This document shows positions 1 to 64,000 of a stretch of DNA of 64,000 nt, one piece after another. The DNA is from Anaerobacillus sp. CMMVII (lineage in GTDB: Bacteria; Bacillota; Bacilli; Bacillales; Anaerobacillaceae), in contig NZ_JACEHK010000015.1 in NCBI RefSeq assembly GCF_025377685.1, positions 62,001 to 126,000 on the forward strand. Direction: 5' to 3'. The translations under genes were made by a program, and so were the position numbers. The notes under the pieces are model-generated. The model was given only the letters and a program-made list of their open reading frames with translations. It had not been told where the DNA came from and made no database searches. Positions within the stretch are counted from its first letter, which is position 1. Each line of letters starts with the position of its first letter.

Positions 1-380
1 ATCCTATTAAACAACGTCCAATTAGCTTGGGAACTGCAGACCATATTGTCATGTTTAATACATCAAAGCAGAAAGAGGCAGCTTGGAAATTTACGGAGTT
101 CTTTACAAATCAAGAGAATGATCTGAAATGGGCAAAATATCAAGGGTTTATCCCTTATCGTCAAGCGAATTTGAGTGATCCTGAGTACTTAAACAATGAA
201 GCTATGGCGTTCTTTTTAAACGAAGCTAAACACGCGGTATCATATCCAACATTGCCGGAGTGGCCTCAAATTGATCAAGCAATTGCTGATGCCATACAAC
301 AAGCTCTAATCGGTGCGAAAACACCTGAAGAAGCATTAAATGAAGCAGCCGAAAAAGTAAATTCTCTTTTAGGGAATTAA
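1..380 (+). CDS. Carbohydrate ABC transporter solute-binding protein, C-terminal part
   Basis: The frame is open from the left edge, so the start, signal peptide and lipobox lie outside; about 125 C-terminal residues are visible. The segment HIVMFNTSKQKEAAWKF and the ending TPEEALNEAAEKVNSLL are typical of family-1 (MalE/UgpB-like) sugar-binding proteins, in which a late helix reads roughly 'sk.keaAwkF' and the last helix 'peeAL..a...vn..l'. Its role would be to capture a sugar or glycoside outside the membrane for the two permeases that follow. No ATPase gene is visible, so a shared MsmX-type ATPase is likely (inference). The substrate cannot be read from the fragment. Confidence 0.85.
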   Translation, partial: PIKQRPISLGTADHIVMFNTSKQKEAAWKFTEFFTNQENDLKWAKYQGFIPYRQANLSDPEYLNNEAMAFFLNEAKHAVSYPTLPEWPQIDQAIADAIQQALIGAKTPEEALNEAAEKVNSLLGN

Positions 381-395
381 TCGGAACATCTATGG

Positions 396-428
396 TCGTG
401 CCCAGAATTATTGGGCACGATCTTCTAT
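396..428 (+). terminator. Hairpin between binding-protein and permease genes (attenuator-like)
   Basis: A 9-bp perfect stem TCGTGCCCA / TGGGCACGA with a short loop is followed by a T-rich stretch without a long T-run. It lies 16 bp after the binding-protein stop. In such operons a hairpin here usually lets the binding protein be made in excess over the permeases (inference). Confidence 0.6.
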
Positions 429-505
429 TTACTTCCAGATTGGTTTTGAGATAAACTATTTACTAGTTTACCAAATAAATACAGATTATTAAAAGTGGTG
501 GGGAA

Positions 506-1384
506 ATGAGGCAAAGAGAAAATTTAACAGGATTTCTATTTATACTTCCAGCGTTATTTGTTCTGTCTATTGTTGTTTTTTATCCATTAACCTGGACGTT
601 TTGGCTAAGTCTTCATGAAAAAATATTAATTGCTCCACAACGAGATCAGTTTCTCGGGTTCACTCATTATCAAGAGTTATTTGGTGACAACGAGCTCTGG
701 AAATTTCTATTGATTACAGTCATTTTTACACTTTCTTCGGTATCCATAAAGATTATTTTTGGAATGATAGGTGCATTGTTATTGCATCAAAATCATCCTG
801 GCACAAAGTTTTACTGGTCACTTTTTACAATTCCCTGGCTCATCCCTTCTGTGGTAGCAGCATTAATCTGGCGCTGGATGCTCCATGAACAATTCGGTAT
901 TATTAATCAAGTTTTGGTTTCAGTGGGAATATTAGAGATGCCTATCCCTTGGTTAAGTAGGGAGCTATTAGCACTAATCTCAGTCATTGTGGTTGATGCT
1001 TGGGTAGGCTTACCTTTTATGATCGTTGTCTGTTTAGCTGGATTAAAGACAATTCCAACACAGTGGTATGAGGCAGCGATGGTCGACGGTGCAAACTGGC
1101 TACAACAGTTCATTTATATTACGCTACCGAGCATGAAGACAATTTTACTAGTCATGGGAACGTTGAGCTTCATTGGTACTTTTAATAGCTTTAATATCAT
1201 TTATACTATGACTGGTGGCGGGCCAGTAAATGCGACCAATACGTTAGTCATCCATATTTACCGAACAGCCTTTACCCAATACAATTTTGGCTTGTCCTCT
1301 GCAATAGCAGTTGTTACATTTCTAATCATTTCGTGTTTTGTCATCTATTATCGAAGATTGCTAGATAAGGAGGGTGAATTTTAA
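506..1384 (+). CDS. Carbohydrate ABC transporter permease, MalF/UgpA type
   Basis: Inner-membrane permease of 292 aa with about six hydrophobic segments. The EAA loop that contacts the ATPase is visible as EAAMVDGANWLQQFIYITLP in the last third, and YTMTGGGP is the MalF-type motif after it. GGTGGGG precedes the ATG. It follows the binding-protein gene and its stop overlaps the next ATG by one base (TAATG), so the two permeases are translationally coupled and form a heterodimeric channel. The family is certain; the exact sugar is unknown. Confidence 0.92.
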   Translation: MRQRENLTGFLFILPALFVLSIVVFYPLTWTFWLSLHEKILIAPQRDQFLGFTHYQELFGDNELWKFLLITVIFTLSSVSIKIIFGMIGALLLHQNHPGTKFYWSLFTIPWLIPSVVAALIWRWMLHEQFGIINQVLVSVGILEMPIPWLSRELLALISVIVVDAWVGLPFMIVVCLAGLKTIPTQWYEAAMVDGANWLQQFIYITLPSMKTILLVMGTLSFIGTFNSFNIIYTMTGGGPVNATNTLVIHIYRTAFTQYNFGLSSAIAVVTFLIISCFVIYYRRLLDKEGEF

Positions 1385-2199
1385 TGAAAAGGGTATTCTG
1401 GTATATCGCCATCTCAGTCTATGCACTTATCATGATTTTTCCATTACTGTGGATGTTTTCTACAGCATTTAAGTCATCAAATGAAATTTTCTCATTAACA
1501 CCTTCTTTTATACCAGAAAAATTCACCTTCCAAGCTTTTAAGGACGTCCTAATGATGGATGCTTATCGGAGGTATTTAGGCAATAGCTTGTTTGTGGCAA
1601 CTTGCTCGACATTGATATCAGTGGTCCTTTCGTCACTAGCAGGCTATGGGTTTTCGCGTTTTTACTTTCGAGGTAGAAAACGCATGTTACACTTGTTTTT
1701 AAGTGCTCAAATGATCCCTGGAGTCCTGTTACTTATGCCAATATTTTTTATCATGACAAAGTTTAAATTAATTGATAGTTATTTAGGACTAATCCTCGCT
1801 TATGTTACATTCTCGTTGCCTTTTTCGACTTGGATTATGACAGGGTTTTATAAGGGTATTCCTCGGGAGCTTGAAGAAGCAGCGATGATTGATGGTGCTT
1901 CTCGTTTTCAAGCCTTTCTGAAAATTATTGTCCCTCTAGCGGTTCCAGGAATGATTTCTACCGGAATATTTTCCTTCCTAGTTGCTTGGGATGAGTTTTT
2001 ATTTACGCTTACCCTAACGTCCTCAGAAGCTAAGCGAACATTGCCATATGGTCTTTATAGCTTTATGACACAGTATGGAGTGGAGTGGAATAATTTAATG
2101 GCTGCTTCTATTATAGCGATCATTCCACCATTTCTGATCTTCATGTTTTTACACAAGTATTTTCTTAGAGGATTTACGAGTGGTGCTTTAAAAGAGTAA
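1384..2199 (+). CDS. Carbohydrate ABC transporter permease, MalG/UgpE type
   Basis: Second permease of the importer, 271 aa, with about six membrane spans. The EAA motif EEAAMIDGASRFQAFLKII lies around residues 160-178, and the C-terminus KYFLRGFTSGALKE matches the MalG family, whose final 'GlTaGAvKg'-like tail contacts the ATPase. The start ATG overlaps the stop of the preceding permease. It is the last gene of the operon: a terminator lies about 190 bp downstream and no ATPase follows. Confidence 0.92.
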   Translation: MKRVFWYIAISVYALIMIFPLLWMFSTAFKSSNEIFSLTPSFIPEKFTFQAFKDVLMMDAYRRYLGNSLFVATCSTLISVVLSSLAGYGFSRFYFRGRKRMLHLFLSAQMIPGVLLLMPIFFIMTKFKLIDSYLGLILAYVTFSLPFSTWIMTGFYKGIPRELEEAAMIDGASRFQAFLKIIVPLAVPGMISTGIFSFLVAWDEFLFTLTLTSSEAKRTLPYGLYSFMTQYGVEWNNLMAASIIAIIPPFLIFMFLHKYFLRGFTSGALKE

Positions 2200-2385
2200 T
2201 AACAATTTAATGTAAAAGAAAGTTCACTTTCAACAACATACGATGCAAATGATTGAAGAAGCGAATTAGTATAGGAGAAAGTGAAATTTGCTTCATCAAT
2301 GTAACTTAACTTGTGTGTAGCTAAGGGAATGGTTGAAAGACATCCAGTATAACAACAAGGCATACGAAAACAGCGTATCTCGAAG

Positions 2386-2416
2386 CTCATTATCCTAAAG
2401 GTAGTGAGTTTTTTTA
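2386..2416 (+). terminator. Rho-independent terminator of the sugar ABC operon
   Basis: A 9-bp stem CTCATTATC / GGTAGTGAG (two G-U pairs), a five-base loop, then seven T residues. It closes the operon. The 185 bp between the last stop and this hairpin hold no coding sequence I can support. Confidence 0.7.
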
Positions 2417-2418
2417 TT

Positions 2419-2633
2419 AGGCTGTTTTCGCAAAGTTTGTTGCTTTCGTAAAAATCCCAAAGCCGGATTTTTACACATACTTACTAAGATTTCACTACTT
2501 ATTTAGTAAGTAGTGCTCTTTTATTACTAAATTTATCTTCATATAAGGAACTTTTCCAATTATTTCAGTTTAAAAGCAACAAGTTTTTTTGTGCGACGAG
2601 TAACCGCAGGAGCAATGTTTTAGAAAAGAGCCT
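2419..2633. repeat. MITE-like dispersed element, copy 1 (about 215 bp)
   Basis: Non-coding element bounded by imperfect terminal inverted repeats AGGCTGTTTTCGCAAA (left) and, read inward on the other strand, AGGCTCTTTTCTAAAA (right). It is nearly the same along its whole length as the element at 38505-38730, which lies in the opposite orientation. Its ends resemble three further elements at 26403, 51119 and 54910. No transposase is encoded. The remaining 210 bp to the next gene show nothing recognisable beyond a ribosome site. Confidence 0.75.
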
Positions 2634-2842
2634 TTCATTATTATTGTTAGATGAACTTCTAAGCCTTAAGTCTTATTGAAAATCAGCCTGTGGTTTATTT
2701 TGGAAAAACTATTCTTTGTTTATGATAGAACTAGCTTGAGTGATGATGACAGAAAGATTAACTTTTTTTATATTCTTATATACCAAAATTTACCTGTAGG
2801 CTATATAATTTAATTGGCTATGGGAAAAAAGGAGGAGTTAAA

Positions 2843-5800
2843 ATGAACGTCTTACGTTTTCTGATAGGTCGAAAAAAGTTGGTTGCTCTAATGGTCATTT
2901 TTATTTTTATAATAGGGATTTATGCTGCGGGAAAACTTGACCGGGAGTTATTTCCCTCGATTTCTTTTGATGGGGCCGGAATTTATGTGAATGCTGGTCA
3001 AATGTCCACACTTGATGTTGAGCAACAAGTCACAAAACCTATTGAGCAGGTATTACAGAATATCAGTGGGATTAAATCAATCACTAGCTCTTCAGCAATT
3101 GGTGTAAGTTCAATTAGTATTCAGGCAGAAGAGGGTTTAGGAGAAGAGGTATTTAAAGAAATCGAAGCATCAATGAGAGGATTGGAAACTCAACTCCCAG
3201 GAGTAAATCTAATCTCTACTCAACAGTTTTCAACAGACCAGCCCTATGAGTTTTATATGACGATTACAGAAGGCCAACTGAAGGAAATGTCTGAGTTTGC
3301 TCGTAACATAGTTAAACCGCGTCTAGAATCCTTACCTGAAGTTCGGGCAGTTAGTCTTGAAGGAATTGAAAAGTCTGAACTCATTGTTGAATTAAACTTA
3401 GAAAAGCTACAAGAAGCCGGAGTTTCTCATCAACAGGTAATTCAAACTATTCAGCAGTTAAATGTTGATACGTCTGTGGCTACTTTAGAAGCAGAAGCAG
3501 ATGTCGGTAAACCGATTGTAAGATGGACGACTACCATGGCAAACGTAGAAGATATCAAAAATATAGAACTTATTTCTGAAACAGGAATTAAACGAGTAGC
3601 TGATGTAGCAAAAGTGTATGAGGATAAAAATATGGCATCATCCGTTGGTTGGAATAATGGAACAAGAGAGTTTATTTTCGTTCAAATTGGCCGGGTTAAG
3701 GATGTAACACAAGTCGAGATGGCTGCCGCTGTGCGAAGAGAAATTGAAAAAATTAAAGAAGAGGGCCATGTGATAGGCTTTCAGTTTGAAGAGCTAGTTG
3801 CTCAAGCAGATTATGTTACGAATTCAATTGATGGAGTTAGCAAAAATGTAGTAATTGGTGGAGTAATCGCTCTTTTGATCCTTATCTTATTTTTAAGAAA
3901 TATCCGTGCGACCATCATCATTGGCTTGTCCATTCCGCTATCGATCCTTTTAACATTTATTGCGATGTATTTCTTTGAATACAGTTTTAACATGCTAACT
4001 CTGATTGGTTTAGGGTTAGGAATCGGGATGATGGTAGATTCATCGATTGTTATTTTAGAGTCTATTTATCGAAAGAAGGAAGCGGGCCTTAAAAAACTAG
4101 AAGCAGTTTTAGCAGGGGTTAAAGAAGTAGCAACAGCAGTATTTGCTTCAATGCTGACAACCATTGTTGTCTTTGTTCCCATTGGTTTGCTTGGTGGTGA
4201 AATGGGGCAATTTATGATTATTCTTTCGATGATTGTTGTGATGACATTAGTTAGTTCAGTGGTTGTTGCCTTCACCCTTATTCCAACATTAAGCGAGAAC
4301 TTTTTAAAGTTAAAGTATAGAAGAGAAGGTTCAAAAGAGGGCGTCATTATTGCTAAATATGGACGATTAGTTGCTTGGGTTGCAAAGAAAAAACGAAACC
4401 GCTACGGAATCGTGGTGTTGTTTATTGCTATTTTTGTAAGTTCGTTGCTGTTGATCACCAAAATACCAATGACGGTTATGCCAGATGTACTCAATCGTTA
4501 TGCAGAAATTATTGTTCAGCTTGAAGGTGGGTTAACTCCTGCTGAACGCGAGGAAATTGCTCATAAAATTAATAAACAAATCTCTGCAGTAGATGATGTT
4601 GAGAATAACTTGATTTTGGATAATGTTGGAGTATTATATATTCTTGTTAACATGACCACTGAAGAAAATGCGACGGTTGAACAAAGTGAAGTAAATGAGG
4701 CTATGTTTCGAGCGCTCCGTGAGCTAGAAGCAGAGTTTCCAATAATAAGCGTCGGTGGAGCAGATTTTTCTGGACCTAGCTTCCCAGTGGCGATTGAGAT
4801 TAAAGGAAATGATTTAGAGCAGCTAGCTGAGATTTCTCTAGATTTCATGAATAAGCTGAAGACAGTAGAAGGAGTTGTAGGAATTACATCGGCGGCAAAT
4901 AAGAAAATGACTGAGGAGCAAATCCAATTTAAAAATGTAAGTATGGAAAGAGATGGAGTGACTGCTTCGCAGCTCTTAGCTCAGTTTCAGCAATGGTCAG
5001 TTCGTATGCCTTTAGGAGAATTAAGAGATGAAGAAGTTACACCAATCTTTTTAACAACAAATGTAAACATTAATCATAAAGCCGATTTATTAAAACAAAA
5101 AATCATGACAATGGCTGGAGAAAAAGAGCTGGCTACTTATATCGAGTTGAAAAAGGTGGAAGTACCAACAGAAGTTACTAGAAAGGATGGTGAAAGGATT
5201 GTCACCATATTGGCAGGGATTGAAGGGCGCGATCTAGGTTCAATAACCCGAGATGTCGACCAGCTAATAGCAAACTATCAACTTCCTGCTGGTTACTCAA
5301 TTAAGACTGGAGGTAGCTTAGAAGAGCAAAAAGAAATGCAGAAAGACATGCTGATGATTTTAGCAATTGCGATTTTTCTTGTTTACGTCGTAATGACCGT
5401 TCAGTTTAATAGCTTTATTCATCCGTTTATTGTCATGTCCGTCATTCCGATGACCGTTACAGGAGCATTGTTAGGATTATTATTCACGCAATCTGAATTA
5501 AGTGTGTTATCAGGTGTAGGGATGGTATTTTTGATAGGGATTGTTTTGAATAATGCTATTCTCTTAATTGATCGTACAAAACAACTCAGAGGTTTAGGTT
5601 ACAATACAGAAGAAGCAATTGTTGAAGCTGGGAAAAATCGTTTACGTCCAATCTTTATGACAACCTTAACCACAGTTGGAGGAATGCTTCCACTTGCGAT
5701 AGCTACTGGAACAGCGAGTAATTATCAGTCACCGTTAGCCATCGTGATTATCTCAGGGCTACTGTTTGCAGCATTCATTACGCTAATCCTCGTTCCGTCT

Positions 5801-5893
5801 GTCTATCTATTATTTGAAGATATAAAATCAGGACTAAATCGTTTGTTCCGTCGTAAGTTAACACGTAGGAACAATAAGTCGCAATCGATTTAA
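2843..5893 (+). CDS. RND-family efflux transporter (HAE1/SwrC-like)
   Basis: 1016-aa proton-driven exporter with the classic duplicated RND layout: one N-terminal span, a large external loop of about 300 residues, five spans, then the same again. Visible motifs are LFLRNIRATIIIGLSIP, GIGMMVDSSIVILE in the fourth span (one acidic relay residue) and FLIGIVLNNAILLID in the equivalent second-half span. AAGGAGGAG precedes the ATG by 7 bp. Gram-positive relatives such as Bacillus SwrC/YerP export lipopeptides and cationic drugs without an outer-membrane partner. No adaptor or regulator gene is adjacent, so the substrate is open. It stands alone between a repeat element and deoR. Confidence 0.93.
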   Translation: MNVLRFLIGRKKLVALMVIFIFIIGIYAAGKLDRELFPSISFDGAGIYVNAGQMSTLDVEQQVTKPIEQVLQNISGIKSITSSSAIGVSSISIQAEEGLGEEVFKEIEASMRGLETQLPGVNLISTQQFSTDQPYEFYMTITEGQLKEMSEFARNIVKPRLESLPEVRAVSLEGIEKSELIVELNLEKLQEAGVSHQQVIQTIQQLNVDTSVATLEAEADVGKPIVRWTTTMANVEDIKNIELISETGIKRVADVAKVYEDKNMASSVGWNNGTREFIFVQIGRVKDVTQVEMAAAVRREIEKIKEEGHVIGFQFEELVAQADYVTNSIDGVSKNVVIGGVIALLILILFLRNIRATIIIGLSIPLSILLTFIAMYFFEYSFNMLTLIGLGLGIGMMVDSSIVILESIYRKKEAGLKKLEAVLAGVKEVATAVFASMLTTIVVFVPIGLLGGEMGQFMIILSMIVVMTLVSSVVVAFTLIPTLSENFLKLKYRREGSKEGVIIAKYGRLVAWVAKKKRNRYGIVVLFIAIFVSSLLLITKIPMTVMPDVLNRYAEIIVQLEGGLTPAEREEIAHKINKQISAVDDVENNLILDNVGVLYILVNMTTEENATVEQSEVNEAMFRALRELEAEFPIISVGGADFSGPSFPVAIEIKGNDLEQLAEISLDFMNKLKTVEGVVGITSAANKKMTEEQIQFKNVSMERDGVTASQLLAQFQQWSVRMPLGELRDEEVTPIFLTTNVNINHKADLLKQKIMTMAGEKELATYIELKKVEVPTEVTRKDGERIVTILAGIEGRDLGSITRDVDQLIANYQLPAGYSIKTGGSLEEQKEMQKDMLMILAIAIFLVYVVMTVQFNSFIHPFIVMSVIPMTVTGALLGLLFTQSELSVLSGVGMVFLIGIVLNNAILLIDRTKQLRGLGYNTEEAIVEAGKNRLRPIFMTTLTTVGGMLPLAIATGTASNYQSPLAIVIISGLLFAAFITLILVPSVYLLFEDIKSGLNRLFRRKLTRRNNKSQSI

Positions 5894-5923
5894 CATAATT
5901 TCACTTAATCATAAATAACTCTA

Positions 5924-5937
5924 TGAAAACGATATCA
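5924..5937 (+). promoter_or_regulatory. CcpA catabolite-responsive element (cre) upstream of deoR
   Basis: TGAAAACGATATCA matches the cre consensus TGWAANCGNTNWCA at every position. It lies just before a likely -10 box (TACAAT, 5946-5951), so CcpA bound here would block the promoter. Catabolite repression of deoxyribonucleoside catabolism by CcpA is established in B. subtilis. Confidence 0.75.
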
Positions 5938-5981
5938 TTGTTTGATACAATAGAACATAATTTCAAAACATAGGTGATATT

Positions 5982-6925
5982 ATGGAAAATGAAAAGCTCT
6001 TAAAAGTAATTGAAGCAGCGAAGCTTTACTATCTACTCGATTATAATCAAGTAGATATAGCTAAGCAATTAGGTGTCTCGCGTCCAACCGTGTCAAGGCT
6101 TCTTCAACTAGCTAAGGAAGAAGGAATCGTCCAGATTAAAATTATTGATCCTACCGAAGACATTGAAAACCTTGCTCTTCGACTTGAACAAAAATTCAAT
6201 TTAAAAAAAGCAATTGTTACTCATATTCCCCAGTATGAAGACCATCTCATTAAAATGTATTTAGGAGAAGCTACAGCAAAATATGTAGATGCCGTTGTAA
6301 AAGATGGTGATATTATTGGCGTTACATGGGGCACAACACTGTATCATACTGCGGTTGAATTAAAGACCAAATCTGTAAAAGATGTCAAGGTTGTTCAGTT
6401 AAAAGGTGGAGTCAGTCATTCAGAAACGAATACCCATATGAATGAAATTCTATATTTATTTGGCAAAGCATTTGGCACTACCCCTCATCATCTACCTTTA
6501 CCTGCAATCGTCGACCATGTAGTTGTGAAGCAAGCGATGGAAGCAGACCGTCATATAAAGCGGATATTAGAGCTTGGAAAACAAGCAAATATAGCGTTAT
6601 TTACGATTGGTCCTATTAAATCAGAGGCTCTACTATTTCAGTTAGGATATTTTACAGACCAAGAAATTCGTGCGATCAACTCTAAAGCAGTAGGGGATAT
6701 TTGTTCACGTTTTTTCGATGAGAATGGTCAAATTTTTAATGAACAATTAAATGCCCGTACACTCGGTATAGAACTCGCTGAGTTGAAAAAGAAGGAACAT
6801 GCAGTCTTGGTTGCGGGTGGTCCACACAAGATAGAAGGGATTCGCGGCGCCTTAAAAGGAAAATATGCGAACGTTTTGATTACAGATCAATTTACGGCAA
6901 AGTTTTACTTGATAAAGAATTTTAG
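5982..6925 (+). CDS. deoR: Deoxyribonucleoside regulator DeoR (SorC/CggR family), 3'-end frameshift
   Basis: Transcriptional repressor with an N-terminal helix-turn-helix (YYLLDYNQVDIAKQLGVSRP, residues about 16-35) and a SorC-type sugar-phosphate-binding domain (GVTWGTTLY, VQLKGG, VAGG near the C-end). It precedes nupC-deoC-cdd, which DeoR controls in B. subtilis with deoxyribose-5-phosphate as inducer. As given, the frame runs on to 7058 through its own terminator and into a tandem repeat. Adding one A at 6899-6902 makes the protein end LLDKEF at TAG 6923-6925, giving about 314 aa, the normal length. I therefore treat the extension as an indel artefact. Confidence 0.88.
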
Positions 6926-6955
6926 GTGGTTGACTATAAAGTCGACCACTTTTTC
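6926..6955 (+). terminator. Rho-independent terminator after deoR
   Basis: A 9-bp stem GTGGTTGAC / GTCGACCAC (one G-U), loop TATAAA, then TTTTT. It starts at the base after the restored deoR stop, which supports that frame correction. Confidence 0.85.
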
Positions 6956-6956
6956 A

Positions 6957-6980
6957 TTTGTAAAAAATAAAAATTACAAA
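6957..6980 (+). promoter_or_regulatory. Inverted repeat TTTGTAA-n10-TTACAAA
   Basis: Spaced inverted repeat directly after the deoR terminator. A closely similar block recurs at 7496-7517, upstream of nupC, so the two copies flank the tandem array. They could be DeoR binding sites that loop across the array; this is inference only, and the known B. subtilis DeoR palindrome is different. Confidence 0.35.
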
Positions 6981-7008
6981 AAGTGGTGTAAATTGAATGT
7001 GGTTGAAG

Positions 7009-7386
7009 TCGGAATGGAGCAGTTTGAGAAGAATGAAAGCTGTCCGAACCTGAGCTAACTTCGGACAGGATTAGTTTGAGAAGAATGAAAGCTGTCTGAA
7101 CCTGAGTTAACCTCGGAATGGAGCAGGTTGAGAAAAAGGAAAGCTGTCCGAAACTAAGCTACTTCGGACAGGATGAGGTTGAGAAGAGGAAAGTATTCCG
7201 AACCTAGGCCAAGTTCGGAAAGGATTAGGTTTGGATAAAGGAAAGCATTCCGAACCTGGACAAAGTTCGGAAAGGATCAGGCTGCTAGATAGGAAAGTAT
7301 TCCGAAGCTAGGCCAAGTTCGGAAAGGATCAAGCTGAAAAAAAGAAAAGCATTCCGAACCTAGGTAAAGTTTGGATCGGATCTGGT
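7009..7386. repeat. Tandem array of seven 51-52 bp palindromic units
   Basis: Unit starts at about 7009, 7060, 7112, 7163, 7214, 7266 and 7318, with a partial eighth at 7370, so the period is 51 or 52 bp throughout. Each junction carries TTCCGAAC, a spacer of about 8 bases, then GTTCGGAA, and can fold into a hairpin. The unit interiors (GGAT.AGGTTGAGAA..GGAAAG) are conserved but degenerate. There is no coding potential. The arms resemble spacer-repeat units, but there are no unique spacers and no cas genes. The following 110 bp to the nupC control region are AT-rich and otherwise empty. Confidence 0.85.
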
Positions 7387-7495
7387 GGATATACTGCTAA
7401 TTACTAGAATAATTTGTGTGCTTTTAATTTAGTATTAAAATAAATAGTTTTATATATATGATGTTTTGAATAGTGCGCCTTACAATTTTTTTTCA

Positions 7496-7517
7496 TTTGT
7501 AAAAAACAAAATTTACA
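7496..7517 (+). promoter_or_regulatory. Inverted repeat TTTGTAAA-n8-TTTACA upstream of nupC
   Basis: Second copy of the block at 6957-6980, including shared flanking bases (a run of T then CA before it). It lies about 135 bp upstream of the nupC promoter. A further TTTACA / TGTAAA pair overlaps that promoter (7651-7669). Together they suggest an operator family recognised by one regulator, plausibly DeoR. Confidence 0.4.
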
Positions 7518-7640
7518 GAAAGTAAACTTTAAATAGAAACATTACCCAATATTAAACTGAAAACCAAGAGTAAAATTAGTTTCAACCTGCGAATTATGTC
7601 GAATTTTCAAAGAAGAAAAAATAAATGTTTTACAAATGTT

Positions 7641-7680
7641 CAATTAAGCGTTTACATACGTTCTGTAAATCTGGTATATT
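7641..7680 (+). promoter_or_regulatory. nupC-deoC-cdd promoter with overlapping cre-like site
   Basis: A -35 box TTTACA (7651-7656) and a -10 box TATATT (7675-7680) are separated by 18 bp. On the minus strand, 7641-7656 reads TGTAAACGCTTAATTG, matching 12 of 14 cre positions and overlapping the -35 box. TTTACA and TGTAAA (7664-7669) also form an inverted repeat around the promoter. Confidence 0.55.
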
Positions 7681-7763
7681 ATCAATGTACCGATCATGAT
7701 CATTAGTATTTAAATATTTTGTGTAACTTTCTAACATTCTATTAGACATCAGGAGTGATTAAC

Positions 7764-8978
7764 ATGAACATCATTTGGGGTATGTTTGGTATTTTTACTG
7801 TATTTTTTATTGCGTACTTATTTTCGAGTAATCGTAAGGCAATAAAACCTAGAACTGTATTAGGTGGTTTAGCTATTCAGTTATCCTTTGCGTTTATCGT
7901 ATTAAAATGGGAATTTGGGAAAGAGGCATTAGAGAAACTGGCTTTAGGTGTGAACGAAATTGTTAACTATGCAAATGAAGGGATCGGCTTCTTATTTGGT
8001 GGAATATTCGTTGCAGACAATATCGGTTTTATCTTTGCTTTTCAAGTTCTTCCAGTAGTTATTTTCTTTTCAGCGTTAATTTCAGTTCTATACTACATTG
8101 GAATTATGCAAATCGTTATAAAATTTTTAGGTGGTGCTCTATCTAAATTACTAGGAACAAGTAAAGCTGAGTCGCTTTCAGCAGCTGCTAATATTTTCGT
8201 AGGACAAACAGAAGCGCCACTTGTAGTAAAACCGTATTTAGATAAAATGACAAAGTCAGAGCTTTTCGCTGTAATGACTGGTGGATTAGCATCTGTAGCA
8301 GGTTCGGTATTAATCGGGTATTCATTATTAGGTGTTCCGTTAGAATATTTATTAGCTGCAAGCTTCATGGCAGCACCAGCAGGATTAATCATTGCAAAGA
8401 TCATGATTCCAGAAACTGAACGTTCACAGACGTCAGACGACTTACATCTGGAAAAAGATACAGAATCAGTGAATGTGATAGATGCTGCTGCTCGCGGAGC
8501 AAGTACAGGTTTACAATTGGCCTTAAATATTGGGGCAATGTTACTTGCGTTTATTGCATTGATTGCGTTAATTAATGGCCTCTTAGGAGCAGTTGGTGGG
8601 TTATTTAATTTCGAAGGCCTGACTCTAGAAATGATTTTAGGCGTCTTATTTGCACCAATTGCATTTGCGATTGGAGTTCCGTGGGCAGAGGCTGTTCAAG
8701 CAGGTGGATTTATTGGACAAAAACTAATCTTAAATGAGTTTGTAGCATATTCTTCGTTTGCACCACAAATCGAACAGCTTTCACCGAAAACAGTGGCAGT
8801 TATTAGTTTTGCTTTATGTGGGTTTGCAAACGTGTCATCAATGGGGATTTTACTAGGTGGACTTGGAAACCTTGCGCCGAACCGACGAGCTGATATTGCA
8901 AAGCTTGGGGTTAAGGCAGTAATTGCAGGGATGTTAGCTTCCCTTTTAAGTGCATCCATTGCGGGAATGTTATTTTAA
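7764..8978 (+). CDS. nupC: Concentrative nucleoside transporter, NupC type
   Basis: 404-aa membrane transporter of the CNT family that imports pyrimidine (deoxy)nucleosides with H+ or Na+. Visible family features are [21 protein letters not shown], read here in two parts as GGIFVADN and [24 protein letters not shown], which carries the substrate-binding [16 protein letters not shown]; and [17 protein letters not shown] near the C-end. The ATG at 7764 is preferred over an upstream GTG because AGGAG lies 8 bp before it. It is the first gene of the operon with deoC, a XapX protein and cdd, under deoR and CcpA control. Confidence 0.95.
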
Positions 8979-9038
8979 AGAAATGTGTTAAAGAAAAACA
9001 AGTAATCTAGCTTATGAAACTGAAAGGATGAATTAGTA

Positions 9039-9707
9039 ATGACTAACTTAGCAAAAATGATTGATCACACAGCATTGAAAGCAAATACAACGATGGAGCA
9101 AATTGAAACACTTTGTGCAGAAGCAAGAGAATTTGGTTTTGCATCTGTATGTGTTAATCCAACATGGGTAGAAACTGCAGCCGAACTTTTAAAAGAGTCT
9201 GGAGTAGATATTTGTACAGTAATTGGTTTTCCGTTGGGAGCAAACACTCCTGAAACAAAGGCATTTGAAACAAAGGATGCGATAAATAAAGGAGCTACAG
9301 AGGTAGATATGGTAATCAATGTAGCAGCTTTAAAAGCAAAAAATGATGAACTAGTTGAGCGAGATATTCGTGCGGTAGTTGAAGCAGCAAAAGGAAAAGC
9401 TTTAACAAAAGTTATTATTGAGACATGTCTTTTGACGGACGAAGAAAAAGAGCGTGCTTGTCGTATCGCAGTAGATGCTGGGACAGACTTTGTAAAAACA
9501 TCAACTGGATTTTCAACAGGTGGCGCGACAGTTGAAGATATCGCATTAATGAGAAATGTTGTTGGTCCAACGATTGGAGTAAAAGCTTCAGGGGGAGTAA
9601 GAAGTTTAGCTGATGCAAAAGCAATGATTGCAGCAGGCGCTACTCGTATTGGTGCTAGTTCAGGTGTTTCGATAGTAAAAGGCGAAGTATCATCGTCAGA
9701 TTATTAA
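9039..9707 (+). CDS. deoC: Deoxyribose-phosphate aldolase
   Basis: Cytosolic class I aldolase, 222 aa, the usual length. It splits 2-deoxyribose-5-phosphate into acetaldehyde and glyceraldehyde-3-phosphate. The Schiff-base lysine lies in FVKTSTGF (K about 153), and the second active-site lysine in [10 protein letters not shown]. The N-terminal [11 protein letters not shown] is diagnostic. AAAGGATG precedes the start. It sits 60 bp after nupC and feeds sugar from imported deoxynucleosides into glycolysis; its substrate is the inducer expected for DeoR. Confidence 0.97.
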
Positions 9708-9726
9708 AGATAAGAGGTAGCTAATT

Positions 9727-9894
9727 ATGAAAGAAATTATTTTAAGCTTAGTAGCGGGTGTAATCATTGGCATTGTTTTTAAGAGTTTAAAATTGCCATT
9801 ACCAGCTCCACCAGTTGTGGCTGGGATTATGGGGATAGTTGGGATTTTCCTCGGAGGGGTAATTTTTACACAAGTTGTTAAACTATTTTCATAG
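9727..9894 (+). CDS. Small XapX/DUF1427-type membrane protein
   Basis: 55-aa protein not previously obvious because of its size. It has two hydrophobic helices (residues about 4-18 and 30-52) around the conserved loop KLPLPAPPVVAGIMGIVGIF, which is the XapX (DUF1427) signature. GAGGTAG lies a few bases before the ATG, and it sits between deoC and cdd. XapX proteins occur beside nucleoside or xanthosine transport genes and their function is not established. Here it may assist the NupC transporter or its assembly (inference). Confidence 0.8.
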   Translation: MKEIILSLVAGVIIGIVFKSLKLPLPAPPVVAGIMGIVGIFLGGVIFTQVVKLFS

Positions 9895-9988
9895 GGAACT
9901 AAATGAATTTCATAATTCACTATTTTCGCAACTTGATTAAGCTCAGTTAAGGTAGTTATGAAATTCACTCAGTAAACAATATAATTGA

Positions 9989-10408
<420 letters not shown>

Positions 10409-10420
10409 TTCTTTAAAGAA

Positions 10421-10456
10421 AATCCTCATTATCGAATACTGATAATGAGGATTTTT
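10421..10456 (+). terminator. Strong bidirectional terminator after cdd
   Basis: A 13-bp perfect stem AATCCTCATTATC / GATAATGAGGATT with a seven-base loop and T-runs on both strands. It serves cdd and probably also the convergent fix operon, whose last gene ends at 10591. The 130 bp between hold nothing else recognisable. Confidence 0.9.
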
Positions 10457-10590
10457 AGTCTATTTTAGTACCAGCTGTTTCCTCAATGATTGTTGCTTTT
10501 AAAATAGCTAGTTATGACAAGTCATATTAAGATCTCGGGGACATCTTTAAGGCGGTGTTTCATGGTTTTCATTCACTCAGTATCAAGGAA

Positions 10591-10887
10591 TTACCCAAGT
10601 CGAAAGACGATCCCATGACCTCCTTTCGGATAAACCCATTTAATATTTTCATGAGGGCAACCTATTCTGCAACTGCCACATTCATGACAGCCTTCATACC
10701 CAACATGCATACGAATATCTTCCCATTTATATACCTCGGCTGGACAGAAAATTGTACATATTTTATCAGGGCATTTCGATAAGCATGTGTCATGGTCTAA
10801 AACATGAAGATGAGATTCGGTGTCAGCATTAAACCGAACAAGGTATTGTTTTTCCTCGATTGTTTGTGCCTTCTTTAATCCACTCAT
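10591..10887 (-). CDS. fixX: FixX-type ferredoxin-like protein
   Basis: 98-aa ferredoxin partner of the FixABC complex. The ladder CLSKCPDKICTIFCP and the C-terminal CHECGSCRIGCP carry the iron-sulfur ligands, and the protein ends with the FixX-type YPKGGHGIVFRLG. I choose the ATG at 10887 (MSGLKKAQ) over an upstream GTG. It overlaps the fixC stop by one base and has AAGGTGATG before it. It should pass electrons between FixC and quinone or an acceptor ferredoxin. It is the last gene of the operon. Confidence 0.93.
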   Translation of the reverse strand: MSGLKKAQTIEEKQYLVRFNADTESHLHVLDHDTCLSKCPDKICTIFCPAEVYKWEDIRMHVGYEGCHECGSCRIGCPHENIKWVYPKGGHGIVFRLG

Positions 10888-12182
10888 TATTTCATCACCT
10901 TCCATGCTCGAAGAATGTCGCGAGCCATTTTTATCTTTTCACGGTTTGTACCAAGGTCATTCCAAATTTTCTTTTGCTTCTCCCATTTTGACTTGCCATC
11001 AACGGTAAACATTTGACTAGCCGCGCGATTAATTAATGGAATGTATTGCTCAAAGTATTGAGGTGATTGATCAAAAAGATGTGTTGCATCCTTATATTTC
11101 TTCAAATCTTGCCCTACGAAGCTCTCCATTAGTTTCATTCGATAGGTATCTAGTGTTCGAACTGTATAATCTCCACGTTCTTTTGCAAGAAGTACAGTTT
11201 CTGCTGCGAACCTACCGGATGTCATCGCCATGTTTGAGCCTTCACGGTGGATCGCATTAACGAGTTGCGCAGCATCACCAATGACGAGGACGCCATTATC
11301 ACAGACCTTAGGCATCGAATGGTAGCCACCTTCTGGGATGAGATGAGCGAGATACTCAACAGGCTCGCTCCCTTGAATATAAGGGCGAATGATTGGGTGG
11401 TTTTTCACGTATTCTAACAATTCATATGGTTTTATTTTTTGCTTAATCATTCCGGAAAGGAGGGTACCAACACCAATACTCAAGCTATCTTTATTTGTAT
11501 AAAGAAAGCCAGTTCCTAAAATCCCCTTTGTCGCATCACCAAATATTTCAATGGTACAGCCTTGATTGCTTTCTAAGTTAAAGCGGTCTTCAATAATTTT
11601 TTTATCGAGTTTTAGAATTTCCATCGTTGCCAAGGCAACTTCGTCCGGACGAAACTCTTTATGGAAGCCAAGTGACTTTGCTAGCAATGAGTTAACACCA
11701 TCAGCTAAGACAACTACATCGGCTAATATTTCGCCATCATCACGATCCGTACGAACACCAATCACTTTGCCATTTTCGACAATACATTCTAAAACAACCG
11801 TTTCATTAATAAGAAGTGCACCTTGCTTTACAGCTTGATCCGCAAACCATTGATCAAATTTTGCTCGTAACACGGTGAAATTGTTATATGGTTCTTCGCC
11901 CCATTCCAATCCTTTGTAGCTAAAGGAAGAGGCTGACTGTTTATCTAACATCATGAAACGTTGCTCAACAACCGGTCTTTCAAGTGGAGCCTCTTTGTAA
12001 AATTCGGGGATAATATCTTCCATCATTTGTCGATAAAGAACACCTCCCATGACGTTTTTTGAACCAGGGTATTCACCACGTTCGATAAGGACAACATCTA
12101 ATCCAGCCTTGGCCATTTCATAGGCACAAGAAATTCCCGCAGGGCCAGCACCAACAACGATACAATCAAATTTTTCAGGCAT
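10887..12182 (-). CDS. fixC: FixC, FAD-dependent electron-transfer-flavoprotein:quinone oxidoreductase
   Basis: 431-aa flavoprotein. The N-terminal dinucleotide-binding fold is FDCIVVGAGPAGISCAYEMA, the second FAD motif is GVLVIGDAAQLVN (residues about 290-302), and GSNMAMTSGRFAAE follows. It accepts electrons from the FixAB flavoprotein and delivers them to the membrane quinone. It overlaps fixB by 8 bp at its start and fixX by 1 bp at its end, so the set is tightly coupled. In electron-bifurcating FixABCX of diazotrophs the same complex also reduces ferredoxin; whether it bifurcates here is not decidable by eye. Confidence 0.93.
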   Translation of the reverse strand: MPEKFDCIVVGAGPAGISCAYEMAKAGLDVVLIERGEYPGSKNVMGGVLYRQMMEDIIPEFYKEAPLERPVVEQRFMMLDKQSASSFSYKGLEWGEEPYNNFTVLRAKFDQWFADQAVKQGALLINETVVLECIVENGKVIGVRTDRDDGEILADVVVLADGVNSLLAKSLGFHKEFRPDEVALATMEILKLDKKIIEDRFNLESNQGCTIEIFGDATKGILGTGFLYTNKDSLSIGVGTLLSGMIKQKIKPYELLEYVKNHPIIRPYIQGSEPVEYLAHLIPEGGYHSMPKVCDNGVLVIGDAAQLVNAIHREGSNMAMTSGRFAAETVLLAKERGDYTVRTLDTYRMKLMESFVGQDLKKYKDATHLFDQSPQYFEQYIPLINRAASQMFTVDGKSKWEKQKKIWNDLGTNREKIKMARDILRAWKVMK

Positions 12183-13197
12183 GAGTCACTCTCCTGTTCA
12201 ACGCTTCTTCAAAAGCTTTAATTAATAGTGGAATTACCTCTAGAGCATCGCCAACGATACCGTAATGGCATGTTTGAAAAATTGGAGCATCTGGATCTTT
12301 ATTTATAGCAATAATTAAACCAGAGTTTTGCATTCCGACAATATGTTGAATGGCACCGGAAATTCCAATCGCAAAATAGATTTTAGGTACGACGGTAAGT
12401 CCAGTTTGACCGACCTGATGATGATGACCAATCCAACCGGCTTCGACAACATCACGACTACCACCAACGGCAGCTCCTAGCACTTCAGCAAATTGGTGAA
12501 TTAGCTGGAAGCCGTTTTTGCTTCCGAGGCCTTTTCCACCGGCAACGATAATATCGGCTTCATCAATACTAGAATTCTTCGTAGTTTCTCTTACAATTTC
12601 TAACACCTTAGTTCGAATGTCGTCTTCCTTCAGATCAATCGTTTCTTTAATAAGCGTTCCAGTTCGACCGAGTTCTTGAGAAAGGGCTTTCATTACTTTC
12701 GGTCGGACGGTAGCCATTTGTGGTCGATATTTTTTACATAAAATCGTTGCCATTATATTTCCACCGAATGCTGGTCGACTTGCTAGTAAGAGGCCGGTAT
12801 CTTCTTCAATATCCAATATGGTTGTATCAGCAGTTAGTCCAGTTGGAAGGTCAGTCGCAACAGCACTAGCTAAGTCCTTTCCATTTGGAGTAGCTCCGTA
12901 AAGAATGACCTCTGGTTTATGTTTCTCACAACAATCAAACACAGCACGCATAAACGACTCAGTGCGGTAGTGGTTAAATAATTTATCATCGTATAGATAT
13001 ACGAGGTCTGCACCATACTCATACAACGTATCCACATGTTCCAGGACCCCATCACCAATCAATAACCCTGCTAGATCTGTTTTTCGTTTATTGGCTAATT
13101 CGCGTCCTGCTCCTAGTAATTCAAGCGAAACAGGGGCGACCTTTCCGTCTTTTATTTCGATAAATACCCAAATTCCTCGATAATCCTTAAAATCCAC
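12175..13197 (-). CDS. fixB: FixB, electron transfer flavoprotein alpha subunit
   Basis: 340-aa alpha subunit. The C-terminal FAD-binding domain is clear: GGKGLGSKNGFQLI, GGSRDVVEAGWIGHHHQVGQ and GISGAIQHIVGMQNSGLIIA, the last being the strongest EtfA signature. The N-terminal half carries the EtfA alpha/beta fold. It pairs with FixA to shuttle electrons from dehydrogenases to FixC. Adjacent genes and overlaps make the operon order fixA-fixB-fixC-fixX. Confidence 0.94.
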   Translation of the reverse strand: MDFKDYRGIWVFIEIKDGKVAPVSLELLGAGRELANKRKTDLAGLLIGDGVLEHVDTLYEYGADLVYLYDDKLFNHYRTESFMRAVFDCCEKHKPEVILYGATPNGKDLASAVATDLPTGLTADTTILDIEEDTGLLLASRPAFGGNIMATILCKKYRPQMATVRPKVMKALSQELGRTGTLIKETIDLKEDDIRTKVLEIVRETTKNSSIDEADIIVAGGKGLGSKNGFQLIHQFAEVLGAAVGGSRDVVEAGWIGHHHQVGQTGLTVVPKIYFAIGISGAIQHIVGMQNSGLIIAINKDPDAPIFQTCHYGIVGDALEVIPLLIKAFEEALNRRVTHA

Positions 13198-13220
13198 CTT
13201 TCTTCCTCCTCTTCCTGCTT

Positions 13221-14033
13221 CTATTGAAACAGCTCTTTCTTTTCTAAAACAACGTCAAGCAGTTGTTGAACTTGATCTTCCATGGTACCGGCTAATATTG
13301 TTCCTCCTTCAGGTTTAGGTGGTGACCATACTTTTGAAACAATGGTCGGTGAACCCTTTAAACCCAACTGGAGACGATCGATATTTTCTAAGTCTGCGAC
13401 TGCCCAAACATATGGTTTGTATCTAGCGGCTCTCATCATATTTGGTAAAGGAGAATATGGAATTTTATTAATTTCCTTTTCAACGGCTAAAAGGCAGGGC
13501 AGTGGAGATTGAATTACTTCGTATCCATCTTCTAACTTTCGATGAACAATCATGTATTTTTCTTTTTGATTTACTTCAACGATCTTTTTCACAGAAGTCA
13601 GTGGTGGTATATCTAAGCGGCGGGCAATTCCGGGTCCAACTTGACCTGTATCTCCGTCGATTGTCATTTTTCCACAGATAACTAGATCAATAGGTTGAAT
13701 TTGAGCGATTTTTTCTAAAGCTTTCGTTAGTGCATAGCTTGTTGCTAATGTGTCTGCACCTGCAAATGCTCGGTCAGAAATCATATAACCTTCATCTGCA
13801 CCAATTTCGATGCACTTTTTAATAGCTTTAACAGCTGGAGGTGGTCCCATTGTTAAAACTGAAACGGTGCCTCCGTATTTTTTCTTTAGACGGACAGCCT
13901 CTTCAACGGCGTGTGCATCATAGGGATTTAAAATTGCTGGCGCACTTGCGCGGTCCATGGTGTTTGTTTTTGGATTCATTTTGATTACCTTTGTATCAGG
14001 AACTTGTTTGATACAAGCCACGATATGAAGCAT
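13221..14033 (-). CDS. fixA: FixA, electron transfer flavoprotein beta subunit
   Basis: 270-aa beta subunit and first gene of the operon. IVACIKQVPDT at the N-terminus, DRASAPAILNPYDAHAVEEA and GKMTIDGDTGQVGPGIA are canonical EtfB/FixA motifs; the last is the nucleotide-binding loop that distinguishes this family. AAAGGAGTG precedes the start. No nif genes are in view, so the electrons could serve acyl-CoA or other dehydrogenation rather than nitrogen fixation. Confidence 0.95.
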   Translation of the reverse strand: MLHIVACIKQVPDTKVIKMNPKTNTMDRASAPAILNPYDAHAVEEAVRLKKKYGGTVSVLTMGPPPAVKAIKKCIEIGADEGYMISDRAFAGADTLATSYALTKALEKIAQIQPIDLVICGKMTIDGDTGQVGPGIARRLDIPPLTSVKKIVEVNQKEKYMIVHRKLEDGYEVIQSPLPCLLAVEKEINKIPYSPLPNMMRAARYKPYVWAVADLENIDRLQLGLKGSPTIVSKVWSPPKPEGGTILAGTMEDQVQQLLDVVLEKKELFQ

Positions 14034-14063
14034 TTGTTTTTCACTCCTTTGCCTAAACGTTAT

Positions 14064-14078
14064 TAACGATAGTCGTTA
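14064..14078. promoter_or_regulatory. 15-bp palindrome in the fixA promoter region
   Basis: TAACGATAGTCGTTA is a near-perfect palindrome 30 bp upstream of the fixA start. It resembles a dimeric repressor operator (TetR/FadR-like). The matching regulator is not identified in the window. Confidence 0.4.
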
Positions 14079-14238
14079 CTTTATGTATATAGATGAACAA
14101 TTAAAAAAATGCGAATATTATTACTATTAACGGAGTGGTATCTACAAATTTACAATTGTCCCAATAGATGCAAGGGATAAGCTTAGAAATATTTTTCGTT
14201 TTTATTAGGAATGAGTGGTGTTAACTGGAGTAACGTCT

Positions 14239-14263
14239 TATAATAAAAGTGAGTAATCACTCA
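14239..14263 (+). promoter_or_regulatory. Promoter -10 and TetR-type operator of the ABC exporter
   Basis: A perfect -10 box TATAAT (14239-14244) is followed at once by the palindrome TGAGTAATCACTCA (14250-14263). The TGAGTGA/TCACTCA arms are those of many TetR-family operators in Bacillaceae. The likely binder is the TetR protein encoded at 16095, at the end of the same cluster. Confidence 0.6.
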
Positions 14264-14286
14264 TTTAATAGGCTGGAGGGAAAGAA

Positions 14287-15010
14287 ATGAAGCCATTGCA
14301 CATTTCAGTTAGCGATGTAACAAAAAGCTTTGCATCACAAACAGTCGTACAATCTATTAGTTTCAATATTATAAAGGGGAAATCTTTGGGTTATTAGGAC
14401 CTTCAGGTGCTGGGAAGACGACGCTTGTGAAGATGATTGCGGGAATTGAAATTCCTAGTAGCGGAACCATTCAAATAAACGACGTAAGAATGCCGCATCT
14501 AGGCACTCTAAACAAGATCGGCTATATGACTCAATCAGATGCTTTATATAATGAGCTAACAGCCTTGGAGAATTTAGAGTTTTTCGCAACAATTTATCGC
14601 TTAAAAGGGCCGCTTAAAAAAGAAAGAATACAGGAAGTAATAGAGCTAGTGAATTTAGACGCTGACTTAAAAAGCCAATTAGCAACTATTCAGGAGGAAT
14701 GAAGCGAAGATTATCTTTGGCCATCTCCCTCTTGCACCGACCTGAAGTTTTAATTCTAGATGAACCAACTGTTGGGATTGACCCGGTTCTTCGGCAGTCT
14801 ATTTGGAATGAGTTGAAATTGTTAAGTAACGCTGGGACTACGATCATCGTAACTACTCATGTTATGGATGAAGCGGAAAAATGTGATCGATTGGGGATGC
14901 TTCGCAACGGGAGATTACTAGCAATGGGCTCTAGTGAAGAACTTAAAAATGAGACTAGGTCAGAATCGTTAGAGGAAGTATTTTTGCATTATGGAGGTGC
15001 ACGTGGATGA
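14287..15010 (+). CDS. ABC exporter ATP-binding protein (two indels in the given sequence)
   Basis: ATPase of a drug- or Nod-type exporter. The Walker A is GPSGAGKTTLVK, the Q-loop region is IGYMTQSDALYNELTALENL, the signature reads SGGMKRRLSLA and the Walker B LILDEPTVGIDP. The frame is broken twice: a G is missing in the GGGG run at 14376-14379, and a T is missing near 14685-14690, before the SGGMKRR signature. Restoring both gives one intact protein of about 241 aa. The stop overlaps the permease start by 4 bp. Sequencing error is more likely than a pseudogene because everything else is conserved. Confidence 0.85.
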
Positions 15011-16026
15011 GAATTAAGGCAATTGTCATTCGGATTATCCGTCAATTTATTCGAGATAAACGTACCCTTGGGATGATTGTTGTTGCACCTATTTTTATTC
15101 TCTGGCTAGTGTCGCTTGTGTTTTCCGGAGATAAAATTGAACCAATCATTGGGGTAGTAAATGGAAATACAGCATTACTTGAGCAATTTGAAACCGTAAT
15201 TTCCTACGATTATGAAGAGGATGCTTTAAAAGATCTATTAAATGAGGAAATTCACGGTTATATAAAAGGCGAGGAAACACCGCTAAAAGTCGTTTTGGAA
15301 GGTAGTGATCCGACCAGCAGCCAAGTTGTTCTTCATACGGTTCAAAGTGCTTTTCAAAACCTTCAACCTTCTACAAATGAAAAGGTTCAGCCTGAAGTTA
15401 TCTATTACTATGGATCAAAAGAGATGAGTACGTTTGACAATATTGGGCCATTCTTAATTGGGTTTTTCGTTTTTTTCTTTGTCTTCATCATCGCCGGTGT
15501 TTCATTCTTGCGCGAACGAACAAGTGGAACATTAGAAAAATTGCTGTCGACTCCTCTAAGAAGATGGGAGATTGTCATTGGCTATGTGTGTGGATTTGGA
15601 ATTTTTACAACGATCCAAACAGCCATTATTGTTTTCTTTTCAATTAAAGTATTAGGAATGATGATGGAAGGATCAATTTGGGCGGTAATGCTAATCACTT
15701 TGACACTGTCGATTACTGCACTGACACTTGGTACCCTACTTTCTGCATTCGCTCGAAATGAACTACAAATGATTCAATTTATTCCAATTGTCATTGTTCC
15801 GCAATTTTTCTTTTCAGGATTATTGAATTTAGAGACGATGTCACCATGGCTTACACACCTAAGTAAGATAATGCCACTCTCATATGGAGGCGAAGCTATG
15901 CGAGATGTGATGATCCGTGGTAAAGGATTAACAGAAATCACTAGTAACCTTCTTGTGTTAATTTTATTTTCAGTTGGGTTTATGGTATTCAATAACTTTG
16001 CATTAAAAAAACATCGCAAGATATAG
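15007..16026 (+). CDS. ABC-2 type exporter permease
   Basis: 339-aa membrane protein of the ABC-2 family. It has an N-terminal span (residues 20-40), an external domain of about 130 residues, then five spans starting GFFVFFFVFIIAGVSF. RERTSGTLEKLLSTPLRRWEI is the diagnostic ABC-2 motif (read here as RERTSGTLEKLL). It forms the exporter with the preceding ATPase. The TetR regulator downstream suggests induction by a toxic or self-made compound (inference). Confidence 0.93.
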   Translation: MRIKAIVIRIIRQFIRDKRTLGMIVVAPIFILWLVSLVFSGDKIEPIIGVVNGNTALLEQFETVISYDYEEDALKDLLNEEIHGYIKGEETPLKVVLEGSDPTSSQVVLHTVQSAFQNLQPSTNEKVQPEVIYYYGSKEMSTFDNIGPFLIGFFVFFFVFIIAGVSFLRERTSGTLEKLLSTPLRRWEIVIGYVCGFGIFTTIQTAIIVFFSIKVLGMMMEGSIWAVMLITLTLSITALTLGTLLSAFARNELQMIQFIPIVIVPQFFFSGLLNLETMSPWLTHLSKIMPLSYGGEAMRDVMIRGKGLTEITSNLLVLILFSVGFMVFNNFALKKHRKI

Positions 16027-16094
16027 GGGGAAATTGTCTCTTCCCATGTAAAAGTTTATAATAAGCGTACTGTTTAGCCTTAAAGGAGCATGAG

Positions 16095-16757
16095 ATGATG
16101 CCACAAAGTGACTCGTTACGGGAATTATTACTCTTAGATTCAACTAATCGTAAATATAGTGAAAAGCAATTAAAGATATTAGAAGCAGCGATTGATACAT
16201 TTTCAGAAAAAGGCTTTGCTGCAACCTCCACGAGTGAAATTGCACAAAAAGCGGGCGTTGCTGAAGGAACGATCTTTCGCCATTACAAAACAAAAAAGGA
16301 CTTGCTCATATCAATCGTGACCCCGTTCATGACGAAATTACTAGGTCCGATGTTTGCAAAGGAGTTTGTTAAAGAAGTATTTGATATTTCGTACAATAAC
16401 TTTGAACAATTTATCCGCAAACTAGCATATAACCGCTATGAATTTGTGAAAAACCATCGTATTGTTGTAAAAATTCTAATTCAGGAAATTTCATTTCATG
16501 ATGAATTAAAAGAGCCATTTATTGAGCTGTTTCATGATCAAATCTACCCAAAATTCCATGAAAAAATAATCTACTTTCAAACAAAAACTGAAATTGTTTC
16601 GCTTCCAGCGGACACGATCATAAGATTAATTATTAACACAATTGTTGGTACACTTCTATCAATGTTTTTACTCTTACCAGAAAAGAATTGGGAGTATGAA
16701 CAGGAGATGGAGCAGACGATACAGTTTTTAGTAAATGGTTTAAAGGTGCAAAGCTGA
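16095..16757 (+). CDS. TetR/AcrR-family transcriptional regulator
   Basis: 220-aa repressor. The N-terminal helix-turn-helix is evident: ILEAAIDTFSEKGFAATSTS then IAQKAGVAEGTIFRHYKTKK, residues about 27-70. The remaining helices form a ligand-binding domain unlike a named subgroup. AAGGAGCATGAG lies before the ATG. It follows the exporter in the same direction, and a palindromic operator sits at the exporter promoter, so autoregulated control of the exporter is the simplest reading. Confidence 0.92.
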   Translation: MMPQSDSLRELLLLDSTNRKYSEKQLKILEAAIDTFSEKGFAATSTSEIAQKAGVAEGTIFRHYKTKKDLLISIVTPFMTKLLGPMFAKEFVKEVFDISYNNFEQFIRKLAYNRYEFVKNHRIVVKILIQEISFHDELKEPFIELFHDQIYPKFHEKIIYFQTKTEIVSLPADTIIRLIINTIVGTLLSMFLLLPEKNWEYEQEMEQTIQFLVNGLKVQS

Positions 16758-16930
16758 TGAATGCCTTTTGTTAGAAAAGATGCCGCTTTGAGAAAAATAG
16801 ACTAACTGAAAAAAGGATTTCCCTTACTATTCATAGAAATGTGGTAGTAAGTTTTTTTTCGTAAATATTAGAACAATCATGGTTTACATTGTTTGAATAG
16901 TTTTTTTCCATGAAAGGATGAGCCTTAAAG

Positions 16931-17332
16931 ATGATAAAAAAGGTAGAACATGTCGCAATTATTGTTACAGATCTTGATAAAGCAATTGAATACTACTCAA
17001 CAATGTTTAATTTTGTCCTAAGAACTAGAGGGAAAAATGAGCGTAGAGAAATGGCGTTTATTAGTCATAAAGATCAACCTAACTTTGAGATCGAACTTAT
17101 CAGGGATATAACCCCAGAAACTCAATATTCAGAGATTGGTATTGTTAATCACCTCGCTTTTACGGTAGATGATATTGAAGAAGCGATAGCGTATTATAAA
17201 AACAAAGGGATCGTCTTTTTATCAGAAACCTATAATCTAGCAATCGATGGAGCAAAAGTAATCTTCTTTAAAGGTGCGGACCAAGAATTACTGCAGCTTG
17301 TTCAGCCTAATCGAGAACTTACAATTAGTTAA
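16931..17332 (+). CDS. VOC (glyoxalase-like) superfamily protein
   Basis: 133-aa single-module protein with the paired beta-alpha-beta-beta-beta folds of glyoxalase/bleomycin-resistance proteins. KKVEHVAIIVTDLDKAIEYY gives the first metal His, HLAFTVDDIEEAI the second, and a Glu/Gln lies in ELLQLVQP at the C-terminus. The HHE-type ligands suggest methylmalonyl-CoA epimerase- or lactoylglutathione-lyase-like metal enzymology, but the substrate is not assignable. It stands alone, with a terminator after it. Confidence 0.85.
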   Translation: MIKKVEHVAIIVTDLDKAIEYYSTMFNFVLRTRGKNERREMAFISHKDQPNFEIELIRDITPETQYSEIGIVNHLAFTVDDIEEAIAYYKNKGIVFLSETYNLAIDGAKVIFFKGADQELLQLVQPNRELTIS

Positions 17333-17387
17333 AATCTCTAAAATTAATTTTATATTGGTAGTGAACGAGCAGATGCTTGGCTTTAGA

Positions 17388-17434
17388 TAAATGAGTCTTG
17401 GGACAAATGTTTTTGTCTTAAGGCTCATTTATTA
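17388..17434 (+). terminator. Terminator after the VOC gene
   Basis: Stem of AAATGAGTCTTGGGACAAA with TTGTCTTAAGGCTCATTT (a few G-U or mismatched pairs) and loop TGTTT, followed by an AT-rich tail. Confidence 0.65.
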
Positions 17435-17473
17435 ATGTTCAAAAAGGAAAGAGCCTTACTCTTAATTCAAGAA

Positions 17474-17505
17474 TTCATATTAAATTCATATTCGTAGTGT
17501 ACACT
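17474..17505 (+). promoter_or_regulatory. Direct-repeat operator and promoter of the two-component operon
   Basis: TTCATATTAAATTCATAT (17474-17491) is a head-to-tail repeat of TTCATA with 11-bp spacing, the pattern bound by OmpR-family dimers. A -10 box TACACT begins 9 bp after its end. The same block (one base different) and the same 9-bp distance to a -10 box recur at 19766-19797 before the secreted-protein gene. This suggests autoregulation by the response regulator that follows. Confidence 0.7.
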
Positions 17506-17542
17506 TGTCTAGGAGAAAATAAGGTTTAAGGTAGGAGATTGA

Positions 17543-18241
17543 ATGTCTTATAGAATCCTTGTTGTTGAAGATGATGTATATATTCAAGAGTTAATTAAAG
17601 AATTTTTGCAAGCACAAAATTATCAGGTAGACGTAGTTGATGATGGGATAAAAGCATGGAAACTAATAAATCATGCTGAAAAAAACTATGACTTAGTTTT
17701 GCTAGATATTATGCTCCCTAATTTGGATGGGTTCTCGTTGTGTAAGATGATTAGACAAAAATCGTCTGTACCTGTCATTATCTTAACTGCACTAAACGAA
17801 GAAAAGGATCAGTTAAAAGCTTTTGAACTAGAAGCTGATGATTTTCTTTCAAAGCCATTTTCTTTCAATGTTCTTGTAAGGAGAGTTGAGGCAGTCTTAA
17901 GAAGGGTAAATAGTAATTCTGTTCACCAAAACCTTTTAGCATTCAAACGACTAAAGCTCGAGCTAGGCAGCTATAAAGCATATGTTGATAATCAACTAAT
18001 TGAATTAACCGTAAAAGAATTTGAAATCCTGCAGATGTTCTTAGAAAATATCGGGATTGTTTTAACGAGGGACGTCATTTTAGAGAAGGTCTGGGGCTAT
18101 GATTTCTTTGGGGACAATCGAATTGTAGACGCCCATATAAAAAACATCCGCAAGAAAATTGGGTTACCTTATATTAAAACAATTAAAGGATTAGGATATT
18201 CCTTAGAAAGGGAGAGGCATGAAAAAAGGGATCACGCTTAA
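17543..18241 (+). CDS. OmpR/PhoB-family response regulator
   Basis: 232-aa transcription factor with an N-terminal receiver domain: acidic pocket VVEDD, phospho-acceptor Asp in LVLLDIMLPNLDG (about residue 54), Thr in ILTALN and Lys in SKPF. A winged-helix C-terminus follows (ELTVKEFEILQMF, VWGYDFFGDNRIVDAHIKNI). GTAGGAG precedes the ATG. The end overlaps the kinase start by 23 bp. Direct-repeat sites upstream of this gene and of 19857 are its probable targets. Confidence 0.95.
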   Translation: MSYRILVVEDDVYIQELIKEFLQAQNYQVDVVDDGIKAWKLINHAEKNYDLVLLDIMLPNLDGFSLCKMIRQKSSVPVIILTALNEEKDQLKAFELEADDFLSKPFSFNVLVRRVEAVLRRVNSNSVHQNLLAFKRLKLELGSYKAYVDNQLIELTVKEFEILQMFLENIGIVLTRDVILEKVWGYDFFGDNRIVDAHIKNIRKKIGLPYIKTIKGLGYSLERERHEKRDHA

Positions 18242-19655
18242 AATTTTTACGATAACTAGTGCTTTATTAGTGGTCTCAGCTTTAATCATTTATTTAACAT
18301 TATATTTTCTGCTGCCTACCTATTACTACAGCTATAAAAAATCGAATTTAAATGACGGTGTTGCTAATTTAATTGAAAGAATAGCAGTTAGTCGAATAGA
18401 AGAGGTAGAATTCCATTTTAATGATTTTGTTGAGAGCTATAATGTTCGTTTAATCGTACAAAATGAATTTGGTTATGTCATTTATTTTCCAATGGACCGT
18501 TTCTTTCATGATAGTAAAGGAAGAAACGGACTGCCAGGGAGAAATAGTGTAAATAGAAGGCTTTTAGAAGATAATTGGAACAATCCAAACCTGATTACGA
18601 TTGTTGAACCTATCAAGTTTCGGCAAGATCCAAACGAATATGTTTTAACCGTATCAGCTCCCTTGCAACCAATTGATGAGGCCTCGGACGTAATCCTGAT
18701 GTTTTTCCCTTATATGCTAATTATCATCGGCGTTATTTCAGTTATAGGTGGATATGTTTATTCGAATTTACTATCAAAACCGTTGCTTACGCTAAATAAA
18801 ACCGCGAAAAAAATGGCTGACTTAGATTTTTCAACTAAATCTACTATTCATACCAATGATGAGTTAGGGGAATTATCGAGGAGTCTCAATAAACTTGCCA
18901 TCAATTTGCAAAATAGTATGGATGAGCTAACTGAAGCCAATGCTCAATTGAAGGACGATATTCAAAAAGAACGGGACCAAGAACAAAAACGGAGCGAGTT
19001 TATTGCAACAATCTCACACGAATTAAAAACACCGTTAACTGCCGTTTCTGGGCAGATTGAAGGAATGATTCATGGAATTGGAAGCTTTAAAGATCGTGAA
19101 AAATATTTAAAGCAATCGTATACGATTTTAAAAGATATGGAGAAGTTAGTTCAGGAAATTCTTGATGTATCCCAACTTGAAAGCTCATACTTTAGTCCGC
19201 AAATTCAAAAAATTAATTTGTCTAGGCTAGTTAATCAAACGTTCGATGGCTTTCAGTTCTTTTCTGAGCAAAAACAACTAGATGTTCAACTGTCCATTGA
19301 ACCAGATGTGTTCACTTTTGGGGATGCTAAGTTAATTACCAGGGCAGTAGCAAACGTTTTTAGTAATGCACTCAAGTATACAGACAATGGAAAGCAAATA
19401 AAATTGAGCTTATTTACGGATGTTGAAGGACCGCACCTAACGATTATGAATGCATGTGCTTTTATTGAAGAAGATGAGCTCGGAAAGATATTTGAGCCTT
19501 TCTATCGAATTGAGAAATCCCGAAACCGGAAGACAGGTGGAAGCGGCTTAGGACTTTATATAGTTAAAAAAATATTTGACCTCCATAATATTAATTATTC
19601 GATTGAGAATGTAACAGATGGGGTCTTGTTCACTATCAACTTTAAAACAACATAG
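18219..19655 (+). CDS. Membrane sensor histidine kinase
   Basis: 478-aa partner of the preceding regulator. Layout: span 1 (residues about 8-30), an external sensing region of about 130 residues, span 2 (about 160-185), HAMP (LSKPLLTLNKTAKKMADLDF), HisKA with the phospho-His in FIATISHELKTPLTAV, then HATPase with N box (NVFSNALKY) and G box (TGGSGLGLYIVKKI). The external domain is not one I recognise. A large hairpin terminator follows. Confidence 0.94.
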   Translation: MKKGITLKIFTITSALLVVSALIIYLTLYFLLPTYYYSYKKSNLNDGVANLIERIAVSRIEEVEFHFNDFVESYNVRLIVQNEFGYVIYFPMDRFFHDSKGRNGLPGRNSVNRRLLEDNWNNPNLITIVEPIKFRQDPNEYVLTVSAPLQPIDEASDVILMFFPYMLIIIGVISVIGGYVYSNLLSKPLLTLNKTAKKMADLDFSTKSTIHTNDELGELSRSLNKLAINLQNSMDELTEANAQLKDDIQKERDQEQKRSEFIATISHELKTPLTAVSGQIEGMIHGIGSFKDREKYLKQSYTILKDMEKLVQEILDVSQLESSYFSPQIQKINLSRLVNQTFDGFQFFSEQKQLDVQLSIEPDVFTFGDAKLITRAVANVFSNALKYTDNGKQIKLSLFTDVEGPHLTIMNACAFIEEDELGKIFEPFYRIEKSRNRKTGGSGLGLYIVKKIFDLHNINYSIENVTDGVLFTINFKTT

Positions 19656-19664
19656 CCTAAAAGA

Positions 19665-19746
19665 AAGAGGCTGCCCCAAAAAAGTGTCAGACACCGCTAG
19701 TATTAGGAGCCGTGTGGAAGACACTTTGGGTACTGCCTCTTTTTTC
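19665..19746 (+). terminator. Large hairpin terminator after the kinase
   Basis: AGAGGC pairs with GCCTCT and, inside it, CCAAA..AGTGTC pairs with GACACTTTGG, giving a long interrupted stem ending in TTTTTT. The loop contains GTGTCAGACAC, itself a palindrome often found in Bacillaceae intergenic hairpins. Confidence 0.75.
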
Positions 19747-19765
19747 TTTGAAAATTCATTTTCAC

Positions 19766-19797
19766 TTCATCTTAAATTCATATAGCCAACTTATACT
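19766..19797 (+). promoter_or_regulatory. Direct-repeat operator and promoter of the secreted-protein gene
   Basis: TTCATCTTAAATTCATAT (19766-19783) matches 17 of 18 positions of the block at 17474-17491. A -10 box TATACT (19792-19797) stands at the identical distance. This is direct sequence evidence that the response regulator at 17543 controls the gene at 19857. Confidence 0.72.
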
Positions 19798-19856
19798 GAG
19801 ATTGCAGATAGGAAAGAAATCTTACTCTGTAAAAATGTTCTGGGAGGAAGATCAGT

Positions 19857-20426
19857 ATGAATAAGAAGTGGGCAATCTTAGGTTTAGGAATCTTGCTAGG
19901 AGCTACAACTTTCACTACAGTTTTCGCCAGTGATGTAGCACCTGAAGAAGAAACACCGAGGTACAACTTTCAGTTTAAACAACAAATTGTCTTTAAGTCT
20001 GAGGAAAAACTAGCGGAAATGGCAGAAGAAAAAGGGATTTCGATTGAAGAATTTAAAGCTGAATATGGTGAAAACGGATACTCTTTCCGTAATGGTTTTA
20101 AACGAAAAGGGATGCGCATGAATGGAAATGGTGAGTGTTTACAAGATCTGGCTGAAGAAAAGGGTGTCAATTTAGAGGATTTAAGAGAACAATTCTTAGC
20201 AGAAAACGAAGCGAAGCATGAACAAAGGCTAGCAGACTTAGCTGAGAAATTAGAAATGACCGTTGATGAGCTTAAACAACAGCAAATAGAAAAACGACTT
20301 GAAAGAGAAGAGTTGAGAGAACAAAAGCACGCAGAAATGGCTGAGCAAGCTGGAATGACTGTCGAAGAATTTAAAGAGAAAATCCCAGGGAAAAGAGGTA
20401 TGAGACATTTTAATAAAGGTTTGTAA
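19857..20426 (+). CDS. Secreted charged protein built from four AEE-type repeats
   Basis: 189 aa with a clear signal peptide (WAILGLGILLGATTFTTVFA, cleavage after residue about 24). The mature part contains four copies of a helix-turn-helix-like module: LAEMAEEKGISIEEFKAEY, LQDLAEEKGVNLEDLREQF, LADLAEKLEMTVDELKQQQ and HAEMAEQAGMTVEEFKEKI. It is very rich in Glu, Lys and Arg and has no catalytic motif. By location and shared operator it is probably the output, or a feedback component, of the two-component system. It may act like a CpxP/Spy-type envelope chaperone (inference only). I do not recognise a named family. GGGAGG precedes the ATG. Confidence 0.85.
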   Translation: MNKKWAILGLGILLGATTFTTVFASDVAPEEETPRYNFQFKQQIVFKSEEKLAEMAEEKGISIEEFKAEYGENGYSFRNGFKRKGMRMNGNGECLQDLAEEKGVNLEDLREQFLAENEAKHEQRLADLAEKLEMTVDELKQQQIEKRLEREELREQKHAEMAEQAGMTVEEFKEKIPGKRGMRHFNKGL

Positions 20427-20435
20427 ATAATTGAA

Positions 20436-20480
20436 TGGTTGGCGACTTTCATGTTCTCAGAGTTGCCAACCACTTTTATT
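20436..20480 (+). terminator. Terminator after the secreted-protein gene
   Basis: TGGTTGGCGACT pairs with AGTTGCCAACCA (one mismatch), with a loop of about 13 bases and a T-rich tail. Confidence 0.8.
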
Positions 20481-20548
20481 ATGGAATAGGAAAGCTATTT
20501 AGCTAAGGATGTGTGTTAGCATACAGAAGTAGAAAGAGGTACTTAATT

Positions 20549-21520
20549 GTGAAAAATGTAAAATATGCAGTACTTATTATGGTTTCTATGTTACTTATAG
20601 CTGCTTGCAGTGAGACTGAAGATGCTAGCGCGCCAGAAGATTTGAGGGTATATAAGTTTGAAGCAATTGATTTAGAGAATCTTTCTTCCGAAAAAATAGT
20701 TGCAAGCTATGAAGGAGGAGAAGTAACTGGAGAGGAATTCGCCAAATATTTAGCGCTACAAGCCTTTTTAAACCCATATGCGCCAATAAATGACGAAGAA
20801 TATCGTTTGGATATGATCTATGATTTGATTGTAGAGAGGCTAACAGGAAGTTTGGCAACAGAATTAGAATGGGCAAATGAACAAGTGGAACTAATATGGA
20901 ACCAAATTTCACTGTCGTATGAAGATGAGACATTACAAGATGCCTATGAAATCCTTCAAATAAGTGAAGAGGAGATAAAAGCAGCATTAATTTCATTATT
21001 GAACATAGAAACCTATTTTGAACAACAAATCACTGAAACTGAGATAGTAGAGTTTTATCACTCAGTTATCGATGAACTCACAACCGCAACCTTTACGCAT
21101 ATTCTGATTGGTATCAATGAAGACAAGTCAATTGAAGGACAGGAAGTACGTACAGTAGCGGAAGCGTTACAAATCGCAAATAAGGTGCAGCAAAGACTTT
21201 TAGCTGGAGAAGATATGGGAGATCTAGTTAGTCTGTTCTCTGATGATGGTGGCAGTATTGAAACGAATGGACGGTATGAAAATATTGCAGTCGCAGGATT
21301 GGTACCAGAGTTTCGGAAAGCGCTGGTTGAGCTGGAATTACATACGATTAGTGATCCAGTGCCAACAGAGTACGGCTATCACATTGTTAAGCTAGAAGAT
21401 CTTTATGTCCTCCCTTTTGAGGAAGTAAAAAATTCATTAGTCGGAGAATTAATTCATGAGAAGTATCTTGCCTATTTCTATGAAGAATTACCAACAAAAA
21501 TCATCGAAATAAATCTATAG
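20549..21520 (+). CDS. PrsA-like lipoprotein foldase (parvulin peptidyl-prolyl isomerase)
   Basis: 323-aa lipoprotein. The GTG at 20549 is chosen because AGAAAGAGG lies 8 bp upstream and the signal then reads YAVLIMVSMLLIAAC, with lipobox LIAAC at residues about 14-18. An N-terminal SurA-like helical region is followed by a parvulin domain: ATFTHILIGI (residues about 180-189), LVSLFSDDGGS and GYHIVKLEDLY. It would assist folding of exported proteins on the outer face of the membrane. It is distinct from full PrsA by its divergent N-terminal half. Confidence 0.85.
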   Translation: MKNVKYAVLIMVSMLLIAACSETEDASAPEDLRVYKFEAIDLENLSSEKIVASYEGGEVTGEEFAKYLALQAFLNPYAPINDEEYRLDMIYDLIVERLTGSLATELEWANEQVELIWNQISLSYEDETLQDAYEILQISEEEIKAALISLLNIETYFEQQITETEIVEFYHSVIDELTTATFTHILIGINEDKSIEGQEVRTVAEALQIANKVQQRLLAGEDMGDLVSLFSDDGGSIETNGRYENIAVAGLVPEFRKALVELELHTISDPVPTEYGYHIVKLEDLYVLPFEEVKNSLVGELIHEKYLAYFYEELPTKIIEINL

Positions 21521-21595
21521 AGGGAACAATTGTAACTCATTTGCTACCCTAATCAATTATGATCAAATGAAACAAGATTGGTTAGGAGGTAGGAG

Positions 21596-22375
21596 ATGGA
21601 TTTAAAAGATAAGGTTGTCTATATTACTGGAGCTGCAAGTGGTATTGGATTTGAATTGGCAGAATCATTTGCAGAAATTGGAGCAAAAGTAGTACTTACT
21701 GATTTAAATAAATCATTAGTTGTAGAAAAAACAAATCTCTTAAAAGCAAGAGGCTATGAAGTGGTCGGGGTACAATGCGATGTTTGTTCAGAAGAGGCTA
21801 TAAAGGCATCAATAGAACAAACGATAAATGTATTTGGGAGACTAGATATTCTAATCAATAACGCAGGTCTACAATATGTTTCTCCAATTGAGGAATTCCC
21901 GACATCTAAATTTGAACTGTTATTGAAAGTGATGGTTACAGGAGCATTTATCGCAATAAAAGAAGTATTTCCGATTATGAAAAAGCAACAATTTGGTAGA
22001 ATTATCAATATAGCCTCTATAAATGGACTTGTTGGCTTTGCAGGGAAAGCTGGATATAATAGCGCAAAACACGGAGTAATTGGTCTCACAAAAGTAGCTT
22101 CCTTAGAAGGTGCTGACTATGGAATAACAGTCAATGCGCTATGTCCTGGTTACGTTGATACACCGTTAGTGAGAAATCAATTGTCTGATCTAGCAAAAAC
22201 AAGAAATGTCCCCGTAGAAAAAGTGTTAGAGGAAGTTATTTATCCATTAGTACCACAAAAACAATTATTGCAACCAAAAGAAGTAGCTGATTATGCCATT
22301 TTTTTAGCTAGCACAAAGGGAAAATCAATTACAGGTCAGTCAGTTGTCATAGACGGGGGCTATACGGTACAGTAA
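21596..22375 (+). CDS. Short-chain dehydrogenase, 3-hydroxybutyrate dehydrogenase-like
   Basis: 259-aa NAD(P)-dependent SDR. TGAASGIGFELAE is the cofactor loop, NNAG follows, and the catalytic set is Ser in INIASINGLVGFAGKAG, then YNSAK. LCPGYVDTPLVRNQ with a long substrate-binding insert is characteristic of D-3-hydroxybutyrate dehydrogenases (BdhA/YxjF group). The likely reaction is 3-hydroxybutyrate to acetoacetate. It is monocistronic, with GGAGGTAGGAG before the ATG. The exact substrate is an inference from motif similarity. Confidence 0.85.
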   Translation: MDLKDKVVYITGAASGIGFELAESFAEIGAKVVLTDLNKSLVVEKTNLLKARGYEVVGVQCDVCSEEAIKASIEQTINVFGRLDILINNAGLQYVSPIEEFPTSKFELLLKVMVTGAFIAIKEVFPIMKKQQFGRIINIASINGLVGFAGKAGYNSAKHGVIGLTKVASLEGADYGITVNALCPGYVDTPLVRNQLSDLAKTRNVPVEKVLEEVIYPLVPQKQLLQPKEVADYAIFLASTKGKSITGQSVVIDGGYTVQ

Positions 22376-22472
22376 TCTGTCTAGCAGATCGGTGGATATT
22401 GAGCTTTTTTGTATACAATCTTACAAGTAGCTACTCGTAAGAACGTCTAAAAACATCAAACCGTGCTAAAGG

Positions 22473-22519
22473 AAAAACCTTATTTGCATCGATTTGCAGG
22501 TAAGGTTTTTAATTTTTAA
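22473..22519. terminator. Bidirectional terminator between convergent genes
   Basis: AAAAACCTTA and TAAGGTTTTT form the outer stem, with internal pairing of TGCA and a T-run on both strands. It overlaps the last codons of the minus-strand kinase (which ends at 22509). Confidence 0.75.
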
Positions 22520-23657
22520 TAAACATATCTTTCTTCTCTTCAGAAGCTATTGGTAGGTGAATACTAAAAGTAGTTATATCATCATTAGATTGACAGCTGA
22601 TCGTTCCATTATGTTTTTCAATGATTTTTTTACAGACAAATAAGCCTATCCCAGTACCTAATTCTTTTGTTGTGTAAAAAGGTTCAAAAATGATTTCTCT
22701 TGTTTCGTCAGGAATAATTGGACCATTATTGGAGATTTCAATGACAATATTTTCACCGTTAATATCCGTACGGACAGAGATCTCTCTAGGTTTTTCCTTT
22801 TTATTTATGGCATCTATGGAATTCATTAATATGTTTAAGAACACTTGCTTCAATTCATTTTTATTTGCAAGAGTTTGTGCTTCTGGACCGAAGTAAGTTA
22901 GTACATTGACATCGATATCGACAATGCTTGGGTAAAGAAACTTGATAATATCTTCTAACAACAAATGAACAGTAACGATTTCCTTTCGCTGTTCTTGTGC
23001 TCCCTCATTTTTAGAGGTGTGAAGAAATTGGGTAATCCGAAATTTAAGCTGATCAAGTTCATGGTCAATGATATCTAAGTATTTTAAAGTTGGGTAATCT
23101 GTTTTTAATAATTTTATAAAACCGATAACTGCAGTAAGCGGATTTCTAAATTCATGAACAAAGCTAGACGACATCTGTCCAAGTAAGGTTAATTTAACTT
23201 TATGAGTTTCATTGAGAAGTATATTTTTTTCTTCAATTTCTAATTCCTTTAAGACGGTATACCTCTGTACAGCATAGTAGCAAAATTTATCAAAGCTTTT
23301 ATTGAGATTCTCAATTGCCACTTGTAAATCCTCCAAAGAAGTTTCAGCCGAAAATAAGTGTTTGATCATAATTGTTCTTCCGAAATTCACATTTTGAACA
23401 AAATCACCTATATTTACCTTTGCTTCAACCCGTTCTTTGGCAACTTTGTAAGCGAGCAGCTTTAGTTCCTCGTCAGTAATTGTATTGATTAATGTTTTCT
23501 TTATTAATTGATACATTTGAGTTCCGTTTTCTTTTACCTTATCTTTATGGAGGTCATATTGATGTAGACAAATGTTTTGCCACCATTCCTCTAGAAAATT
23601 AGCCTCGTTTTTTTCGATAAATACTAATAAATTATTATCTGCTGAAATGGAATTCAA
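22509..23657 (-). CDS. Soluble sensor histidine kinase (HisK_N-type N-terminus)
   Basis: 382 aa without membrane spans. Residues 1-150 form an all-helical N-terminal domain (FLEEWWQNICLH, VKVNIGDFVQNVNFGRTIM-like segments) resembling the HisK_N domain of Bacillus kinases. Then comes the phospho-acceptor MSSSFVHEFRNPLTAVIGFI (His about 170) and an ATPase domain with NILMNSIDAINK, EPFYTTKELGTGIGLFVCKK. Such kinases often feed the sporulation phosphorelay, and the orphan location with no response regulator fits that, but it is inference. Confidence 0.88.
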   Translation of the reverse strand: MNSISADNNLLVFIEKNEANFLEEWWQNICLHQYDLHKDKVKENGTQMYQLIKKTLINTITDEELKLLAYKVAKERVEAKVNIGDFVQNVNFGRTIMIKHLFSAETSLEDLQVAIENLNKSFDKFCYYAVQRYTVLKELEIEEKNILLNETHKVKLTLLGQMSSSFVHEFRNPLTAVIGFIKLLKTDYPTLKYLDIIDHELDQLKFRITQFLHTSKNEGAQEQRKEIVTVHLLLEDIIKFLYPSIVDIDVNVLTYFGPEAQTLANKNELKQVFLNILMNSIDAINKKEKPREISVRTDINGENIVIEISNNGPIIPDETREIIFEPFYTTKELGTGIGLFVCKKIIEKHNGTISCQSNDDITTFSIHLPIASEEKKDMFIKN

Positions 23658-23793
23658 TTTCCCTCACCTACTTTCATAAAGAAAAGATCATTGTTACTAA
23701 TTCTACAACCATTCTAGTGTTCCTTTTAAAATTTTAAAATAATTTGTAATATTTTTAGTGAGGAAAAAGATCTAAATTTGTAAAATAAAGATA

Positions 23794-23824
23794 GAAGCTG
23801 ACACTTATTGTGTCAGCTTCCTTC
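23794..23824 (-). terminator. Terminator after the OsmC gene
   Basis: An 11-bp perfect stem GAAGCTGACAC / GTGTCAGCTTC with loop TTATT. Read on the minus strand it is followed by a T-rich stretch, so it ends the BASS-OsmC transcript. Confidence 0.75.
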
Positions 23825-23846
23825 GTTTAGGCTAGCTTCAGGGCGC

Positions 23847-24287
23847 TTATGCCTTATTCCATTGATCCTCTAATTGCACGTTAGCAGCTTTAAGCATTGT
23901 ATAAACAGGGCATCGTGATTCAACTTTTTCTTGAAGCTCTTTAATTCGTTCTTCAGTTTCACCTGTTGTAACAGTAGCTTCTACAGTGATTGTTTCAAAA
24001 TAAGGACGCACAGAAGGGTCACCCATAAATCCTCTTGGGTCAAATTGTCCTTTTATTTTAAATGATAAATCCTGAAGATCGAAATTCATTTCACGAGCTA
24101 CAACCCGCGCTGTAACATTTTCACAAGCAGCAAGTGCTCCTAAAACTGATTGTAACGGGTTAGGACCTAAGTCTTGACCACCCATTTGTTTTCCTTCATC
24201 AATAATAAACTCATGTTTGCCAGCTTTATTTGTCACCGTAATTCCCTCAGTTTTCGCATTCACTAATAATGTCATTTTGTTAGCCAT
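23847..24287 (-). CDS. OsmC-family protein
   Basis: 146-aa cytosolic protein of the OsmC/Ohr fold. GPNPLQSVLGALAACENVTARVVA carries the conserved buried Cys (PLQSVLGALAAC), and the second reactive Cys is in ESRCPVYTML. These two cysteines reduce organic hydroperoxides in Ohr/OsmC proteins. The ATG at 24287 is chosen because the in-frame GTG upstream lies inside the ribosome site. It is co-transcribed behind the BASS transporter from a promoter with two CstR-type operators, so a role in detoxifying or sensing organic persulfides is a reasonable inference. Confidence 0.85.
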   Translation of the reverse strand: MANKMTLLVNAKTEGITVTNKAGKHEFIIDEGKQMGGQDLGPNPLQSVLGALAACENVTARVVAREMNFDLQDLSFKIKGQFDPRGFMGDPSVRPYFETITVEATVTTGETEERIKELQEKVESRCPVYTMLKAANVQLEDQWNKA

Positions 24288-24314
24288 ATCTATCACTCAC
24301 TTTCTTAATTTTTT

Positions 24315-25283
24315 TTAATTTTGGATTTCTGTTTGTTTAAACCACTTTTTGCTAGCAAGTTTACCGTAATAAGCAATACTTTGCTGTTGTACGATAAAGG
24401 CAATTGTCACAATTAATGCTGCTTCTGCTCCAAAGGCAGTTGCGCCCAAACCAATTGCTATTGAAAGGTTTCGAAGAACTGTACCGTTAACCAACGCTAT
24501 CCCGTCAGCACGGTTTAAAAATTTAATAGCAAAGAATGTACTTATGACATAATTTAAGCCATAAAATACAAGCAAAACAATGATAGCAATAGCAATTAAC
24601 TGTAGGTTAGAGACAATCATATTTGCCTGTGAACTAATACTCACGAAAACAACGTATAACATTGCCCAGATACTCAATGGAGCAAATTTAGGTTTAATGT
24701 TTTTCTGGAATTGCTCGAGTGTATATTTCTTTAGTAGGTACTTAAAAGTAAAGTGACCTAAGAACATTGGTAAAAAAACAACCAAGGCTATCGTACGCAT
24801 GGTAAGTAAGATATCAATGTTGACGTATTGACCAACCATTGCTAATAAATACCATGGCGTTACCAAAGACCCGATGATAAGACCAAAAACCGTTAGTTTT
24901 ACTGATGCTGGTACATTCCCTTTTTGAAGCGCAGTCCAGGAAATTGTCATCCCACTTGTTGGTAATAGGGCTGCTAATGCTAAACCTGCAAACATCATAG
25001 GGTATTCAGTTAAGAAAGCTTTTCCTAATAAATAGGCAATGACTGGAATGATTACAAAGTTAATCGCCACCGAATAGCCTAAAATCTTACCACCTTTTAA
25101 TGTTGTCAATTCCTTTAACTTAAAGCCAACCAATGTTGCGTAGATCATAATAATTGTAGCAATTAATATTGTTCCTCTTAGAAAGGAAGTATCAACAAGT
25201 GTTCCAACAATAAATCCTAAAATAAGAGTTAATGGCACACTAATAAGTAAATATTTTTGAGGCAAATTATAGATAGTTTTCAA
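24315..25283 (-). CDS. BASS/ACR3-superfamily membrane transporter
   Basis: 322 aa with about ten hydrophobic segments. The layout and motifs (AALLPTSGMTISWTALQKGN, GTVLRNLSIAIGLG) match the bile acid:sodium symporter/arsenite permease superfamily. The discontinuous helices lie around PTSGMT and NGTVLRNLSIA. The true solute is not known for most bacterial members. GGAGGGGG precedes the start. It is the first gene of a CstR-type regulated pair, so it probably moves a sulfur species or an organic anion linked to sulfur stress (inference). Confidence 0.8.
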   Translation of the reverse strand: MKTIYNLPQKYLLISVPLTLILGFIVGTLVDTSFLRGTILIATIIMIYATLVGFKLKELTTLKGGKILGYSVAINFVIIPVIAYLLGKAFLTEYPMMFAGLALAALLPTSGMTISWTALQKGNVPASVKLTVFGLIIGSLVTPWYLLAMVGQYVNIDILLTMRTIALVVFLPMFLGHFTFKYLLKKYTLEQFQKNIKPKFAPLSIWAMLYVVFVSISSQANMIVSNLQLIAIAIIVLLVFYGLNYVISTFFAIKFLNRADGIALVNGTVLRNLSIAIGLGATAFGAEAALIVTIAFIVQQQSIAYYGKLASKKWFKQTEIQN

Positions 25284-25312
25284 TTGGTAATCCCCCTCCT
25301 TTATTTAATTCA

Positions 25313-25364
25313 TATACCCTATTGGGTATACATATACTATAAGGGGTATGCAAACGTTTGTCAA
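25313..25364 (-). promoter_or_regulatory. Promoter with two tandem CstR-type operators
   Basis: On the minus strand there is a consensus promoter: TTGACA (25359-25364), 17-bp spacer, TATAGT (25336-25341). Operator 1, TATACCCTATTGGGTATA (25313-25330), is palindromic at 16 of 18 positions. Operator 2 (25333-25350, TATACTATAAGGGGTATG) covers the -10 box. This is the geometry of repression. The 330 bp from here to the next gene on the plus strand hold no feature I can support. Confidence 0.8.
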
Positions 25365-25679
25365 CAACCTTTTTCTAAAGAATTGGGTCATAAAGGAAAT
25401 CGTATGAGAGATGGGCGTTGCAGTATATTTGACATCTATAAATAAGGAAGTTTTTAGCCTTTTTTAGTAGATAAAGAAGTTATTTCAAAGGATTAATCCT
25501 CGTTGAGCAATTGGTTACCCTATTTATATCTTCATAAAATAATCACATTTTTATTTTATAATTCGCTATATGGTTGAAATTTATAGTATAGGAAAGCATC
25601 TATCAAAAAATTATGATGGTACTTTAGTAAAAAGTATGTACCTTAAACCAAATGTATTTTCGAGTTAGGAGTTTAATTT

Positions 25680-26231
25680 ATGGAAGAAAATTTAGTCCGA
25701 TTTTTTGAAGAATATTCGAATTATGCCTTATTAATAAGTATTTTAGCTAATATAATAGTCGCAGTTTTTGGTGTTATCCCGAGCTTTTTTGTTACCGGTG
25801 CAAACATTCTCTTTTTTGGGTTTTGGCTGGGTACGCTAATCTCATTTTTAGGAGAAGCCGTTGGGGCAATTGTCGCCTTTGTCCTCTATAGAAAAGGCTT
25901 TAGAAAGTTATCAACTTTAACAGTGGAGAAGTATCCCAAAGCAAAAATGTTACTTTGGAAACAAGGAAGAGAAGCCTTTTACTTAATATTATCTTTAAGA
26001 CTATTACCTTTTGTACCTTCTGGATTAGTTACATTTATCAGTTCAATAGGAAAAGTTTCATTTATTATTTTTGCAATTGCAAGTACGTTAGGAAAGGTCC
26101 CAGCCTTATTAATTGAAGCTTATTCGGTTTATCAAGTTACGCAATGGACATGGCAAGGAAAAGTAATCCTAGTTGTTATCGGATTATATATAGTACTACT
26201 AGCCTTTAAAAATAAAAAAACTAGGGTATAA
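25680..26231 (+). CDS. TVP38/TMEM64 (DedA-superfamily) membrane protein
   Basis: 183 aa with about five hydrophobic segments. The SNARE-associated Golgi-protein (VTT) domain is recognisable by FFVTGANILFFGFWLGTLIS, then GEAVGAIVAFVLYRKGF, and SLRLLPFVPSGLVTFISSI. Members act as lipid scramblases or ion-coupled flippases and are often found beside sulfur or selenium genes, but the role here is unknown. GTTAGGAG precedes the ATG. No CstR-type box is visible immediately upstream. Confidence 0.82.
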   Translation: MEENLVRFFEEYSNYALLISILANIIVAVFGVIPSFFVTGANILFFGFWLGTLISFLGEAVGAIVAFVLYRKGFRKLSTLTVEKYPKAKMLLWKQGREAFYLILSLRLLPFVPSGLVTFISSIGKVSFIIFAIASTLGKVPALLIEAYSVYQVTQWTWQGKVILVVIGLYIVLLAFKNKKTRV

Positions 26232-26357
26232 TAACACGAAATTTCTGGAGGAATGCAAAAATAAATAATGGATATTTAATAGCTTTATACAATGTCATTG
26301 TTATTGTAAGCTATTTTTGTTTCGTGTTCGTAGTTGATTAATAAGAGAGTTAACAGA

Positions 26358-26398
26358 AAAAGATTGGAACCTAATTTTCATCCAATCTTTACGTTGTT
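26358..26398 (+). terminator. Terminator after the TVP38-type gene
   Basis: AAAGATTGGA pairs with TCCAATCTTT across a loop of about 13 bases. A T-rich stretch follows and leads directly into a repeat element. Confidence 0.65.
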
Positions 26399-26402
26399 TT
26401 TA

Positions 26403-26473
26403 AGGTTCTTTTCGTAAACTTTGTTGCTTTTAGGTCGTAACCAAGCATTCGCTTGGTTACGACCTAAAAGCAA
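26403..26473. repeat. MITE-like element, short internally deleted copy
   Basis: Begins AGGTTCTTTTCGTAAACTTT and contains the perfect hairpin TTTTAGGTCGTAACCAAGCA / its complement, as in the longer copies at 51119 and 54910. It lacks the second terminal end, so it is a derivative. The 125 bp to the next gene hold only a ribosome site. Confidence 0.7.
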
Positions 26474-26597
26474 TTAGTAGTCTAAATAGTGCACCTTGAA
26501 TTCCACATAACTTCTTCATTTCTTCTTCATATCTTAGAAGTATCATAAAAATAGGAAAACAAAGATGAATTTATTCTGATTAACAAAGAGGTGATAA

Positions 26598-26843
26598 ATG
26601 ATGATGGCCGGAGGGTACGGCTTTGGAGGTTTAGGAATACTTGGCATGTTTTTTCAAATCGCTATGATGCTGGGGTTCGTATTTTTAATTGTATATTTGT
26701 TTCAAAGTTTCTCTAGATCAAACGATAAAAAGTTAAGTTCAGGAGAGAAGACAAGTGTACAAATTCTAGAAGAACGCTATGCTCGTGGAGAGATTGATGA
26801 TGAAGAGTTTAAACAAAAGAAAATTGTTCTAAGAGCTAAGTAA
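26598..26843 (+). CDS. Small membrane protein with SHOCT domain
   Basis: 81 aa. A glycine-rich start (GGYGFGGLGILGMFFQIAMM) runs into one span (to about residue 35). A linker follows, then a C-terminal SHOCT motif ILEERYARGEIDDEEFKQKK. SHOCT domains are short oligomerisation modules at the ends of bacterial proteins. GAGGTGATAA precedes three consecutive ATGs; the first is annotated. Function unknown; it is monocistronic with its own terminator downstream. Confidence 0.85.
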   Translation: MMMAGGYGFGGLGILGMFFQIAMMLGFVFLIVYLFQSFSRSNDKKLSSGEKTSVQILEERYARGEIDDEEFKQKKIVLRAK

Positions 26844-26952
26844 CCATTTTAATAGAATGGGGCATCTTTAGAAGTTGTTATTTTGAAGGTCTTTGAATAC
26901 CTTATCACATAAGATATAGGACAATTTTTATTAAGTGATTTGTAATTCAAGT

Positions 26953-26990
26953 TAAAAAAGGGATGGAGAGCAACTCTCCATCCCTTTTAT
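26953..26990 (+). terminator. Terminator upstream of the ferredoxin operon
   Basis: AAAAAGGGATGGAGAG / CTCTCCATCCCTTTT is a near-perfect stem with a short loop and a T-run. It separates the SHOCT gene from the ferredoxin operon. The following 200 bp are AT-rich and empty until the promoter. Confidence 0.88.
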
Positions 26991-27195
26991 TTATACTTTT
27001 GTCGCTCATCTCATCGTTGACTCTACAAAATGAATTTGAAATTGTTAAACAATCAATACAATAAACCTTGTATTTTTCATTCTTCTTTCATAATCTCTCC
27101 CTTCTCACAGAAATGCATACGTTTAACCTGACTTTAAAAACAAAATAGTGGTAATATCTTCCTGACACATTTTAGTCAAAAAAATCTCTTGCGTC

Positions 27196-27250
27196 TTGAT
27201 ACCCCTCGTAGTATGATTACAATATATTACGATATACCTGTTAGGGTATA
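27196..27250 (+). promoter_or_regulatory. Promoter and CstR-type operator of the ferredoxin-cytochrome-selenoprotein operon
   Basis: TTGATA (27196-27201) and TACAAT (27218-27223) form a promoter with a 16-bp spacer. TATACCTGTTAGGGTATA (27233-27250) downstream is a strong operator. A weaker related block, GATACCCCTCGTAGTATG (27198-27215), lies between the -35 and -10 boxes. The operon should respond to the same regulator as the sulfur-transfer genes. Confidence 0.75.
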
Positions 27251-27271
27251 ATTGTTAAGGGGGAGTTATTG

Positions 27272-28330
27272 ATGACAGAAACAAATAACATCAATCGCCG
27301 TACCTTTTTGAAAAGGTCGGCTCAAGCTACAATAACAGCTGGTGTCGTTGCGACGACAAGTAATTCTGTTTTTGCTGCTGCAACAGAAACAGAAGCTACA
27401 GGATATATTGGTTCAATTATTGATTTAACAAAGTGTGATGGATGTGTAAACTATGATACGCCACTTTGTGTAACTGCATGTAAGACGAAAAATGAACATC
27501 GTTTTCCTCAACCAGAAGGTCCTTTAAAGAACTATTGGCCACAAAAACGACATGAAGATTATTCAAAAGAACAGGATCGTACGGATCGCTTAACACCTTA
27601 CAACTGGACGTTTATTGAACAAGTAGAGGTTTCTCATGATGGCATTACCGAGATGGTTTCTATCCCACGCCGTTGTATGCACTGTATTGATGCCCCTTGT
27701 CAAAAACTCTGTCCTTTTGGAGTTATTGATAAGACTGAACAGGGTGCAGTAAAAATTGATGAATTTTTCTGTATGGGTGGAGCAAAATGTCGTGATGTAT
27801 GTCCTTGGGACATCCCACAGCGTCAAGCCGGTGTAGGTGTTTATATGCACATTGCACCAGATTTAGCTGGTGGTGGGGTTATGTATAAGTGTGATATGTG
27901 TAGCGATTTACTTGCAAAAGGAGAAAGCCCAGCATGTCAAACTTCGTGTCCAACTGGAGCAGTAGAGTTTGGCCCTGTTGACCAAATGAGAAAACTAGCT
28001 CAGGAAAAAGCTGCTGAAATTGGTGGTTATGTCTATGGTGACGATGAAAATGGTGGAACGTTAACGTTCTATGTTTCAAAAGTTCCATTTGATAAAATTA
28101 ATGATGCAATTGTTAAGAGTAAAGCAGAAGCAAAAGCCAAGAGCCAAGATAAGCGCCCAGATGGTCGACCAAATATGGAGCCAAAAGTAGGCAATATGCT
28201 TGATACGACTCAAGGTTTAATGCTTGCAACGTTGATCGCACCAATTGCAGGTGCTGCAACTGCAGGTATTGCAGCTTATAAAACATTAAAAGGTAAAAAG
28301 AATGAAAGTGGTGATAAGCATGAAGAATAA
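27272..28330 (+). CDS. Tat-exported four-cluster ferredoxin, FdnH/HybA-like electron-transfer subunit
   Basis: 352 aa. A twin-arginine signal (NRRTFLKRSAQ, residues about 8-18) sends it across the membrane already folded. Sixteen-cysteine ladder: CDGCVNYDTPLCVTAC, CMHCIDAPCQKLC, CMGGAKCRDVC and CDMCSDLLAKGESPACQTSC, enough for four cubane clusters as in formate dehydrogenase-N beta. A hydrophobic C-terminal segment (residues about 315-335) anchors it. AGGGGGAG precedes the ATG at 27272. It overlaps the cytochrome b gene. No molybdopterin catalytic subunit is adjacent, so its electron donor or acceptor partner is unknown. Confidence 0.92.
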   Translation: MTETNNINRRTFLKRSAQATITAGVVATTSNSVFAAATETEATGYIGSIIDLTKCDGCVNYDTPLCVTACKTKNEHRFPQPEGPLKNYWPQKRHEDYSKEQDRTDRLTPYNWTFIEQVEVSHDGITEMVSIPRRCMHCIDAPCQKLCPFGVIDKTEQGAVKIDEFFCMGGAKCRDVCPWDIPQRQAGVGVYMHIAPDLAGGGVMYKCDMCSDLLAKGESPACQTSCPTGAVEFGPVDQMRKLAQEKAAEIGGYVYGDDENGGTLTFYVSKVPFDKINDAIVKSKAEAKAKSQDKRPDGRPNMEPKVGNMLDTTQGLMLATLIAPIAGAATAGIAAYKTLKGKKNESGDKHEE

Positions 28331-29009
28331 GAAAGAGAAAATTCTTAGGCAACCTTTATCAAACCGTTTTGTTCACTGGGGTTCAGCAATTTCAATCATT
28401 ATGCTAATTATCACAGGGTTAGGTCAGATGCCACTTTATGGACGCTATTTGCTCGTCCAACCATTTGGAACAGGCTGGTTAACAAGATATGATATAACGC
28501 TTTATGTTCACTACTTCTTTGCTGCTTTATTAATTTTCATCATTTTTTATCATCTTGTTTATCATTTAATTCGAAAAGAATTTCACATCATACCTAAAAA
28601 AGGTGATGTTAAGGCATCGTATGAAATTATTAAAGCGATGGTCATGCGTAAACACGAGCCGCCTAGTGAGAAGTATCTACCTGAACAACGATTAGCATAT
28701 GCATTTTTCGCTTTTGCAATCGGTCTAGTGATTGTCACTGGTTTATTCAAAGTTATTAAAAATATTCAAGGAGTTCAAGCATCTAATGAATTTTTGCTAT
28801 GGGGTGCTCAACTTCATAACTTAGCGACAGTCTTAGTAATCCTTGGAATTGTTATGCACTTAGGAGCCTTTGTGGTCAAGGCAAATCGAAAAATGTTACC
28901 TGGTATGTTTACAGGATACGTTGATAAGGAATATGTAAAAGAACGCCATACGATCTGGTATAAAGAGCTAGAGGAGGAAAAAGCTAAAAAGAAAAAAAAG
29001 GTAATGTAA
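28320..29009 (+). CDS. Cytochrome b/b6-type membrane subunit (FdnI-like)
   Basis: 229 aa with four spans. Candidate haem ligands are in SNRFVHWGSA, LYVHYFFA, YHLVYHLIRKEF and QLHNLATVLVILGIVMHLG, the pattern of formate dehydrogenase gamma and related diheme cytochromes b561. The ATG at 28320 is preferred, with GGTGAT upstream, and it overlaps the ferredoxin end by 11 bp. It would link quinone to the extracytoplasmic ferredoxin. The basic C-terminal tail ends 28 bp before the small UGA-containing gene. Confidence 0.9.
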   Translation: MKNKKEKILRQPLSNRFVHWGSAISIIMLIITGLGQMPLYGRYLLVQPFGTGWLTRYDITLYVHYFFAALLIFIIFYHLVYHLIRKEFHIIPKKGDVKASYEIIKAMVMRKHEPPSEKYLPEQRLAYAFFAFAIGLVIVTGLFKVIKNIQGVQASNEFLLWGAQLHNLATVLVILGIVMHLGAFVVKANRKMLPGMFTGYVDKEYVKERHTIWYKELEEEKAKKKKKVM

Positions 29010-29037
29010 GCTTTGAAACGAAAGGAGTCGAACGTTG

Positions 29038-29196
29038 ATGGCAGAAGAGAAAAAATGTAATCCCGTTAGTGGTTGAGCTGCTCCAACTTCCACTACCAAG
29101 GTTAAGCAAACAAAAATACCGTCTGTTTGACCAGGTACATGGGTATGGCTCCTGGTAGGAGTTTATTTCATCATTCAACATTTATTCTTTAAATAA
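29038..29196 (+). CDS. Candidate selenoprotein: 52-aa membrane protein with two in-frame UGA codons
   Basis: ATG at 29038 with AAGGAG 10 bp upstream, 28 bp after the cytochrome gene; the frame ends at TAA 29194-29196. It contains UGA at 29074-29076 (codon 13) and 29128-29130 (codon 31). Read as Sec (U): Cys7 and Sec13 lie in KKCNPVSGUAAP, a polar linker follows, then Sec31 in PSVUPGTWVW, directly before one span (residues about 35-51). The start, ribosome site, membrane segment and terminator position all argue for a real gene. A 6-bp stem ACCAGG / CCTGGT starts at the second UGA (29130-29156), and a weaker hairpin lies 9 bases after the first, as expected for bacterial SECIS elements. I do not recognise the family. 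Alternatives are nonsense decay or readthrough as Trp. Confidence 0.62.
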
Positions 29197-29243
29197 GGCA
29201 GTATGCCTAAACTAACTATGACAATAGGTCCCACCAACTTGCG

Positions 29244-29273
29244 AAAAAACTACCATTTTATGGTGGTTTTTTC
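29244..29273 (+). terminator. Terminator after the selenoprotein candidate
   Basis: AAAACTACCA / TGGTGGTTTT stem with loop TTTTA and a six-T run. It is placed 48 bp after the TAA of the UGA-containing frame, which fits that frame being the last gene of the operon. Confidence 0.85.
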
Positions 29274-29337
29274 TTTATGAAAATAAGGGAACACTGCTTA
29301 TATATCTAAAAGTTTTGTTACCATAGGAGGAAATGAG

Positions 29338-29727
29338 ATGTTTCATTATACGGTCGAAACAACAAATTCAATTAACGAGACAATTAAAAGCTTGGAGAAA
29401 AATTTAGCTGAAGAGCAGTTTGGCATCCTATGGAAATTTGATGTAAAAGCAAAATTATTGGAAAAGGGTTTGAATTTTGAGGATGAGTATCAGGTTTTAG
29501 AAGTTTGTAACCCCGTGGAAGCGGAGCGAGTGTTAAGCCAAAATAAAATGATAGGCTACTTTTTACCATGCAAAATCGTAGTCTTTGCGGATAAAGGAAA
29601 AACGATGCTAGGAATGCCAAAACCAAGCTTTCTAATTAATTCAGTAACTGAAGATGACAAAGACTTGCTAGAGATGGCTAAGGATATCGAGAAGCGTTTA
29701 ATTGATTGTATTAACAAAAGTATGTAA
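29338..29727 (+). CDS. DUF302-family protein
   Basis: 129-aa single-domain protein. YQVLEVCNPVEAERVL and GYFLPCKIVVFADKGKT with the Cys in LPCK match the DUF302 signature. The fold is a small alpha/beta barrel and the function is unknown. DUF302 proteins recur in sulfide-oxidation and thiosulfate clusters, which matches this position. GGAGGAAATGAG precedes the start. Confidence 0.85.
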   Translation: MFHYTVETTNSINETIKSLEKNLAEEQFGILWKFDVKAKLLEKGLNFEDEYQVLEVCNPVEAERVLSQNKMIGYFLPCKIVVFADKGKTMLGMPKPSFLINSVTEDDKDLLEMAKDIEKRLIDCINKSM

Positions 29728-29737
29728 GAACTTTTAT

Positions 29738-29761
29738 CGCCGAGCATATCGGCGTTTTTTA
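29738..29761 (+). terminator. Terminator after the DUF302 gene
   Basis: CGCCGA / TCGGCG stem, five-base loop, six T residues. Confidence 0.88.
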
Positions 29762-29855
29762 ATTCCCTAAAAAGGAAAATGGTTCAATAACTAGCTATTA
29801 CTTCGACAAATTTTATCATACCCCGTAGGAGATAGTAAGAAAGAACGGAGGTGAG

Positions 29856-30173
29856 ATGATTATGCCTTATACTGAAACGAAAATTCCTGAAATTACACCA
29901 AAAGAAGTAAAGGAAATGATAAAACAAGGAAAAGATCCAAGCCTTGTTGATGTAAGGGAATTACAAGAGGTTATGGCTGGGAAAATTGAAAATGCAAAGC
30001 ACATCCCTTTAGGAGAAGTCTTAAGAAGGTTTGATGAGCTTGATAAAGATAAAGAACATATTATTGTGTGTCGATCTGGGAATCGTAGTGAGTTAGCTAG
30101 TGAGTGGCTACATCAGAAGGGATACAAAGTAAAGAATATGGTTGGTGGCATGGTGGATTGGAATAAAAGTTAA
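29856..30173 (+). CDS. Single-domain rhodanese sulfurtransferase
   Basis: 105-aa cytosolic rhodanese. SLVDVREL(QE) near the N-end and the active-site loop VCRSGNRSE (Cys about 71) are complete, and the C-terminal VVGGM-type ending is present as NMVGGMVDW. It carries sulfane sulfur as a cysteine persulfide. Two ATGs are possible (29856, 29862) behind GGAGGTGAG. It is first in a five-gene cassette with TusA-rhodanese, DsrE-like, rhodanese-dioxygenase and TusA genes. A weak half-match to the CstR-type box lies at 29817-29834. Confidence 0.9.
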   Translation: MIMPYTETKIPEITPKEVKEMIKQGKDPSLVDVRELQEVMAGKIENAKHIPLGEVLRRFDELDKDKEHIIVCRSGNRSELASEWLHQKGYKVKNMVGGMVDWNKS

Positions 30174-30195
30174 TCGAGCTTAAGGGGGGAAAATC

Positions 30196-30761
30196 ATGAT
30201 TACTAGTAATAAAACACTAGATGCAAAAGGACTAGCTTGTCCAATGCCGATTGTTAAAACAAAAAGGAAATTGAAACCCTTGATCCAGGTCAAGTGTTGG
30301 AAATTCAAGCCACTGACAAAGGTTCAACAGCAGATATTGCAGCTTGGGCGAAAAATACAGGCCACCATTACTTGGGAACCGTTGAAGATGGGGAAATCCT
30401 AAAACATTATTTGCAAAAAGCAGATCCAAGTGAAATAAAAGAAGAAACAAAGCATCCCCATACCATTAGTATCGAGGACCTCCTTCAGAAGATTGAAGGA
30501 GATGAAAAAGTTACGGTATTGGATGTTAGGGAACCTGCCGAATATGCTTTTGGTCATATCCAAGGTGCAAAATCGATTCCCTTAGGGGAGTTAGAGAAGC
30601 GGTTCGAGGAATTAGATCAGAATGAGGAAATCCACGTGATTTGTCGTACTGACCGCAGAAGTGATTTAGCTGCTCAACAATTAACTGAAAAGGGTTTTAA
30701 AAATGTAAAAAATGTAAGTGACGGGATGAGTAAATGGACAGGTTCAGTTACTAAAAATTAA
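30196..30761 (+). CDS. TusA-rhodanese fusion sulfur carrier (one-base indel)
   Basis: N-terminal TusA domain with LDAKGLACPMPIVKTK (persulfide Cys in ACPMP), C-terminal rhodanese with DVREPAEYAFGHIQGAKSIP and VICRTDRRSDL (active Cys). The two parts are in different frames. Adding one A in the run at 30261-30265 joins them and restores the sequence shared with the intact paralogue at 36445-37011, giving about 188 aa. I treat it as one gene. This architecture resembles part of staphylococcal CstA, which relays persulfide sulfur. AAGGGGGGAAA precedes the ATG. Confidence 0.85.
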
Positions 30762-30775
30762 TAGGAGGAATTTAT

Positions 30776-31174
30776 ATGGCGACAACCAAATTAGCTATTA
30801 TTGCAAGTAACGGTGGTTTGTTTGATGCTTATAAAGTATTTAATATTGCAACGGCAGCAGCAGCTACAGATACAGAAGTAGCGATTTTTTTTACTTTTGA
30901 AGGATTAAACTTAATTCATAAACAAGCCTATGGACAACTTCAAATGCCAGAAGGCAAAGAACATTTTGCTGAGGGCTTCAAAAGTGCAAATGTGCCGAGT
31001 ATCCCTGAACTAGTTGATGTGGCAATTGAAATGGGTGTAAAAATCATTGCTTGTCAGATGACAATGGATGTGATGAATTTACAAAAAGAAGATTTTATTG
31101 ACGGAATTGACGTTGGTGGTGCTGTTACATTTTTAGACTTTGCAAATGGAGCTAACATCACACTTACATTCTAA
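30776..31174 (+). CDS. DsrE-family sulfur-relay protein
   Basis: 132-aa DsrE/DsrF/DrsH-like protein. KLAIIASNGGLFDAYKVFNI starts the fold; the conserved Cys is in IIACQMTMDVM (residue about 100), and GIDVGGAVTFLDFA ends the domain. Such proteins accept sulfur on a Cys and hand it to TusA or rhodanese. It is co-directional with its neighbours (15 bp spacing), with AGGAGG before the ATG. A longer paralogue lies at 35859. Confidence 0.88.
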   Translation: MATTKLAIIASNGGLFDAYKVFNIATAAAATDTEVAIFFTFEGLNLIHKQAYGQLQMPEGKEHFAEGFKSANVPSIPELVDVAIEMGVKIIACQMTMDVMNLQKEDFIDGIDVGGAVTFLDFANGANITLTF

Positions 31175-31187
31175 ATGAAATGGGGCT

Positions 31188-32333
31188 ATGCAAACTATGA
31201 CAGCGGGAACAACTGTTAAAGGCATCTCAGTTCAGGAATTAACAAAAAAGGTTATTAATGGTGAACGCCTATTTATATTAGATGTTAGAAATGAGACTGA
31301 TTTTGATAATTGGAAAATTGAAGGAGAAAATGTTGAGATCATCAATAAACCTTATTTTGAATTAATGGATGGGCTCGAAGCGATTGTAGATAAACTCCCA
31401 AAAAATGAACCTATTTATGTTGTATGTGCGAAAACAGGATCATCGGAGTTTGTAGCAGGGGAAATTGCAGAAGCTGGTTATTCAAATGTGTTTTATATGG
31501 AAGGTGGAATGAAAGGCTGGAGTGAATATTTAGAGCCAATCAAAGTAGGTAACTTGAGTAATGGTGCTATCCATCAATTTGTGAGAATTGGTAAGGGGTG
31601 TTTATCATATCTTATTGAGTCAGAAGGTAAAGCAATTATTGTTGATACAAACCGCATGATTGAGCAATATGAAGCCTTTTTAACTGCGCATAACCTTAAG
31701 CTTGAAGCTTGTATTGATACTCATCTTCATGCAGACCATATTTCAGGTGGTAAAAGGTTAACTGAGAAGTGTGGAGGAACGTATTATTTACCTGAGAAAG
31801 ATGCTGGTGAAGTAACATTCTCATATGAAAAGCTTGAGGATCAAGCGGAAATTAGTGTTGGTTCTATAACAGTGAAGGCTTTATATTCACCAGGTCATAC
31901 AATTGGAAGTACCTCTCTAATCGTAGACGATAAATTTTTATTAACAGGGGATATTTTATTTATTGATTCCATTGGTCGTCCCGACTTAGCTGGTAAAGCG
32001 GAAGATTGGGTAAATGACTTACGGGAAACTCTTTACCAACGTTATAAAACAGTGGCTGCAGAGTTGACGGTATTACCTGCACATTTTATGGGGATTAAAG
32101 AAATGAACAAGGATGGTAGTATTTCTGAAAAGCTGGGTGTTCTTTATCAAGAAAATCATGGTTTAAATATAGGCGATGCTGATAAATTTAGACGAACAGT
32201 TACAGAAAACCTACCACCTCAACCGAATGCGTATCAAGAAATAAGACAAACTAATATGGGGAAAATAAATCCGGATGAAGAAGCACAAAGGGAAATGGAA
32301 ATTGGTCCAAATCGCTGTGCTGTTCGAGAATAG
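31188..32333 (+). CDS. Rhodanese-metallo-beta-lactamase fusion, persulfide dioxygenase type
   Basis: 381 aa. An N-terminal rhodanese ([15 protein letters not shown], active-site [10 protein letters not shown]) is followed by an ETHE1-like metallo-beta-lactamase with the iron site [24 protein letters not shown] and [16 protein letters not shown]. The conserved tail [11 protein letters not shown] is shared with the paralogue at 37053. Family members oxidise glutathione- or CoA-bound persulfide to sulfite, and the fused rhodanese can form thiosulfate. The two ATGs (31188, 31197) are both possible. The domain order differs from staphylococcal CstB. Confidence 0.93.
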
Positions 32334-32345
32334 GGGGAGTTTATT

Positions 32346-32579
32346 ATGGATATTCAAGCTAATAAAGTATTGGATGCGAAAGGTCTTGCTTGCCCAATGC
32401 CAATCGTTAAAACCAAAAAAGCAATGGATGAATTAGGTTCTGGCGAAATATTAGAAGTGCATGCGACTGATAAAGGAGCAAAAAATGATTTATCTGCTTG
32501 GGCTACTTCAACTGGCCATGAATTAATAGGAGATAAAGAAGAAAGTGGAGTCTTTACTTTTTATATTCGAAAACACTAG
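32346..32579 (+). CDS. TusA-family sulfur carrier
   Basis: 77-aa single-domain TusA protein with LDAKGLACPMPIVKTKKAM; the persulfide Cys lies in ACPMP at about residue 18. It would receive sulfur from the rhodaneses and DsrE. Placed 12 bp after the dioxygenase, with GGGGGAG before the ATG, it is the last gene of cassette 1. Confidence 0.92.
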   Translation: MDIQANKVLDAKGLACPMPIVKTKKAMDELGSGEILEVHATDKGAKNDLSAWATSTGHELIGDKEESGVFTFYIRKH

Positions 32580-32601
32580 GGGGCAATAGCCCTCTTTTTC
32601 C
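32576..32601 (+). terminator. Terminator after cassette 1
   Basis: AGGGGGC / GCCCTCT stem with loop AATA and a five-T run, overlapping the TusA stop. Confidence 0.8.
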
Positions 32602-32627
32602 TAATTACATAAAAAGATAACAACATG

Positions 32628-32673
32628 TTGACAGTGTAAACTTTTTGTATTAATATATACCTACAGGGGTATA
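32628..32673 (+). promoter_or_regulatory. Promoter and CstR-type operator of the SulP-carbonic anhydrase operon
   Basis: TTGACA (32628-32633), a 17-bp spacer and TAATAT (32651-32656) form a near-consensus promoter. TATACCTACAGGGGTATA (32656-32673) begins at the last base of the -10 box. Occupancy would block transcription initiation. Confidence 0.82.
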
Positions 32674-32699
32674 AAAAGAGGTTGAAGGAGGCTTATTAT

Positions 32700-34367
32700 A
32701 TGTTTAAAAAATTTATACCAGCGCTCGAATGGATTCCGAATTATAAAAGGACTGACCTAAGTGGTGACCTTTCCGCAGGCTTAATTGTTGCGATTATGTT
32801 AATTCCACAAGGGATGGCCTATGCACTGTTAGCTGGTTTGCCTCCAGTTATAGGATTATATGCATCAACGATACCATTACTTATTTATGCATTATTTGGT
32901 ACTTCAAAGCATTTGGCAGTGGGACCTGTGGCAATTGTATCATTATTAGTACTAACTGGGGTATCAACGCTAGCAGAGCCTGGTTCTGAAGAATATATCG
33001 CTCTAGTACTACTACTTATGTTGATGATTGGTATTTTTCAATTACTCCTAGGAGTCTTGCGTCTTGGTTTTTTAGTCAATTTTCTATCCCATGCTGTAAT
33101 CAGTGCTTTTACCTCTGCAGCTGCTATTATTATTGGATTAAGTCAATTGAAGCACTTGTTAGGAGTAAAACTTGAAGCAGGCAAGGATGTTTTTAAGCTA
33201 CTCTATGAAGCATTTATGAGAGCATCCGAAATTAATCCGATTACTCTTTTAATTGGGATTGTTAGTATTTTAGTGCTTGTTTATGTTAAGAAGTTAATTC
33301 CAAAAATACCAGGCCCACTTTTGGTGGTTGTTATCAGTATTTTAGTTGTCTATGGATTTAATCTTGAAAATTACGGTGTGAAAATTGTTGGAGTGGTACC
33401 AAGTGGACTTCCAGGTTTATCATTGCCATCATTTGAGTTTAATGCCTTTATTGCATTATTACCAATGGCCATTACCATCTCACTCATTGGTTTTATGGAA
33501 TCGATAGCGATGGCGAAAGCAATTGCTGCAAAAGAAAAGTACAAAGTGGTTGCGAATAAGGAGTTAATTGGATTAGGACTTGCAAATATTGGTGGATCGT
33601 TTTTCTCAGCTTATCCAGTTACAGGTGGTTTCTCACGTTCAGCTGTTAATTATCAGTCAGGTGCTAGAACGCCAATGGCTTCTGTGATAACTGCAATCTT
33701 AATTTTCTTAACTTTGTTATTTTTCACTAGCTTATTTTATTATCTACCGAATGCGGTTTTAGCCGCCATTATTATGGTTGCTGTTTATGGTTTAATTGAC
33801 TTCAAAGAAGCTAAACACTTATTTAAAGTACGAAGTGTTGATGGTTGGACTTGGGTAATTACTTTTATCGCAACTTTAGTTATCGGAATTGAGCTTGGTA
33901 TTTTAGTTGGAGTGGGGTTCTCACTTATCATATTTATTGGGAGAAGTGCCTATCCACATGTAGCGGAGCTTGGTTTTCTAACAAAAGAAAATGTCTACCG
34001 AAATATTGAACGTTATCCGAATGCAAAAGTATTTTCCGATGTCTTAATTTTTCGATTTGACGCATCATTGTATTTTGCCAACATGTCGTTTTTTGAAAAT
34101 AAGTTAAGCGAACGAATACTCAATAAACCGGACACACAGTGGGTTGTCTTAGATTTTTCTGGCGTTAATTCGATTGATGCAGTTGCCTTACATTCGTTGA
34201 AAGAATTAATTCTTACTTATAATGAAGCAAGAGTTGAATTCTTGATTGCAGGAGTAAAAGGACCTGTTATGGATTTAATGAAAAAAGCCGGCTATCAAGA
34301 GAAGTTTGCTGAGAAAATCACATACCCTTCAGTTGATCATGTATTAAAAGATATAGAAAAAAAGTAG
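32700..34367 (+). CDS. SulP-family anion permease with STAS domain
   Basis: 555 aa. About twelve spans carry the SulP motifs: GLIVAIMLIPQGMAYALLAG, VGPVAIVSLL and GGFSRSAVNYQSGARTP. A C-terminal STAS domain follows (VFSDVLIFRFDASLYFAN, VVLDFSGVNSIDAVALHSL). Known substrates are sulfate, bicarbonate, dicarboxylates and similar anions. The adjoining carbonic anhydrase argues for bicarbonate; the CstR-type operator argues for sulfate or sulfite produced during persulfide oxidation. Start ATG 32700 has AAGGAGG 8 bp upstream; an upstream TTG is less likely. Confidence 0.92.
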   Translation: MFKKFIPALEWIPNYKRTDLSGDLSAGLIVAIMLIPQGMAYALLAGLPPVIGLYASTIPLLIYALFGTSKHLAVGPVAIVSLLVLTGVSTLAEPGSEEYIALVLLLMLMIGIFQLLLGVLRLGFLVNFLSHAVISAFTSAAAIIIGLSQLKHLLGVKLEAGKDVFKLLYEAFMRASEINPITLLIGIVSILVLVYVKKLIPKIPGPLLVVVISILVVYGFNLENYGVKIVGVVPSGLPGLSLPSFEFNAFIALLPMAITISLIGFMESIAMAKAIAAKEKYKVVANKELIGLGLANIGGSFFSAYPVTGGFSRSAVNYQSGARTPMASVITAILIFLTLLFFTSLFYYLPNAVLAAIIMVAVYGLIDFKEAKHLFKVRSVDGWTWVITFIATLVIGIELGILVGVGFSLIIFIGRSAYPHVAELGFLTKENVYRNIERYPNAKVFSDVLIFRFDASLYFANMSFFENKLSERILNKPDTQWVVLDFSGVNSIDAVALHSLKELILTYNEARVEFLIAGVKGPVMDLMKKAGYQEKFAEKITYPSVDHVLKDIEKK

Positions 34368-34380
34368 GGAGAAGAGAACT

Positions 34381-34950
34381 ATGGAATTGTTTGAGTTAAC
34401 CAAAAACAATGAGGAGTTTATTCGGAAAATAAAAGAGACTGACCCAGACTACTTTCAAAAATTAAAAGAAGGGCAAACACCTGAGTTTTTTGTGATTGCT
34501 TGTAGCGATTCAAGAGTTAGTCCATCAGTTGTTACACAATTACCTCTAGGTGCAATGTTTATCCATCGTAATATAGGGAATCAAGTTAATCTAAATGATG
34601 AGAGTTTTACAGCAAGTTTATATTATGCCCTTGTTCATTTAAAAGTGAAAAAAATTGTCATCAAAGGCCATACCGACTGTGGTGGAGTAAAAGCCGCATG
34701 GAAGGGTGTAGAAGACCTTGAGCTTTCAGGTTGGTTGAACAAAATTAGAAAGAATCTGCCATTCAAAGATGAAAACTGTAAGCTAACGTTAGACGAGTTA
34801 GCCAAAGAAAATCTTATAAGTCAGATGAAAAACTTAAAAACTCATCCTGTATATGAAAAATACGGTCAAAATGTTGAAATCTTAGGAGCATTGTTTCATG
34901 TTGAGTCGGGAGTACTTGAGTGGGTAAACACTCCCGAAGTTTCTCCCTAA
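34381..34950 (+). CDS. Beta-class carbonic anhydrase
   Basis: 189-aa zinc enzyme interconverting CO2 and bicarbonate. The zinc/active-site set is complete: ACSDSRV (Cys and the Asp-Arg dyad, residues about 40-46) and GHTDCGG (His and Cys, about 96-102), with FIHRNIGN between. It starts 13 bp after the SulP gene with GGGAGAAGAG upstream. The pair resembles other SulP-carbonic anhydrase gene neighbours thought to supply or drain bicarbonate. Confidence 0.95.
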   Translation: MELFELTKNNEEFIRKIKETDPDYFQKLKEGQTPEFFVIACSDSRVSPSVVTQLPLGAMFIHRNIGNQVNLNDESFTASLYYALVHLKVKKIVIKGHTDCGGVKAAWKGVEDLELSGWLNKIRKNLPFKDENCKLTLDELAKENLISQMKNLKTHPVYEKYGQNVEILGALFHVESGVLEWVNTPEVSP

Positions 34951-34976
34951 TAAGTTCCAAGGAGGTGGATGATTGA

Positions 34977-35331
34977 ATGAATGTTTTATGGTTTGTTGGA
35001 TTGTTGGGTAGCTTTCTTTTATATAAAAATTTCTTTCCGACTGTAGTGAAATGCATCAGCCCTGATTTGATTGAGATTGATGAGGAAACACTGATTGTTG
35101 ATTTAAGAGATTATCATATAGCTGCAAAATTCCCAATAAAGGAAGCATTCGTTTTACCATTTGCCTATTTAAAGAGATATCATAAACAGCTAATGGGTAA
35201 AAAACTCCATATAGTAGCACCGGATACCAGTAGTTAGAAATTTGAGTATCAGGTTTTTAAAGGGCAAGGGCTACGAAATCTTAGGCTTTTGTATTGTCGA
35301 GTGCCAGGATAAAATGAAACGCTGTAGCTAA
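34977..35331 (+). pseudogene. Membrane-anchored rhodanese-like protein, frameshifted
   Basis: An N-terminal span (VLWFVGLLGSFLLYKNFF) leads into a rhodanese-like domain (LIVDLRDYHIAA...VLPFAYLKRY). The frame stops at TAG 35235-35237, but the next frame continues the same domain (RNLSIRFLKGKGYEILGF) to a Cys-containing tail and TAA 35329-35331. One surplus base, or two missing, near 35228-35236 joins the parts into about 118 aa. There is no canonical CxxGxR active loop; IVAPDTS stands in its place, so even the restored protein may be a non-catalytic sulfur-binding anchor with tail cysteines (FCIVEC, KRCS). GGAGGTGG precedes the ATG. Confidence 0.65.
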
Positions 35332-35353
35332 AAAACTAAGTGGAGGCCTATAA

Positions 35354-35715
35354 ATGACTATCCTAATAAATGTACAATAGTTCTATTTGTAATTTGGTTT
35401 TTGTCGCAAAGGTTACTGCCAGCAAAAGGTGTGAAACAGATAACTACTTCGGATCTAAAACCAATGTTAAAGGATAAACAGATTCAATTTATTGATGTGC
35501 GAACTCCAATGGAATACAGATCAAATCATATTCGTCAATTTGAAAATATCCCACTTGCAATCTTGTCAAAAGAGCAAGGGAAATTGTCAAAGAAAAATGA
35601 AGTGGTAGTCATTTGCCAAAGTGGTACGCGTAGCAATACAGCAAGTAAGTTGTTAAAAAAGCAAGGCTTTCAAAATGTTACGAATGTAAAAGGTGGCATG
35701 TTAACTTGGGTTTAA
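35354..35715 (+). pseudogene. Membrane-anchored rhodanese, one-base indel after the start
   Basis: TGGAGG (35341-35346) sits 7 bp before ATG 35354, but the frame ends after eight codons. Adding one A between 35371 and 35376 yields MTILINVTIVLFVIWFLSQR as an N-terminal span joined to a complete rhodanese domain (FIDVRTPMEYRSNHI, active site VICQSGTRSNT, NVKGGMLTWV), about 120 aa. Without correction, translation would have to start at a TTG at 35401 and lose the anchor. The intact catalytic loop favours a sequencing error. It closes the SulP operon, two membrane rhodaneses in tandem. Confidence 0.7.
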
Positions 35716-35718
35716 TGG

Positions 35719-35764
35719 TTGACATTACTTTTTAGATGTTTTATACTATACCCATAGTGGTAAA
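35719..35764 (+). promoter_or_regulatory. Promoter and CstR-type operator before cassette 2
   Basis: TTGACA (35719-35724), 17-bp spacer, TATACT (35742-35747): a consensus promoter. TATACCCATAGTGGTAAA (35747-35764) starts on the -10 box. Confidence 0.8.
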
Positions 35765-35817
35765 GGTAATAAACAAACCGATTAGTAATTGGTTATATAA
35801 ATTTTTTTATAATTAAT

Positions 35818-35835
35818 AATACCCATAGAGGTATA
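35818..35835 (+). promoter_or_regulatory. Second CstR-type operator before cassette 2
   Basis: AATACCCATAGAGGTATA is a near-palindrome 24 bp before the DsrE-like start. With the site at 35747 it gives two boxes 71 bp apart, allowing cooperative repression. Confidence 0.72.
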
Positions 35836-35858
35836 AAATAATAGAAGAGGTGAAGGAA

Positions 35859-36335
35859 ATGGAAAAGAAAAAAACAACAATCATTTTATTTAGTGGAGAT
35901 CTTGATAAGGCTTTAGCTGCTTTTATTATTGCGAATGGGGCAGCAGCGTATGATCATGAAGTTACGATCTTTTCAACATTCTGGGGGTTAAACGCATTCC
36001 GTAAAAGTGAGCATGTTCCTGTGAAAAAAGGATTATTAGAAAAAGCATTTGCTAAAATGATGCCTCGTGGTCCTGAAAAGTTAGGTCTTTCAAACATGCA
36101 CTTTGCTGGTATGGGTCCAAAACTAATTAAAAATGTAATGAAAAAACACAATGCAATGCAATTGCCAGAGTTAATTGACATGGCGAAAGAACAAGGTGTT
36201 AAATTAGTGGCTTGTACGATGACTATGGATTTACTTGGTTTACAAAAAGAAGAGCTAATTGATGGAATTGAGTTAGCAGGTGTTGCAGCTTATTTAGGAG
36301 ATGCATCAGAAGGTAATGTAAACTTATTTATTTAA
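35859..36335 (+). CDS. DsrE-family protein, long (peroxiredoxin-like DsrE) form
   Basis: 158 aa. KTTIILFSGDLDKALAAFII opens the fold; a basic insert (HVPVKKGLLEKAFAKMMPRG) distinguishes it from the shorter paralogue at 30776. The Cys lies in LVACTMTMDLLGLQKEELID. The ATG at 35859 is preferred because GAGGTGAAGG lies just upstream. This DsrE2-type protein is usually found with TusA and rhodaneses and passes sulfane sulfur between them. Confidence 0.88.
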   Translation: MEKKKTTIILFSGDLDKALAAFIIANGAAAYDHEVTIFSTFWGLNAFRKSEHVPVKKGLLEKAFAKMMPRGPEKLGLSNMHFAGMGPKLIKNVMKKHNAMQLPELIDMAKEQGVKLVACTMTMDLLGLQKEELIDGIELAGVAAYLGDASEGNVNLFI

Positions 36336-36444
36336 CTAAAAAGAAAAGGGTTTTGTCCCAGAACCTTAGTGTTCTGGCAGAACTCAATATAAATTAAATA
36401 GAATGAAACAATGAAAAACATTGTAAAAAATAGGAGGCAAAAGA

Positions 36445-37011
36445 ATGATTAAAACAGACCAAACATTAGATGCAAAAGGTTTAGCATGTCCAATGCCAAT
36501 TGTTCGAACAAAAAAGGCAATTGGTGAGCTTCAACCAGGGCAGGTACTAGAAATTCAAGCTACAGACAAAGGTTCAACAGCAGACTTAAAAGCATGGTCT
36601 GAGCGAACTGGTAATCAATATTTAGGGACGATTGAAGAAGCTGGAGTATTGAAGCATTATTTACGCAAAGCTAGCGGGGAAGACGAAAAACCAGAAACAA
36701 GTCATCCTCATATTGCTCAAAATGAAGACCTCGAAAAGAAACTTGGTGTTGCGAACGTAACATTACTAGATGTTCGTGAAGAAGCAGAGTTTATGTTTAA
36801 TCATATCCCTGGTGCTGTTTCTATTCCTTTAGGAGAACTGGAAAATCGTTTAACGGAACTTACTAAAGAAGATGAAATTTATGTTATCTGTCGAACTGGA
36901 AGTAGAAGTGATTTCGCAGCTCAAAAACTAGCTCAAAATGGCTTTACAAAGGTATGGAACGTTGTACCTGGAATATGCAAATGGAATGGTCCTACAGAGA
37001 AAATTCTCTAA
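36445..37011 (+). CDS. TusA-rhodanese fusion sulfur carrier
   Basis: Intact 188-aa paralogue of the gene at 30196. TusA domain LDAKGLACPMPIVRTKKAI (Cys at about 15), linker, then rhodanese LLDVREEAEFMFNHIPGA with active site VICRTGSRSDFA (Cys about 154). Cytosolic sulfur relay. AGGAGG precedes the ATG. It lies between the DsrE-like and dioxygenase genes of cassette 2, the same order as in cassette 1. Confidence 0.93.
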   Translation: MIKTDQTLDAKGLACPMPIVRTKKAIGELQPGQVLEIQATDKGSTADLKAWSERTGNQYLGTIEEAGVLKHYLRKASGEDEKPETSHPHIAQNEDLEKKLGVANVTLLDVREEAEFMFNHIPGAVSIPLGELENRLTELTKEDEIYVICRTGSRSDFAAQKLAQNGFTKVWNVVPGICKWNGPTEKIL

Positions 37012-37030
37012 AAATTTTTTTATAAAACAA

Positions 37031-37048
37031 TATACCGTAGGGGGTAAC
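37031..37048 (+). promoter_or_regulatory. CstR-type operator at the second persulfide dioxygenase
   Basis: TATACCGTAGGGGGTAAC matches the box with a weaker right arm and overlaps the ribosome site, so it could act on an internal promoter or only be vestigial. Confidence 0.5.
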
Positions 37049-37052
37049 ATTA

Positions 37053-38180
37053 ATGAATTCAAGACCAGTAACTGCAGCTGAAATTACAAAAAAGGTATTT
37101 GATAAGGAAAATTTATTTATTTTAGATGTTCGTAATGAAGATGCATATAGCGATTGGAAGATTGAAGGAGAAAACTTCAAACATTTAAATGTACCATACT
37201 TCGAGTTGATCGAGGGTGTAGAGGATATCTTAGATCAATTACCGAAGAATGAAGAAATTCTAGTTGTCTGTGCTAAAGAAGGAGCTTCGATCATGGTCGC
37301 AGATATGCTTAATGAAGCAGGCATCGCTGCTGGCTACCTTACTGGTGGGATGAAAACATGGAGTGAACACTTAGAGCCAGTAAAAGTGGGAGACCTAAAA
37401 GATGGTGGAGAGCTTTATCAATTTGTAAGAATTGGGAAAGGTTGTTTATCATATATGGTTGTTTCAAATAAAGAAGCAGCGATCATTGATGCAACTCGAA
37501 TGACAGATATTTATGTTGATTTTGCTAAAAAAATTGGTGCGGAAATTAAGCACGTATTCGATACTCATCTTCATGCAGACCATATCTCTGGAGGAAGAAA
37601 AATCGCAGAATTAACTGGAGCAACTTATTGGTTACCTCCAAAAGATGCGGAAGAAGTTGTTTTTGAATATAGCGCTTTAGAAGATGGCAACGATGTAACA
37701 ATTGGAAATACAACAATCACCATTCAACCATTATACTCTCCTGGCCATACAATTGGTTCAACATCGTTTGTTATTGATGAGAAGTATCTATTAACAGGTG
37801 ATATTCTTTTCATCGACTCAATTGGTAGACCAGACTTAGCAGGACTTGCAGCAGATTGGGTAGGTGATTTAAGGGAAACTCTCTATAATCGTTACCGTAA
37901 GTTATCAGATGAATTAATCGTGCTTCCTGCTCATTTTATGATTATTGATGAGTTAAATGAAGATGGCAGTGTCTCAAGAAAGCTTGGAACATTATTAGAA
38001 GAAAATCATGGTTTAAATATCGAGGACGAAGCAAAGTTTAGAAGTATGGTAACAGAGAATTTACCACCTCAACCGAATTCATATCAAGAAATTCGTGAAA
38101 CAAATATGGGTAAGATCAATCCAGACAATGATAAGCAAAGAGAAATGGAAATTGGTCCGAACCGTTGTGCAGTTAGATAA
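37053..38180 (+). CDS. Rhodanese-metallo-beta-lactamase fusion, persulfide dioxygenase type (paralogue 2)
   Basis: 375 aa with the same domain order as 31188: rhodanese ([15 protein letters not shown], loop [13 protein letters not shown]) then ETHE1-like domain ([40 protein letters not shown]) and the tail [10 protein letters not shown]. The rhodanese Cys is retained (VVCAKEG) but its loop lacks the canonical Arg. The paralogue pair is clearly a duplication. Expected reaction: thiol persulfide plus O2 to sulfite plus thiol. Confidence 0.93.
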
Positions 38181-38225
38181 AGGTAAAAAATAAATATTAA
38201 TAATATAAAACAGGAGTGATAAATA

Positions 38226-38453
38226 ATGAAATCAGATAAAGTTTTAGATGCAAAAGGTTTAGCATGTCCAATGCCAATCGTGAAAACAAAAAAGGCAATG
38301 AATGAGCTTGAAAGCGGCCAAGTACTAGAAATTCACGCAACAGATAAGGGTGCAAAAAATGATTTATCTGCATGGGCAAAATCAACAGGCAATGAGTTAG
38401 TTGCTGATAGCGAAGAAAACGATGTATTAAAATTCTGGATTCGAAAAGGTTAA
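38226..38453 (+). CDS. TusA-family sulfur carrier (paralogue 2)
   Basis: 75-aa TusA with LDAKGLACPMPIVKTKKAM (Cys in ACPMP, residue about 14). Closely similar to the gene at 32346 in sequence and position (last gene of its cassette). ACAGGAG precedes the ATG. Confidence 0.92.
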   Translation: MKSDKVLDAKGLACPMPIVKTKKAMNELESGQVLEIHATDKGAKNDLSAWAKSTGNELVADSEENDVLKFWIRKG

Positions 38454-38462
38454 TAAGAAAGA

Positions 38463-38499
38463 ATAAATCCTAAAGGGTAATCCTTTAGGATTTATTTTT
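38463..38499 (+). terminator. Terminator after cassette 2
   Basis: AATCCTAAAGG / CCTTTAGGATT perfect stem with loop GTAAT and a T-rich tail. Confidence 0.85.
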
Positions 38500-38504
38500 C
38501 AAGT

Positions 38505-38730
38505 ACGCTCTTTTCGTAAACATTGCTCCTGCGGTTACTCGTCGCACAAAAAAACTTGTGGCTTTTTAACGTAAAATAATGGGAACAATTCCTTAGATGA
38601 AGATATCCCTCAATAAATTGAGTAAGAAAAGAGCACTACTTACTATATAAGTTGTGGTATCTTAGTATTTTGTGTAAAATTCCGGCTTTTGGGATTTTTA
38701 CGAAAGCTACAAACTTTGCGAAAAAAGCCT
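38505..38730. repeat. MITE-like dispersed element, copy 3 (inverted relative to copy 1)
   Basis: Begins ACGCTCTTTTCGTAAAC and ends GCGAAAAAAGCCT. Its reverse complement follows the element at 2419-2633 from end to end, including the shared interior GTGCGACGAGTAACCGCAGG. Non-coding, no transposase. It separates cassette 2 from the regulator gene. Confidence 0.78.
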
Positions 38731-38751
38731 TCTACTAAAAAAAGTTTATTT

Positions 38752-38769
38752 AATACTATGTAGGGTATA
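38752..38769 (+). promoter_or_regulatory. CstR-type operator upstream of cstR (autoregulation)
   Basis: AATACTATGTAGGGTATA has an intact right arm (GGGTATA) and a degenerate left arm. It lies 84 bp before the regulator start and would give negative feedback. Confidence 0.6.
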
Positions 38770-38852
38770 TAATAATTATAAAATCATGTGAAATGGCATC
38801 TTAGTGTGGGTCAAGAAAATATTAAAAATTCATAAATAGAGGAGGACTAGTC

Positions 38853-39113
38853 ATGAAATACAATGATCCAGTTAAAAATCGTATTAAAAGAATTGAAGGG
38901 CAAATAAAAGGGATTTTAAGAATGATGGAAGAAGAAAAAGATTGTAAAGACCTGGTCGGTCAAATGTCGGCAGCAAGAAATGCATTAGATCGAGCTATTG
39001 GTGTAGTCGTTAGTGAGAACTTGGAAGTTTGTATTAGAAATCAGATTGAAAATGGTGAGAGTACTGAACAGTTTATTCAAGAAGCTGTAAATCTACTTGT
39101 AAAAAGTAGGTAG
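38853..39113 (+). CDS. cstR: CstR-type persulfide-sensing repressor (CsoR family)
   Basis: 86-aa all-helical DNA-binding protein of the CsoR/RcnR/FrmR fold: NRIKRIEGQIKGILRMMEE is the family N-terminal signature. The sensing residues are Cys31 (KDCKDLVGQM) and Cys60 (NLEVCIRNQ). Copper-sensing CsoR also needs a His four residues before the second Cys; here that position is Asn56, so this is the CstR class, in which Cys31 and Cys60 of neighbouring subunits are crosslinked by sulfane sulfur and release DNA. The TATACC-n6-GGTATA boxes across the island fit its targets. AGAGGAGG precedes the ATG. Confidence 0.92.
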   Translation: MKYNDPVKNRIKRIEGQIKGILRMMEEEKDCKDLVGQMSAARNALDRAIGVVVSENLEVCIRNQIENGESTEQFIQEAVNLLVKSR

Positions 39114-39224
39114 ATTATTATGTCCCTTTAAAAACGAGTTAAGGGGATTTTTTCGAATAAGGCTGTTTTCCTAACTAACGCCCCTCAATATTCTGCTCCT
39201 TACCAAATTATAAAAGAAAGAGCC

Positions 39225-39470
39225 TCACGGACATAGATGAGGTAGTCCGCAGGGTTTGATAAATAGGCGGAGAAATTTCTCTTAATAAGAAAATAGCACT
39301 GAAAATAGCTAAAATAGACGGAAAGATTCCGTCTATTGACTCTAAAAGAGTGAAAATGGGTGATTTTGCTTTGCTTAATCGGAAAATTTCCGCTTATTTA
39401 CCCAGTAGCGAGCTCTATTCTTCAATCTAACCGAAAAACCTCCGCTTATTTTTAAATTTTTTGTAAGATA
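39225..39470. repeat. Cluster of degenerate palindromic CGGA/TCCG modules
   Basis: Four spaced modules can each fold on themselves: GGCGGAGAAATTTCTC, AGACGGAAAGATTCCGTCT, CGGAAAATTTCCG and AACCGAAAAACCTCCG, separated by about 60-70 bp. They resemble in style, not in sequence, the array at 7009. Non-coding. Nothing else is visible in the 39114-39564 gap. Confidence 0.5.
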
Positions 39471-39564
39471 AATTGTATATCAAATTGAGGGTAAAATTGT
39501 AGGGGTGCATTTCACTATACAAATTTTTAAGTTATTTCCACCCAAATGGCTTTACACCAATAAA

Positions 39565-39606
39565 AAATGAGTGTCAAATTCATATGCAAATTGTCACTCA
39601 TTTTGA
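39565..39606. terminator. Long hairpin upstream of the hypothetical gene
   Basis: AAAATGAGTGTCAA pairs with TTGTCACTCATTTT (one bulge) around an AT-rich loop that contains CATATG. Could end transcription in either direction or be a repeat. Confidence 0.55.
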
Positions 39607-39705
39607 CTTGCATTGTTAATGTTTGTGATAGGAAACTTGAACCCGTTAGAATAAAGGAGGGTTTCTCTGGAGAGTTTATAAATACCTGTTAAAGGAGTTG
39701 AGAAT

Positions 39706-40032
39706 ATGGAAGAACGACAAAAGTACTATGTGACATTAAATCCTATTGAATTAGGAATTGAACATGTTAGAGATGACTCACAATTGATACAATATGAAAT
39801 CGAAGTAACGAAACAAGAATTAGAAGTGGTTTCAAATTTTATCCGAAAATACAGTGATGAACTTTATGATGTGTCTGATATCCTCTTACGTCCTTTTCAT
39901 TTTCAAGACGTTGAGGAAGATAATTATGAATCTTTAACAAACCTTGAGCAACTATATCAACTAGTTTATAAATATGGCTCTGAGAAAACCAAGCGTGATT
40001 TAGAGAGTATTCAGCGTGAAAATAATCATTAG
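39706..40032 (+). CDS. Hypothetical cytosolic protein
   Basis: 108 aa, acidic, no signal or membrane segment, no Cys. The sequence starts MEERQKYYVTLNPIELGIEH and is predicted largely helical from residue 30 on. I recognise no family. AAAGGAGTTGAG before the ATG and a terminator after it support that it is expressed. Such small proteins are common in Bacillaceae core gene neighbourhoods, but I cannot name it. Confidence 0.75.
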   Translation: MEERQKYYVTLNPIELGIEHVRDDSQLIQYEIEVTKQELEVVSNFIRKYSDELYDVSDILLRPFHFQDVEEDNYESLTNLEQLYQLVYKYGSEKTKRDLESIQRENNH

Positions 40033-40052
40033 TTTATTAATGGCATTTTTTA

Positions 40053-40080
40053 AATCCTCAATAGTTTTGAGGATTTTTTG
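40053..40080 (+). terminator. Terminator after the hypothetical gene
   Basis: CCTCAA / TTGAGG stem with a short loop and a six-T run. Confidence 0.82.
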
Positions 40081-40189
40081 TTTAGATATTGTTCACATTA
40101 CTACACACTTTCTAAACAAAAGAGAGATTATAATATAAGTAAATAAAAATATAGAGAAAATGAAGTTAAGTAAGAGGGGAGAATTTAAA

Positions 40190-41284
40190 ATGAAGAGATT
40201 ATTGCTGCTTAGTTGTTTATTAAGTGTTAATTTAATCGCTTGTTCCAATGCGAATTCACAAGAGCAAATCTTAATAGATAATCAATTACCAGAACAAAAT
40301 ATCGATCTGGAAAATAATAACCTAGATGAAATCATTGAAAATTTATTAAACAATGAGCTCCTAGTACCACTAGGCGAAATACCAATCCCAATCGATACAC
40401 CGATGACGGCAGAAGTACTTGAATTGGGGAAAGTTTTATTCTTTGACCCACGTCTCTCAGGAAATAATGAAGTGAGTTGTCAAACTTGTCACGATCCTGA
40501 ATTAGGTTATGGTGATGGTAAAGCTACGTTTACAAAAATTGACGGTTCAGATGGAGCAAGAAACAGTCCTACAGTAATTAATTCAGGGTTCTATACGAGT
40601 TTGTTTTGGGATGGTCGAGCAGAAACTCTTGAAGAACAAGCATTAGGTCCTATTCAAGATCCAGGGGAAATGAATCAACCTCTAGATGAACTTGTCGATA
40701 AGTTAAAGGCCATTGAGGGTTACGAAGAGCTCTTCTTAGCAGCATTTCATGATGGCATTACCATTGATAATGTTGCAAAAGCATTAGCAGCTTTCCAACG
40801 ATTAATAGTGGTAAACGAAACACGTTATGATCAGTTCCTAAAAGGAGATCGAGATGCGTTATCTTCTCAAGAAATCAGAGGGTTGGATTTATTTGTAGGA
40901 AAAGCCTTTTGTATTACTTGTCATAATGGAGAAAATTTAACGGATAATGAGTACTACAATCTTGGAATTAACTCTGATGATAAAGGTCGTTATGCAGTAA
41001 CAGAAGATGAAAGAGATCTAGGAAGGATTAGAACTCCTGGGTTATACGGGATTACTCATACTGCACCTTATATGCGTGATGGAAGTATTGAAACACTAGA
41101 AGAGGTGATTGAATTTTACAATCGAGGTGGTGATGACCATCCTAATAAGAGTATTTTTATGAAAATGTTTATGTCTGAACTCAATTTAACCGCTGAAGAA
41201 AAAGCTGATCTGTTAGCCTTTTTAAAAGTCTTAGGTGGGGAAGTACCAATGATAACAAAACCAGAGCTTCCTGGTCTAAAATAG
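40190..41284 (+). CDS. Di-haem cytochrome c peroxidase-family lipoprotein (MauG/CcpA type)
   Basis: 364 aa. Start ATG 40190, AGGGGAG upstream; lipobox LIAC at residues about 14-17 anchors it outside the membrane. Two CxxCH haem-binding motifs are present: CQTCHD and CITCHN, about 150 residues apart. Family motifs include LFFDPRLSGNNEVSCQ and FWDGRAETLEEQALGP. Peroxidase or MauG-like oxidation by two c-type haems; electrons come from a small cytochrome c. Unusual in being surface-tethered in a Gram-positive. Possibly part of peroxide or sulfur-stress defence given the neighbours (inference). Confidence 0.92.
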   Translation: MKRLLLLSCLLSVNLIACSNANSQEQILIDNQLPEQNIDLENNNLDEIIENLLNNELLVPLGEIPIPIDTPMTAEVLELGKVLFFDPRLSGNNEVSCQTCHDPELGYGDGKATFTKIDGSDGARNSPTVINSGFYTSLFWDGRAETLEEQALGPIQDPGEMNQPLDELVDKLKAIEGYEELFLAAFHDGITIDNVAKALAAFQRLIVVNETRYDQFLKGDRDALSSQEIRGLDLFVGKAFCITCHNGENLTDNEYYNLGINSDDKGRYAVTEDERDLGRIRTPGLYGITHTAPYMRDGSIETLEEVIEFYNRGGDDHPNKSIFMKMFMSELNLTAEEKADLLAFLKVLGGEVPMITKPELPGLK

Positions 41285-41312
41285 AACAAAAGAAATTTAC
41301 CTTTAAAGGTAT

Positions 41313-41352
41313 AACCTTACTAACAGTGGAATATTTTTAGTAGGTTTTTTTT
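41313..41352 (+). terminator. Terminator after the peroxidase gene
   Basis: AACCTTACTAA / TTAGTAGGTT stem (one bulge), then eight T residues. Confidence 0.75.
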
Positions 41353-41375
41353 GTGATATTGGGAGGAGAAGGAGT

Positions 41376-42575
41376 ATGGCGACAAAGAAAACGGGTATAA
41401 AAATAGCAAGTATTCCAATCATAGTTTTAGTTCTAATTTTGACGTATTCATTTATTGCCTACTCACCGAATTACATGCTAAGAATTATCAATTATGGCGA
41501 ATCAGATATAGAAGATTATAAGATCTTTCCTTCGAGACCAATTAACAAGGCAGATCAAGCTTACTATTATGAAAAACAAGAACTTACAGACTTGGAAACC
41601 TACGAGGTTAATTATACCTATAACAATGTTAATACTAGCGATCCACTAGAAGTACTCTTAGAAAAAACAGGTACTACCGCTTTTATAATTATTAGTAATG
41701 ATAAGCTAGTATACGAAAATTATTTCAATGGTTATGAGAGAGACTCAATTAATACATCATTTTCTTCAGCAAAATCGTTCGTATCCCTTTTAGTCGGTAT
41801 GGCAATTGACGATGGTTTTATCCAATCAGTTTATGAGCCGATAACAAATTACCTTACAGAACTTGCTGGTACTGAATTTGAAACAATTACGATAGAGGAT
41901 TTGTTACGGATGCGTTCTCCTATTTCCTATAAAGAGGGTAACCTTTGGTTTGGGGATGACGCCAAAACGTATTATATGCCTGATATGAGAAATCTGGCCT
42001 TAAATAAACCCAACTTGACTAAAAATGGCAATAGAAGTTTTCATTATAATAATTATCATCCACTCTTATTAGGTCTTATTTTAGAACGTAGTACAGGAGA
42101 AGCAGTAGCAACCTATATGGAAAAAAGGCTATGGAGTAAAATTGGATCAGAGTTTGATGCTTCCTGGAGTTTAGATAGTGAAAGAAGTGGATTTGAAAAG
42201 ATGGAAAGTGGAATTAATGCGAGAGCGATTGATTTCGCTAAAGTTGGTTCATTAATCTTACACGAAGGTCGTTGGCAGAATGAACAACTAGTTAGTCGTG
42301 AGTGGGTGAAACAATCAACAATTACTGAAACTCCGATTAGCTTTGAAGAATACGACAATTCATTTTTAGAGGGGCGAAACACAAGGTACGGCTATATGTG
42401 GTACAGTACTAGGAATAGTGAAGGCGATGATGACGTATTTGCTCTAGGGAAATATGGTCAGATCATTTATGTGTCTCCAATTAACAATACTGTCATTGTC
42501 AGATTTGGTAAAGAATACGGGAAGCTTGACTGGTGGCCCGATGTTTTTCAAACGATCATCACTAATATTAAATAG
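41376..42575 (+). CDS. Membrane-anchored serine hydrolase, class C beta-lactamase-like
   Basis: 399 aa with an N-terminal span (IASIPIIVLVLILTYSFIAY). The penicillin-binding/beta-lactamase fold shows the S-x-x-K catalytic motif FSSAKSFVSL at about residues 127-136, the Tyr motif FHYNNYHPLLLG and a late KYGQIIYV strand. It is more like esterase/6-aminohexanoate hydrolase relatives than a true beta-lactamase. Substrate unknown. TTGGGAGGAGAAGG precedes the ATG. Strong bidirectional terminator follows. Confidence 0.85.
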   Translation: MATKKTGIKIASIPIIVLVLILTYSFIAYSPNYMLRIINYGESDIEDYKIFPSRPINKADQAYYYEKQELTDLETYEVNYTYNNVNTSDPLEVLLEKTGTTAFIIISNDKLVYENYFNGYERDSINTSFSSAKSFVSLLVGMAIDDGFIQSVYEPITNYLTELAGTEFETITIEDLLRMRSPISYKEGNLWFGDDAKTYYMPDMRNLALNKPNLTKNGNRSFHYNNYHPLLLGLILERSTGEAVATYMEKRLWSKIGSEFDASWSLDSERSGFEKMESGINARAIDFAKVGSLILHEGRWQNEQLVSREWVKQSTITETPISFEEYDNSFLEGRNTRYGYMWYSTRNSEGDDDVFALGKYGQIIYVSPINNTVIVRFGKEYGKLDWWPDVFQTIITNIK

Positions 42576-42581
42576 CGTTAA

Positions 42582-42611
42582 AAAAGGAGGTCCTTTAGAG
42601 GACCTCCTTTA
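42582..42611. terminator. Bidirectional terminator between convergent genes
   Basis: AAAGGAGGTCC / GGACCTCCTTT perfect stem, loop TTTAGA, A- and T-rich flanks on both sides. It serves the serine hydrolase and the convergent binding-protein gene. Confidence 0.92.
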
Positions 42612-42618
42612 ATTCGTA

Positions 42619-44211
42619 TTATTTAAAAGATACACCTTTGAAGTATGGAGTGCCACCAAAGTCTACGAATAATCCAGTAACTCCGTTTAAACCATATACG
42701 AAGTCAGGGTGTTGTAGGTAAACCATTGGAGCTTCTTCTACTAGAATTTCAGAAATTTCTTTGTATGCTTCGTTACGTTTTGGTTGATCAGCTTCACTAC
42801 GAGCATAGTCTAGTAACTCATCTACACGATCGTTGCTATAGAATGAACGGTTACCAGGTGAACCATGTTGTGAAGAGTGGAATAAAGCATATAAACCGTA
42901 GTCAGCGTCACCAGTTACAGTAGTCCATCCTAAGATGAATAACTCATGCTCACCAGCAGCAGTTTGCTCTAGGAAAGCTCCCCACTCAACGATTTTGATT
43001 TCTACGTTGATTCCGATTTGACTTAATTGATGTTGAACTAACTCAGCGATATCCGCACGAGCTTTGTTTCCTTCGTTAACGAAGATTGTTGTGTTAAATC
43101 CATTTTCAAAACCAGCTTCTGCTAATAATGCTTTAGCAGCTTCAACATCATAATCAAGAGGAGTTAACCCTTGATAGTTACCATTAACTGTAGGAGCTAG
43201 AGGTCCAACTGCAGGAACACCTTGACCATCTAAGATACCATAAACGATATCGTCTTTGTTTACAGCCATAGCGATTGCTTGACGTACTTTCATATTATCA
43301 TAAGGAGCTTTGTCCATGTTAAAACCTAAGTAATCCATACGAGTTCCGTGGATACGAACTGTATCAAGTTGAGACATTGCTTCAACACGGGCTACATCAG
43401 GAGCACCAACTAGAACAGCATGTGCTTCACCAGTTTCTAACATTGCAATACGAGTAGCATCTTCAGGAACAACTACAAAGCTAAGAGTGTCAACCTTTGC
43501 TTTTTCTCCCCAATAATCTTCGTTTCTTTCCATTTTAATTTCAGCACCACGATCCCAAGTAGTTAGCTTGAATGGACCAGTACCAATTGGATGTTCTGTA
43601 ATAGTTTTACCACCGTTGTTCTCTTCTTCAATTGCACTAGCTTGAATGATTGAACCAGCGTTATGTGCTAAGTGAGCAGGAAGAGGAGCAAATGGAATAT
43701 TTGTTTTAATTTGAACAGTGTGCTCATCTACAACTACTACTTCTTCAACCATGTTAAGAATGAATGCACGAGGAGAAGCAGCTTCTGGGTCGATTAAGCG
43801 TTCAATTGAAGCTTTAACGTCGTTAGCTGTGAAATCAGAACCATCATGGAATTTAACTCCCTGACGTAATTTGAATTCCCAAGTTAACTCATCAAGAGCT
43901 TCAAATTCTGTTGCTAATAGTCCATATACAGAACCATCTGCAGCATAATCAGTTAAGCGTTCGAAAATTTGTGATGTTGCGTTAGATGTTGCTGTGTCGT
44001 TCATACCGTGTGGATCAAGTGTAGGAGCATCTGCACCTGTTACGAAGACCAAATGTCCGCCTTCTTCACCTTCTGCAGGTGCTGGTGTTTCAGGTGAGCC
44101 AGGATCAGTTGGCTCAGGTGTAGGTGTTGCTTCGTTTTTACCGCCACATGCAGCTAATGCTAACATTAGTGCAAGGACAAGCATAAGAAATAAATTCTTC
44201 TTTAAGCTCAT
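42619..44211 (-). CDS. Peptide ABC transporter substrate-binding lipoprotein
   Basis: 530 aa. Signal peptide with lipobox LALAACGG at residues about 17-24, then a Pro/Glu/Thr-rich linker, then the OppA/DppA fold (family 5). GADAPTLDPHGMNDTATS starts the mature domain; FKLRQGVKFHDGSDFTANDV is the family signature; PIGTGPFKLTTWDRGAEIKM follows. It captures di- or oligopeptides for the divergently transcribed permease/ATPase genes at 44693-48576. The other strand carries no supportable gene. Confidence 0.94.
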   Translation of the reverse strand: MSLKKNLFLMLVLALMLALAACGGKNEATPTPEPTDPGSPETPAPAEGEEGGHLVFVTGADAPTLDPHGMNDTATSNATSQIFERLTDYAADGSVYGLLATEFEALDELTWEFKLRQGVKFHDGSDFTANDVKASIERLIDPEAASPRAFILNMVEEVVVVDEHTVQIKTNIPFAPLPAHLAHNAGSIIQASAIEEENNGGKTITEHPIGTGPFKLTTWDRGAEIKMERNEDYWGEKAKVDTLSFVVVPEDATRIAMLETGEAHAVLVGAPDVARVEAMSQLDTVRIHGTRMDYLGFNMDKAPYDNMKVRQAIAMAVNKDDIVYGILDGQGVPAVGPLAPTVNGNYQGLTPLDYDVEAAKALLAEAGFENGFNTTIFVNEGNKARADIAELVQHQLSQIGINVEIKIVEWGAFLEQTAAGEHELFILGWTTVTGDADYGLYALFHSSQHGSPGNRSFYSNDRVDELLDYARSEADQPKRNEAYKEISEILVEEAPMVYLQHPDFVYGLNGVTGLFVDFGGTPYFKGVSFK

Positions 44212-44692
44212 TGTATAAATACCCCCTATTTTTTTTATGTGTTTTACAACACTAGTTATTCGTGTTTGCCACGATTAATTTTTATATTAGTCTAAAAATT
44301 AAAAATTCACAAGTACCTTTTTCAAAAAAATTAATATTTTTGTAACTTTGTAATAATTCAGTAACAAATAATGACAATTTTAAACATGAAATTTCAAATA
44401 ACATCCGCTTTATTTCATTAAAGAGCATGTCATATTTTGAAGATTACTAGTAATTACTAGAATTATATTTTGATAATATATATTTTTTTTTTACAACAAA
44501 AGATACTCTTCGAAAGACGGAATAAGCAAACTGACAAATCATCCCTGTAGCGCTTTAATGTAAAAAAACTTATAATGAAAACAATTAAATTATATAATTA
44601 AAACTATTGTAATAATTCTATATTCTAGCTATTATAGAATAGAATTGTTAGAAATATTACAAATGTTACAAAACAGCGAAAGGATGAAAGCT
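44212..44692. promoter_or_regulatory. Divergent control region between peptide-binding and permease genes
   Basis: About 480 bp, very AT-rich and non-coding. It must contain outward promoters for both directions. The clearest element is the perfect palindrome CTAGTAATTACTAG (44447-44460). A weak cre-like stretch (TGTAGCGCTTTAAT) lies near 44547. I cannot assign -35/-10 boxes with confidence. Confidence 0.45.
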
Positions 44693-45589
44693 ATGAATCA
44701 ACCATCTATACAACCTACGACAGGCGTGCCTGTTAAAGTACACAATGCCAAAGCAGCACGTTGGTCAGCTTTATATAAAAAGCTAGCAAAAAATAAAGCT
44801 GCTATGGCAGGTGCATTTATTGTTTTAATATTTATCACGTTAGCAATATTAGCTCCTTATATTGCACCGCACGATCCGTTAGATATTCAAATGGCAAAAA
44901 AGTTACAAACTCCATCTGCTGAGCACTGGCTTGGAACTGATGATAAAGGTCGAGATATATTAAGCCGTATTCTAATTGGAGCAAGAATTTCATTAACTGT
45001 CGGGATCGTATCGACAATCATCGGAGCGTTTGTCGGAGTCATCCTTGGAATTGTTGCTGGTTATTATGGTAGATGGATTGATTCATTGATTATGAGAATT
45101 TGTGATGTTCTCCTTGCATTTCCAGGGATTTTATTAGCATTAGCAATTGTAAGTGTTCTGGGTGCAAGTACAATGAACGTTATTTTAGCAGTTGCCTTCT
45201 TTGCAATCCCATCATTTGCTAGGATTGTTCGTGGCTCAACATTAAGTGTAAAGAAATTAGAGTATATTGACGCTATTAGAGCAATGGGCTCGAGTGATCT
45301 TAGAATTATTTTTAAGCACATTCTTCCAAATATCGTCTCACCAATTATCGTACAGGCAACGCTATACATCGCATCTGCCATTATTACAGCTAGTGCCCTT
45401 TCATTCCTTGGAATGGGGACGCAGCCGCCAACACCTGAATGGGGAATGATGCTAAGCCAAGGGCGCTCATATATTGCTCAAGCACCGCATTTAACGCTAT
45501 TCCCAGGTCTGGTTATATTACTAGTTGTTATTGGATTTAACTTATTTGGTGATGGTTTGCGTGATGCGCTAGATCCGAAATCGAAATAA
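44693..45589 (+). CDS. Peptide ABC transporter permease, DppC/OppC type
   Basis: 298 aa. ATG 44693 is selected; GAAAGG lies about 9 bp upstream, and earlier in-frame ATGs lack a site. N-terminal OppC-N domain, then five to six spans. Family landmarks: LGTDDKGRDILSRILIGARI, the EAA-like loop YIDAIRAMGSSDLRIIFKHI and LSFLGMGTQPPTPEWGMML. Pairs with the following DppB-type permease. Having the C-type permease before the B-type is the reverse of the usual dpp/opp order. Confidence 0.93.
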   Translation: MNQPSIQPTTGVPVKVHNAKAARWSALYKKLAKNKAAMAGAFIVLIFITLAILAPYIAPHDPLDIQMAKKLQTPSAEHWLGTDDKGRDILSRILIGARISLTVGIVSTIIGAFVGVILGIVAGYYGRWIDSLIMRICDVLLAFPGILLALAIVSVLGASTMNVILAVAFFAIPSFARIVRGSTLSVKKLEYIDAIRAMGSSDLRIIFKHILPNIVSPIIVQATLYIASAIITASALSFLGMGTQPPTPEWGMMLSQGRSYIAQAPHLTLFPGLVILLVVIGFNLFGDGLRDALDPKSK

Positions 45590-45607
45590 TAAAGGATGGT
45601 GAGCTAA

Positions 45608-46532
45608 ATGTTAGAATATATTTTACGAAGGCTATTTCAAACAATCCCTGTAATGTTTGGGGTTACGTTAGCAGTATTTCTCATGATGCATCTATTACCA
45701 GGTGACCCTGCACAAATTATGGCAGGAGAATCTGCGGACCCTGTCCAGGTTGAAGCAATGCGTGAAAAACTAGGCTTAAATGATCCGCTCCACACTCAAT
45801 ATATACGTTACGTGACAAACGCTGTTCAAGGTGACTTAGGAAATTCTATTCGAACAAATCGTTCGGTTACGCAAGAGATTTTTGATAAACGTTTTTGGAT
45901 TACTGTTGAATTAGCTTTAATAGGTACTGCTTTAGCTGTAATTATTGGGTTAATTGCAGGAATTATTTCTGCAACTAGAAAGTATTCTTTTGCTGACGTA
46001 TCGATTATGATTGTTGCGTTATTTGGACTTTCGATGCCAAACTTTTGGTTAGGAATTATGTTAATCTACTTCTTCTCAGTAAATTTAGGCTGGGTTCCTG
46101 TAGCTGGTTGGGGAACATGGAAGCATATGATTTTACCTGCGATTACATTAGGAACTGGTGGAGCAGCAATTATTGCTCGTATGACTCGCTCGAGTATGTT
46201 AGAGGTCATTAATCAAGATTACATTCGAACTGCCTATGCTAAAGGTGTAAGCGACAAACTTGTTATCTATAAACATGCGCTTCGTAATGCACTTATCCCG
46301 GTAGTAACTGTTGTTGGTTTGCAGTTTGGTGGTCTATTAGGAGGAGCGGTAATTACGGAAACCGTTTTTGCTATTAATGGGTTAGGTCGTTTAATTATCG
46401 ACTCAATTCGTGCGTACGACTTCCCAATGGTACTAAGGAACAATTCTCGTTTGTGCGGTTCTCTTTGTTTTTGTAAATTTCCTTGTAGATATTACCTACC
46501 GTTTAATTAACAAACGGATTGACTTGAATTAA
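45608..46532 (+). CDS. Peptide ABC transporter permease, DppB/OppB type (3' indel)
   Basis: About 307 aa after correction. The N-terminal span, [14 protein letters not shown] and [14 protein letters not shown] are classic DppB motifs; the EAA loop is [20 protein letters not shown]. Near 46433-46436 an extra T sends the given frame off into [10 protein letters not shown]. Removing it restores [20 protein letters not shown], the conserved final span, and a stop at 46530-46532. The following ATPase starts 15 bp later. Confidence 0.9.
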
Positions 46533-46547
46533 GGGCGGTGAAAAACT

Positions 46548-47570
46548 ATGACATTATCAAATGAAAAAATATTAGAAGTTAAAGATTTACGAACATCTTT
46601 CTTCACTGATGAAGGAGAGGTAAAAGCAGTTGATGGCGTAGATTTTTCAATAGAAAAAGGGAAAACGATTGGGATTGTAGGAGAATCTGGATCAGGTAAA
46701 AGTATTACGTCCCTTTCTATTCTCCGTCTTTTACAAGAACCTGCTGGAAAAATTGTTGGTGGAGAAATTATCTTTAAAGGTGAAGATTTAATAAAAAAGT
46801 CCAAAAAGCAAATGATGGATATCCGTGGAAACTCAATTTCAATGATTTTCCAAGAACCGATGACGTCGTTAAATCCAACATTAACTTGTGGAGAGCAAAT
46901 TGCTGAGTCCGTTCGAATTCATCAAAAGTTAAATCGAAAAGATGCATGGAACAAAGCTGTCGACATGCTGAGCTTAGTAGGAATTCCTTCTCCGGATAAA
47001 CGTGCAAAGCAATATCCGTTTGAACTCTCTGGCGGAATGCGTCAGCGTGTTATGATTGCGATTGCCTTAGCGTGTAATCCCGAGCTATTGATTGCCGATG
47101 AGCCTACAACCGCTTTAGATGTAACAATTCAAGCGCAAATTCTTGATCTTATCAAAAAGCTCCAAGATGAGCTTGGAACTTCATTAATGATGATTACTCA
47201 CGATCTTGGAGTAGTTGCCGAAATGTGTGATAAAGTTGCTGTAATGTATTGCGGGAAAGTTGTTGAATATGCAGATAAAAAGACGCTTTTTACAAGTCCA
47301 AAACACCCGTATACTGTTGGGCTGTTAAATTCTGTTCCAAGACATGATCAAGACTACGAAGGTGACTTAGCTGTCATAAATGGATCTGTACCTAGTCCAT
47401 TTAATTTACCTAAAGGCTGTCGGTTTGCTCCACGTTGTGAGCACGCTAGAGATATCTGTCTATCCGAATTGCCAGAGTTAGAAACTGCTGCTGATGGTGA
47501 CCAAGTTCGTTGTTGGATCTATACAGATAAGTGGGATACAAGCAAGGAGGTTGCAGCTGACCATGAGTAA
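46548..47570 (+). CDS. Peptide ABC transporter ATPase, DppD/OppD type
   Basis: 340 aa. Walker [10 protein letters not shown]-loop [10 protein letters not shown], signature [12 protein letters not shown], Walker [14 protein letters not shown]-loop MMITHDLG. The C-terminal oligopeptide-transporter region carries a Cys cluster ([15 protein letters not shown] and RCWI) seen in family members that bind a [4Fe-4S] cluster. AAGGGCGGTG lies upstream. It couples ATP hydrolysis to peptide import together with the next gene. Confidence 0.95.
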
Positions 47571-48576
47571 AAAAGTCTTGTTAGAAGTTAAAAATTTAAA
47601 ACAATACTTCCCAATTAAAGGTGGTATTTTCGGTAGAACTGTAAATCATGTTAAAGCAGTGGATGACGTGAGCTTTGAAGTTTATGAGGGTGAAACTGTA
47701 AGTATCGTTGGAGAATCTGGTTGCGGAAAATCTACGACAGGTAGAGCGATTCTCCGCCTTGATGAGCCTACTTCTGGAGAAATAAATTTCCAAGGTGAGG
47801 ACTTACTCGCTTTAAATAAAGCTCAAATGAGAAGAAAACGTAAAGATTTACAAATTATCTTTCAAGACCCTTATGCTTCCCTAAATCCAAGACAAACGGT
47901 TAGTCAGATTCTAGAGGAAGCGCTAGAGATACAAAAGGTTGTTCCACCGAAAGAAAGACGACAAAAAATTGTAAACTTACTAGAGACCGTTGGAATTGGT
48001 TCACACCAGATTGACCGTCATCCTCATGAGTTTAGTGGTGGACAAAGACAACGTGTTGGGATTGCACGTGCTCTATCAGTTGACCCTAAATTAATCATTT
48101 GTGATGAGGCAGTATCTGCTTTGGATGTATCGATTCAGGCGCAGGTATTAAATCTATTGAAGGATCTCCAACGTAAATTCGCATTAACCTATTTATTTAT
48201 ATCCCATGACCTTGGGGTTGTCCGTCATATCTCTGATCGGATTATCGTTATGTATCTAGGGAAAATTGTTGAAGTTGCAGATAAACAGTCGCTGTTTGAA
48301 AATCCCCAGCACCCCTATACAAAAGCGTTATTATCAGCGATCCCAAGTACGAATATCTTTGAGAAAAAAGAGCGAATTATCCTAAAAGGTGATGTACCAT
48401 CACCAATTAATCCGCCATCTGGCTGTCGTTTCCATACACGTTGTCCATTTGCTTTTGATCGATGTTCAACAGAAGAGCCACAGCTACATTCGCTACCTGG
48501 AAAGGTTCATCAAGCAGCTTGCCATTTAATTGAAGATGGCCCAGTTGATTTTTCTCAAATTCCATCGAACTACTAA
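47563..48576 (+). CDS. Peptide ABC transporter ATPase, DppF/OppF type
   Basis: 337 aa. Start ATG 47563 ([12 protein letters not shown]) overlaps the previous gene by 8 bp, with AGGAGG 11 bp upstream; an upstream start is unlikely. Walker A GESGCGKSTTG, signature FSGGQRQRVGIA, Walker B LIICDEAVSALD, C-terminal GCRFHTRCPFAFDRC plus a later Cys in QAACHL. Completes the importer whose binding protein is divergent at 42619. Confidence 0.95.
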   Translation: MSKKVLLEVKNLKQYFPIKGGIFGRTVNHVKAVDDVSFEVYEGETVSIVGESGCGKSTTGRAILRLDEPTSGEINFQGEDLLALNKAQMRRKRKDLQIIFQDPYASLNPRQTVSQILEEALEIQKVVPPKERRQKIVNLLETVGIGSHQIDRHPHEFSGGQRQRVGIARALSVDPKLIICDEAVSALDVSIQAQVLNLLKDLQRKFALTYLFISHDLGVVRHISDRIIVMYLGKIVEVADKQSLFENPQHPYTKALLSAIPSTNIFEKKERIILKGDVPSPINPPSGCRFHTRCPFAFDRCSTEEPQLHSLPGKVHQAACHLIEDGPVDFSQIPSNY

Positions 48577-48583
48577 TTCTTAC

Positions 48584-48620
48584 AACCACTTTCATCTTAT
48601 AAAATGAAAGTGGTTTTTTT
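48584..48620 (+). terminator. Terminator of the peptide ABC operon
   Basis: AACCACTTTCAT / ATGAAAGTGGTT perfect 12-bp stem, loop CTTATAAA, seven T residues. Confidence 0.92.
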
Positions 48621-48652
48621 GATCGTGAGAGGTTTATAATGGGGGACATTAC

Positions 48653-48690
48653 GCAAAAAAAACCATAATGCCACTAGGCATTATGGTTTT
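48653..48690 (-). terminator. Terminator of the GH18 gene (minus strand)
   Basis: AACCATAATGCC / GGCATTATGGTT perfect 12-bp stem with loop ACTA. On the minus strand the stem is followed by a run of T. Confidence 0.92.
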
Positions 48691-48694
48691 ATCG

Positions 48695-50068
48695 TTATTT
48701 TAAATGGTTAGTAATTGTATTCCAGAAACTGTCTGTTTCAAGTCCCATCCGCCACATCGATACGCCGCCAAGATTATATTTAGAAACAAGGTTCATCTTT
48801 GCTTGAATACTTTGTTCATTTTCGAACCAAACGATTCGTTCTAAGCCTTGGTTATCTTTATAAGTGAAAAAAGGTGTTTGTGTTTTTTCATCGAAGCGAA
48901 CAGTTGCTTTTGTTTCGGCGATAATTGTATCAATTTGTTTAAGAGAAAGTGCACGAATTCCTTTGCCAGTTGCGGTATACCACTCATATCCATAAGCTGG
49001 TAGACCAATTAATAGCTTTTCAGAAGGGACAAGAGTTGTCGCATATTTTAAGACATTTTCTACCCAGTCCACACCTGAAGTTGCTCCAGGGGTTGACCAG
49101 GTTCCAGAGTTATCGTAGCTCATCAATTGTAACTTTGCATATTGACCCAAGAAGGCATAGTCAAAGGTGCCACTCCAGGCCCATGTTGGATTATCAGCTG
49201 TTTTGGCAGAAACAGAAACGATTAAATCATATCCTTTTGGAGTGAAGAATTCTGAGACTTCCTTAATAAATTGGTTGAATAGCTGACGATCCGTCGCATA
49301 CATATTTTCAAAATCGATATTGACGCCAGTGAAACTCTCATTTTTAACTAGAGTGTAGATGTTTTGGACTGCAGTCTGTCTTAATTCACTACTTGAAAGC
49401 AGAGTATGAGTTAGCTCAGGTTGGAAATGATTTTGAATAGTAGCGTATGTTTTGACTCCTTTTTCATGAGCGAGTTTTAATGCTTCAGGTGCAGCAATTG
49501 TTTCAATGCTCCCGTTAGCATTGATCTGATAGGTTGTAATCGCAACGGAATTAATGTGTGAATGATAGTTTTCTAGAGAGCGGTAGGCAGTTAAATCATT
49601 GTCCCAATACTTTGTGTAATAGCCTAGTACTAAAAAGATACTTTCATTTGTTGGCTCTTCTTTGATGTTTTTTGCTGGTACCAAAAGAACTTGTCCGACA
49701 TAAATCATGTCGCTAGTTAAGTTATTCAAAGCTTTGATTTCTTCCACAGTAGTCTCGTATTTTAGCGAAATAATCCAAAGCGTGTCCCCAGATTGAACAG
49801 TGTAATTTACTAACTCCTTACTAGGAATTGGTTCAACAAACTCTTCTTCAACTGGTGAAGGTTCTTCAATAATTTCAGATACAGGTTCAAGCGTAGGCTC
49901 TGTTGTACGGTTATGCTTACTATTCGAGCTACCCTTACCCGTCCCATCTACAACTGTTGTATCATCACTTGTTTTTTTTGCCGGTCCTTTTGCCTCAGAA
50001 TGTATGGAAGAAAATGGAGTGAGGAAAAGCATTACGATGAGGAAGGCTGCAAATATCTTCTGTGTCAT
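48695..50068 (-). CDS. LysM and glycoside hydrolase family 18 protein, spore cortex/germination type
   Basis: 457 aa. Signal peptide (FAAFLIVMLFLTPFSSIHS), a Ser/Thr/Glu-rich linker (residues about 27-85), one LysM domain (YTVQSGDTLWIISLKYETTV, about 89-132, binds peptidoglycan), then a GH18 barrel with the catalytic loop FTGVNIDFENMYA (Glu is the acid/base). Further motifs: LMSYDNSGTWSTPG and LIGLPAYGYEW. The GVNIDFEN form is that of SleL/YaaH-like N-acetylglucosaminidases of spores, rather than chitinases. AGGAGG precedes the start. The role in sporulation is inference from family. Confidence 0.9.
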   Translation of the reverse strand: MTQKIFAAFLIVMLFLTPFSSIHSEAKGPAKKTSDDTTVVDGTGKGSSNSKHNRTTEPTLEPVSEIIEEPSPVEEEFVEPIPSKELVNYTVQSGDTLWIISLKYETTVEEIKALNNLTSDMIYVGQVLLVPAKNIKEEPTNESIFLVLGYYTKYWDNDLTAYRSLENYHSHINSVAITTYQINANGSIETIAAPEALKLAHEKGVKTYATIQNHFQPELTHTLLSSSELRQTAVQNIYTLVKNESFTGVNIDFENMYATDRQLFNQFIKEVSEFFTPKGYDLIVSVSAKTADNPTWAWSGTFDYAFLGQYAKLQLMSYDNSGTWSTPGATSGVDWVENVLKYATTLVPSEKLLIGLPAYGYEWYTATGKGIRALSLKQIDTIIAETKATVRFDEKTQTPFFTYKDNQGLERIVWFENEQSIQAKMNLVSKYNLGGVSMWRMGLETDSFWNTITNHLK

Positions 50069-50328
50069 TCTAAATCCTCCTAAATAGTTTATAATAAATT
50101 CATTTAACTACTACAAGAGTAACCTATTACTCTATTTATTTTAATAGGTAATATATTGAAGATATTTACTAGAAGCAATTAGGTATCATAGAGTTGAAAC
50201 ATATATTATTTATAAGCTATAAAAAAATCGTTCCTATTTTGGACAATTTAGTGAATTGGAAAAGGATTACCAAATGTTTAAGGCGAATATTCATCCTTAG
50301 TAGGATAATTAGCAAGGGGGCAACAATA

Positions 50329-51080
50329 ATGAAATACTATGGAAGTTTATGTACGCAAATTTACGACTTAGATAAGCCGGAACCAGCGCAAAATGAGTTG
50401 AAATTCTATTTGAAATATCTAAAGAACAAGGAAATGCAAATATTGGAGCCAATGTGTGGTTCTGGTAGATTTTTAATCCCAATTTTAGAAAGAGGCTATC
50501 AAATTGATGGATTTGATGTTTCAGAGGATATGCTACTAGCTTGCGAGCAAAAAGCTAGAGAGAAAAATTTAAATTGCAACTTAAAGGTTGTTAAAGCGGA
50601 GGATTTACATCAGAAAAGCAATACGATTTGATCATGATCCCGGCGGGTTCACTCGGAGTCATTACTGAACAAGAGAAACTGATGAAGAGCTTGCTAAATT
50701 TTCATACCTGTTTAAAACAAGAGGGTAAATTGCTTTTTGAAATTCTTACCCCAGCTTTTTTTATGAAACCTAGCGTTGACTGGATTGAATCGAACCGAAA
50801 AGTAAGAGAAGATGGCAAAGAAATCGTTCAATACTCAAAGTCTACCTATGATGAGGAGAATCGTATTCTTAGTTGGCCATTAAAATATGACTTAGTCGAT
50901 GGGGAGAAAGTGATTGAAACTGAGGAAATGGAGTTATTAATAAAGCTATATTATATTGAAGAGTTAAAAGAACTATTAGCAGAAGTCGGATTTAAAACGG
51001 CGAAAGTTTTCAAAGATTATACCGATGAAGCGGCAACAGAGACTGATCAAGTAGTTGTCTTTGAAGTGAGTAAAGTGTAG
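50329..51080 (+). CDS. SAM-dependent class I methyltransferase (one-base indel)
   Basis: About 250 aa after correction. ATG 50329, GCAAGGGGG upstream. SAM-binding motif ILEPMCGSGRFLIPIL (residues about 40-55) and the acidic second motif IDGFDVSEDMLLAC are clear. The frame is broken at the A run 50614-50617; adding one A joins QKKQYDLIMIPAGSLGVI, continuing the Rossmann fold. The substrate is unknown; the sequence resembles small-molecule methyltransferases of Bacillus. Monocistronic. An upstream extension of the frame to 50194 has no ribosome site. Confidence 0.82.
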
Positions 51081-51118
51081 GAACGTTTTACTAGGGAGGA
51101 AGTTTAAATCTTTTAATT

Positions 51119-51300
51119 AGTGTTTTCGTAAACTTTGTTGCTTTTAGGTCGTCTTTTGAGAATAAATAAGCAATTGGGACAAATTTATTTGTCCCAATTG
51201 CTTATTTATTCTCAAAAGCTTCACCCAATGCGTGAAGAACCAAGCATTCGCTTGGTTACGACCTAAAAGCAAATACAAACAATCTTTTAGAAAAGAGCGT
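51119..51300. repeat. MITE-like element, copy 4 (about 182 bp)
   Basis: Ends AGTGTTTTCGTAAACTTT and (read inward on the other strand) ACGCTCTTTTCTAAAAGATT. The interior is a long nested palindrome: TTTTAGGTCGT at the left pairs with ACGACCTAAAA at the right, and AATAAGCAATTGGGACAAAT pairs with its complement around a central palindrome. Nearly the same element lies inverted at 54910-55100. Apart from a ribosome site, nothing else is in this gap. Confidence 0.8.
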
Positions 51301-51386
51301 TTAAATAAAAATATTACCAACATCTAATTATTAGTAAGTGTGATAAAATATAGTTTGCATTGGATTAGCTAGTAAAGGGGCACTAA

Positions 51387-52654
51387 ATGTTGAAAAAAAA
51401 TAAGAAGATTTTCCTCCTCTATATTATTCTTGGAGTTTCTTGGGTTTTCTTAACCGACTTTTTAGTAGGTTTATATATTCCACTAGAGTGGATTTTGGTC
51501 GTTCAAAAGTAAAAGGAATATTTTACGTACTTATAACGGGAACAATCATTTATTTTGTCTTAAATAAAATAGAAGAATTGAATTCCTCGAAAGAGCAAGA
51601 GGAAAAGCTCACGACATTAATTAATTCTATGGTAGATTTCGTAAACTTTAAAGATGGTGAAGGTCGTTGGATTAAGGCAAATGATTTTGGACTTAAACTA
51701 TTTCAATTAGAAAATGTTGATTACCATGGAAAAAAGGATTCAGAGCTTGCAAGGTATACAGATTTTTATCGCGAAGCACTCCTCCATTGTGAAAGTTCGG
51801 ATGAACAAACTTGGCAAAACGGTAAAATAACTAGATGTGAAGAAGAAATCCCAATTCCAGATGGCTCAACAAAATATTTTGATACGATTAAAGTTCCGTT
51901 GTTTAATGAAGACGGAACGAGGAAGGCATTAGTTGTTATTGGGCGCGATATAACAGATAAGAAGATAGCAGAGGAACAAGTAAGACGAAGTGAAAAGCTT
52001 TCAATCGTTGGAGAGTTAGCTGCTAGTGTTGGGCATGAAATTCGTAATCCCTTAACATCAATAAAAGGCTTTTTACAGCTGCTAAAGGAACAGAACAAAG
52101 AAAATAACACTTATTACGACATTATGTGTAAAGAGTTAAACAGAATAGATCATATTGTCGGCGAGTTACTATTATTAGCCAAGCCACAAAAAGTCTTTTT
52201 CTCAAAAAATGATCTAAATATAATTGTATCGGATATTGTATCCTTACTGGAGCCACAAGCAAATATGAATAATATTCGTATTCGTTTTGAACAAAAAGAA
52301 AACGTAATGATTGAATGTGAGGAAAACTTACTTAAACAACTATTTATAAACCTAATAAAAAACGCGATTGAGGCTTCTAATGAAAAAGGCAATGTTTGGG
52401 TGAATATTAATAAAAACAGTAATGAGGACGTTTTTGTTACAGTTGAAGATGAAGGCTTAGGGATATCTGAAGAAATTTTGACAAAACTCGGGGAACCTTT
52501 TTATTCGTCTAAAGAAAAAGGAACAGGTCTAGGACTGACAGTTAGTAGTAAAATTGTAGAACAGCACGGAGGAACGATTTCGTTTTATAGTAAAGAAGGA
52601 ATTGGAACAAAAGTGGAAGTGCATTTACCTATCAATAGTAAAAAAAGGCGCTGA
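51387..52654 (+). CDS. PAS-domain sensor histidine kinase (one-base indel near the N-terminus)
   Basis: About 422 aa after correction. ATG 51387 follows AAAGGGG. Two N-terminal spans (IFLLYIILGVSWVFLTDFLV and FYVLITGTIIYFVLNKI) are joined when one A is added to the run at 51505-51508. Then a PAS domain (TTLINSMVDFVNFKDGEGRW), HisKA with VGHEIRNPLTSIKGFLQLL and an ATPase with NLIKNAIEASNEKG and GTGLGLTVSSKIV. This is KinA/KinE-like architecture with no adjacent response regulator, so phosphorelay input is plausible (inference). Confidence 0.88.
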
Positions 52655-52674
52655 TCGGATTCAGCGCTTTTTTT
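52646..52674 (+). terminator. Terminator overlapping the kinase stop codon
   Basis: GCGCTGA / TCAGCGC stem, loop TCGGAT, seven T residues; the stop codon TGA lies inside the left arm. Confidence 0.88.
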
Positions 52675-52709
52675 AAAAGATAAGAATGTATAAAATTTCA
52701 ACGTAATAA

Positions 52710-52837
52710 CTGTCTAGCTCCACCGCCCAGCCCCTCGAGGTCAAATAACCTTCGAGAATAAAAGTGAAAGAACACACTTTTTTTCTCGAAGAACATTTGC
52801 TAGTCGGGGCTTAACAGGGCGCTTGCGCTTTTCTTGG
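52710..52837. repeat. Dispersed Bacillaceae hairpin repeat
   Basis: Begins CTGTCTAGCTCCACCGCCCA and ends GGGGCTTAACAGGGCGCTTG plus CGCTTTTC. The outer arms (CGCCCAGCCCC with GGGGCTTAACAGGGCG) pair, and an inner arm TTCGAGAA..TTCTCGAA pairs across an AAGTG/CACTT stem. This GC-richer element is familiar from many Bacillus and Geobacillus intergenic regions. No function is established. Confidence 0.8.
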
Positions 52838-52852
52838 CGGAAAGATTATTTT

Positions 52853-53032
52853 TTACTTTGTTTCGTCGGGTTCCTGACCGATATAAAACTCAGGATCATC
52901 ATGTAAATTATTTTTATTTTCATTTGTGACTTTACGACTTCTTACCTCGACTTCAGCACTTACTTCAGAATTGCCAAGAGCAGCAGCATCACTATTCGAA
53001 TGTTGTTTTGAGTTCTTATTGTTTTTAGCCAC
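52853..53032 (-). CDS. Small hydrophilic hypothetical protein
   Basis: 59 aa. GTG start at 53032 with GGAGGTGAG 4 bp upstream; longer versions of the frame lack a ribosome site. The sequence is Asn/Lys/Glu-rich and low in hydrophobics (AKNNKNSKQHSNSDAAALG), with no Cys. In size and composition it resembles small spore-associated proteins, but I do not recognise a named family. Confidence 0.6.
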   Translation of the reverse strand: MAKNNKNSKQHSNSDAAALGNSEVSAEVEVRSRKVTNENKNNLHDDPEFYIGQEPDETK

Positions 53033-53111
53033 AACCTCACCTCCAGACAATGTTAATTTATCCTTTTTAGTGGTAATTATCCAAGGCGAGGGAGGTTCTT
53101 TATTCGCTAGC

Positions 53112-54764
53112 CTATGATTGTAGTAACTTTCTAATAACTTCATTTGTTAAATTGGGGACAATTTCAAAGGAATATGAAAGCTCGACTCGCTCATATTGTT
53201 TATGAGCATCAAACCCATATGGGCCAATATTTATTACTGGGACATTAATTTCTCGAATATCCTGATAGTTTACAAATAGTTTTGAGCCCCAGCATGGTGT
53301 ATTACTAGAAACCGCGTTAATTCCCTCTTCATCGTCACTCAAGGCCACAAAACTCATATCAGAAATGTAGGGGAAGAAATTTCGCGTTACAATTGGATGT
53401 GAATAATTAGGTTGAAATTTGTTTACTGCATTATCAAGGGCAGCAATTAGGTTTTTCTCTAACTCATCTTTTCCTGTCACTTCAATTCGAGGTGAATATA
53501 AAGAAGAATAAAAAACGATGATAGCTGGACTTCTGTCGTTCATCCATTTCCATGCTTCTTCAACGACCTTGGCAGAGAACATTCTTGTATCAAGGTCCGT
53601 GTCTAATAACAGTTTTTGTTTAAAGTCATCCATATGGGTAGCATATGGATCTCCGTGTTCCGCCATTAATAATTGATCCATTTCCTCATATGTGAGAACT
53701 CGCGGCTGCCATGGTACATCAATAAAAGGTTGATTGCTCATCTGGCTGAATAATTGATATCTATTTTTAAACGTTTCAAGTGCATTTGTAAAGGCGATCT
53801 CCGCTTGCACTTTTAACTTCTCTAAGACATCCTTTGGTGACCAGGAGTGGATAAAAAAGTTGAAATATACATAAGCCGCAAGCGCTGTTTGTACAGTGTA
53901 AGAAGGCTTTAAATCCATTTGTTTTAAGGATACTGGTGGAACGGTTGTTTCTCCAAATGCCTCATTACAAAGTTCAGGATTATAGTTAATTTGTTTAGTT
54001 AGTTCTGCTGCAATAAAATTTGGATCTAACCCTTCAAAGCATGAACCAACATGAGTCTCAGCACCTGTGATAAAAAAGGATGGTAATAGTTTTCCTACAG
54101 TACCTTTATAGATATAACGATTAGGATCTCCTTCATACCGTGGTGAAACAAAATCTGAATTAATTGCCCCTACATATTCAAATTGGTGTTCTTCCTTTAG
54201 GCTTTTTAATAAAGGGAGCGAGGAAAGGATTCCATGTGAACTATCTTCTTCGTCACATTCAACCACAACTACAAGGTTTCCTTCTAACTCTTCTGGATGT
54301 TCAGAGTAGTATTTTAAGAGGTATAGATGGCTAGCAACACCACTCTTCATGTCAAGAACACCTCTACCAAACATATACTCTTTGGAATGTAAATGCTGTT
54401 CAACAAGTGTTGGAATAGGCTCTTTTTTTAATGCGTCATAAAGTTCATCAGGGTAGCAAGCTTTGTCCTTCAGGTGATTAAAATCATCAATTCCAACAGT
54501 ATCTAGATGTCCCATCAAGATCACAGTTTTATTAGTTTTCTTTTTAGTTCCTTTAACAAAAGCAATGACATTATATCGTTCGCGATCGTCATTTATTGTT
54601 TGTTGCTTGATACAATAGTCCGGGTTATCGCGAAAATAGGAGTATGAAGAAATTAACGTGTGAATTGCTTGGCTAATTTCTTTTTCCCCGTCTGTATTTA
54701 CTATGCTCTCAATATTGACAAGTTGATTAGTTAAAAAATAAATATCTTCACGACAATTAAGCAT
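53112..54764 (-). CDS. rocB: M20-family metallopeptidase, RocB-like
   Basis: 550 aa, the length of Bacillus RocB (arginine utilisation protein). M20 zinc motifs: VILMGHLDTVG (first His-Asp), GRGVLDMKSGVASHLYLLKY (bridging Asp) and VVVVECDEEDSSHGIL (Glu general base). The extended C-terminal part with PNYSHPIVTRNFFPYISDMS and an unusual dimer domain is characteristic of this group. The reaction in vivo is not firmly established for RocB. No other roc genes are adjacent, so the arginine link is by homology only. Confidence 0.88.
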   Translation of the reverse strand: MLNCREDIYFLTNQLVNIESIVNTDGEKEISQAIHTLISSYSYFRDNPDYCIKQQTINDDRERYNVIAFVKGTKKKTNKTVILMGHLDTVGIDDFNHLKDKACYPDELYDALKKEPIPTLVEQHLHSKEYMFGRGVLDMKSGVASHLYLLKYYSEHPEELEGNLVVVVECDEEDSSHGILSSLPLLKSLKEEHQFEYVGAINSDFVSPRYEGDPNRYIYKGTVGKLLPSFFITGAETHVGSCFEGLDPNFIAAELTKQINYNPELCNEAFGETTVPPVSLKQMDLKPSYTVQTALAAYVYFNFFIHSWSPKDVLEKLKVQAEIAFTNALETFKNRYQLFSQMSNQPFIDVPWQPRVLTYEEMDQLLMAEHGDPYATHMDDFKQKLLLDTDLDTRMFSAKVVEEAWKWMNDRSPAIIVFYSSLYSPRIEVTGKDELEKNLIAALDNAVNKFQPNYSHPIVTRNFFPYISDMSFVALSDDEEGINAVSSNTPCWGSKLFVNYQDIREINVPVINIGPYGFDAHKQYERVELSYSFEIVPNLTNEVIRKLLQS

Positions 54765-54909
54765 AACTATACCCCTTTACTTATAAATGTAAGTCTACTG
54801 ATCTATTATATACGATAATGAAAGGTTGATATACTTTTAAAAGGCTTTTCTTTTATCCTACTCTTCTCTAATTATGTTAAAATTTAAGTAATTCTGTTTA
54901 TTTAATTTA

Positions 54910-55100
54910 ACGCTCTTTTCTAAAAGATGTTGCTAATAGCTTTTAGGTCGTAACCAAGCGAATGCTTGGTTCTTCACGCTTAGCGTGAAGCTTTTGAGAA
55001 TAAATAAGCCGTTGGGACAAATAAATTTGTCCCAAAAAGCTTATTTATTCTCAAAAGACGACCTAAAAGCAACAAAGTTTACGAAAACTTTAAACAGCCT
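54910..55100. repeat. MITE-like element, copy 5 (inverted relative to copy 4)
   Basis: Begins ACGCTCTTTTCTAAAAGATG and ends CTTTAAACAGCCT. Its reverse complement follows copy 4 through both nested palindromes (AGGTCGT / ACGACCT; AATAAGC / GCTTATT). It lies just before the sensor-kinase start, so it may carry or block the promoter of that operon. 54765-54909 are AT-rich and empty. Confidence 0.8.
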
Positions 55101-55131
55101 AATATAATGTAGAAAAGGAGGAATCTGCCTT

Positions 55132-57138
55132 TTGGACACACGGATCGTTTTGTTTGTTTTTTTCTTAAGTTCAATGTTTTTTTTCGAAAAAAATATTCTT
55201 GTATCTGCTGAACAAAATCAATTACGAGTAGCATTTGATCCCTATTTGTCACCCATACAATTTGAAGAAAACGGTGTCTATAGAGGATTTTCAATAGATG
55301 TTATGAATTTAATTGCTGAACTAGAAGGCTTTCAAATCGATTATCAGCCTCTTACCAAAGAAAATGCAATAAAGGCATTGCAAAATGGAGAAATAGATGT
55401 CATTTTGAGTATTCATTTTTTAGAGCAAAATGCTCTTTTTATGGAATTTTCTAATTCACTTTTAACTTCATCACTGGGCTTACTTGTTAGCGAGGGGAAC
55501 TACAGTATTGAAGGTATTAATGACTTATCTAATAAGGTAACAGCTTTGCAACGAGGAACTGTTGAGTATGAATTTATGCGGAACATAAGAAGAATCAAAT
55601 ACAATACAACTAGTAACCAATTTGATGCGTTAAAGCTATTAGCAAATGGACGAGCTGTAGCATTTATTGGAGATCATCTAGTGGCAGAGCACTATCTTAA
55701 GCGATTGGGCTTGGAAGAGGAGTTTAAATTTGTCGCTAGTAACTTATTGCCCATTGAATATACAATTGCTGTCCAAAAAGGAAATTATCAATTGTTAAAT
55801 CAAATTAATCGAAGTCTTCGTACCATTAAGAGTGAAGGATCCTACAGTGAGATTTACCATGAATGGTTTGCCCAAAATGATCAACAAGCGTCAGAAAGAC
55901 TTTTGTTTATCACCCAGCTTTTTGGAGGTCTACTTGGAGTTTCACTTTTACTTTTTCTTCTTGGAATTCGTTGGAATCGTCAATTGCAAAATATGATTGA
56001 TAAGAAGACCAAGGACCTATCTGAGTTAAATACAACGCTAAAGCGGCAAAATGAGCAAACGAAAAATAATTATTTGTTTCAAAAACAAATACTTAATAGT
56101 AGTCCAAGAGGGATTGTCACGTGTGATAAAGAAAAGAAAGTAACGACTCTCAATCCTAAAGCTATGGAAATAGCAGGTGTTTCTGGTAAAGAGATTGGGA
56201 AACATTATGAAGAAATTAAACTTTTAAAGGATTTATTAAGCGATAGGATTGAGAGTGTTCTACAAAAAGGCGAGAAATATTTAGTCGAAGAAACATTTTG
56301 GTATCTAGAGGACCGAGAGTATTTTCTTCGTTATTATATCTATCCCCAGTATGATTACGAGCAAAAGATTACTGGCTTAATACTAACATTTGAAGATGGG
56401 ACCGAAGATCGTAAGTTAAAGCAACAAATTTTCGAGCAGGAAAAAAACCAAGCGTTAAGTAGGGTTGTTGCTGGAATTGCTCATGAGATTCGCAATCCTT
56501 TAACTTCAATTAAAACATTTGTAGAATTAATTCCTAAAAAAATTGAAAATAAACGATTTCAAGACGAAATTTCTACTTATCTGCCAGTAGAGATTAATCG
56601 AATTAATCAATTAATTGAAGGCTTGATAGATTATGCAAGACCGAGGAGTTTTAATAAAGAAATTGTAGACGCGGCTCAAGTTGTAAATGAATGTGTCATA
56701 TTGTTTGATCGAACAGTTGAAAATAAGGGCTTTACATTAAGTAGCTTAGTTCAGGATGATTTATTCATAGAGGCGGATCGAAATCAGTTAAAACAAATTG
56801 TTATTAATTTAATTATAAATAGTATTGATGCAATGACAAGTAAGGAACAAGGTAATCTTGTGATAGAAATAAAAGCATTTACCCGTGAAAATGATGTGAT
56901 AATTGAAATTATTGACCAAGGAATAGGGATGAATAATGAAGAAATTGAAAGGATTTTCGAACCGTTTTATACAACAAAACCAAAAGGAACGGGATTAGGT
57001 TTAGCCATCGCACAGCAGTATATGAAAGAAAACAATGGGAGCTTATTAATAAAAAGTGAAAAAGGATTTGGAACGACAATGACCTTAAAGTTTTCAAAGA
57101 AAGGAGAAACAACTCATGGAGAAAATCTTAATTATTGA
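55132..57138 (+). CDS. Sensor histidine kinase with extracytoplasmic solute-binding domain
   Basis: 668 aa. TTG start at 55132 with AAAGGAGG upstream. A signal/anchor helix, then a family-3 solute-binding domain (residues about 25-250: LRVAFDPYLSPIQFEENGVY, FSIDVMNLIAELEGF), a span (LFGGLLGVSLLLFLLGI), a coiled linker, a PAS domain (ILNSSPRGIVTCDKEKKV), HisKA (VAGIAHEIRNPLTSIKTFVE) and an ATPase (NLIINSIDAM, GTGLGLAIAQQYM). It senses an external ligand by direct binding. Its end overlaps the response regulator by 23 bp. The ligand is probably the substrate of the downstream TRAP transporter. Confidence 0.93.
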   Translation: MDTRIVLFVFFLSSMFFFEKNILVSAEQNQLRVAFDPYLSPIQFEENGVYRGFSIDVMNLIAELEGFQIDYQPLTKENAIKALQNGEIDVILSIHFLEQNALFMEFSNSLLTSSLGLLVSEGNYSIEGINDLSNKVTALQRGTVEYEFMRNIRRIKYNTTSNQFDALKLLANGRAVAFIGDHLVAEHYLKRLGLEEEFKFVASNLLPIEYTIAVQKGNYQLLNQINRSLRTIKSEGSYSEIYHEWFAQNDQQASERLLFITQLFGGLLGVSLLLFLLGIRWNRQLQNMIDKKTKDLSELNTTLKRQNEQTKNNYLFQKQILNSSPRGIVTCDKEKKVTTLNPKAMEIAGVSGKEIGKHYEEIKLLKDLLSDRIESVLQKGEKYLVEETFWYLEDREYFLRYYIYPQYDYEQKITGLILTFEDGTEDRKLKQQIFEQEKNQALSRVVAGIAHEIRNPLTSIKTFVELIPKKIENKRFQDEISTYLPVEINRINQLIEGLIDYARPRSFNKEIVDAAQVVNECVILFDRTVENKGFTLSSLVQDDLFIEADRNQLKQIVINLIINSIDAMTSKEQGNLVIEIKAFTRENDVIIEIIDQGIGMNNEEIERIFEPFYTTKPKGTGLGLAIAQQYMKENNGSLLIKSEKGFGTTMTLKFSKKGETTHGENLNY

Positions 57139-58475
57139 TGATGAGGCGGCAATTTGTTCTTCGCTTACCTTTGCATTAGAGGACGACTTTAATGTAACTG
57201 CTACGACAGATCCATATCAAGGCATAAAGTATGTTGAAGAAGAGCATTTTCAGCTATGTCTATTAGACTTGAAAATAGGTAATGTGAATGGGATTGAAAT
57301 CATTCAAAAGCTAAAAGTAATCCAACCGGACATCGCCATTATTATGATTACAGCTTTCGGAACAATTTCTACGTCAGTGGAAGCTTTACAGAAAGGGGCT
57401 TTTTCTTATGTGACAAAGCCGATTAATATGGATGAGCTTCGATCTACGATTAAAAATGCACTTCAGTTTCGGCAATTAAACCATCAAGTTGAATACTTAA
57501 GTAAAGAGCTTGAAAAAAAAATACCGGTATCAAGAAATGATTGGTAAAAGTGAGCAAATGAAACATGTATTTCAACTCATTGATAAGGTAAAGGATGTCG
57601 ATACCAATGTATTAATTGGTGGAGAAAGTGGAACTGGTAAGGAACTTGTTGCAAGAGCTATCCATTTCTCTGGAAAACGAAAAAAAGAACATATTGAAAT
57701 CGTAAATTGTGCGGCGATTCCCGACCAACTCTTAGAAAGTGAATTATTTGGTTACGAAAAAGGAGCATTTACAGGTGCTGTTTCAAATAAAGAAGGGAAA
57801 TTTCAACTGGCCCAAAACGGGACAATTTTTTTAGATGAGATCGGTGACATGCCGGTGGCGTTACAAGTGAAATTATTAAGAGTTCTTCAACTTAAGGAAG
57901 TAACACCACTCGGATCCAATAAAACAATCAAGCTAAACGTTCGTGTAATTGCTGCTACTAATAAAGATTTAATTCAAGCAATCAAAGACGGTGAGTTTCG
58001 AGAAGATTTATATTTTCGCTTAAATGTCATCGAAATTAATATTCCACCGCTCAGAGAAAGAAAAGACGACCTACATGTTCTGATCTATCAATTTATTAAA
58101 CAATTAAATCAGGAATTAGGTAAAGATATAAAAGGAATTACGCCAGAAGCTGAAAAAAGTTTGCTGTCATATGATTACCCTGGTAATATTCGTGAACTTT
58201 CAAATATTATTGAGTGTGCAATGGTGATTTCTGACGGTCCTTACATAGGAATTACTGACTTACCACCACAACTTAGGGAGACAACTCGGACACAGTTAAT
58301 TAGTGATAGTGGAGATATTACAAGTTTTGTTGGTATGACATTAAAGGAGTTAGAAAAACGATTCATATTAGAAACTCTTAAGGCCAACGGCAATCATCGT
58401 AAAAAAACAGCCCTAATGTTAGGAATTAGTGAGCGAGGTTTAAGAGAGAAATTAAAACAGTTCAGTAGTCGTTAA
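57116..58475 (+). CDS. NtrC-family sigma-54-dependent response regulator (one-base indel)
   Basis: About 452 aa after correction. Receiver domain (IIDDEAA, phospho-Asp in LCLLDLKIG), AAA+ domain with Walker A GGESGTGKELVARA, the sigma-54-contact loop GAFTGA (GYEKGAFTGAVSNKEG), Walker B IFLDEIGDM and arginine fingers, and a C-terminal Fis-type helix-turn-helix (KKTALMLGISERGLREKL). The frame is split by a nine-A run at 57513-57521; removing one A fuses EKKYRYQEMIGKSEQM, the normal linker. Target: the sigma-54 promoter at 58575. Confidence 0.92.
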
Positions 58476-58520
58476 AAACGGCAAAAAAATCCCTAGCGGC
58501 AAATTTTGCCGTTTTATTTT
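58475..58520 (+). terminator. Terminator after the response regulator
   Basis: AAAACGGCAAAA / TTTTGCCGTTTT perfect 12-bp stem with an open loop of about 17 bases, then TATTTT. Confidence 0.85.
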
Positions 58521-58522
58521 CG

Positions 58523-58534
58523 AGATAATTATCT
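58523..58534. promoter_or_regulatory. Candidate enhancer palindrome for the NtrC-family regulator
   Basis: AGATAATTATCT is a perfect 12-bp palindrome about 42 bp upstream of the -24 element. Closer than usual for an upstream activating sequence, so tentative. Confidence 0.35.
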
Positions 58535-58574
58535 TTATTTTCAGAAATAGTGGATTTTGTAGACTATTGAAAAA

Positions 58575-58591
58575 TTGGCATGCTTCTTGCA
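58575..58591 (+). promoter_or_regulatory. Sigma-54 (-24/-12) promoter of the TRAP transporter operon
   Basis: TTGGCATGCTTCTTGCA gives TGGCA at -24 and TTGCA at -12 with the required 10-bp GG-to-GC spacing. It matches the consensus TGGCAC-n5-TTGCW at all but one position. Located 42 bp before the binding-protein start and right after the regulator gene. Confidence 0.88.
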
Positions 58592-58632
58592 AATTACTAG
58601 TGTAAGACAAAATACATTAGGGGGATTTAAAC

Positions 58633-59652
58633 ATGAAAAAAATACTTATTATTTTTGCTAGTTTATTACTTATGCTTTTAGCTGCATGTAGTGATTCTAG
58701 CAAAGAAACGCAATCACCAAGTGAGACGGAAAGTAACACAGACAGTGGAGCAGAAGAAGCTGAAGGCTTTGATGATTTATTCGTTACAGTTGCAACAGGA
58801 GGTACATCAGGAGTTTATTACCCAATTGGTGGTGCTATCTCTAACCTTTTAGAAGGAACATTAAAGATTGATACATCTGTTCAGGCTACAGGTGCTTCTG
58901 TTGAAAATATTAATCTATTAGCTACTAACCGTGCAGAGTTAGCAATTACAATGGCTGATGCAGTTTTACAAGCTTATGAGGGAAGTGGCGCTTTTGAAGG
59001 TGAAGCTCCGAAAGAAGAGTTAAGAGGTCTAACAGCCCTTTATCCAAACTTTGTGCAAATTGTTACAACTGCTAATTCTGGAATAAATACAGTTGAAGAT
59101 TTAAGAGGTAAAAGAGTAGGAGTCGGTGCTCCGAATTCAGGTGTAGAATTAAATGCAAGATTAATCTTTGAAGCTTACGGAATGTCCTACGATGACATAA
59201 ATGAAGATTACCTTTCATACAGTGAAGCGGTTGACCAAATTAAAAATGGCATGATTGACGCAGCTTTTGTTACTAGTGGGGTTCCAAATGCAACAGTTAT
59301 TGATTTATCTACGACACACCCAGCAAAGATCGTCCCGATTGATGGTGCAGCAATGGATTATTTAGAAGAAAACTATCCGTTCTTCTCGGCAAATATTATT
59401 CCAGCTGGGACGTATGACAATGACGAAGATATTCCAACTGCATCAATTACGAATGTTTTATTAGTAAATAACAGTTTGTCTGAAGATGTTGTGTATGCGA
59501 TTACAAAGACAATCTTTGAAAATCTCGATGTGATTCATGCATCACATAATGCCGCCACAAACATTTCTTTAGACGCTGTCTCAATAGGGATGCCGGTACC
59601 ATTCCATCCTGGAGCAGAAAAGTACTTTAAAGAAGTAGGCGCTCTTAAATAA
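58633..59652 (+). CDS. TAXI-family TRAP transporter substrate-binding lipoprotein
   Basis: 339 aa. Lipobox LLAACSDS at residues about 14-21, then an acidic linker. TAXI features: VTVATGGTSGVYYPIGGAIS, VQATGASVENINLLATNR, ADAVLQAYEG, LRGKRVGVGAPNSGVELNA. Known or suspected TAXI ligands are amino acids and organic acids such as glutamate. AGGGGGATT precedes the ATG. First gene of the sigma-54 operon. Confidence 0.93.
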   Translation: MKKILIIFASLLLMLLAACSDSSKETQSPSETESNTDSGAEEAEGFDDLFVTVATGGTSGVYYPIGGAISNLLEGTLKIDTSVQATGASVENINLLATNRAELAITMADAVLQAYEGSGAFEGEAPKEELRGLTALYPNFVQIVTTANSGINTVEDLRGKRVGVGAPNSGVELNARLIFEAYGMSYDDINEDYLSYSEAVDQIKNGMIDAAFVTSGVPNATVIDLSTTHPAKIVPIDGAAMDYLEENYPFFSANIIPAGTYDNDEDIPTASITNVLLVNNSLSEDVVYAITKTIFENLDVIHASHNAATNISLDAVSIGMPVPFHPGAEKYFKEVGALK

Positions 59653-59672
59653 TCGTTTGAAAGAAAGGGAAG

Positions 59673-59720
59673 AGGCTGACTTTAAGGCTACCAAACAGGT
59701 TGCCTCAATGGTCAGCCCCT
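59673..59720 (+). promoter_or_regulatory. Nested intercistronic hairpin
   Basis: GGCTGAC (59674-59680) pairs with GTCAGCC (59711-59717); inside it AGGCTACC pairs with GGTTGCCT. No T-run follows, so it is more like an mRNA-stabilising stem or RNase site than a terminator. It lies between the high-demand binding protein and the membrane genes. Confidence 0.55.
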
Positions 59721-59728
59721 ACACTATT

Positions 59729-60220
59729 ATGAGCAAAAAATTAAGCGTATTGGCAATTGGTGGACTAGTTTTATTATTGGTAGGATTGGTAGTTACCTGG
59801 TTAGCTTTTGGAGAGTATCACAAAGCTCGCCTTGAATTAGTTATCGAAGAGCAAAGAAGTGATACTGTTTATGGTAGGTTTAGTATAAACATTCACGATC
59901 AAATTGAGGTTCACTGGATTCACTCTGTTGAGCTAACTCCATGGATCGAAGTATATCAAGTACTAGATGATTTTGGGTTACAGCTCATAGAAACTAGATT
60001 TAAGTCATATGGTGCTGGTGTTCCACATCAGCTCGAGGGTACAGTTAGTAATCAAGACGGTTATACAGTAATAACAGACTTAAGCCAAAAGATAAGTCAG
60101 TTTCGATGGATCCACTCGCATAACGCAGAGTTTACACTGTTCATAAATGGAAGAAGAATCATGTCTCCAGAAGATCTTCCACACTTTACTCAAATGCAAT
60201 TTTATATTGAAAAGAGGTGA
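59729..60220 (+). CDS. DUF1850 protein of TAXI-TRAP operons
   Basis: 163 aa from ATG 59729 (upstream starts would lie in the hairpin). One N-terminal span (LSVLAIGGLVLLLVGLVV), then a small external beta domain with the DUF1850 signatures WIHSVELTPWIEVYQV, FKSYGAGVPHQLEG and FRWIHSHNA. DUF1850 genes regularly sit between a TAXI binding protein and a fused TRAP permease; the role is unknown, possibly an accessory TRAP subunit. The ribosome site is weak, which fits low translation. Confidence 0.85.
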   Translation: MSKKLSVLAIGGLVLLLVGLVVTWLAFGEYHKARLELVIEEQRSDTVYGRFSINIHDQIEVHWIHSVELTPWIEVYQVLDDFGLQLIETRFKSYGAGVPHQLEGTVSNQDGYTVITDLSQKISQFRWIHSHNAEFTLFINGRRIMSPEDLPHFTQMQFYIEKR

Positions 60221-60224
60221 AGGC

Positions 60225-62204
60225 ATGGCTGAAAAAGTTAAGTTTGAGGAACCACAATTAAATAGTGAGCAAAGAAAAATTCTAGAAAAATATGATAATG
60301 AATCAAGGTTTCGTGTCTTTGAAAAAAAGTCAATCGCACTTATTGTAATGTTAATTGCAGTTGGTTTATCTTTATATCATCTATATACATCGTATTTTGG
60401 CATGCCAGTTACATTAAAACATCGCTCGCTACATGTGGCTGTCGTTTTAATATTGATTTATCTCCTTTATCCACCTTTTAAAAAGTCAAACCGAAATAAG
60501 TTACCATTATATGACGTCATTCTTGCACTTATGGCATTATCGACAACGGTTTATGTTTTTGTTGAATATTTAGGGATTATTCAAAGAGGTGGTCTTCCAA
60601 ACCAGTTGGATCTTGTTTTTGGCGGAATTCTAGTAGTCCTCGTCTTAGAGGCAGCAAGGCGGGTTACAGGTTGGGGGTTACCAACTCTGGCTGTTCTCTT
60701 TCTAATATATGGTTTATATGGTAGAGAGATGAGTGGGATTTTTAAGCATCGCGGCTACGAATGGAGCGATATTGTCAACTTTCTCTACGTAACAACTGAA
60801 GGAATCTATGGAACTGCTATAGGTGTCTCGGCAACCTATATATTTTTATTTATTTTGTTTGGAGCGTTTCTCTCAAAGTCTGGTATGGGTCAATTTTTTA
60901 ATGATTTAGCAATGGCCATTGCCGGGCAATCAAAGGGAGGTCCTGCAAAAGTAGCTGTAATTGCTAGTGGCTTTTTAGGGAGTATTAATGGTGCTGCTGT
61001 TGCCAATGTAGTAACTACTGGTGCCTTTACTATTCCGCTAATGAAGAAGATTGGCTATAAAAAAGATTTTGCGGGAGCTGTAGAAGCATCTGCTTCTGTA
61101 GGAGGACAAATACTACCACCAATCATGGGTGCCGCAGCATTTATTATGGCTGAAATGTTAGGGATCCCTTATCGGCAAATTGCGTTAGCCGCTCTTTTAC
61201 CTGCATTACTATTTTATTTAGGGATTATTACTCAAATTCATTTACGTGCGTCTAAAGAAGGTTTAGAAGGGATTTCACGTAAGAACCTACCAAAGGTAAA
61301 AGAGGTATTAAAAGAAAGAGGTCATTTATTAATACCATTAATTTTCTTGATGTATATGCTATTTTTCAGTGGAAAAACGATTATCTTTTCAGCGTTTTTA
61401 ACTATTATTGTCACGGTTGTTGTAAGTATGTTCCGAAAAACAACAAGAATGTCCTTCCGCGACATAGTTGAAGCTCTTGAGACGGGGGCCCGTACTTCTG
61501 TTGGGGTAGCTATCGCCTGTGCAGCTGTAGGAATTATCGTTGGGATTGCCACCTTAACAGGTTTCGGTCTTAAGCTTGCTAATGGTATTGTCACTTTAGG
61601 TGGTGACAGTCTTTTGTTAACACTCATGTTTACGATGGTCGCTTGTATTGTACTAGGAATGGGACTACCAAGTATACCTACCTATATTATTACAGCTACA
61701 ATGGCGGCTCCTGCATTGGTGCAGTTAGGAATTGAGCCACTTGTTGCCCATTTATTTGTATTTTATTTTGGAATTTTCGCTAACATTACACCACCGGTAG
61801 CCTTAGCTTCCTTTGCAGCAGCTGGTATATCAGGTGGGAACGAGATGAGGACCGGGTTTGTTTCTATGAAGCTAGCCATTGCAGGCTTTATAGTTCCATA
61901 TATGTTTGTTTTCAATAAGTCTTTATTACTCATTGATACAACAATAATGGGTGGAATTCTAGTAATTATTACATCAGTAACTGGAGTAATGATGTTAGGG
62001 ACCGCAGCAGAAGGATACTTTTTAACAAGAATGAATTGGTTATTTAGAATTGTTTTATTTGCTGGTGCCATGTTATTTATGAATCCAAACTTTATCCAAG
62101 ATATAATTGGGTTTACAATTATTGCGGTCATCATCTTTCTCCAGTGGCAAAAAGCTAAAAAAGAAAAACTTGCAAATGGGAATGATAATACACAAGTATC
62201 TTAG
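60225..62204 (+). CDS. Fused TRAP transporter permease (4TM plus 12TM), TAXI type
   Basis: 659 aa with the small DctQ-like part (residues about 40-170) fused to the large DctM-like part. Landmarks: SGFLGSINGAAVANVVTTGA, SASVGGQILPPIMGAAAFIM and GMGLPSIPTYIITATMAAPA. It is driven by a Na+ or H+ gradient and takes the ligand from the TAXI protein. ATG 60225 with GAGGTGAAGG upstream, 4 bp after the DUF1850 stop; a longer frame upstream overlaps that gene and is rejected. Confidence 0.94.
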   Translation: MAEKVKFEEPQLNSEQRKILEKYDNESRFRVFEKKSIALIVMLIAVGLSLYHLYTSYFGMPVTLKHRSLHVAVVLILIYLLYPPFKKSNRNKLPLYDVILALMALSTTVYVFVEYLGIIQRGGLPNQLDLVFGGILVVLVLEAARRVTGWGLPTLAVLFLIYGLYGREMSGIFKHRGYEWSDIVNFLYVTTEGIYGTAIGVSATYIFLFILFGAFLSKSGMGQFFNDLAMAIAGQSKGGPAKVAVIASGFLGSINGAAVANVVTTGAFTIPLMKKIGYKKDFAGAVEASASVGGQILPPIMGAAAFIMAEMLGIPYRQIALAALLPALLFYLGIITQIHLRASKEGLEGISRKNLPKVKEVLKERGHLLIPLIFLMYMLFFSGKTIIFSAFLTIIVTVVVSMFRKTTRMSFRDIVEALETGARTSVGVAIACAAVGIIVGIATLTGFGLKLANGIVTLGGDSLLLTLMFTMVACIVLGMGLPSIPTYIITATMAAPALVQLGIEPLVAHLFVFYFGIFANITPPVALASFAAAGISGGNEMRTGFVSMKLAIAGFIVPYMFVFNKSLLLIDTTIMGGILVIITSVTGVMMLGTAAEGYFLTRMNWLFRIVLFAGAMLFMNPNFIQDIIGFTIIAVIIFLQWQKAKKEKLANGNDNTQVS

Positions 62205-62227
62205 CTAATCAAAGTGAGGTAATCAAA

Positions 62228-63016
62228 ATGGATCTAGGACTTAAAGGGAAAGTTGCTCTAGTATTAGCTTCTAGTAAAGGATTAGGGAAAGCAATTGCTC
62301 TTAAATATGCCGAAGAAGGTACCAATGTCATGTTAGCGAGTCGAAATGAGGTTGGATTAAAAGAGACTGCAGAAGAATTGACAAGACAAACAGGAGTTGA
62401 AATAGGTTATTGTGTTTGTGATTTGAAGATAGTAGAAGATATTCGTTCGCTTGTAACAGAAACAGTTGCTCGGTTTGGTAAAATTGATGTCTTAATTAAC
62501 AATTCTGGAGGACCACCCGCTGGGGGATTTGATGCTTTTGGAGATGAAGATTGGCAACATGCCTTTGAATTAAATTTATTGAGTTATGTAAGAGCAATCC
62601 GAGAGGTTTTACCTTATATGCGAAAACAGCAGCAAGGAAGAATTATTAATATTACCTCATCTTCAATTAAACAACCAATTGATAACCTTATTTTATCTAA
62701 TACGTTCCGAACAGGTATCATTGGTTTAGCCAAAAGCTTATCTCAAGAATTGGCTAATGATGGAATTTTAATAAATACTGTTGGTCCAGGAAGAATTTCA
62801 ACTGAACGGACAGCAGAATTGGATGAAATAAAAGCCCAGAAATTAGCATTAAGCTCTGATCAAGTCAAAGCTCAAGCTGAGAGTAATATACCGTTGGGCC
62901 GATACGGAGAACCAGAGGAGTTTGCTAAAACGGTAGTATTCTTAGGTTCAGGAGCTAACACGTATATTACAGGGCAAATGATTTTGGTCGATGGTGGTAT
63001 GACAAAAGCGTTTTAA
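62228..63016 (+). CDS. Short-chain dehydrogenase/reductase, FabG-like
   Basis: 262 aa. Cofactor loop VLASSKGLGKAIALKYAEEG (the usual Gly-rich TGxxxGIG is LASSKGLG, as in a subgroup annotated as 3-oxoacyl-reductase homologues), NNSGGPPAGGF instead of NNAG, and an atypical catalytic stretch: ITSSSIKQPIDNLILSNTFR, where the usual Tyr of YxxxK is replaced (LSNTFR), so normal SDR catalysis is doubtful. Last gene of the TRAP operon, so it may act on the imported compound. AAGTGAGGTAA precedes the ATG. Confidence 0.85.
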   Translation: MDLGLKGKVALVLASSKGLGKAIALKYAEEGTNVMLASRNEVGLKETAEELTRQTGVEIGYCVCDLKIVEDIRSLVTETVARFGKIDVLINNSGGPPAGGFDAFGDEDWQHAFELNLLSYVRAIREVLPYMRKQQQGRIINITSSSIKQPIDNLILSNTFRTGIIGLAKSLSQELANDGILINTVGPGRISTERTAELDEIKAQKLALSSDQVKAQAESNIPLGRYGEPEEFAKTVVFLGSGANTYITGQMILVDGGMTKAF

Positions 63017-63030
63017 AGAATACAACGTAC

Positions 63031-63068
63031 AAAAAACACTTGAGATTTCACAATCTCAAGTGTTTTTT
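63031..63068. terminator. Bidirectional terminator at the end of the TRAP operon
   Basis: AAAAAACACTTGAGATT / AATCTCAAGTGTTTTTT perfect 17-bp stem with a four-base loop. It serves the dehydrogenase and the convergent amidohydrolase. Confidence 0.93.
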
Positions 63069-63121
63069 ACTGTGAGTCATTAGTATTGGTTTGCTTTGCA
63101 ACGCTTCAAAACTCAAAACTA

Positions 63122-64000
63122 TTAATCTTCGAAAACCACTTCGCCCTCGATGATCGTTTTCTCGACGTTTGCTGAAACGTCAAAGGGGTGATGACTCCAA
63201 ATGACAAAGTCAGCATCTTTGCCTACTTCTAGAGAACCAACACGATCTTCAATGCCAATATGTTTAGCTGCATTGAGAGTAACTGATTTCCAAGCTGACT
63301 CTTCGCTTAGACCATTCTTCACAGCTTGAATCACTGAGGTTATCAAATATTCAATTCCTACTACTGGATGATCGGTTGTAATCGAAAAGGGAACCCCAGC
63401 TTCCTCAAGCGCAAGCAAAGTATGCCAGCCTTTATCAGCATTTTCTACTTTCGATCTAGAAGACATCGTTGGTCCAACGGCAACCATGACGTTATACTTT
63501 TTAATAAAGTCTGCAATATGGTGTCCTTCCGTGCAATGTTCAATTGTCACGTCAATCTTAAATTCGTTCGCTAAACGAAGGACGGTCACAATATCATCTG
63601 CGCGGTGAGCATGTGCTCTTAGCGGTATTTCTTTGCGGAGTACCTTTGCCAAATTTTCAAGCCCTAAGTCGCGTGGAACATCCTCGCCTTTGGCTAATTT
63701 TTTCAGATAGTTTTCCGCTTTAATAAGCTCTTGACGGAAAACTGCAGCAACTCCCATTCGTGTTTTTGCAGATTTATCTCCGTGAACCCGCTTGGGGTTT
63801 TCTCCAAAAGCAGCTTTCATTCCAGAAGGACTTTTTACAACCATCTCATCGACAATCTTCCCAGCAGTTTTGACTGTAACGATTTCTCCACCAATCACAT
63901 TGGCACTCCCAGGTAAAACCTGAACTGTTGTAATTCCGGCACGGCGAGCAACTTCAAATCCTTTTTCCATGGGATTGAGTCCATCTAAAGCTCGGACATA
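63122..64000 (-). CDS. Amidohydrolase-superfamily enzyme, C-terminal part
   Basis: Frame open to the right edge on the minus strand, about 292 residues visible; the N-terminal HxH metal motif lies outside. Visible: GITTVQVLPGSANVIGGEIV, RAHAHRADDIVTVLRLA (metal His), VTIEHCTEGHHIA (metal His), SITTDHPVVG (metal Asp) and the C-terminal composite domain GSLEVGKDADFVIWSHHPFD. This is a subtype-I cyclic amidohydrolase related to imidazolonepropionase-like enzymes. Substrate unknown. Convergent with the TRAP operon. Confidence 0.9.
   Translation of the reverse strand, partial: YVRALDGLNPMEKGFEVARRAGITTVQVLPGSANVIGGEIVTVKTAGKIVDEMVVKSPSGMKAAFGENPKRVHGDKSAKTRMGVAAVFRQELIKAENYLKKLAKGEDVPRDLGLENLAKVLRKEIPLRAHAHRADDIVTVLRLANEFKIDVTIEHCTEGHHIADFIKKYNVMVAVGPTMSSRSKVENADKGWHTLLALEEAGVPFSITTDHPVVGIEYLITSVIQAVKNGLSEESAWKSVTLNAAKHIGIEDRVGSLEVGKDADFVIWSHHPFDVSANVEKTIIEGEVVFED

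Follow-up and report, generated by a model that had tools for sequence, protein, structure and literature searches.

Small bacterial peptides and proteins with two selenocysteine (Sec) residues have already been described. The selenobacteriocin-type peptides of TIGR04081 are small, contain two Sec residues and carry the motif SGUG (PMC13188914), and the MbdU/UxxU metal-binding double selenoproteins (NF045648 and NF041115) also have two Sec per protein. The predicted miniprotein studied here is encoded in a 64,000-nucleotide stretch of the Anaerobacillus sp. CMMVII genome, hereafter the window. It is likewise small with two Sec, but it has no NCBIfam match to TIGR04081, is predicted to be membrane-anchored and has sulfur-relay neighbours; unlike NF045648 and NF041115, which it does not match either, its family has the two Sec spaced at 14-22 codons, on either side of a basic linker that precedes a membrane helix. 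Regarding decoding, the bSECIS of formate dehydrogenase (FdhA) and the element behind the second UGA of the miniprotein share a hairpin with a GG-containing loop and a CC/GG-closed stem, and they occur in the same genome with the same SelB. However, the miniprotein has a GGY loop, U-A closure and a spacing of +23, whereas FdhA has GGUCU at +18, and the miniprotein has an extra upstream UGA without a hairpin of its own. Regarding gene context, the yrkD-J and cst clusters (B. licheniformis, PMC9918477; S. aureus CstA) have the same CstR-type repressor, DsrE, TusA, rhodanese, persulfide dioxygenase and TauE as the loci described here. In B. licheniformis the yrkD-J cluster with sqr-pdo is induced by sulfane sulfur, and no selenoprotein or comparable miniprotein is listed in its 11-gene cluster (PMC9918477).

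Pfam and NCBIfam scans of 24 diverse members gave no credible match, no entry of the 119-family selenoprotein catalogue of 2026 fits the miniprotein according to its table (PMC13188914), a profile search of the PDB returned nothing, and no description of the family was found in the literature searched. The original prediction, made from the window alone, had suspected an undescribed form, which agrees with the lack of a matching Pfam, NCBIfam or catalogue family. It apparently represents a new family of bacterial selenoproteins whose first UGA is unusual.

The gene occupies positions 29038..29196 of the forward strand and encodes 52 residues, MAEEKKCNPVSG-U-AAPTSTTKVKQTKIPSV-U-PGTWVWLLVGVYFIIQHLFFK when both TGA codons are read as Sec, in a single frame from the ATG (29038-29040) to the TAA (29194-29196). 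A Shine-Dalgarno sequence, AAGGAG (29022..29027, forward strand), lies 10 nt 5' of the ATG, and there is an alternative in-frame start, TTG at 29035, 7 nt 3' of AAGGAG. The two TGAs are codon 13 (29074..29076, UGA1) and codon 31 (29128..29130, UGA2); the codon of Cys7 (29056..29058) belongs to a C-x(2-5)-Sec motif conserved in the family alignment, and the second Sec, part of the motif [IVL]-U-P-[GA], marks where the membrane helix begins. The ATG follows the stop codon of a cytochrome b gene (29009) by 28 bp, and a terminator-like hairpin, AAAAAACTACCA-TTTTA-TGGTGGTTTTTT, is found at about 29244..29272 of the same strand. This layout, from the AAGGAG to the terminator and the 28-bp gap, is the one originally proposed, and every element of it was found again in the sequence. 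The hydrophobic C-terminal helix was also recovered: the AlphaFold2 model has one helix, at residues 32-51 (29131..29193), with pLDDT about 90, Sec31 at its N-terminal edge and an N-terminal half of low confidence. The net charge is about +3.7 before the helix and about 0 after it.

Homologues with the TGAs in place were found in a search of 101 relatives. A profile search of 397 genomes of the order, from which weaker matches were dropped after inspection, identified 51 carriers, which belong to more than 25 genera, and there are more members in other orders of the class and one outside the class (G1121). Named genomes scanned with a DNA pattern that demands TGA at site 2, and is therefore uninformative about that site, yielded 73 stretches, nearly all from Bacillales; the hosts include Mesobacillus, Cytobacillus, Neobacillus, Rossellomorea, Alkalihalophilus pseudofirmus OF4 and Bacillus sp. 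SG-1 among others, as well as Mesobacillus selenatarsenatis SF-1 and Litchfieldia alkalitelluris. Two records titled Chryseobacterium sp. ISL-80 (L163) and Pseudomonas sp. ISL-84 (L186) carry typical Bacillales copies and are probably mislabelled.

The family consensus reads C-x(2-5)-U-G-I, a basic linker and P-P-I-U-P-G-x-x-V-W-L-L-[VA]-G-V-I-x-L-I, with a stop shortly after. Among 100 distinct members, 96 have TGA at both sites, two have no readable site 1, one has TGA and TGT, and one is degenerate, site 1 being TGA in every non-degenerate member in which it can be read. A two-TGA frame that recurs at the same aligned codons in 96 of 100 members goes, on comparison of these sequences, far beyond chance. 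Cys forms are rare: G318 has TGT at site 2 (VPPICPGFFIWLLAG) and still TGA at site 1, and G758 has TGT at both sites (CSCSNCAIPF...MPICPGVLLW), its gene lying directly downstream of two rhodanese genes. Homologues with Sec or Cys at both sites had been named as a test of the prediction, and those were obtained; the test also asked for them behind the same two genes as in the window, and that was seen in only 2 of 53 loci. As for decayed copies, a second copy in G268 has TAG beside UGA1, on its 5' side, and in the G313 copy a Trp codon became TAG. A few members (L055, L183 and L201, among others) seem to use TGA as the true stop after the two recoded UGAs.

The stretch between the UGAs is under amino-acid selection, pN/pS being 0.21 there and 0.22 in the N-terminal part before UGA1, and an in-frame ATG, GTG or TTG between the UGAs occurs in 19 of 65 diverse members and is lacking in the other 46 and in the window. 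Given the similar values and the scarcity of internal starts, translation seems to continue across both UGAs without a change of frame.

The selA, selB, selC and selD genes, which had been proposed as a check on the prediction, were all found in the 4.87-Mb host genome, on one contig and within about 11 kb. Its tRNA-Sec scores 58.6 bits, above the Rfam cut-off, with the anticodon given as tca by ARAGORN, and the SelB match reaches 349 bits. Moreover, two ordinary selenoproteins are present: SelD itself carries an in-frame UGA (KGG-U-GCKIG; L016, 15625-16590 of the reverse strand and upstream), and so does FdhA (L251; NRT-U-HAPSV), with the bSECIS gttgcc-GGTCT-ggcaac. Since it has the four sel genes and these two selenoproteins, the host very probably decodes UGA as Sec. 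The idea that the miniprotein is the sole selenoprotein of this genome was ruled out by the UGAs of FdhA and SelD.

Within the order, 48 of the 51 carriers have selB and one more has selA and tRNA-Sec, which gives 49 of 51 with Sec machinery; the co-occurrence with selB in the 397 genomes has a Fisher p of about 1e-16, uncorrected for shared ancestry. The remaining two carriers, G268 and G342, lack selA, selB and selC. Recent transfer is suggested by their copies, which hardly differ from the one in G068 (Bacillus sp. PS06). In six Sec-decoding carriers (G055, G068, G075, G092, G120 and G328) there was no FdhA match at the threshold used.

The element that would direct Sec at UGA2 is a hairpin of 7-9 bp, found in nearly all members, whose loop, GGU or GGC, starts 23 nt after UGA2. 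In the window the stem has 7 bp (ggctccU-GGU-Aggaguu, 29147..29163, forward strand, with the GGU loop at 29154-29156), and in most members 8-9 bp. Its spacing, its length and the G at the first loop position satisfy the published bSECIS model, in which 16-37 nt separate the UGA from the loop (PMC13188914). The codons behind UGA2, TGG CTC CTG G[TC]A GGA G[TC]C, show almost no synonymous variation: the CTG is found in 65 of 65 diverse members, whereas the rest of the helix uses a mixture of Leu codons; the Leu codon 5' of it is CTC or CTT in 57 of 57; GGA is used in 61 of 64 and GTA in 45 of 46. The third base is kept as C even when Leu is replaced by Phe, Val or Gly, and immediately before UGA2 ATA is used for 50 of 51 Ile codons. 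Compensatory changes, C-G to G-C and U-A to G-U, occur in the stem of L131-L133. Paired cells amount to 96% in the hairpin as against 39-61% when it is slid, none of 1000 shuffles equalled the observed double changes, and the mean folding-energy z behind UGA2 is -1.64 +/- 0.09. A different 6-bp stem, ACCAGG/CCTGGT, originally seen starting at the second UGA itself, is not conserved, the conserved stem being that at 29147-29163. With the sel genes, the UGA/UGA homologues, the Cys forms and this bSECIS all supporting the selenoprotein reading first proposed, UGA2 almost certainly encodes Sec.

UGA1 is a different case. A local bSECIS 16-37 nt after it is absent in about 61 of 65 diverse members, including the window; hairpin rules, folding z-scores against synonymous shuffles and RNAalifold on groups of equal spacing revealed none that is general, and the mean folding-energy z behind UGA1 is -0.17 +/- 0.14. 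Thus, of the two elements for which a prediction had been advised, only that after UGA2 was recovered, and the weaker stem noted after the first UGA has no support. The published model, which places the loop 16-37 nt from the UGA (PMC13188914), therefore does not account for the decoding of UGA1 in most members. Strong local bSECIS were found in 4 of the 65 diverse members where 0.5 would be expected, so that a handful of lineages may have evolved one separately. The distance from UGA1 to the loop of the UGA2 hairpin is 65-89 nt. Since the UGA/Cys gene of G318 retains this hairpin and the Cys/Cys gene of G758 lost it, an argument that consists of one sequence of each kind, we tentatively propose, at slightly under even odds in our judgement, that in most species this one hairpin, set within the codons of the membrane helix, could direct Sec insertion at both UGAs. 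If this is true, a single bSECIS acts on a UGA 65-89 nt upstream of its loop, far beyond the accepted bSECIS range.

In the window the gene lies between two groups of neighbours, all on the forward strand. Upstream are a Tat-signal 4Fe-4S protein gene, HybA/HmcB-like (27269..28330), and a cytochrome b561-like, FDH-gamma-like gene (28302..29009). Downstream, after a DUF302 protein gene (29338..29727), is a sulfane-sulfur cluster (29856-32579) that begins with a rhodanese (29856..30173) and continues with a TusA-rhodanese, YrkF-like (30196..30761), a DsrE-like protein (30776..31174), an MBL-fold/rhodanese persulfide dioxygenase-like protein, YrkH (31188..32333), and a TusA-like protein, YrkI (32346..32579). 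A one-base frameshift in a run of A near 30250 divides the YrkF-like gene into two ORFs that overlap; the gene is either a pseudogene or misassembled here.

Across the family, no other named neighbours are nearly as common as sulfane-sulfur genes. Of 53 loci, 39 have, within about 9 kb, at least three genes of the set CstR/CsoR-type repressor, DsrE, TusA, TusA-rhodanese, rhodanese, MBL-fold persulfide dioxygenase and TauE, as against none of 22 control stretches (two taken from the window and 20 from the genomes of the loci; p about 7e-10, the related loci not being independent). Rhodanese, persulfide dioxygenase, TauE and CoA-disulfide reductase are among the direct upstream neighbours, and on a Cytobacillus plasmid the gene, unannotated there as in the other RefSeq plasmids that carry it, stands between a rhodanese gene and a membrane-protein gene, with CcdA next. 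A 220-residue membrane protein without an NCBIfam match is encoded directly downstream of the miniprotein in L271 (8205-8867), L113, L115 and L123-L125, and in some loci CcdA and a redoxin follow it. About a quarter of the 53 loci have no sulfur gene within reach, and a sulfur function is therefore not generally proved; in L129-L133, L107, L110, L112 and L140, which come from Salipaludibacillus-like and other genomes, the gene has no sulfur cluster inside a distance of about 9 kb.

Other explanations must be taken into account. That UGA is normally a stop and that the gene is unannotated in RefSeq plasmids might indicate a chance open frame, a pseudogene or a sequencing error with true stops at both TGAs; this is scarcely conceivable, being already refuted by the conservation of both TGAs in 96 of 100 members, purifying selection across both, the bSECIS with its compensations, the Cys homologues and the near-restriction to Sec-decoding genomes. 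Another possibility is that UGA2 alone encodes Sec and that a stop or read-through by another tRNA at UGA1, or a restart after it, yields a shorter, single-Sec membrane peptide, as the absence of a local bSECIS there in most members would allow. We consider this unlikely, because UGA1 is invariant among intact members except for Cys in G758, is preceded at 2-5 residues by a conserved Cys and followed by Gly-Ile, and has equal pN/pS on either side; in addition, 46 of 65 diverse members and the window offer no start codon between the UGAs, and four diverse members have the strong UGA1 bSECIS for which 0.5 were expected. Sec at UGA1 is thus very likely in our view, on these comparative grounds.

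With respect to function, the position 28 bp after cytochrome b, with the same terminator downstream, would fit a subunit or electron-transfer partner of a Tat ferredoxin/cytochrome b module of the formate dehydrogenase type. This context was part of the original prediction, and the adjacency is real; the family-wide partnership is not, since among 53 loci only two, both from the genus of the window, have the pair beside the gene. No catalytic subunit is adjacent, and a search for related loci with the cytochrome b protein of the window as query found none. Such a partnership is improbable as an explanation of the family, and the candidate role of formate dehydrogenase accessory or subunit was rejected for want of family-wide linkage to fdh or cytochrome b genes. 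Somewhat less easily set aside, though still rather doubtful, is a membrane antioxidant or metal(loid)-handling selenoprotein brought near sulfur genes by shared stress islands: M. selenatarsenatis SF-1 and L. alkalitelluris are among the hosts, some loci have peroxiredoxin-like and DUF302 neighbours, and about a quarter have no sulfur genes. Against it are the prevalence of sulfane-sulfur genes among the named neighbours, the direct adjacency of rhodanese, persulfide dioxygenase, CoA-disulfide reductase and TauE, and the Cys/Cys homologue, which also lies behind two rhodaneses.

As a whole, the explanation that we favour, a tail-anchored Cys/Sec/Sec double selenoprotein acting at the membrane face to relay sulfur or reducing equivalents, is probable. 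A role in sulfane-sulfur handling specifically stands at about even chances, judged from gene context. Both UGAs would be decoded as Sec and the product anchored by its C-terminal helix, and from the charge bias we infer that the N-terminal half would face the cytoplasm, and with it the Cys and both Sec. There the miniprotein could work with the cytosolic rhodanese, TusA, DsrE and persulfide dioxygenase proteins; it would accept reducing equivalents or sulfane sulfur by way of a Cys-Sec selenenylsulfide or a selenopersulfide and then hand them to a membrane partner. Candidate partners are TauE/SafE, CcdA and the downstream membrane protein of several loci, and cytochrome b in the genus of the window. 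It is the combination of the sulfur-gene context, the helix at residues 32-51 and the Cys and Sec on the predicted cytoplasmic side, together with the sulfur carriers, that makes a membrane-tethered relay the leading mechanism.

With the miniprotein, dozens of Bacillales genera would gain a selenoprotein family that is missing from their annotation, and Sec would have a place in sulfane-sulfur metabolism. Its tiny size and two UGAs mean that annotation programs can miss it, and the selenoproteomes of the carriers are thus probably undercounted. The gene is also a small and tractable system for studying decoding at a bacterial UGA that lacks a SECIS of its own. Moreover, as a Sec-type formate dehydrogenase was not found in some carriers, the miniprotein may help to explain why these bacteria have kept their Sec machinery.
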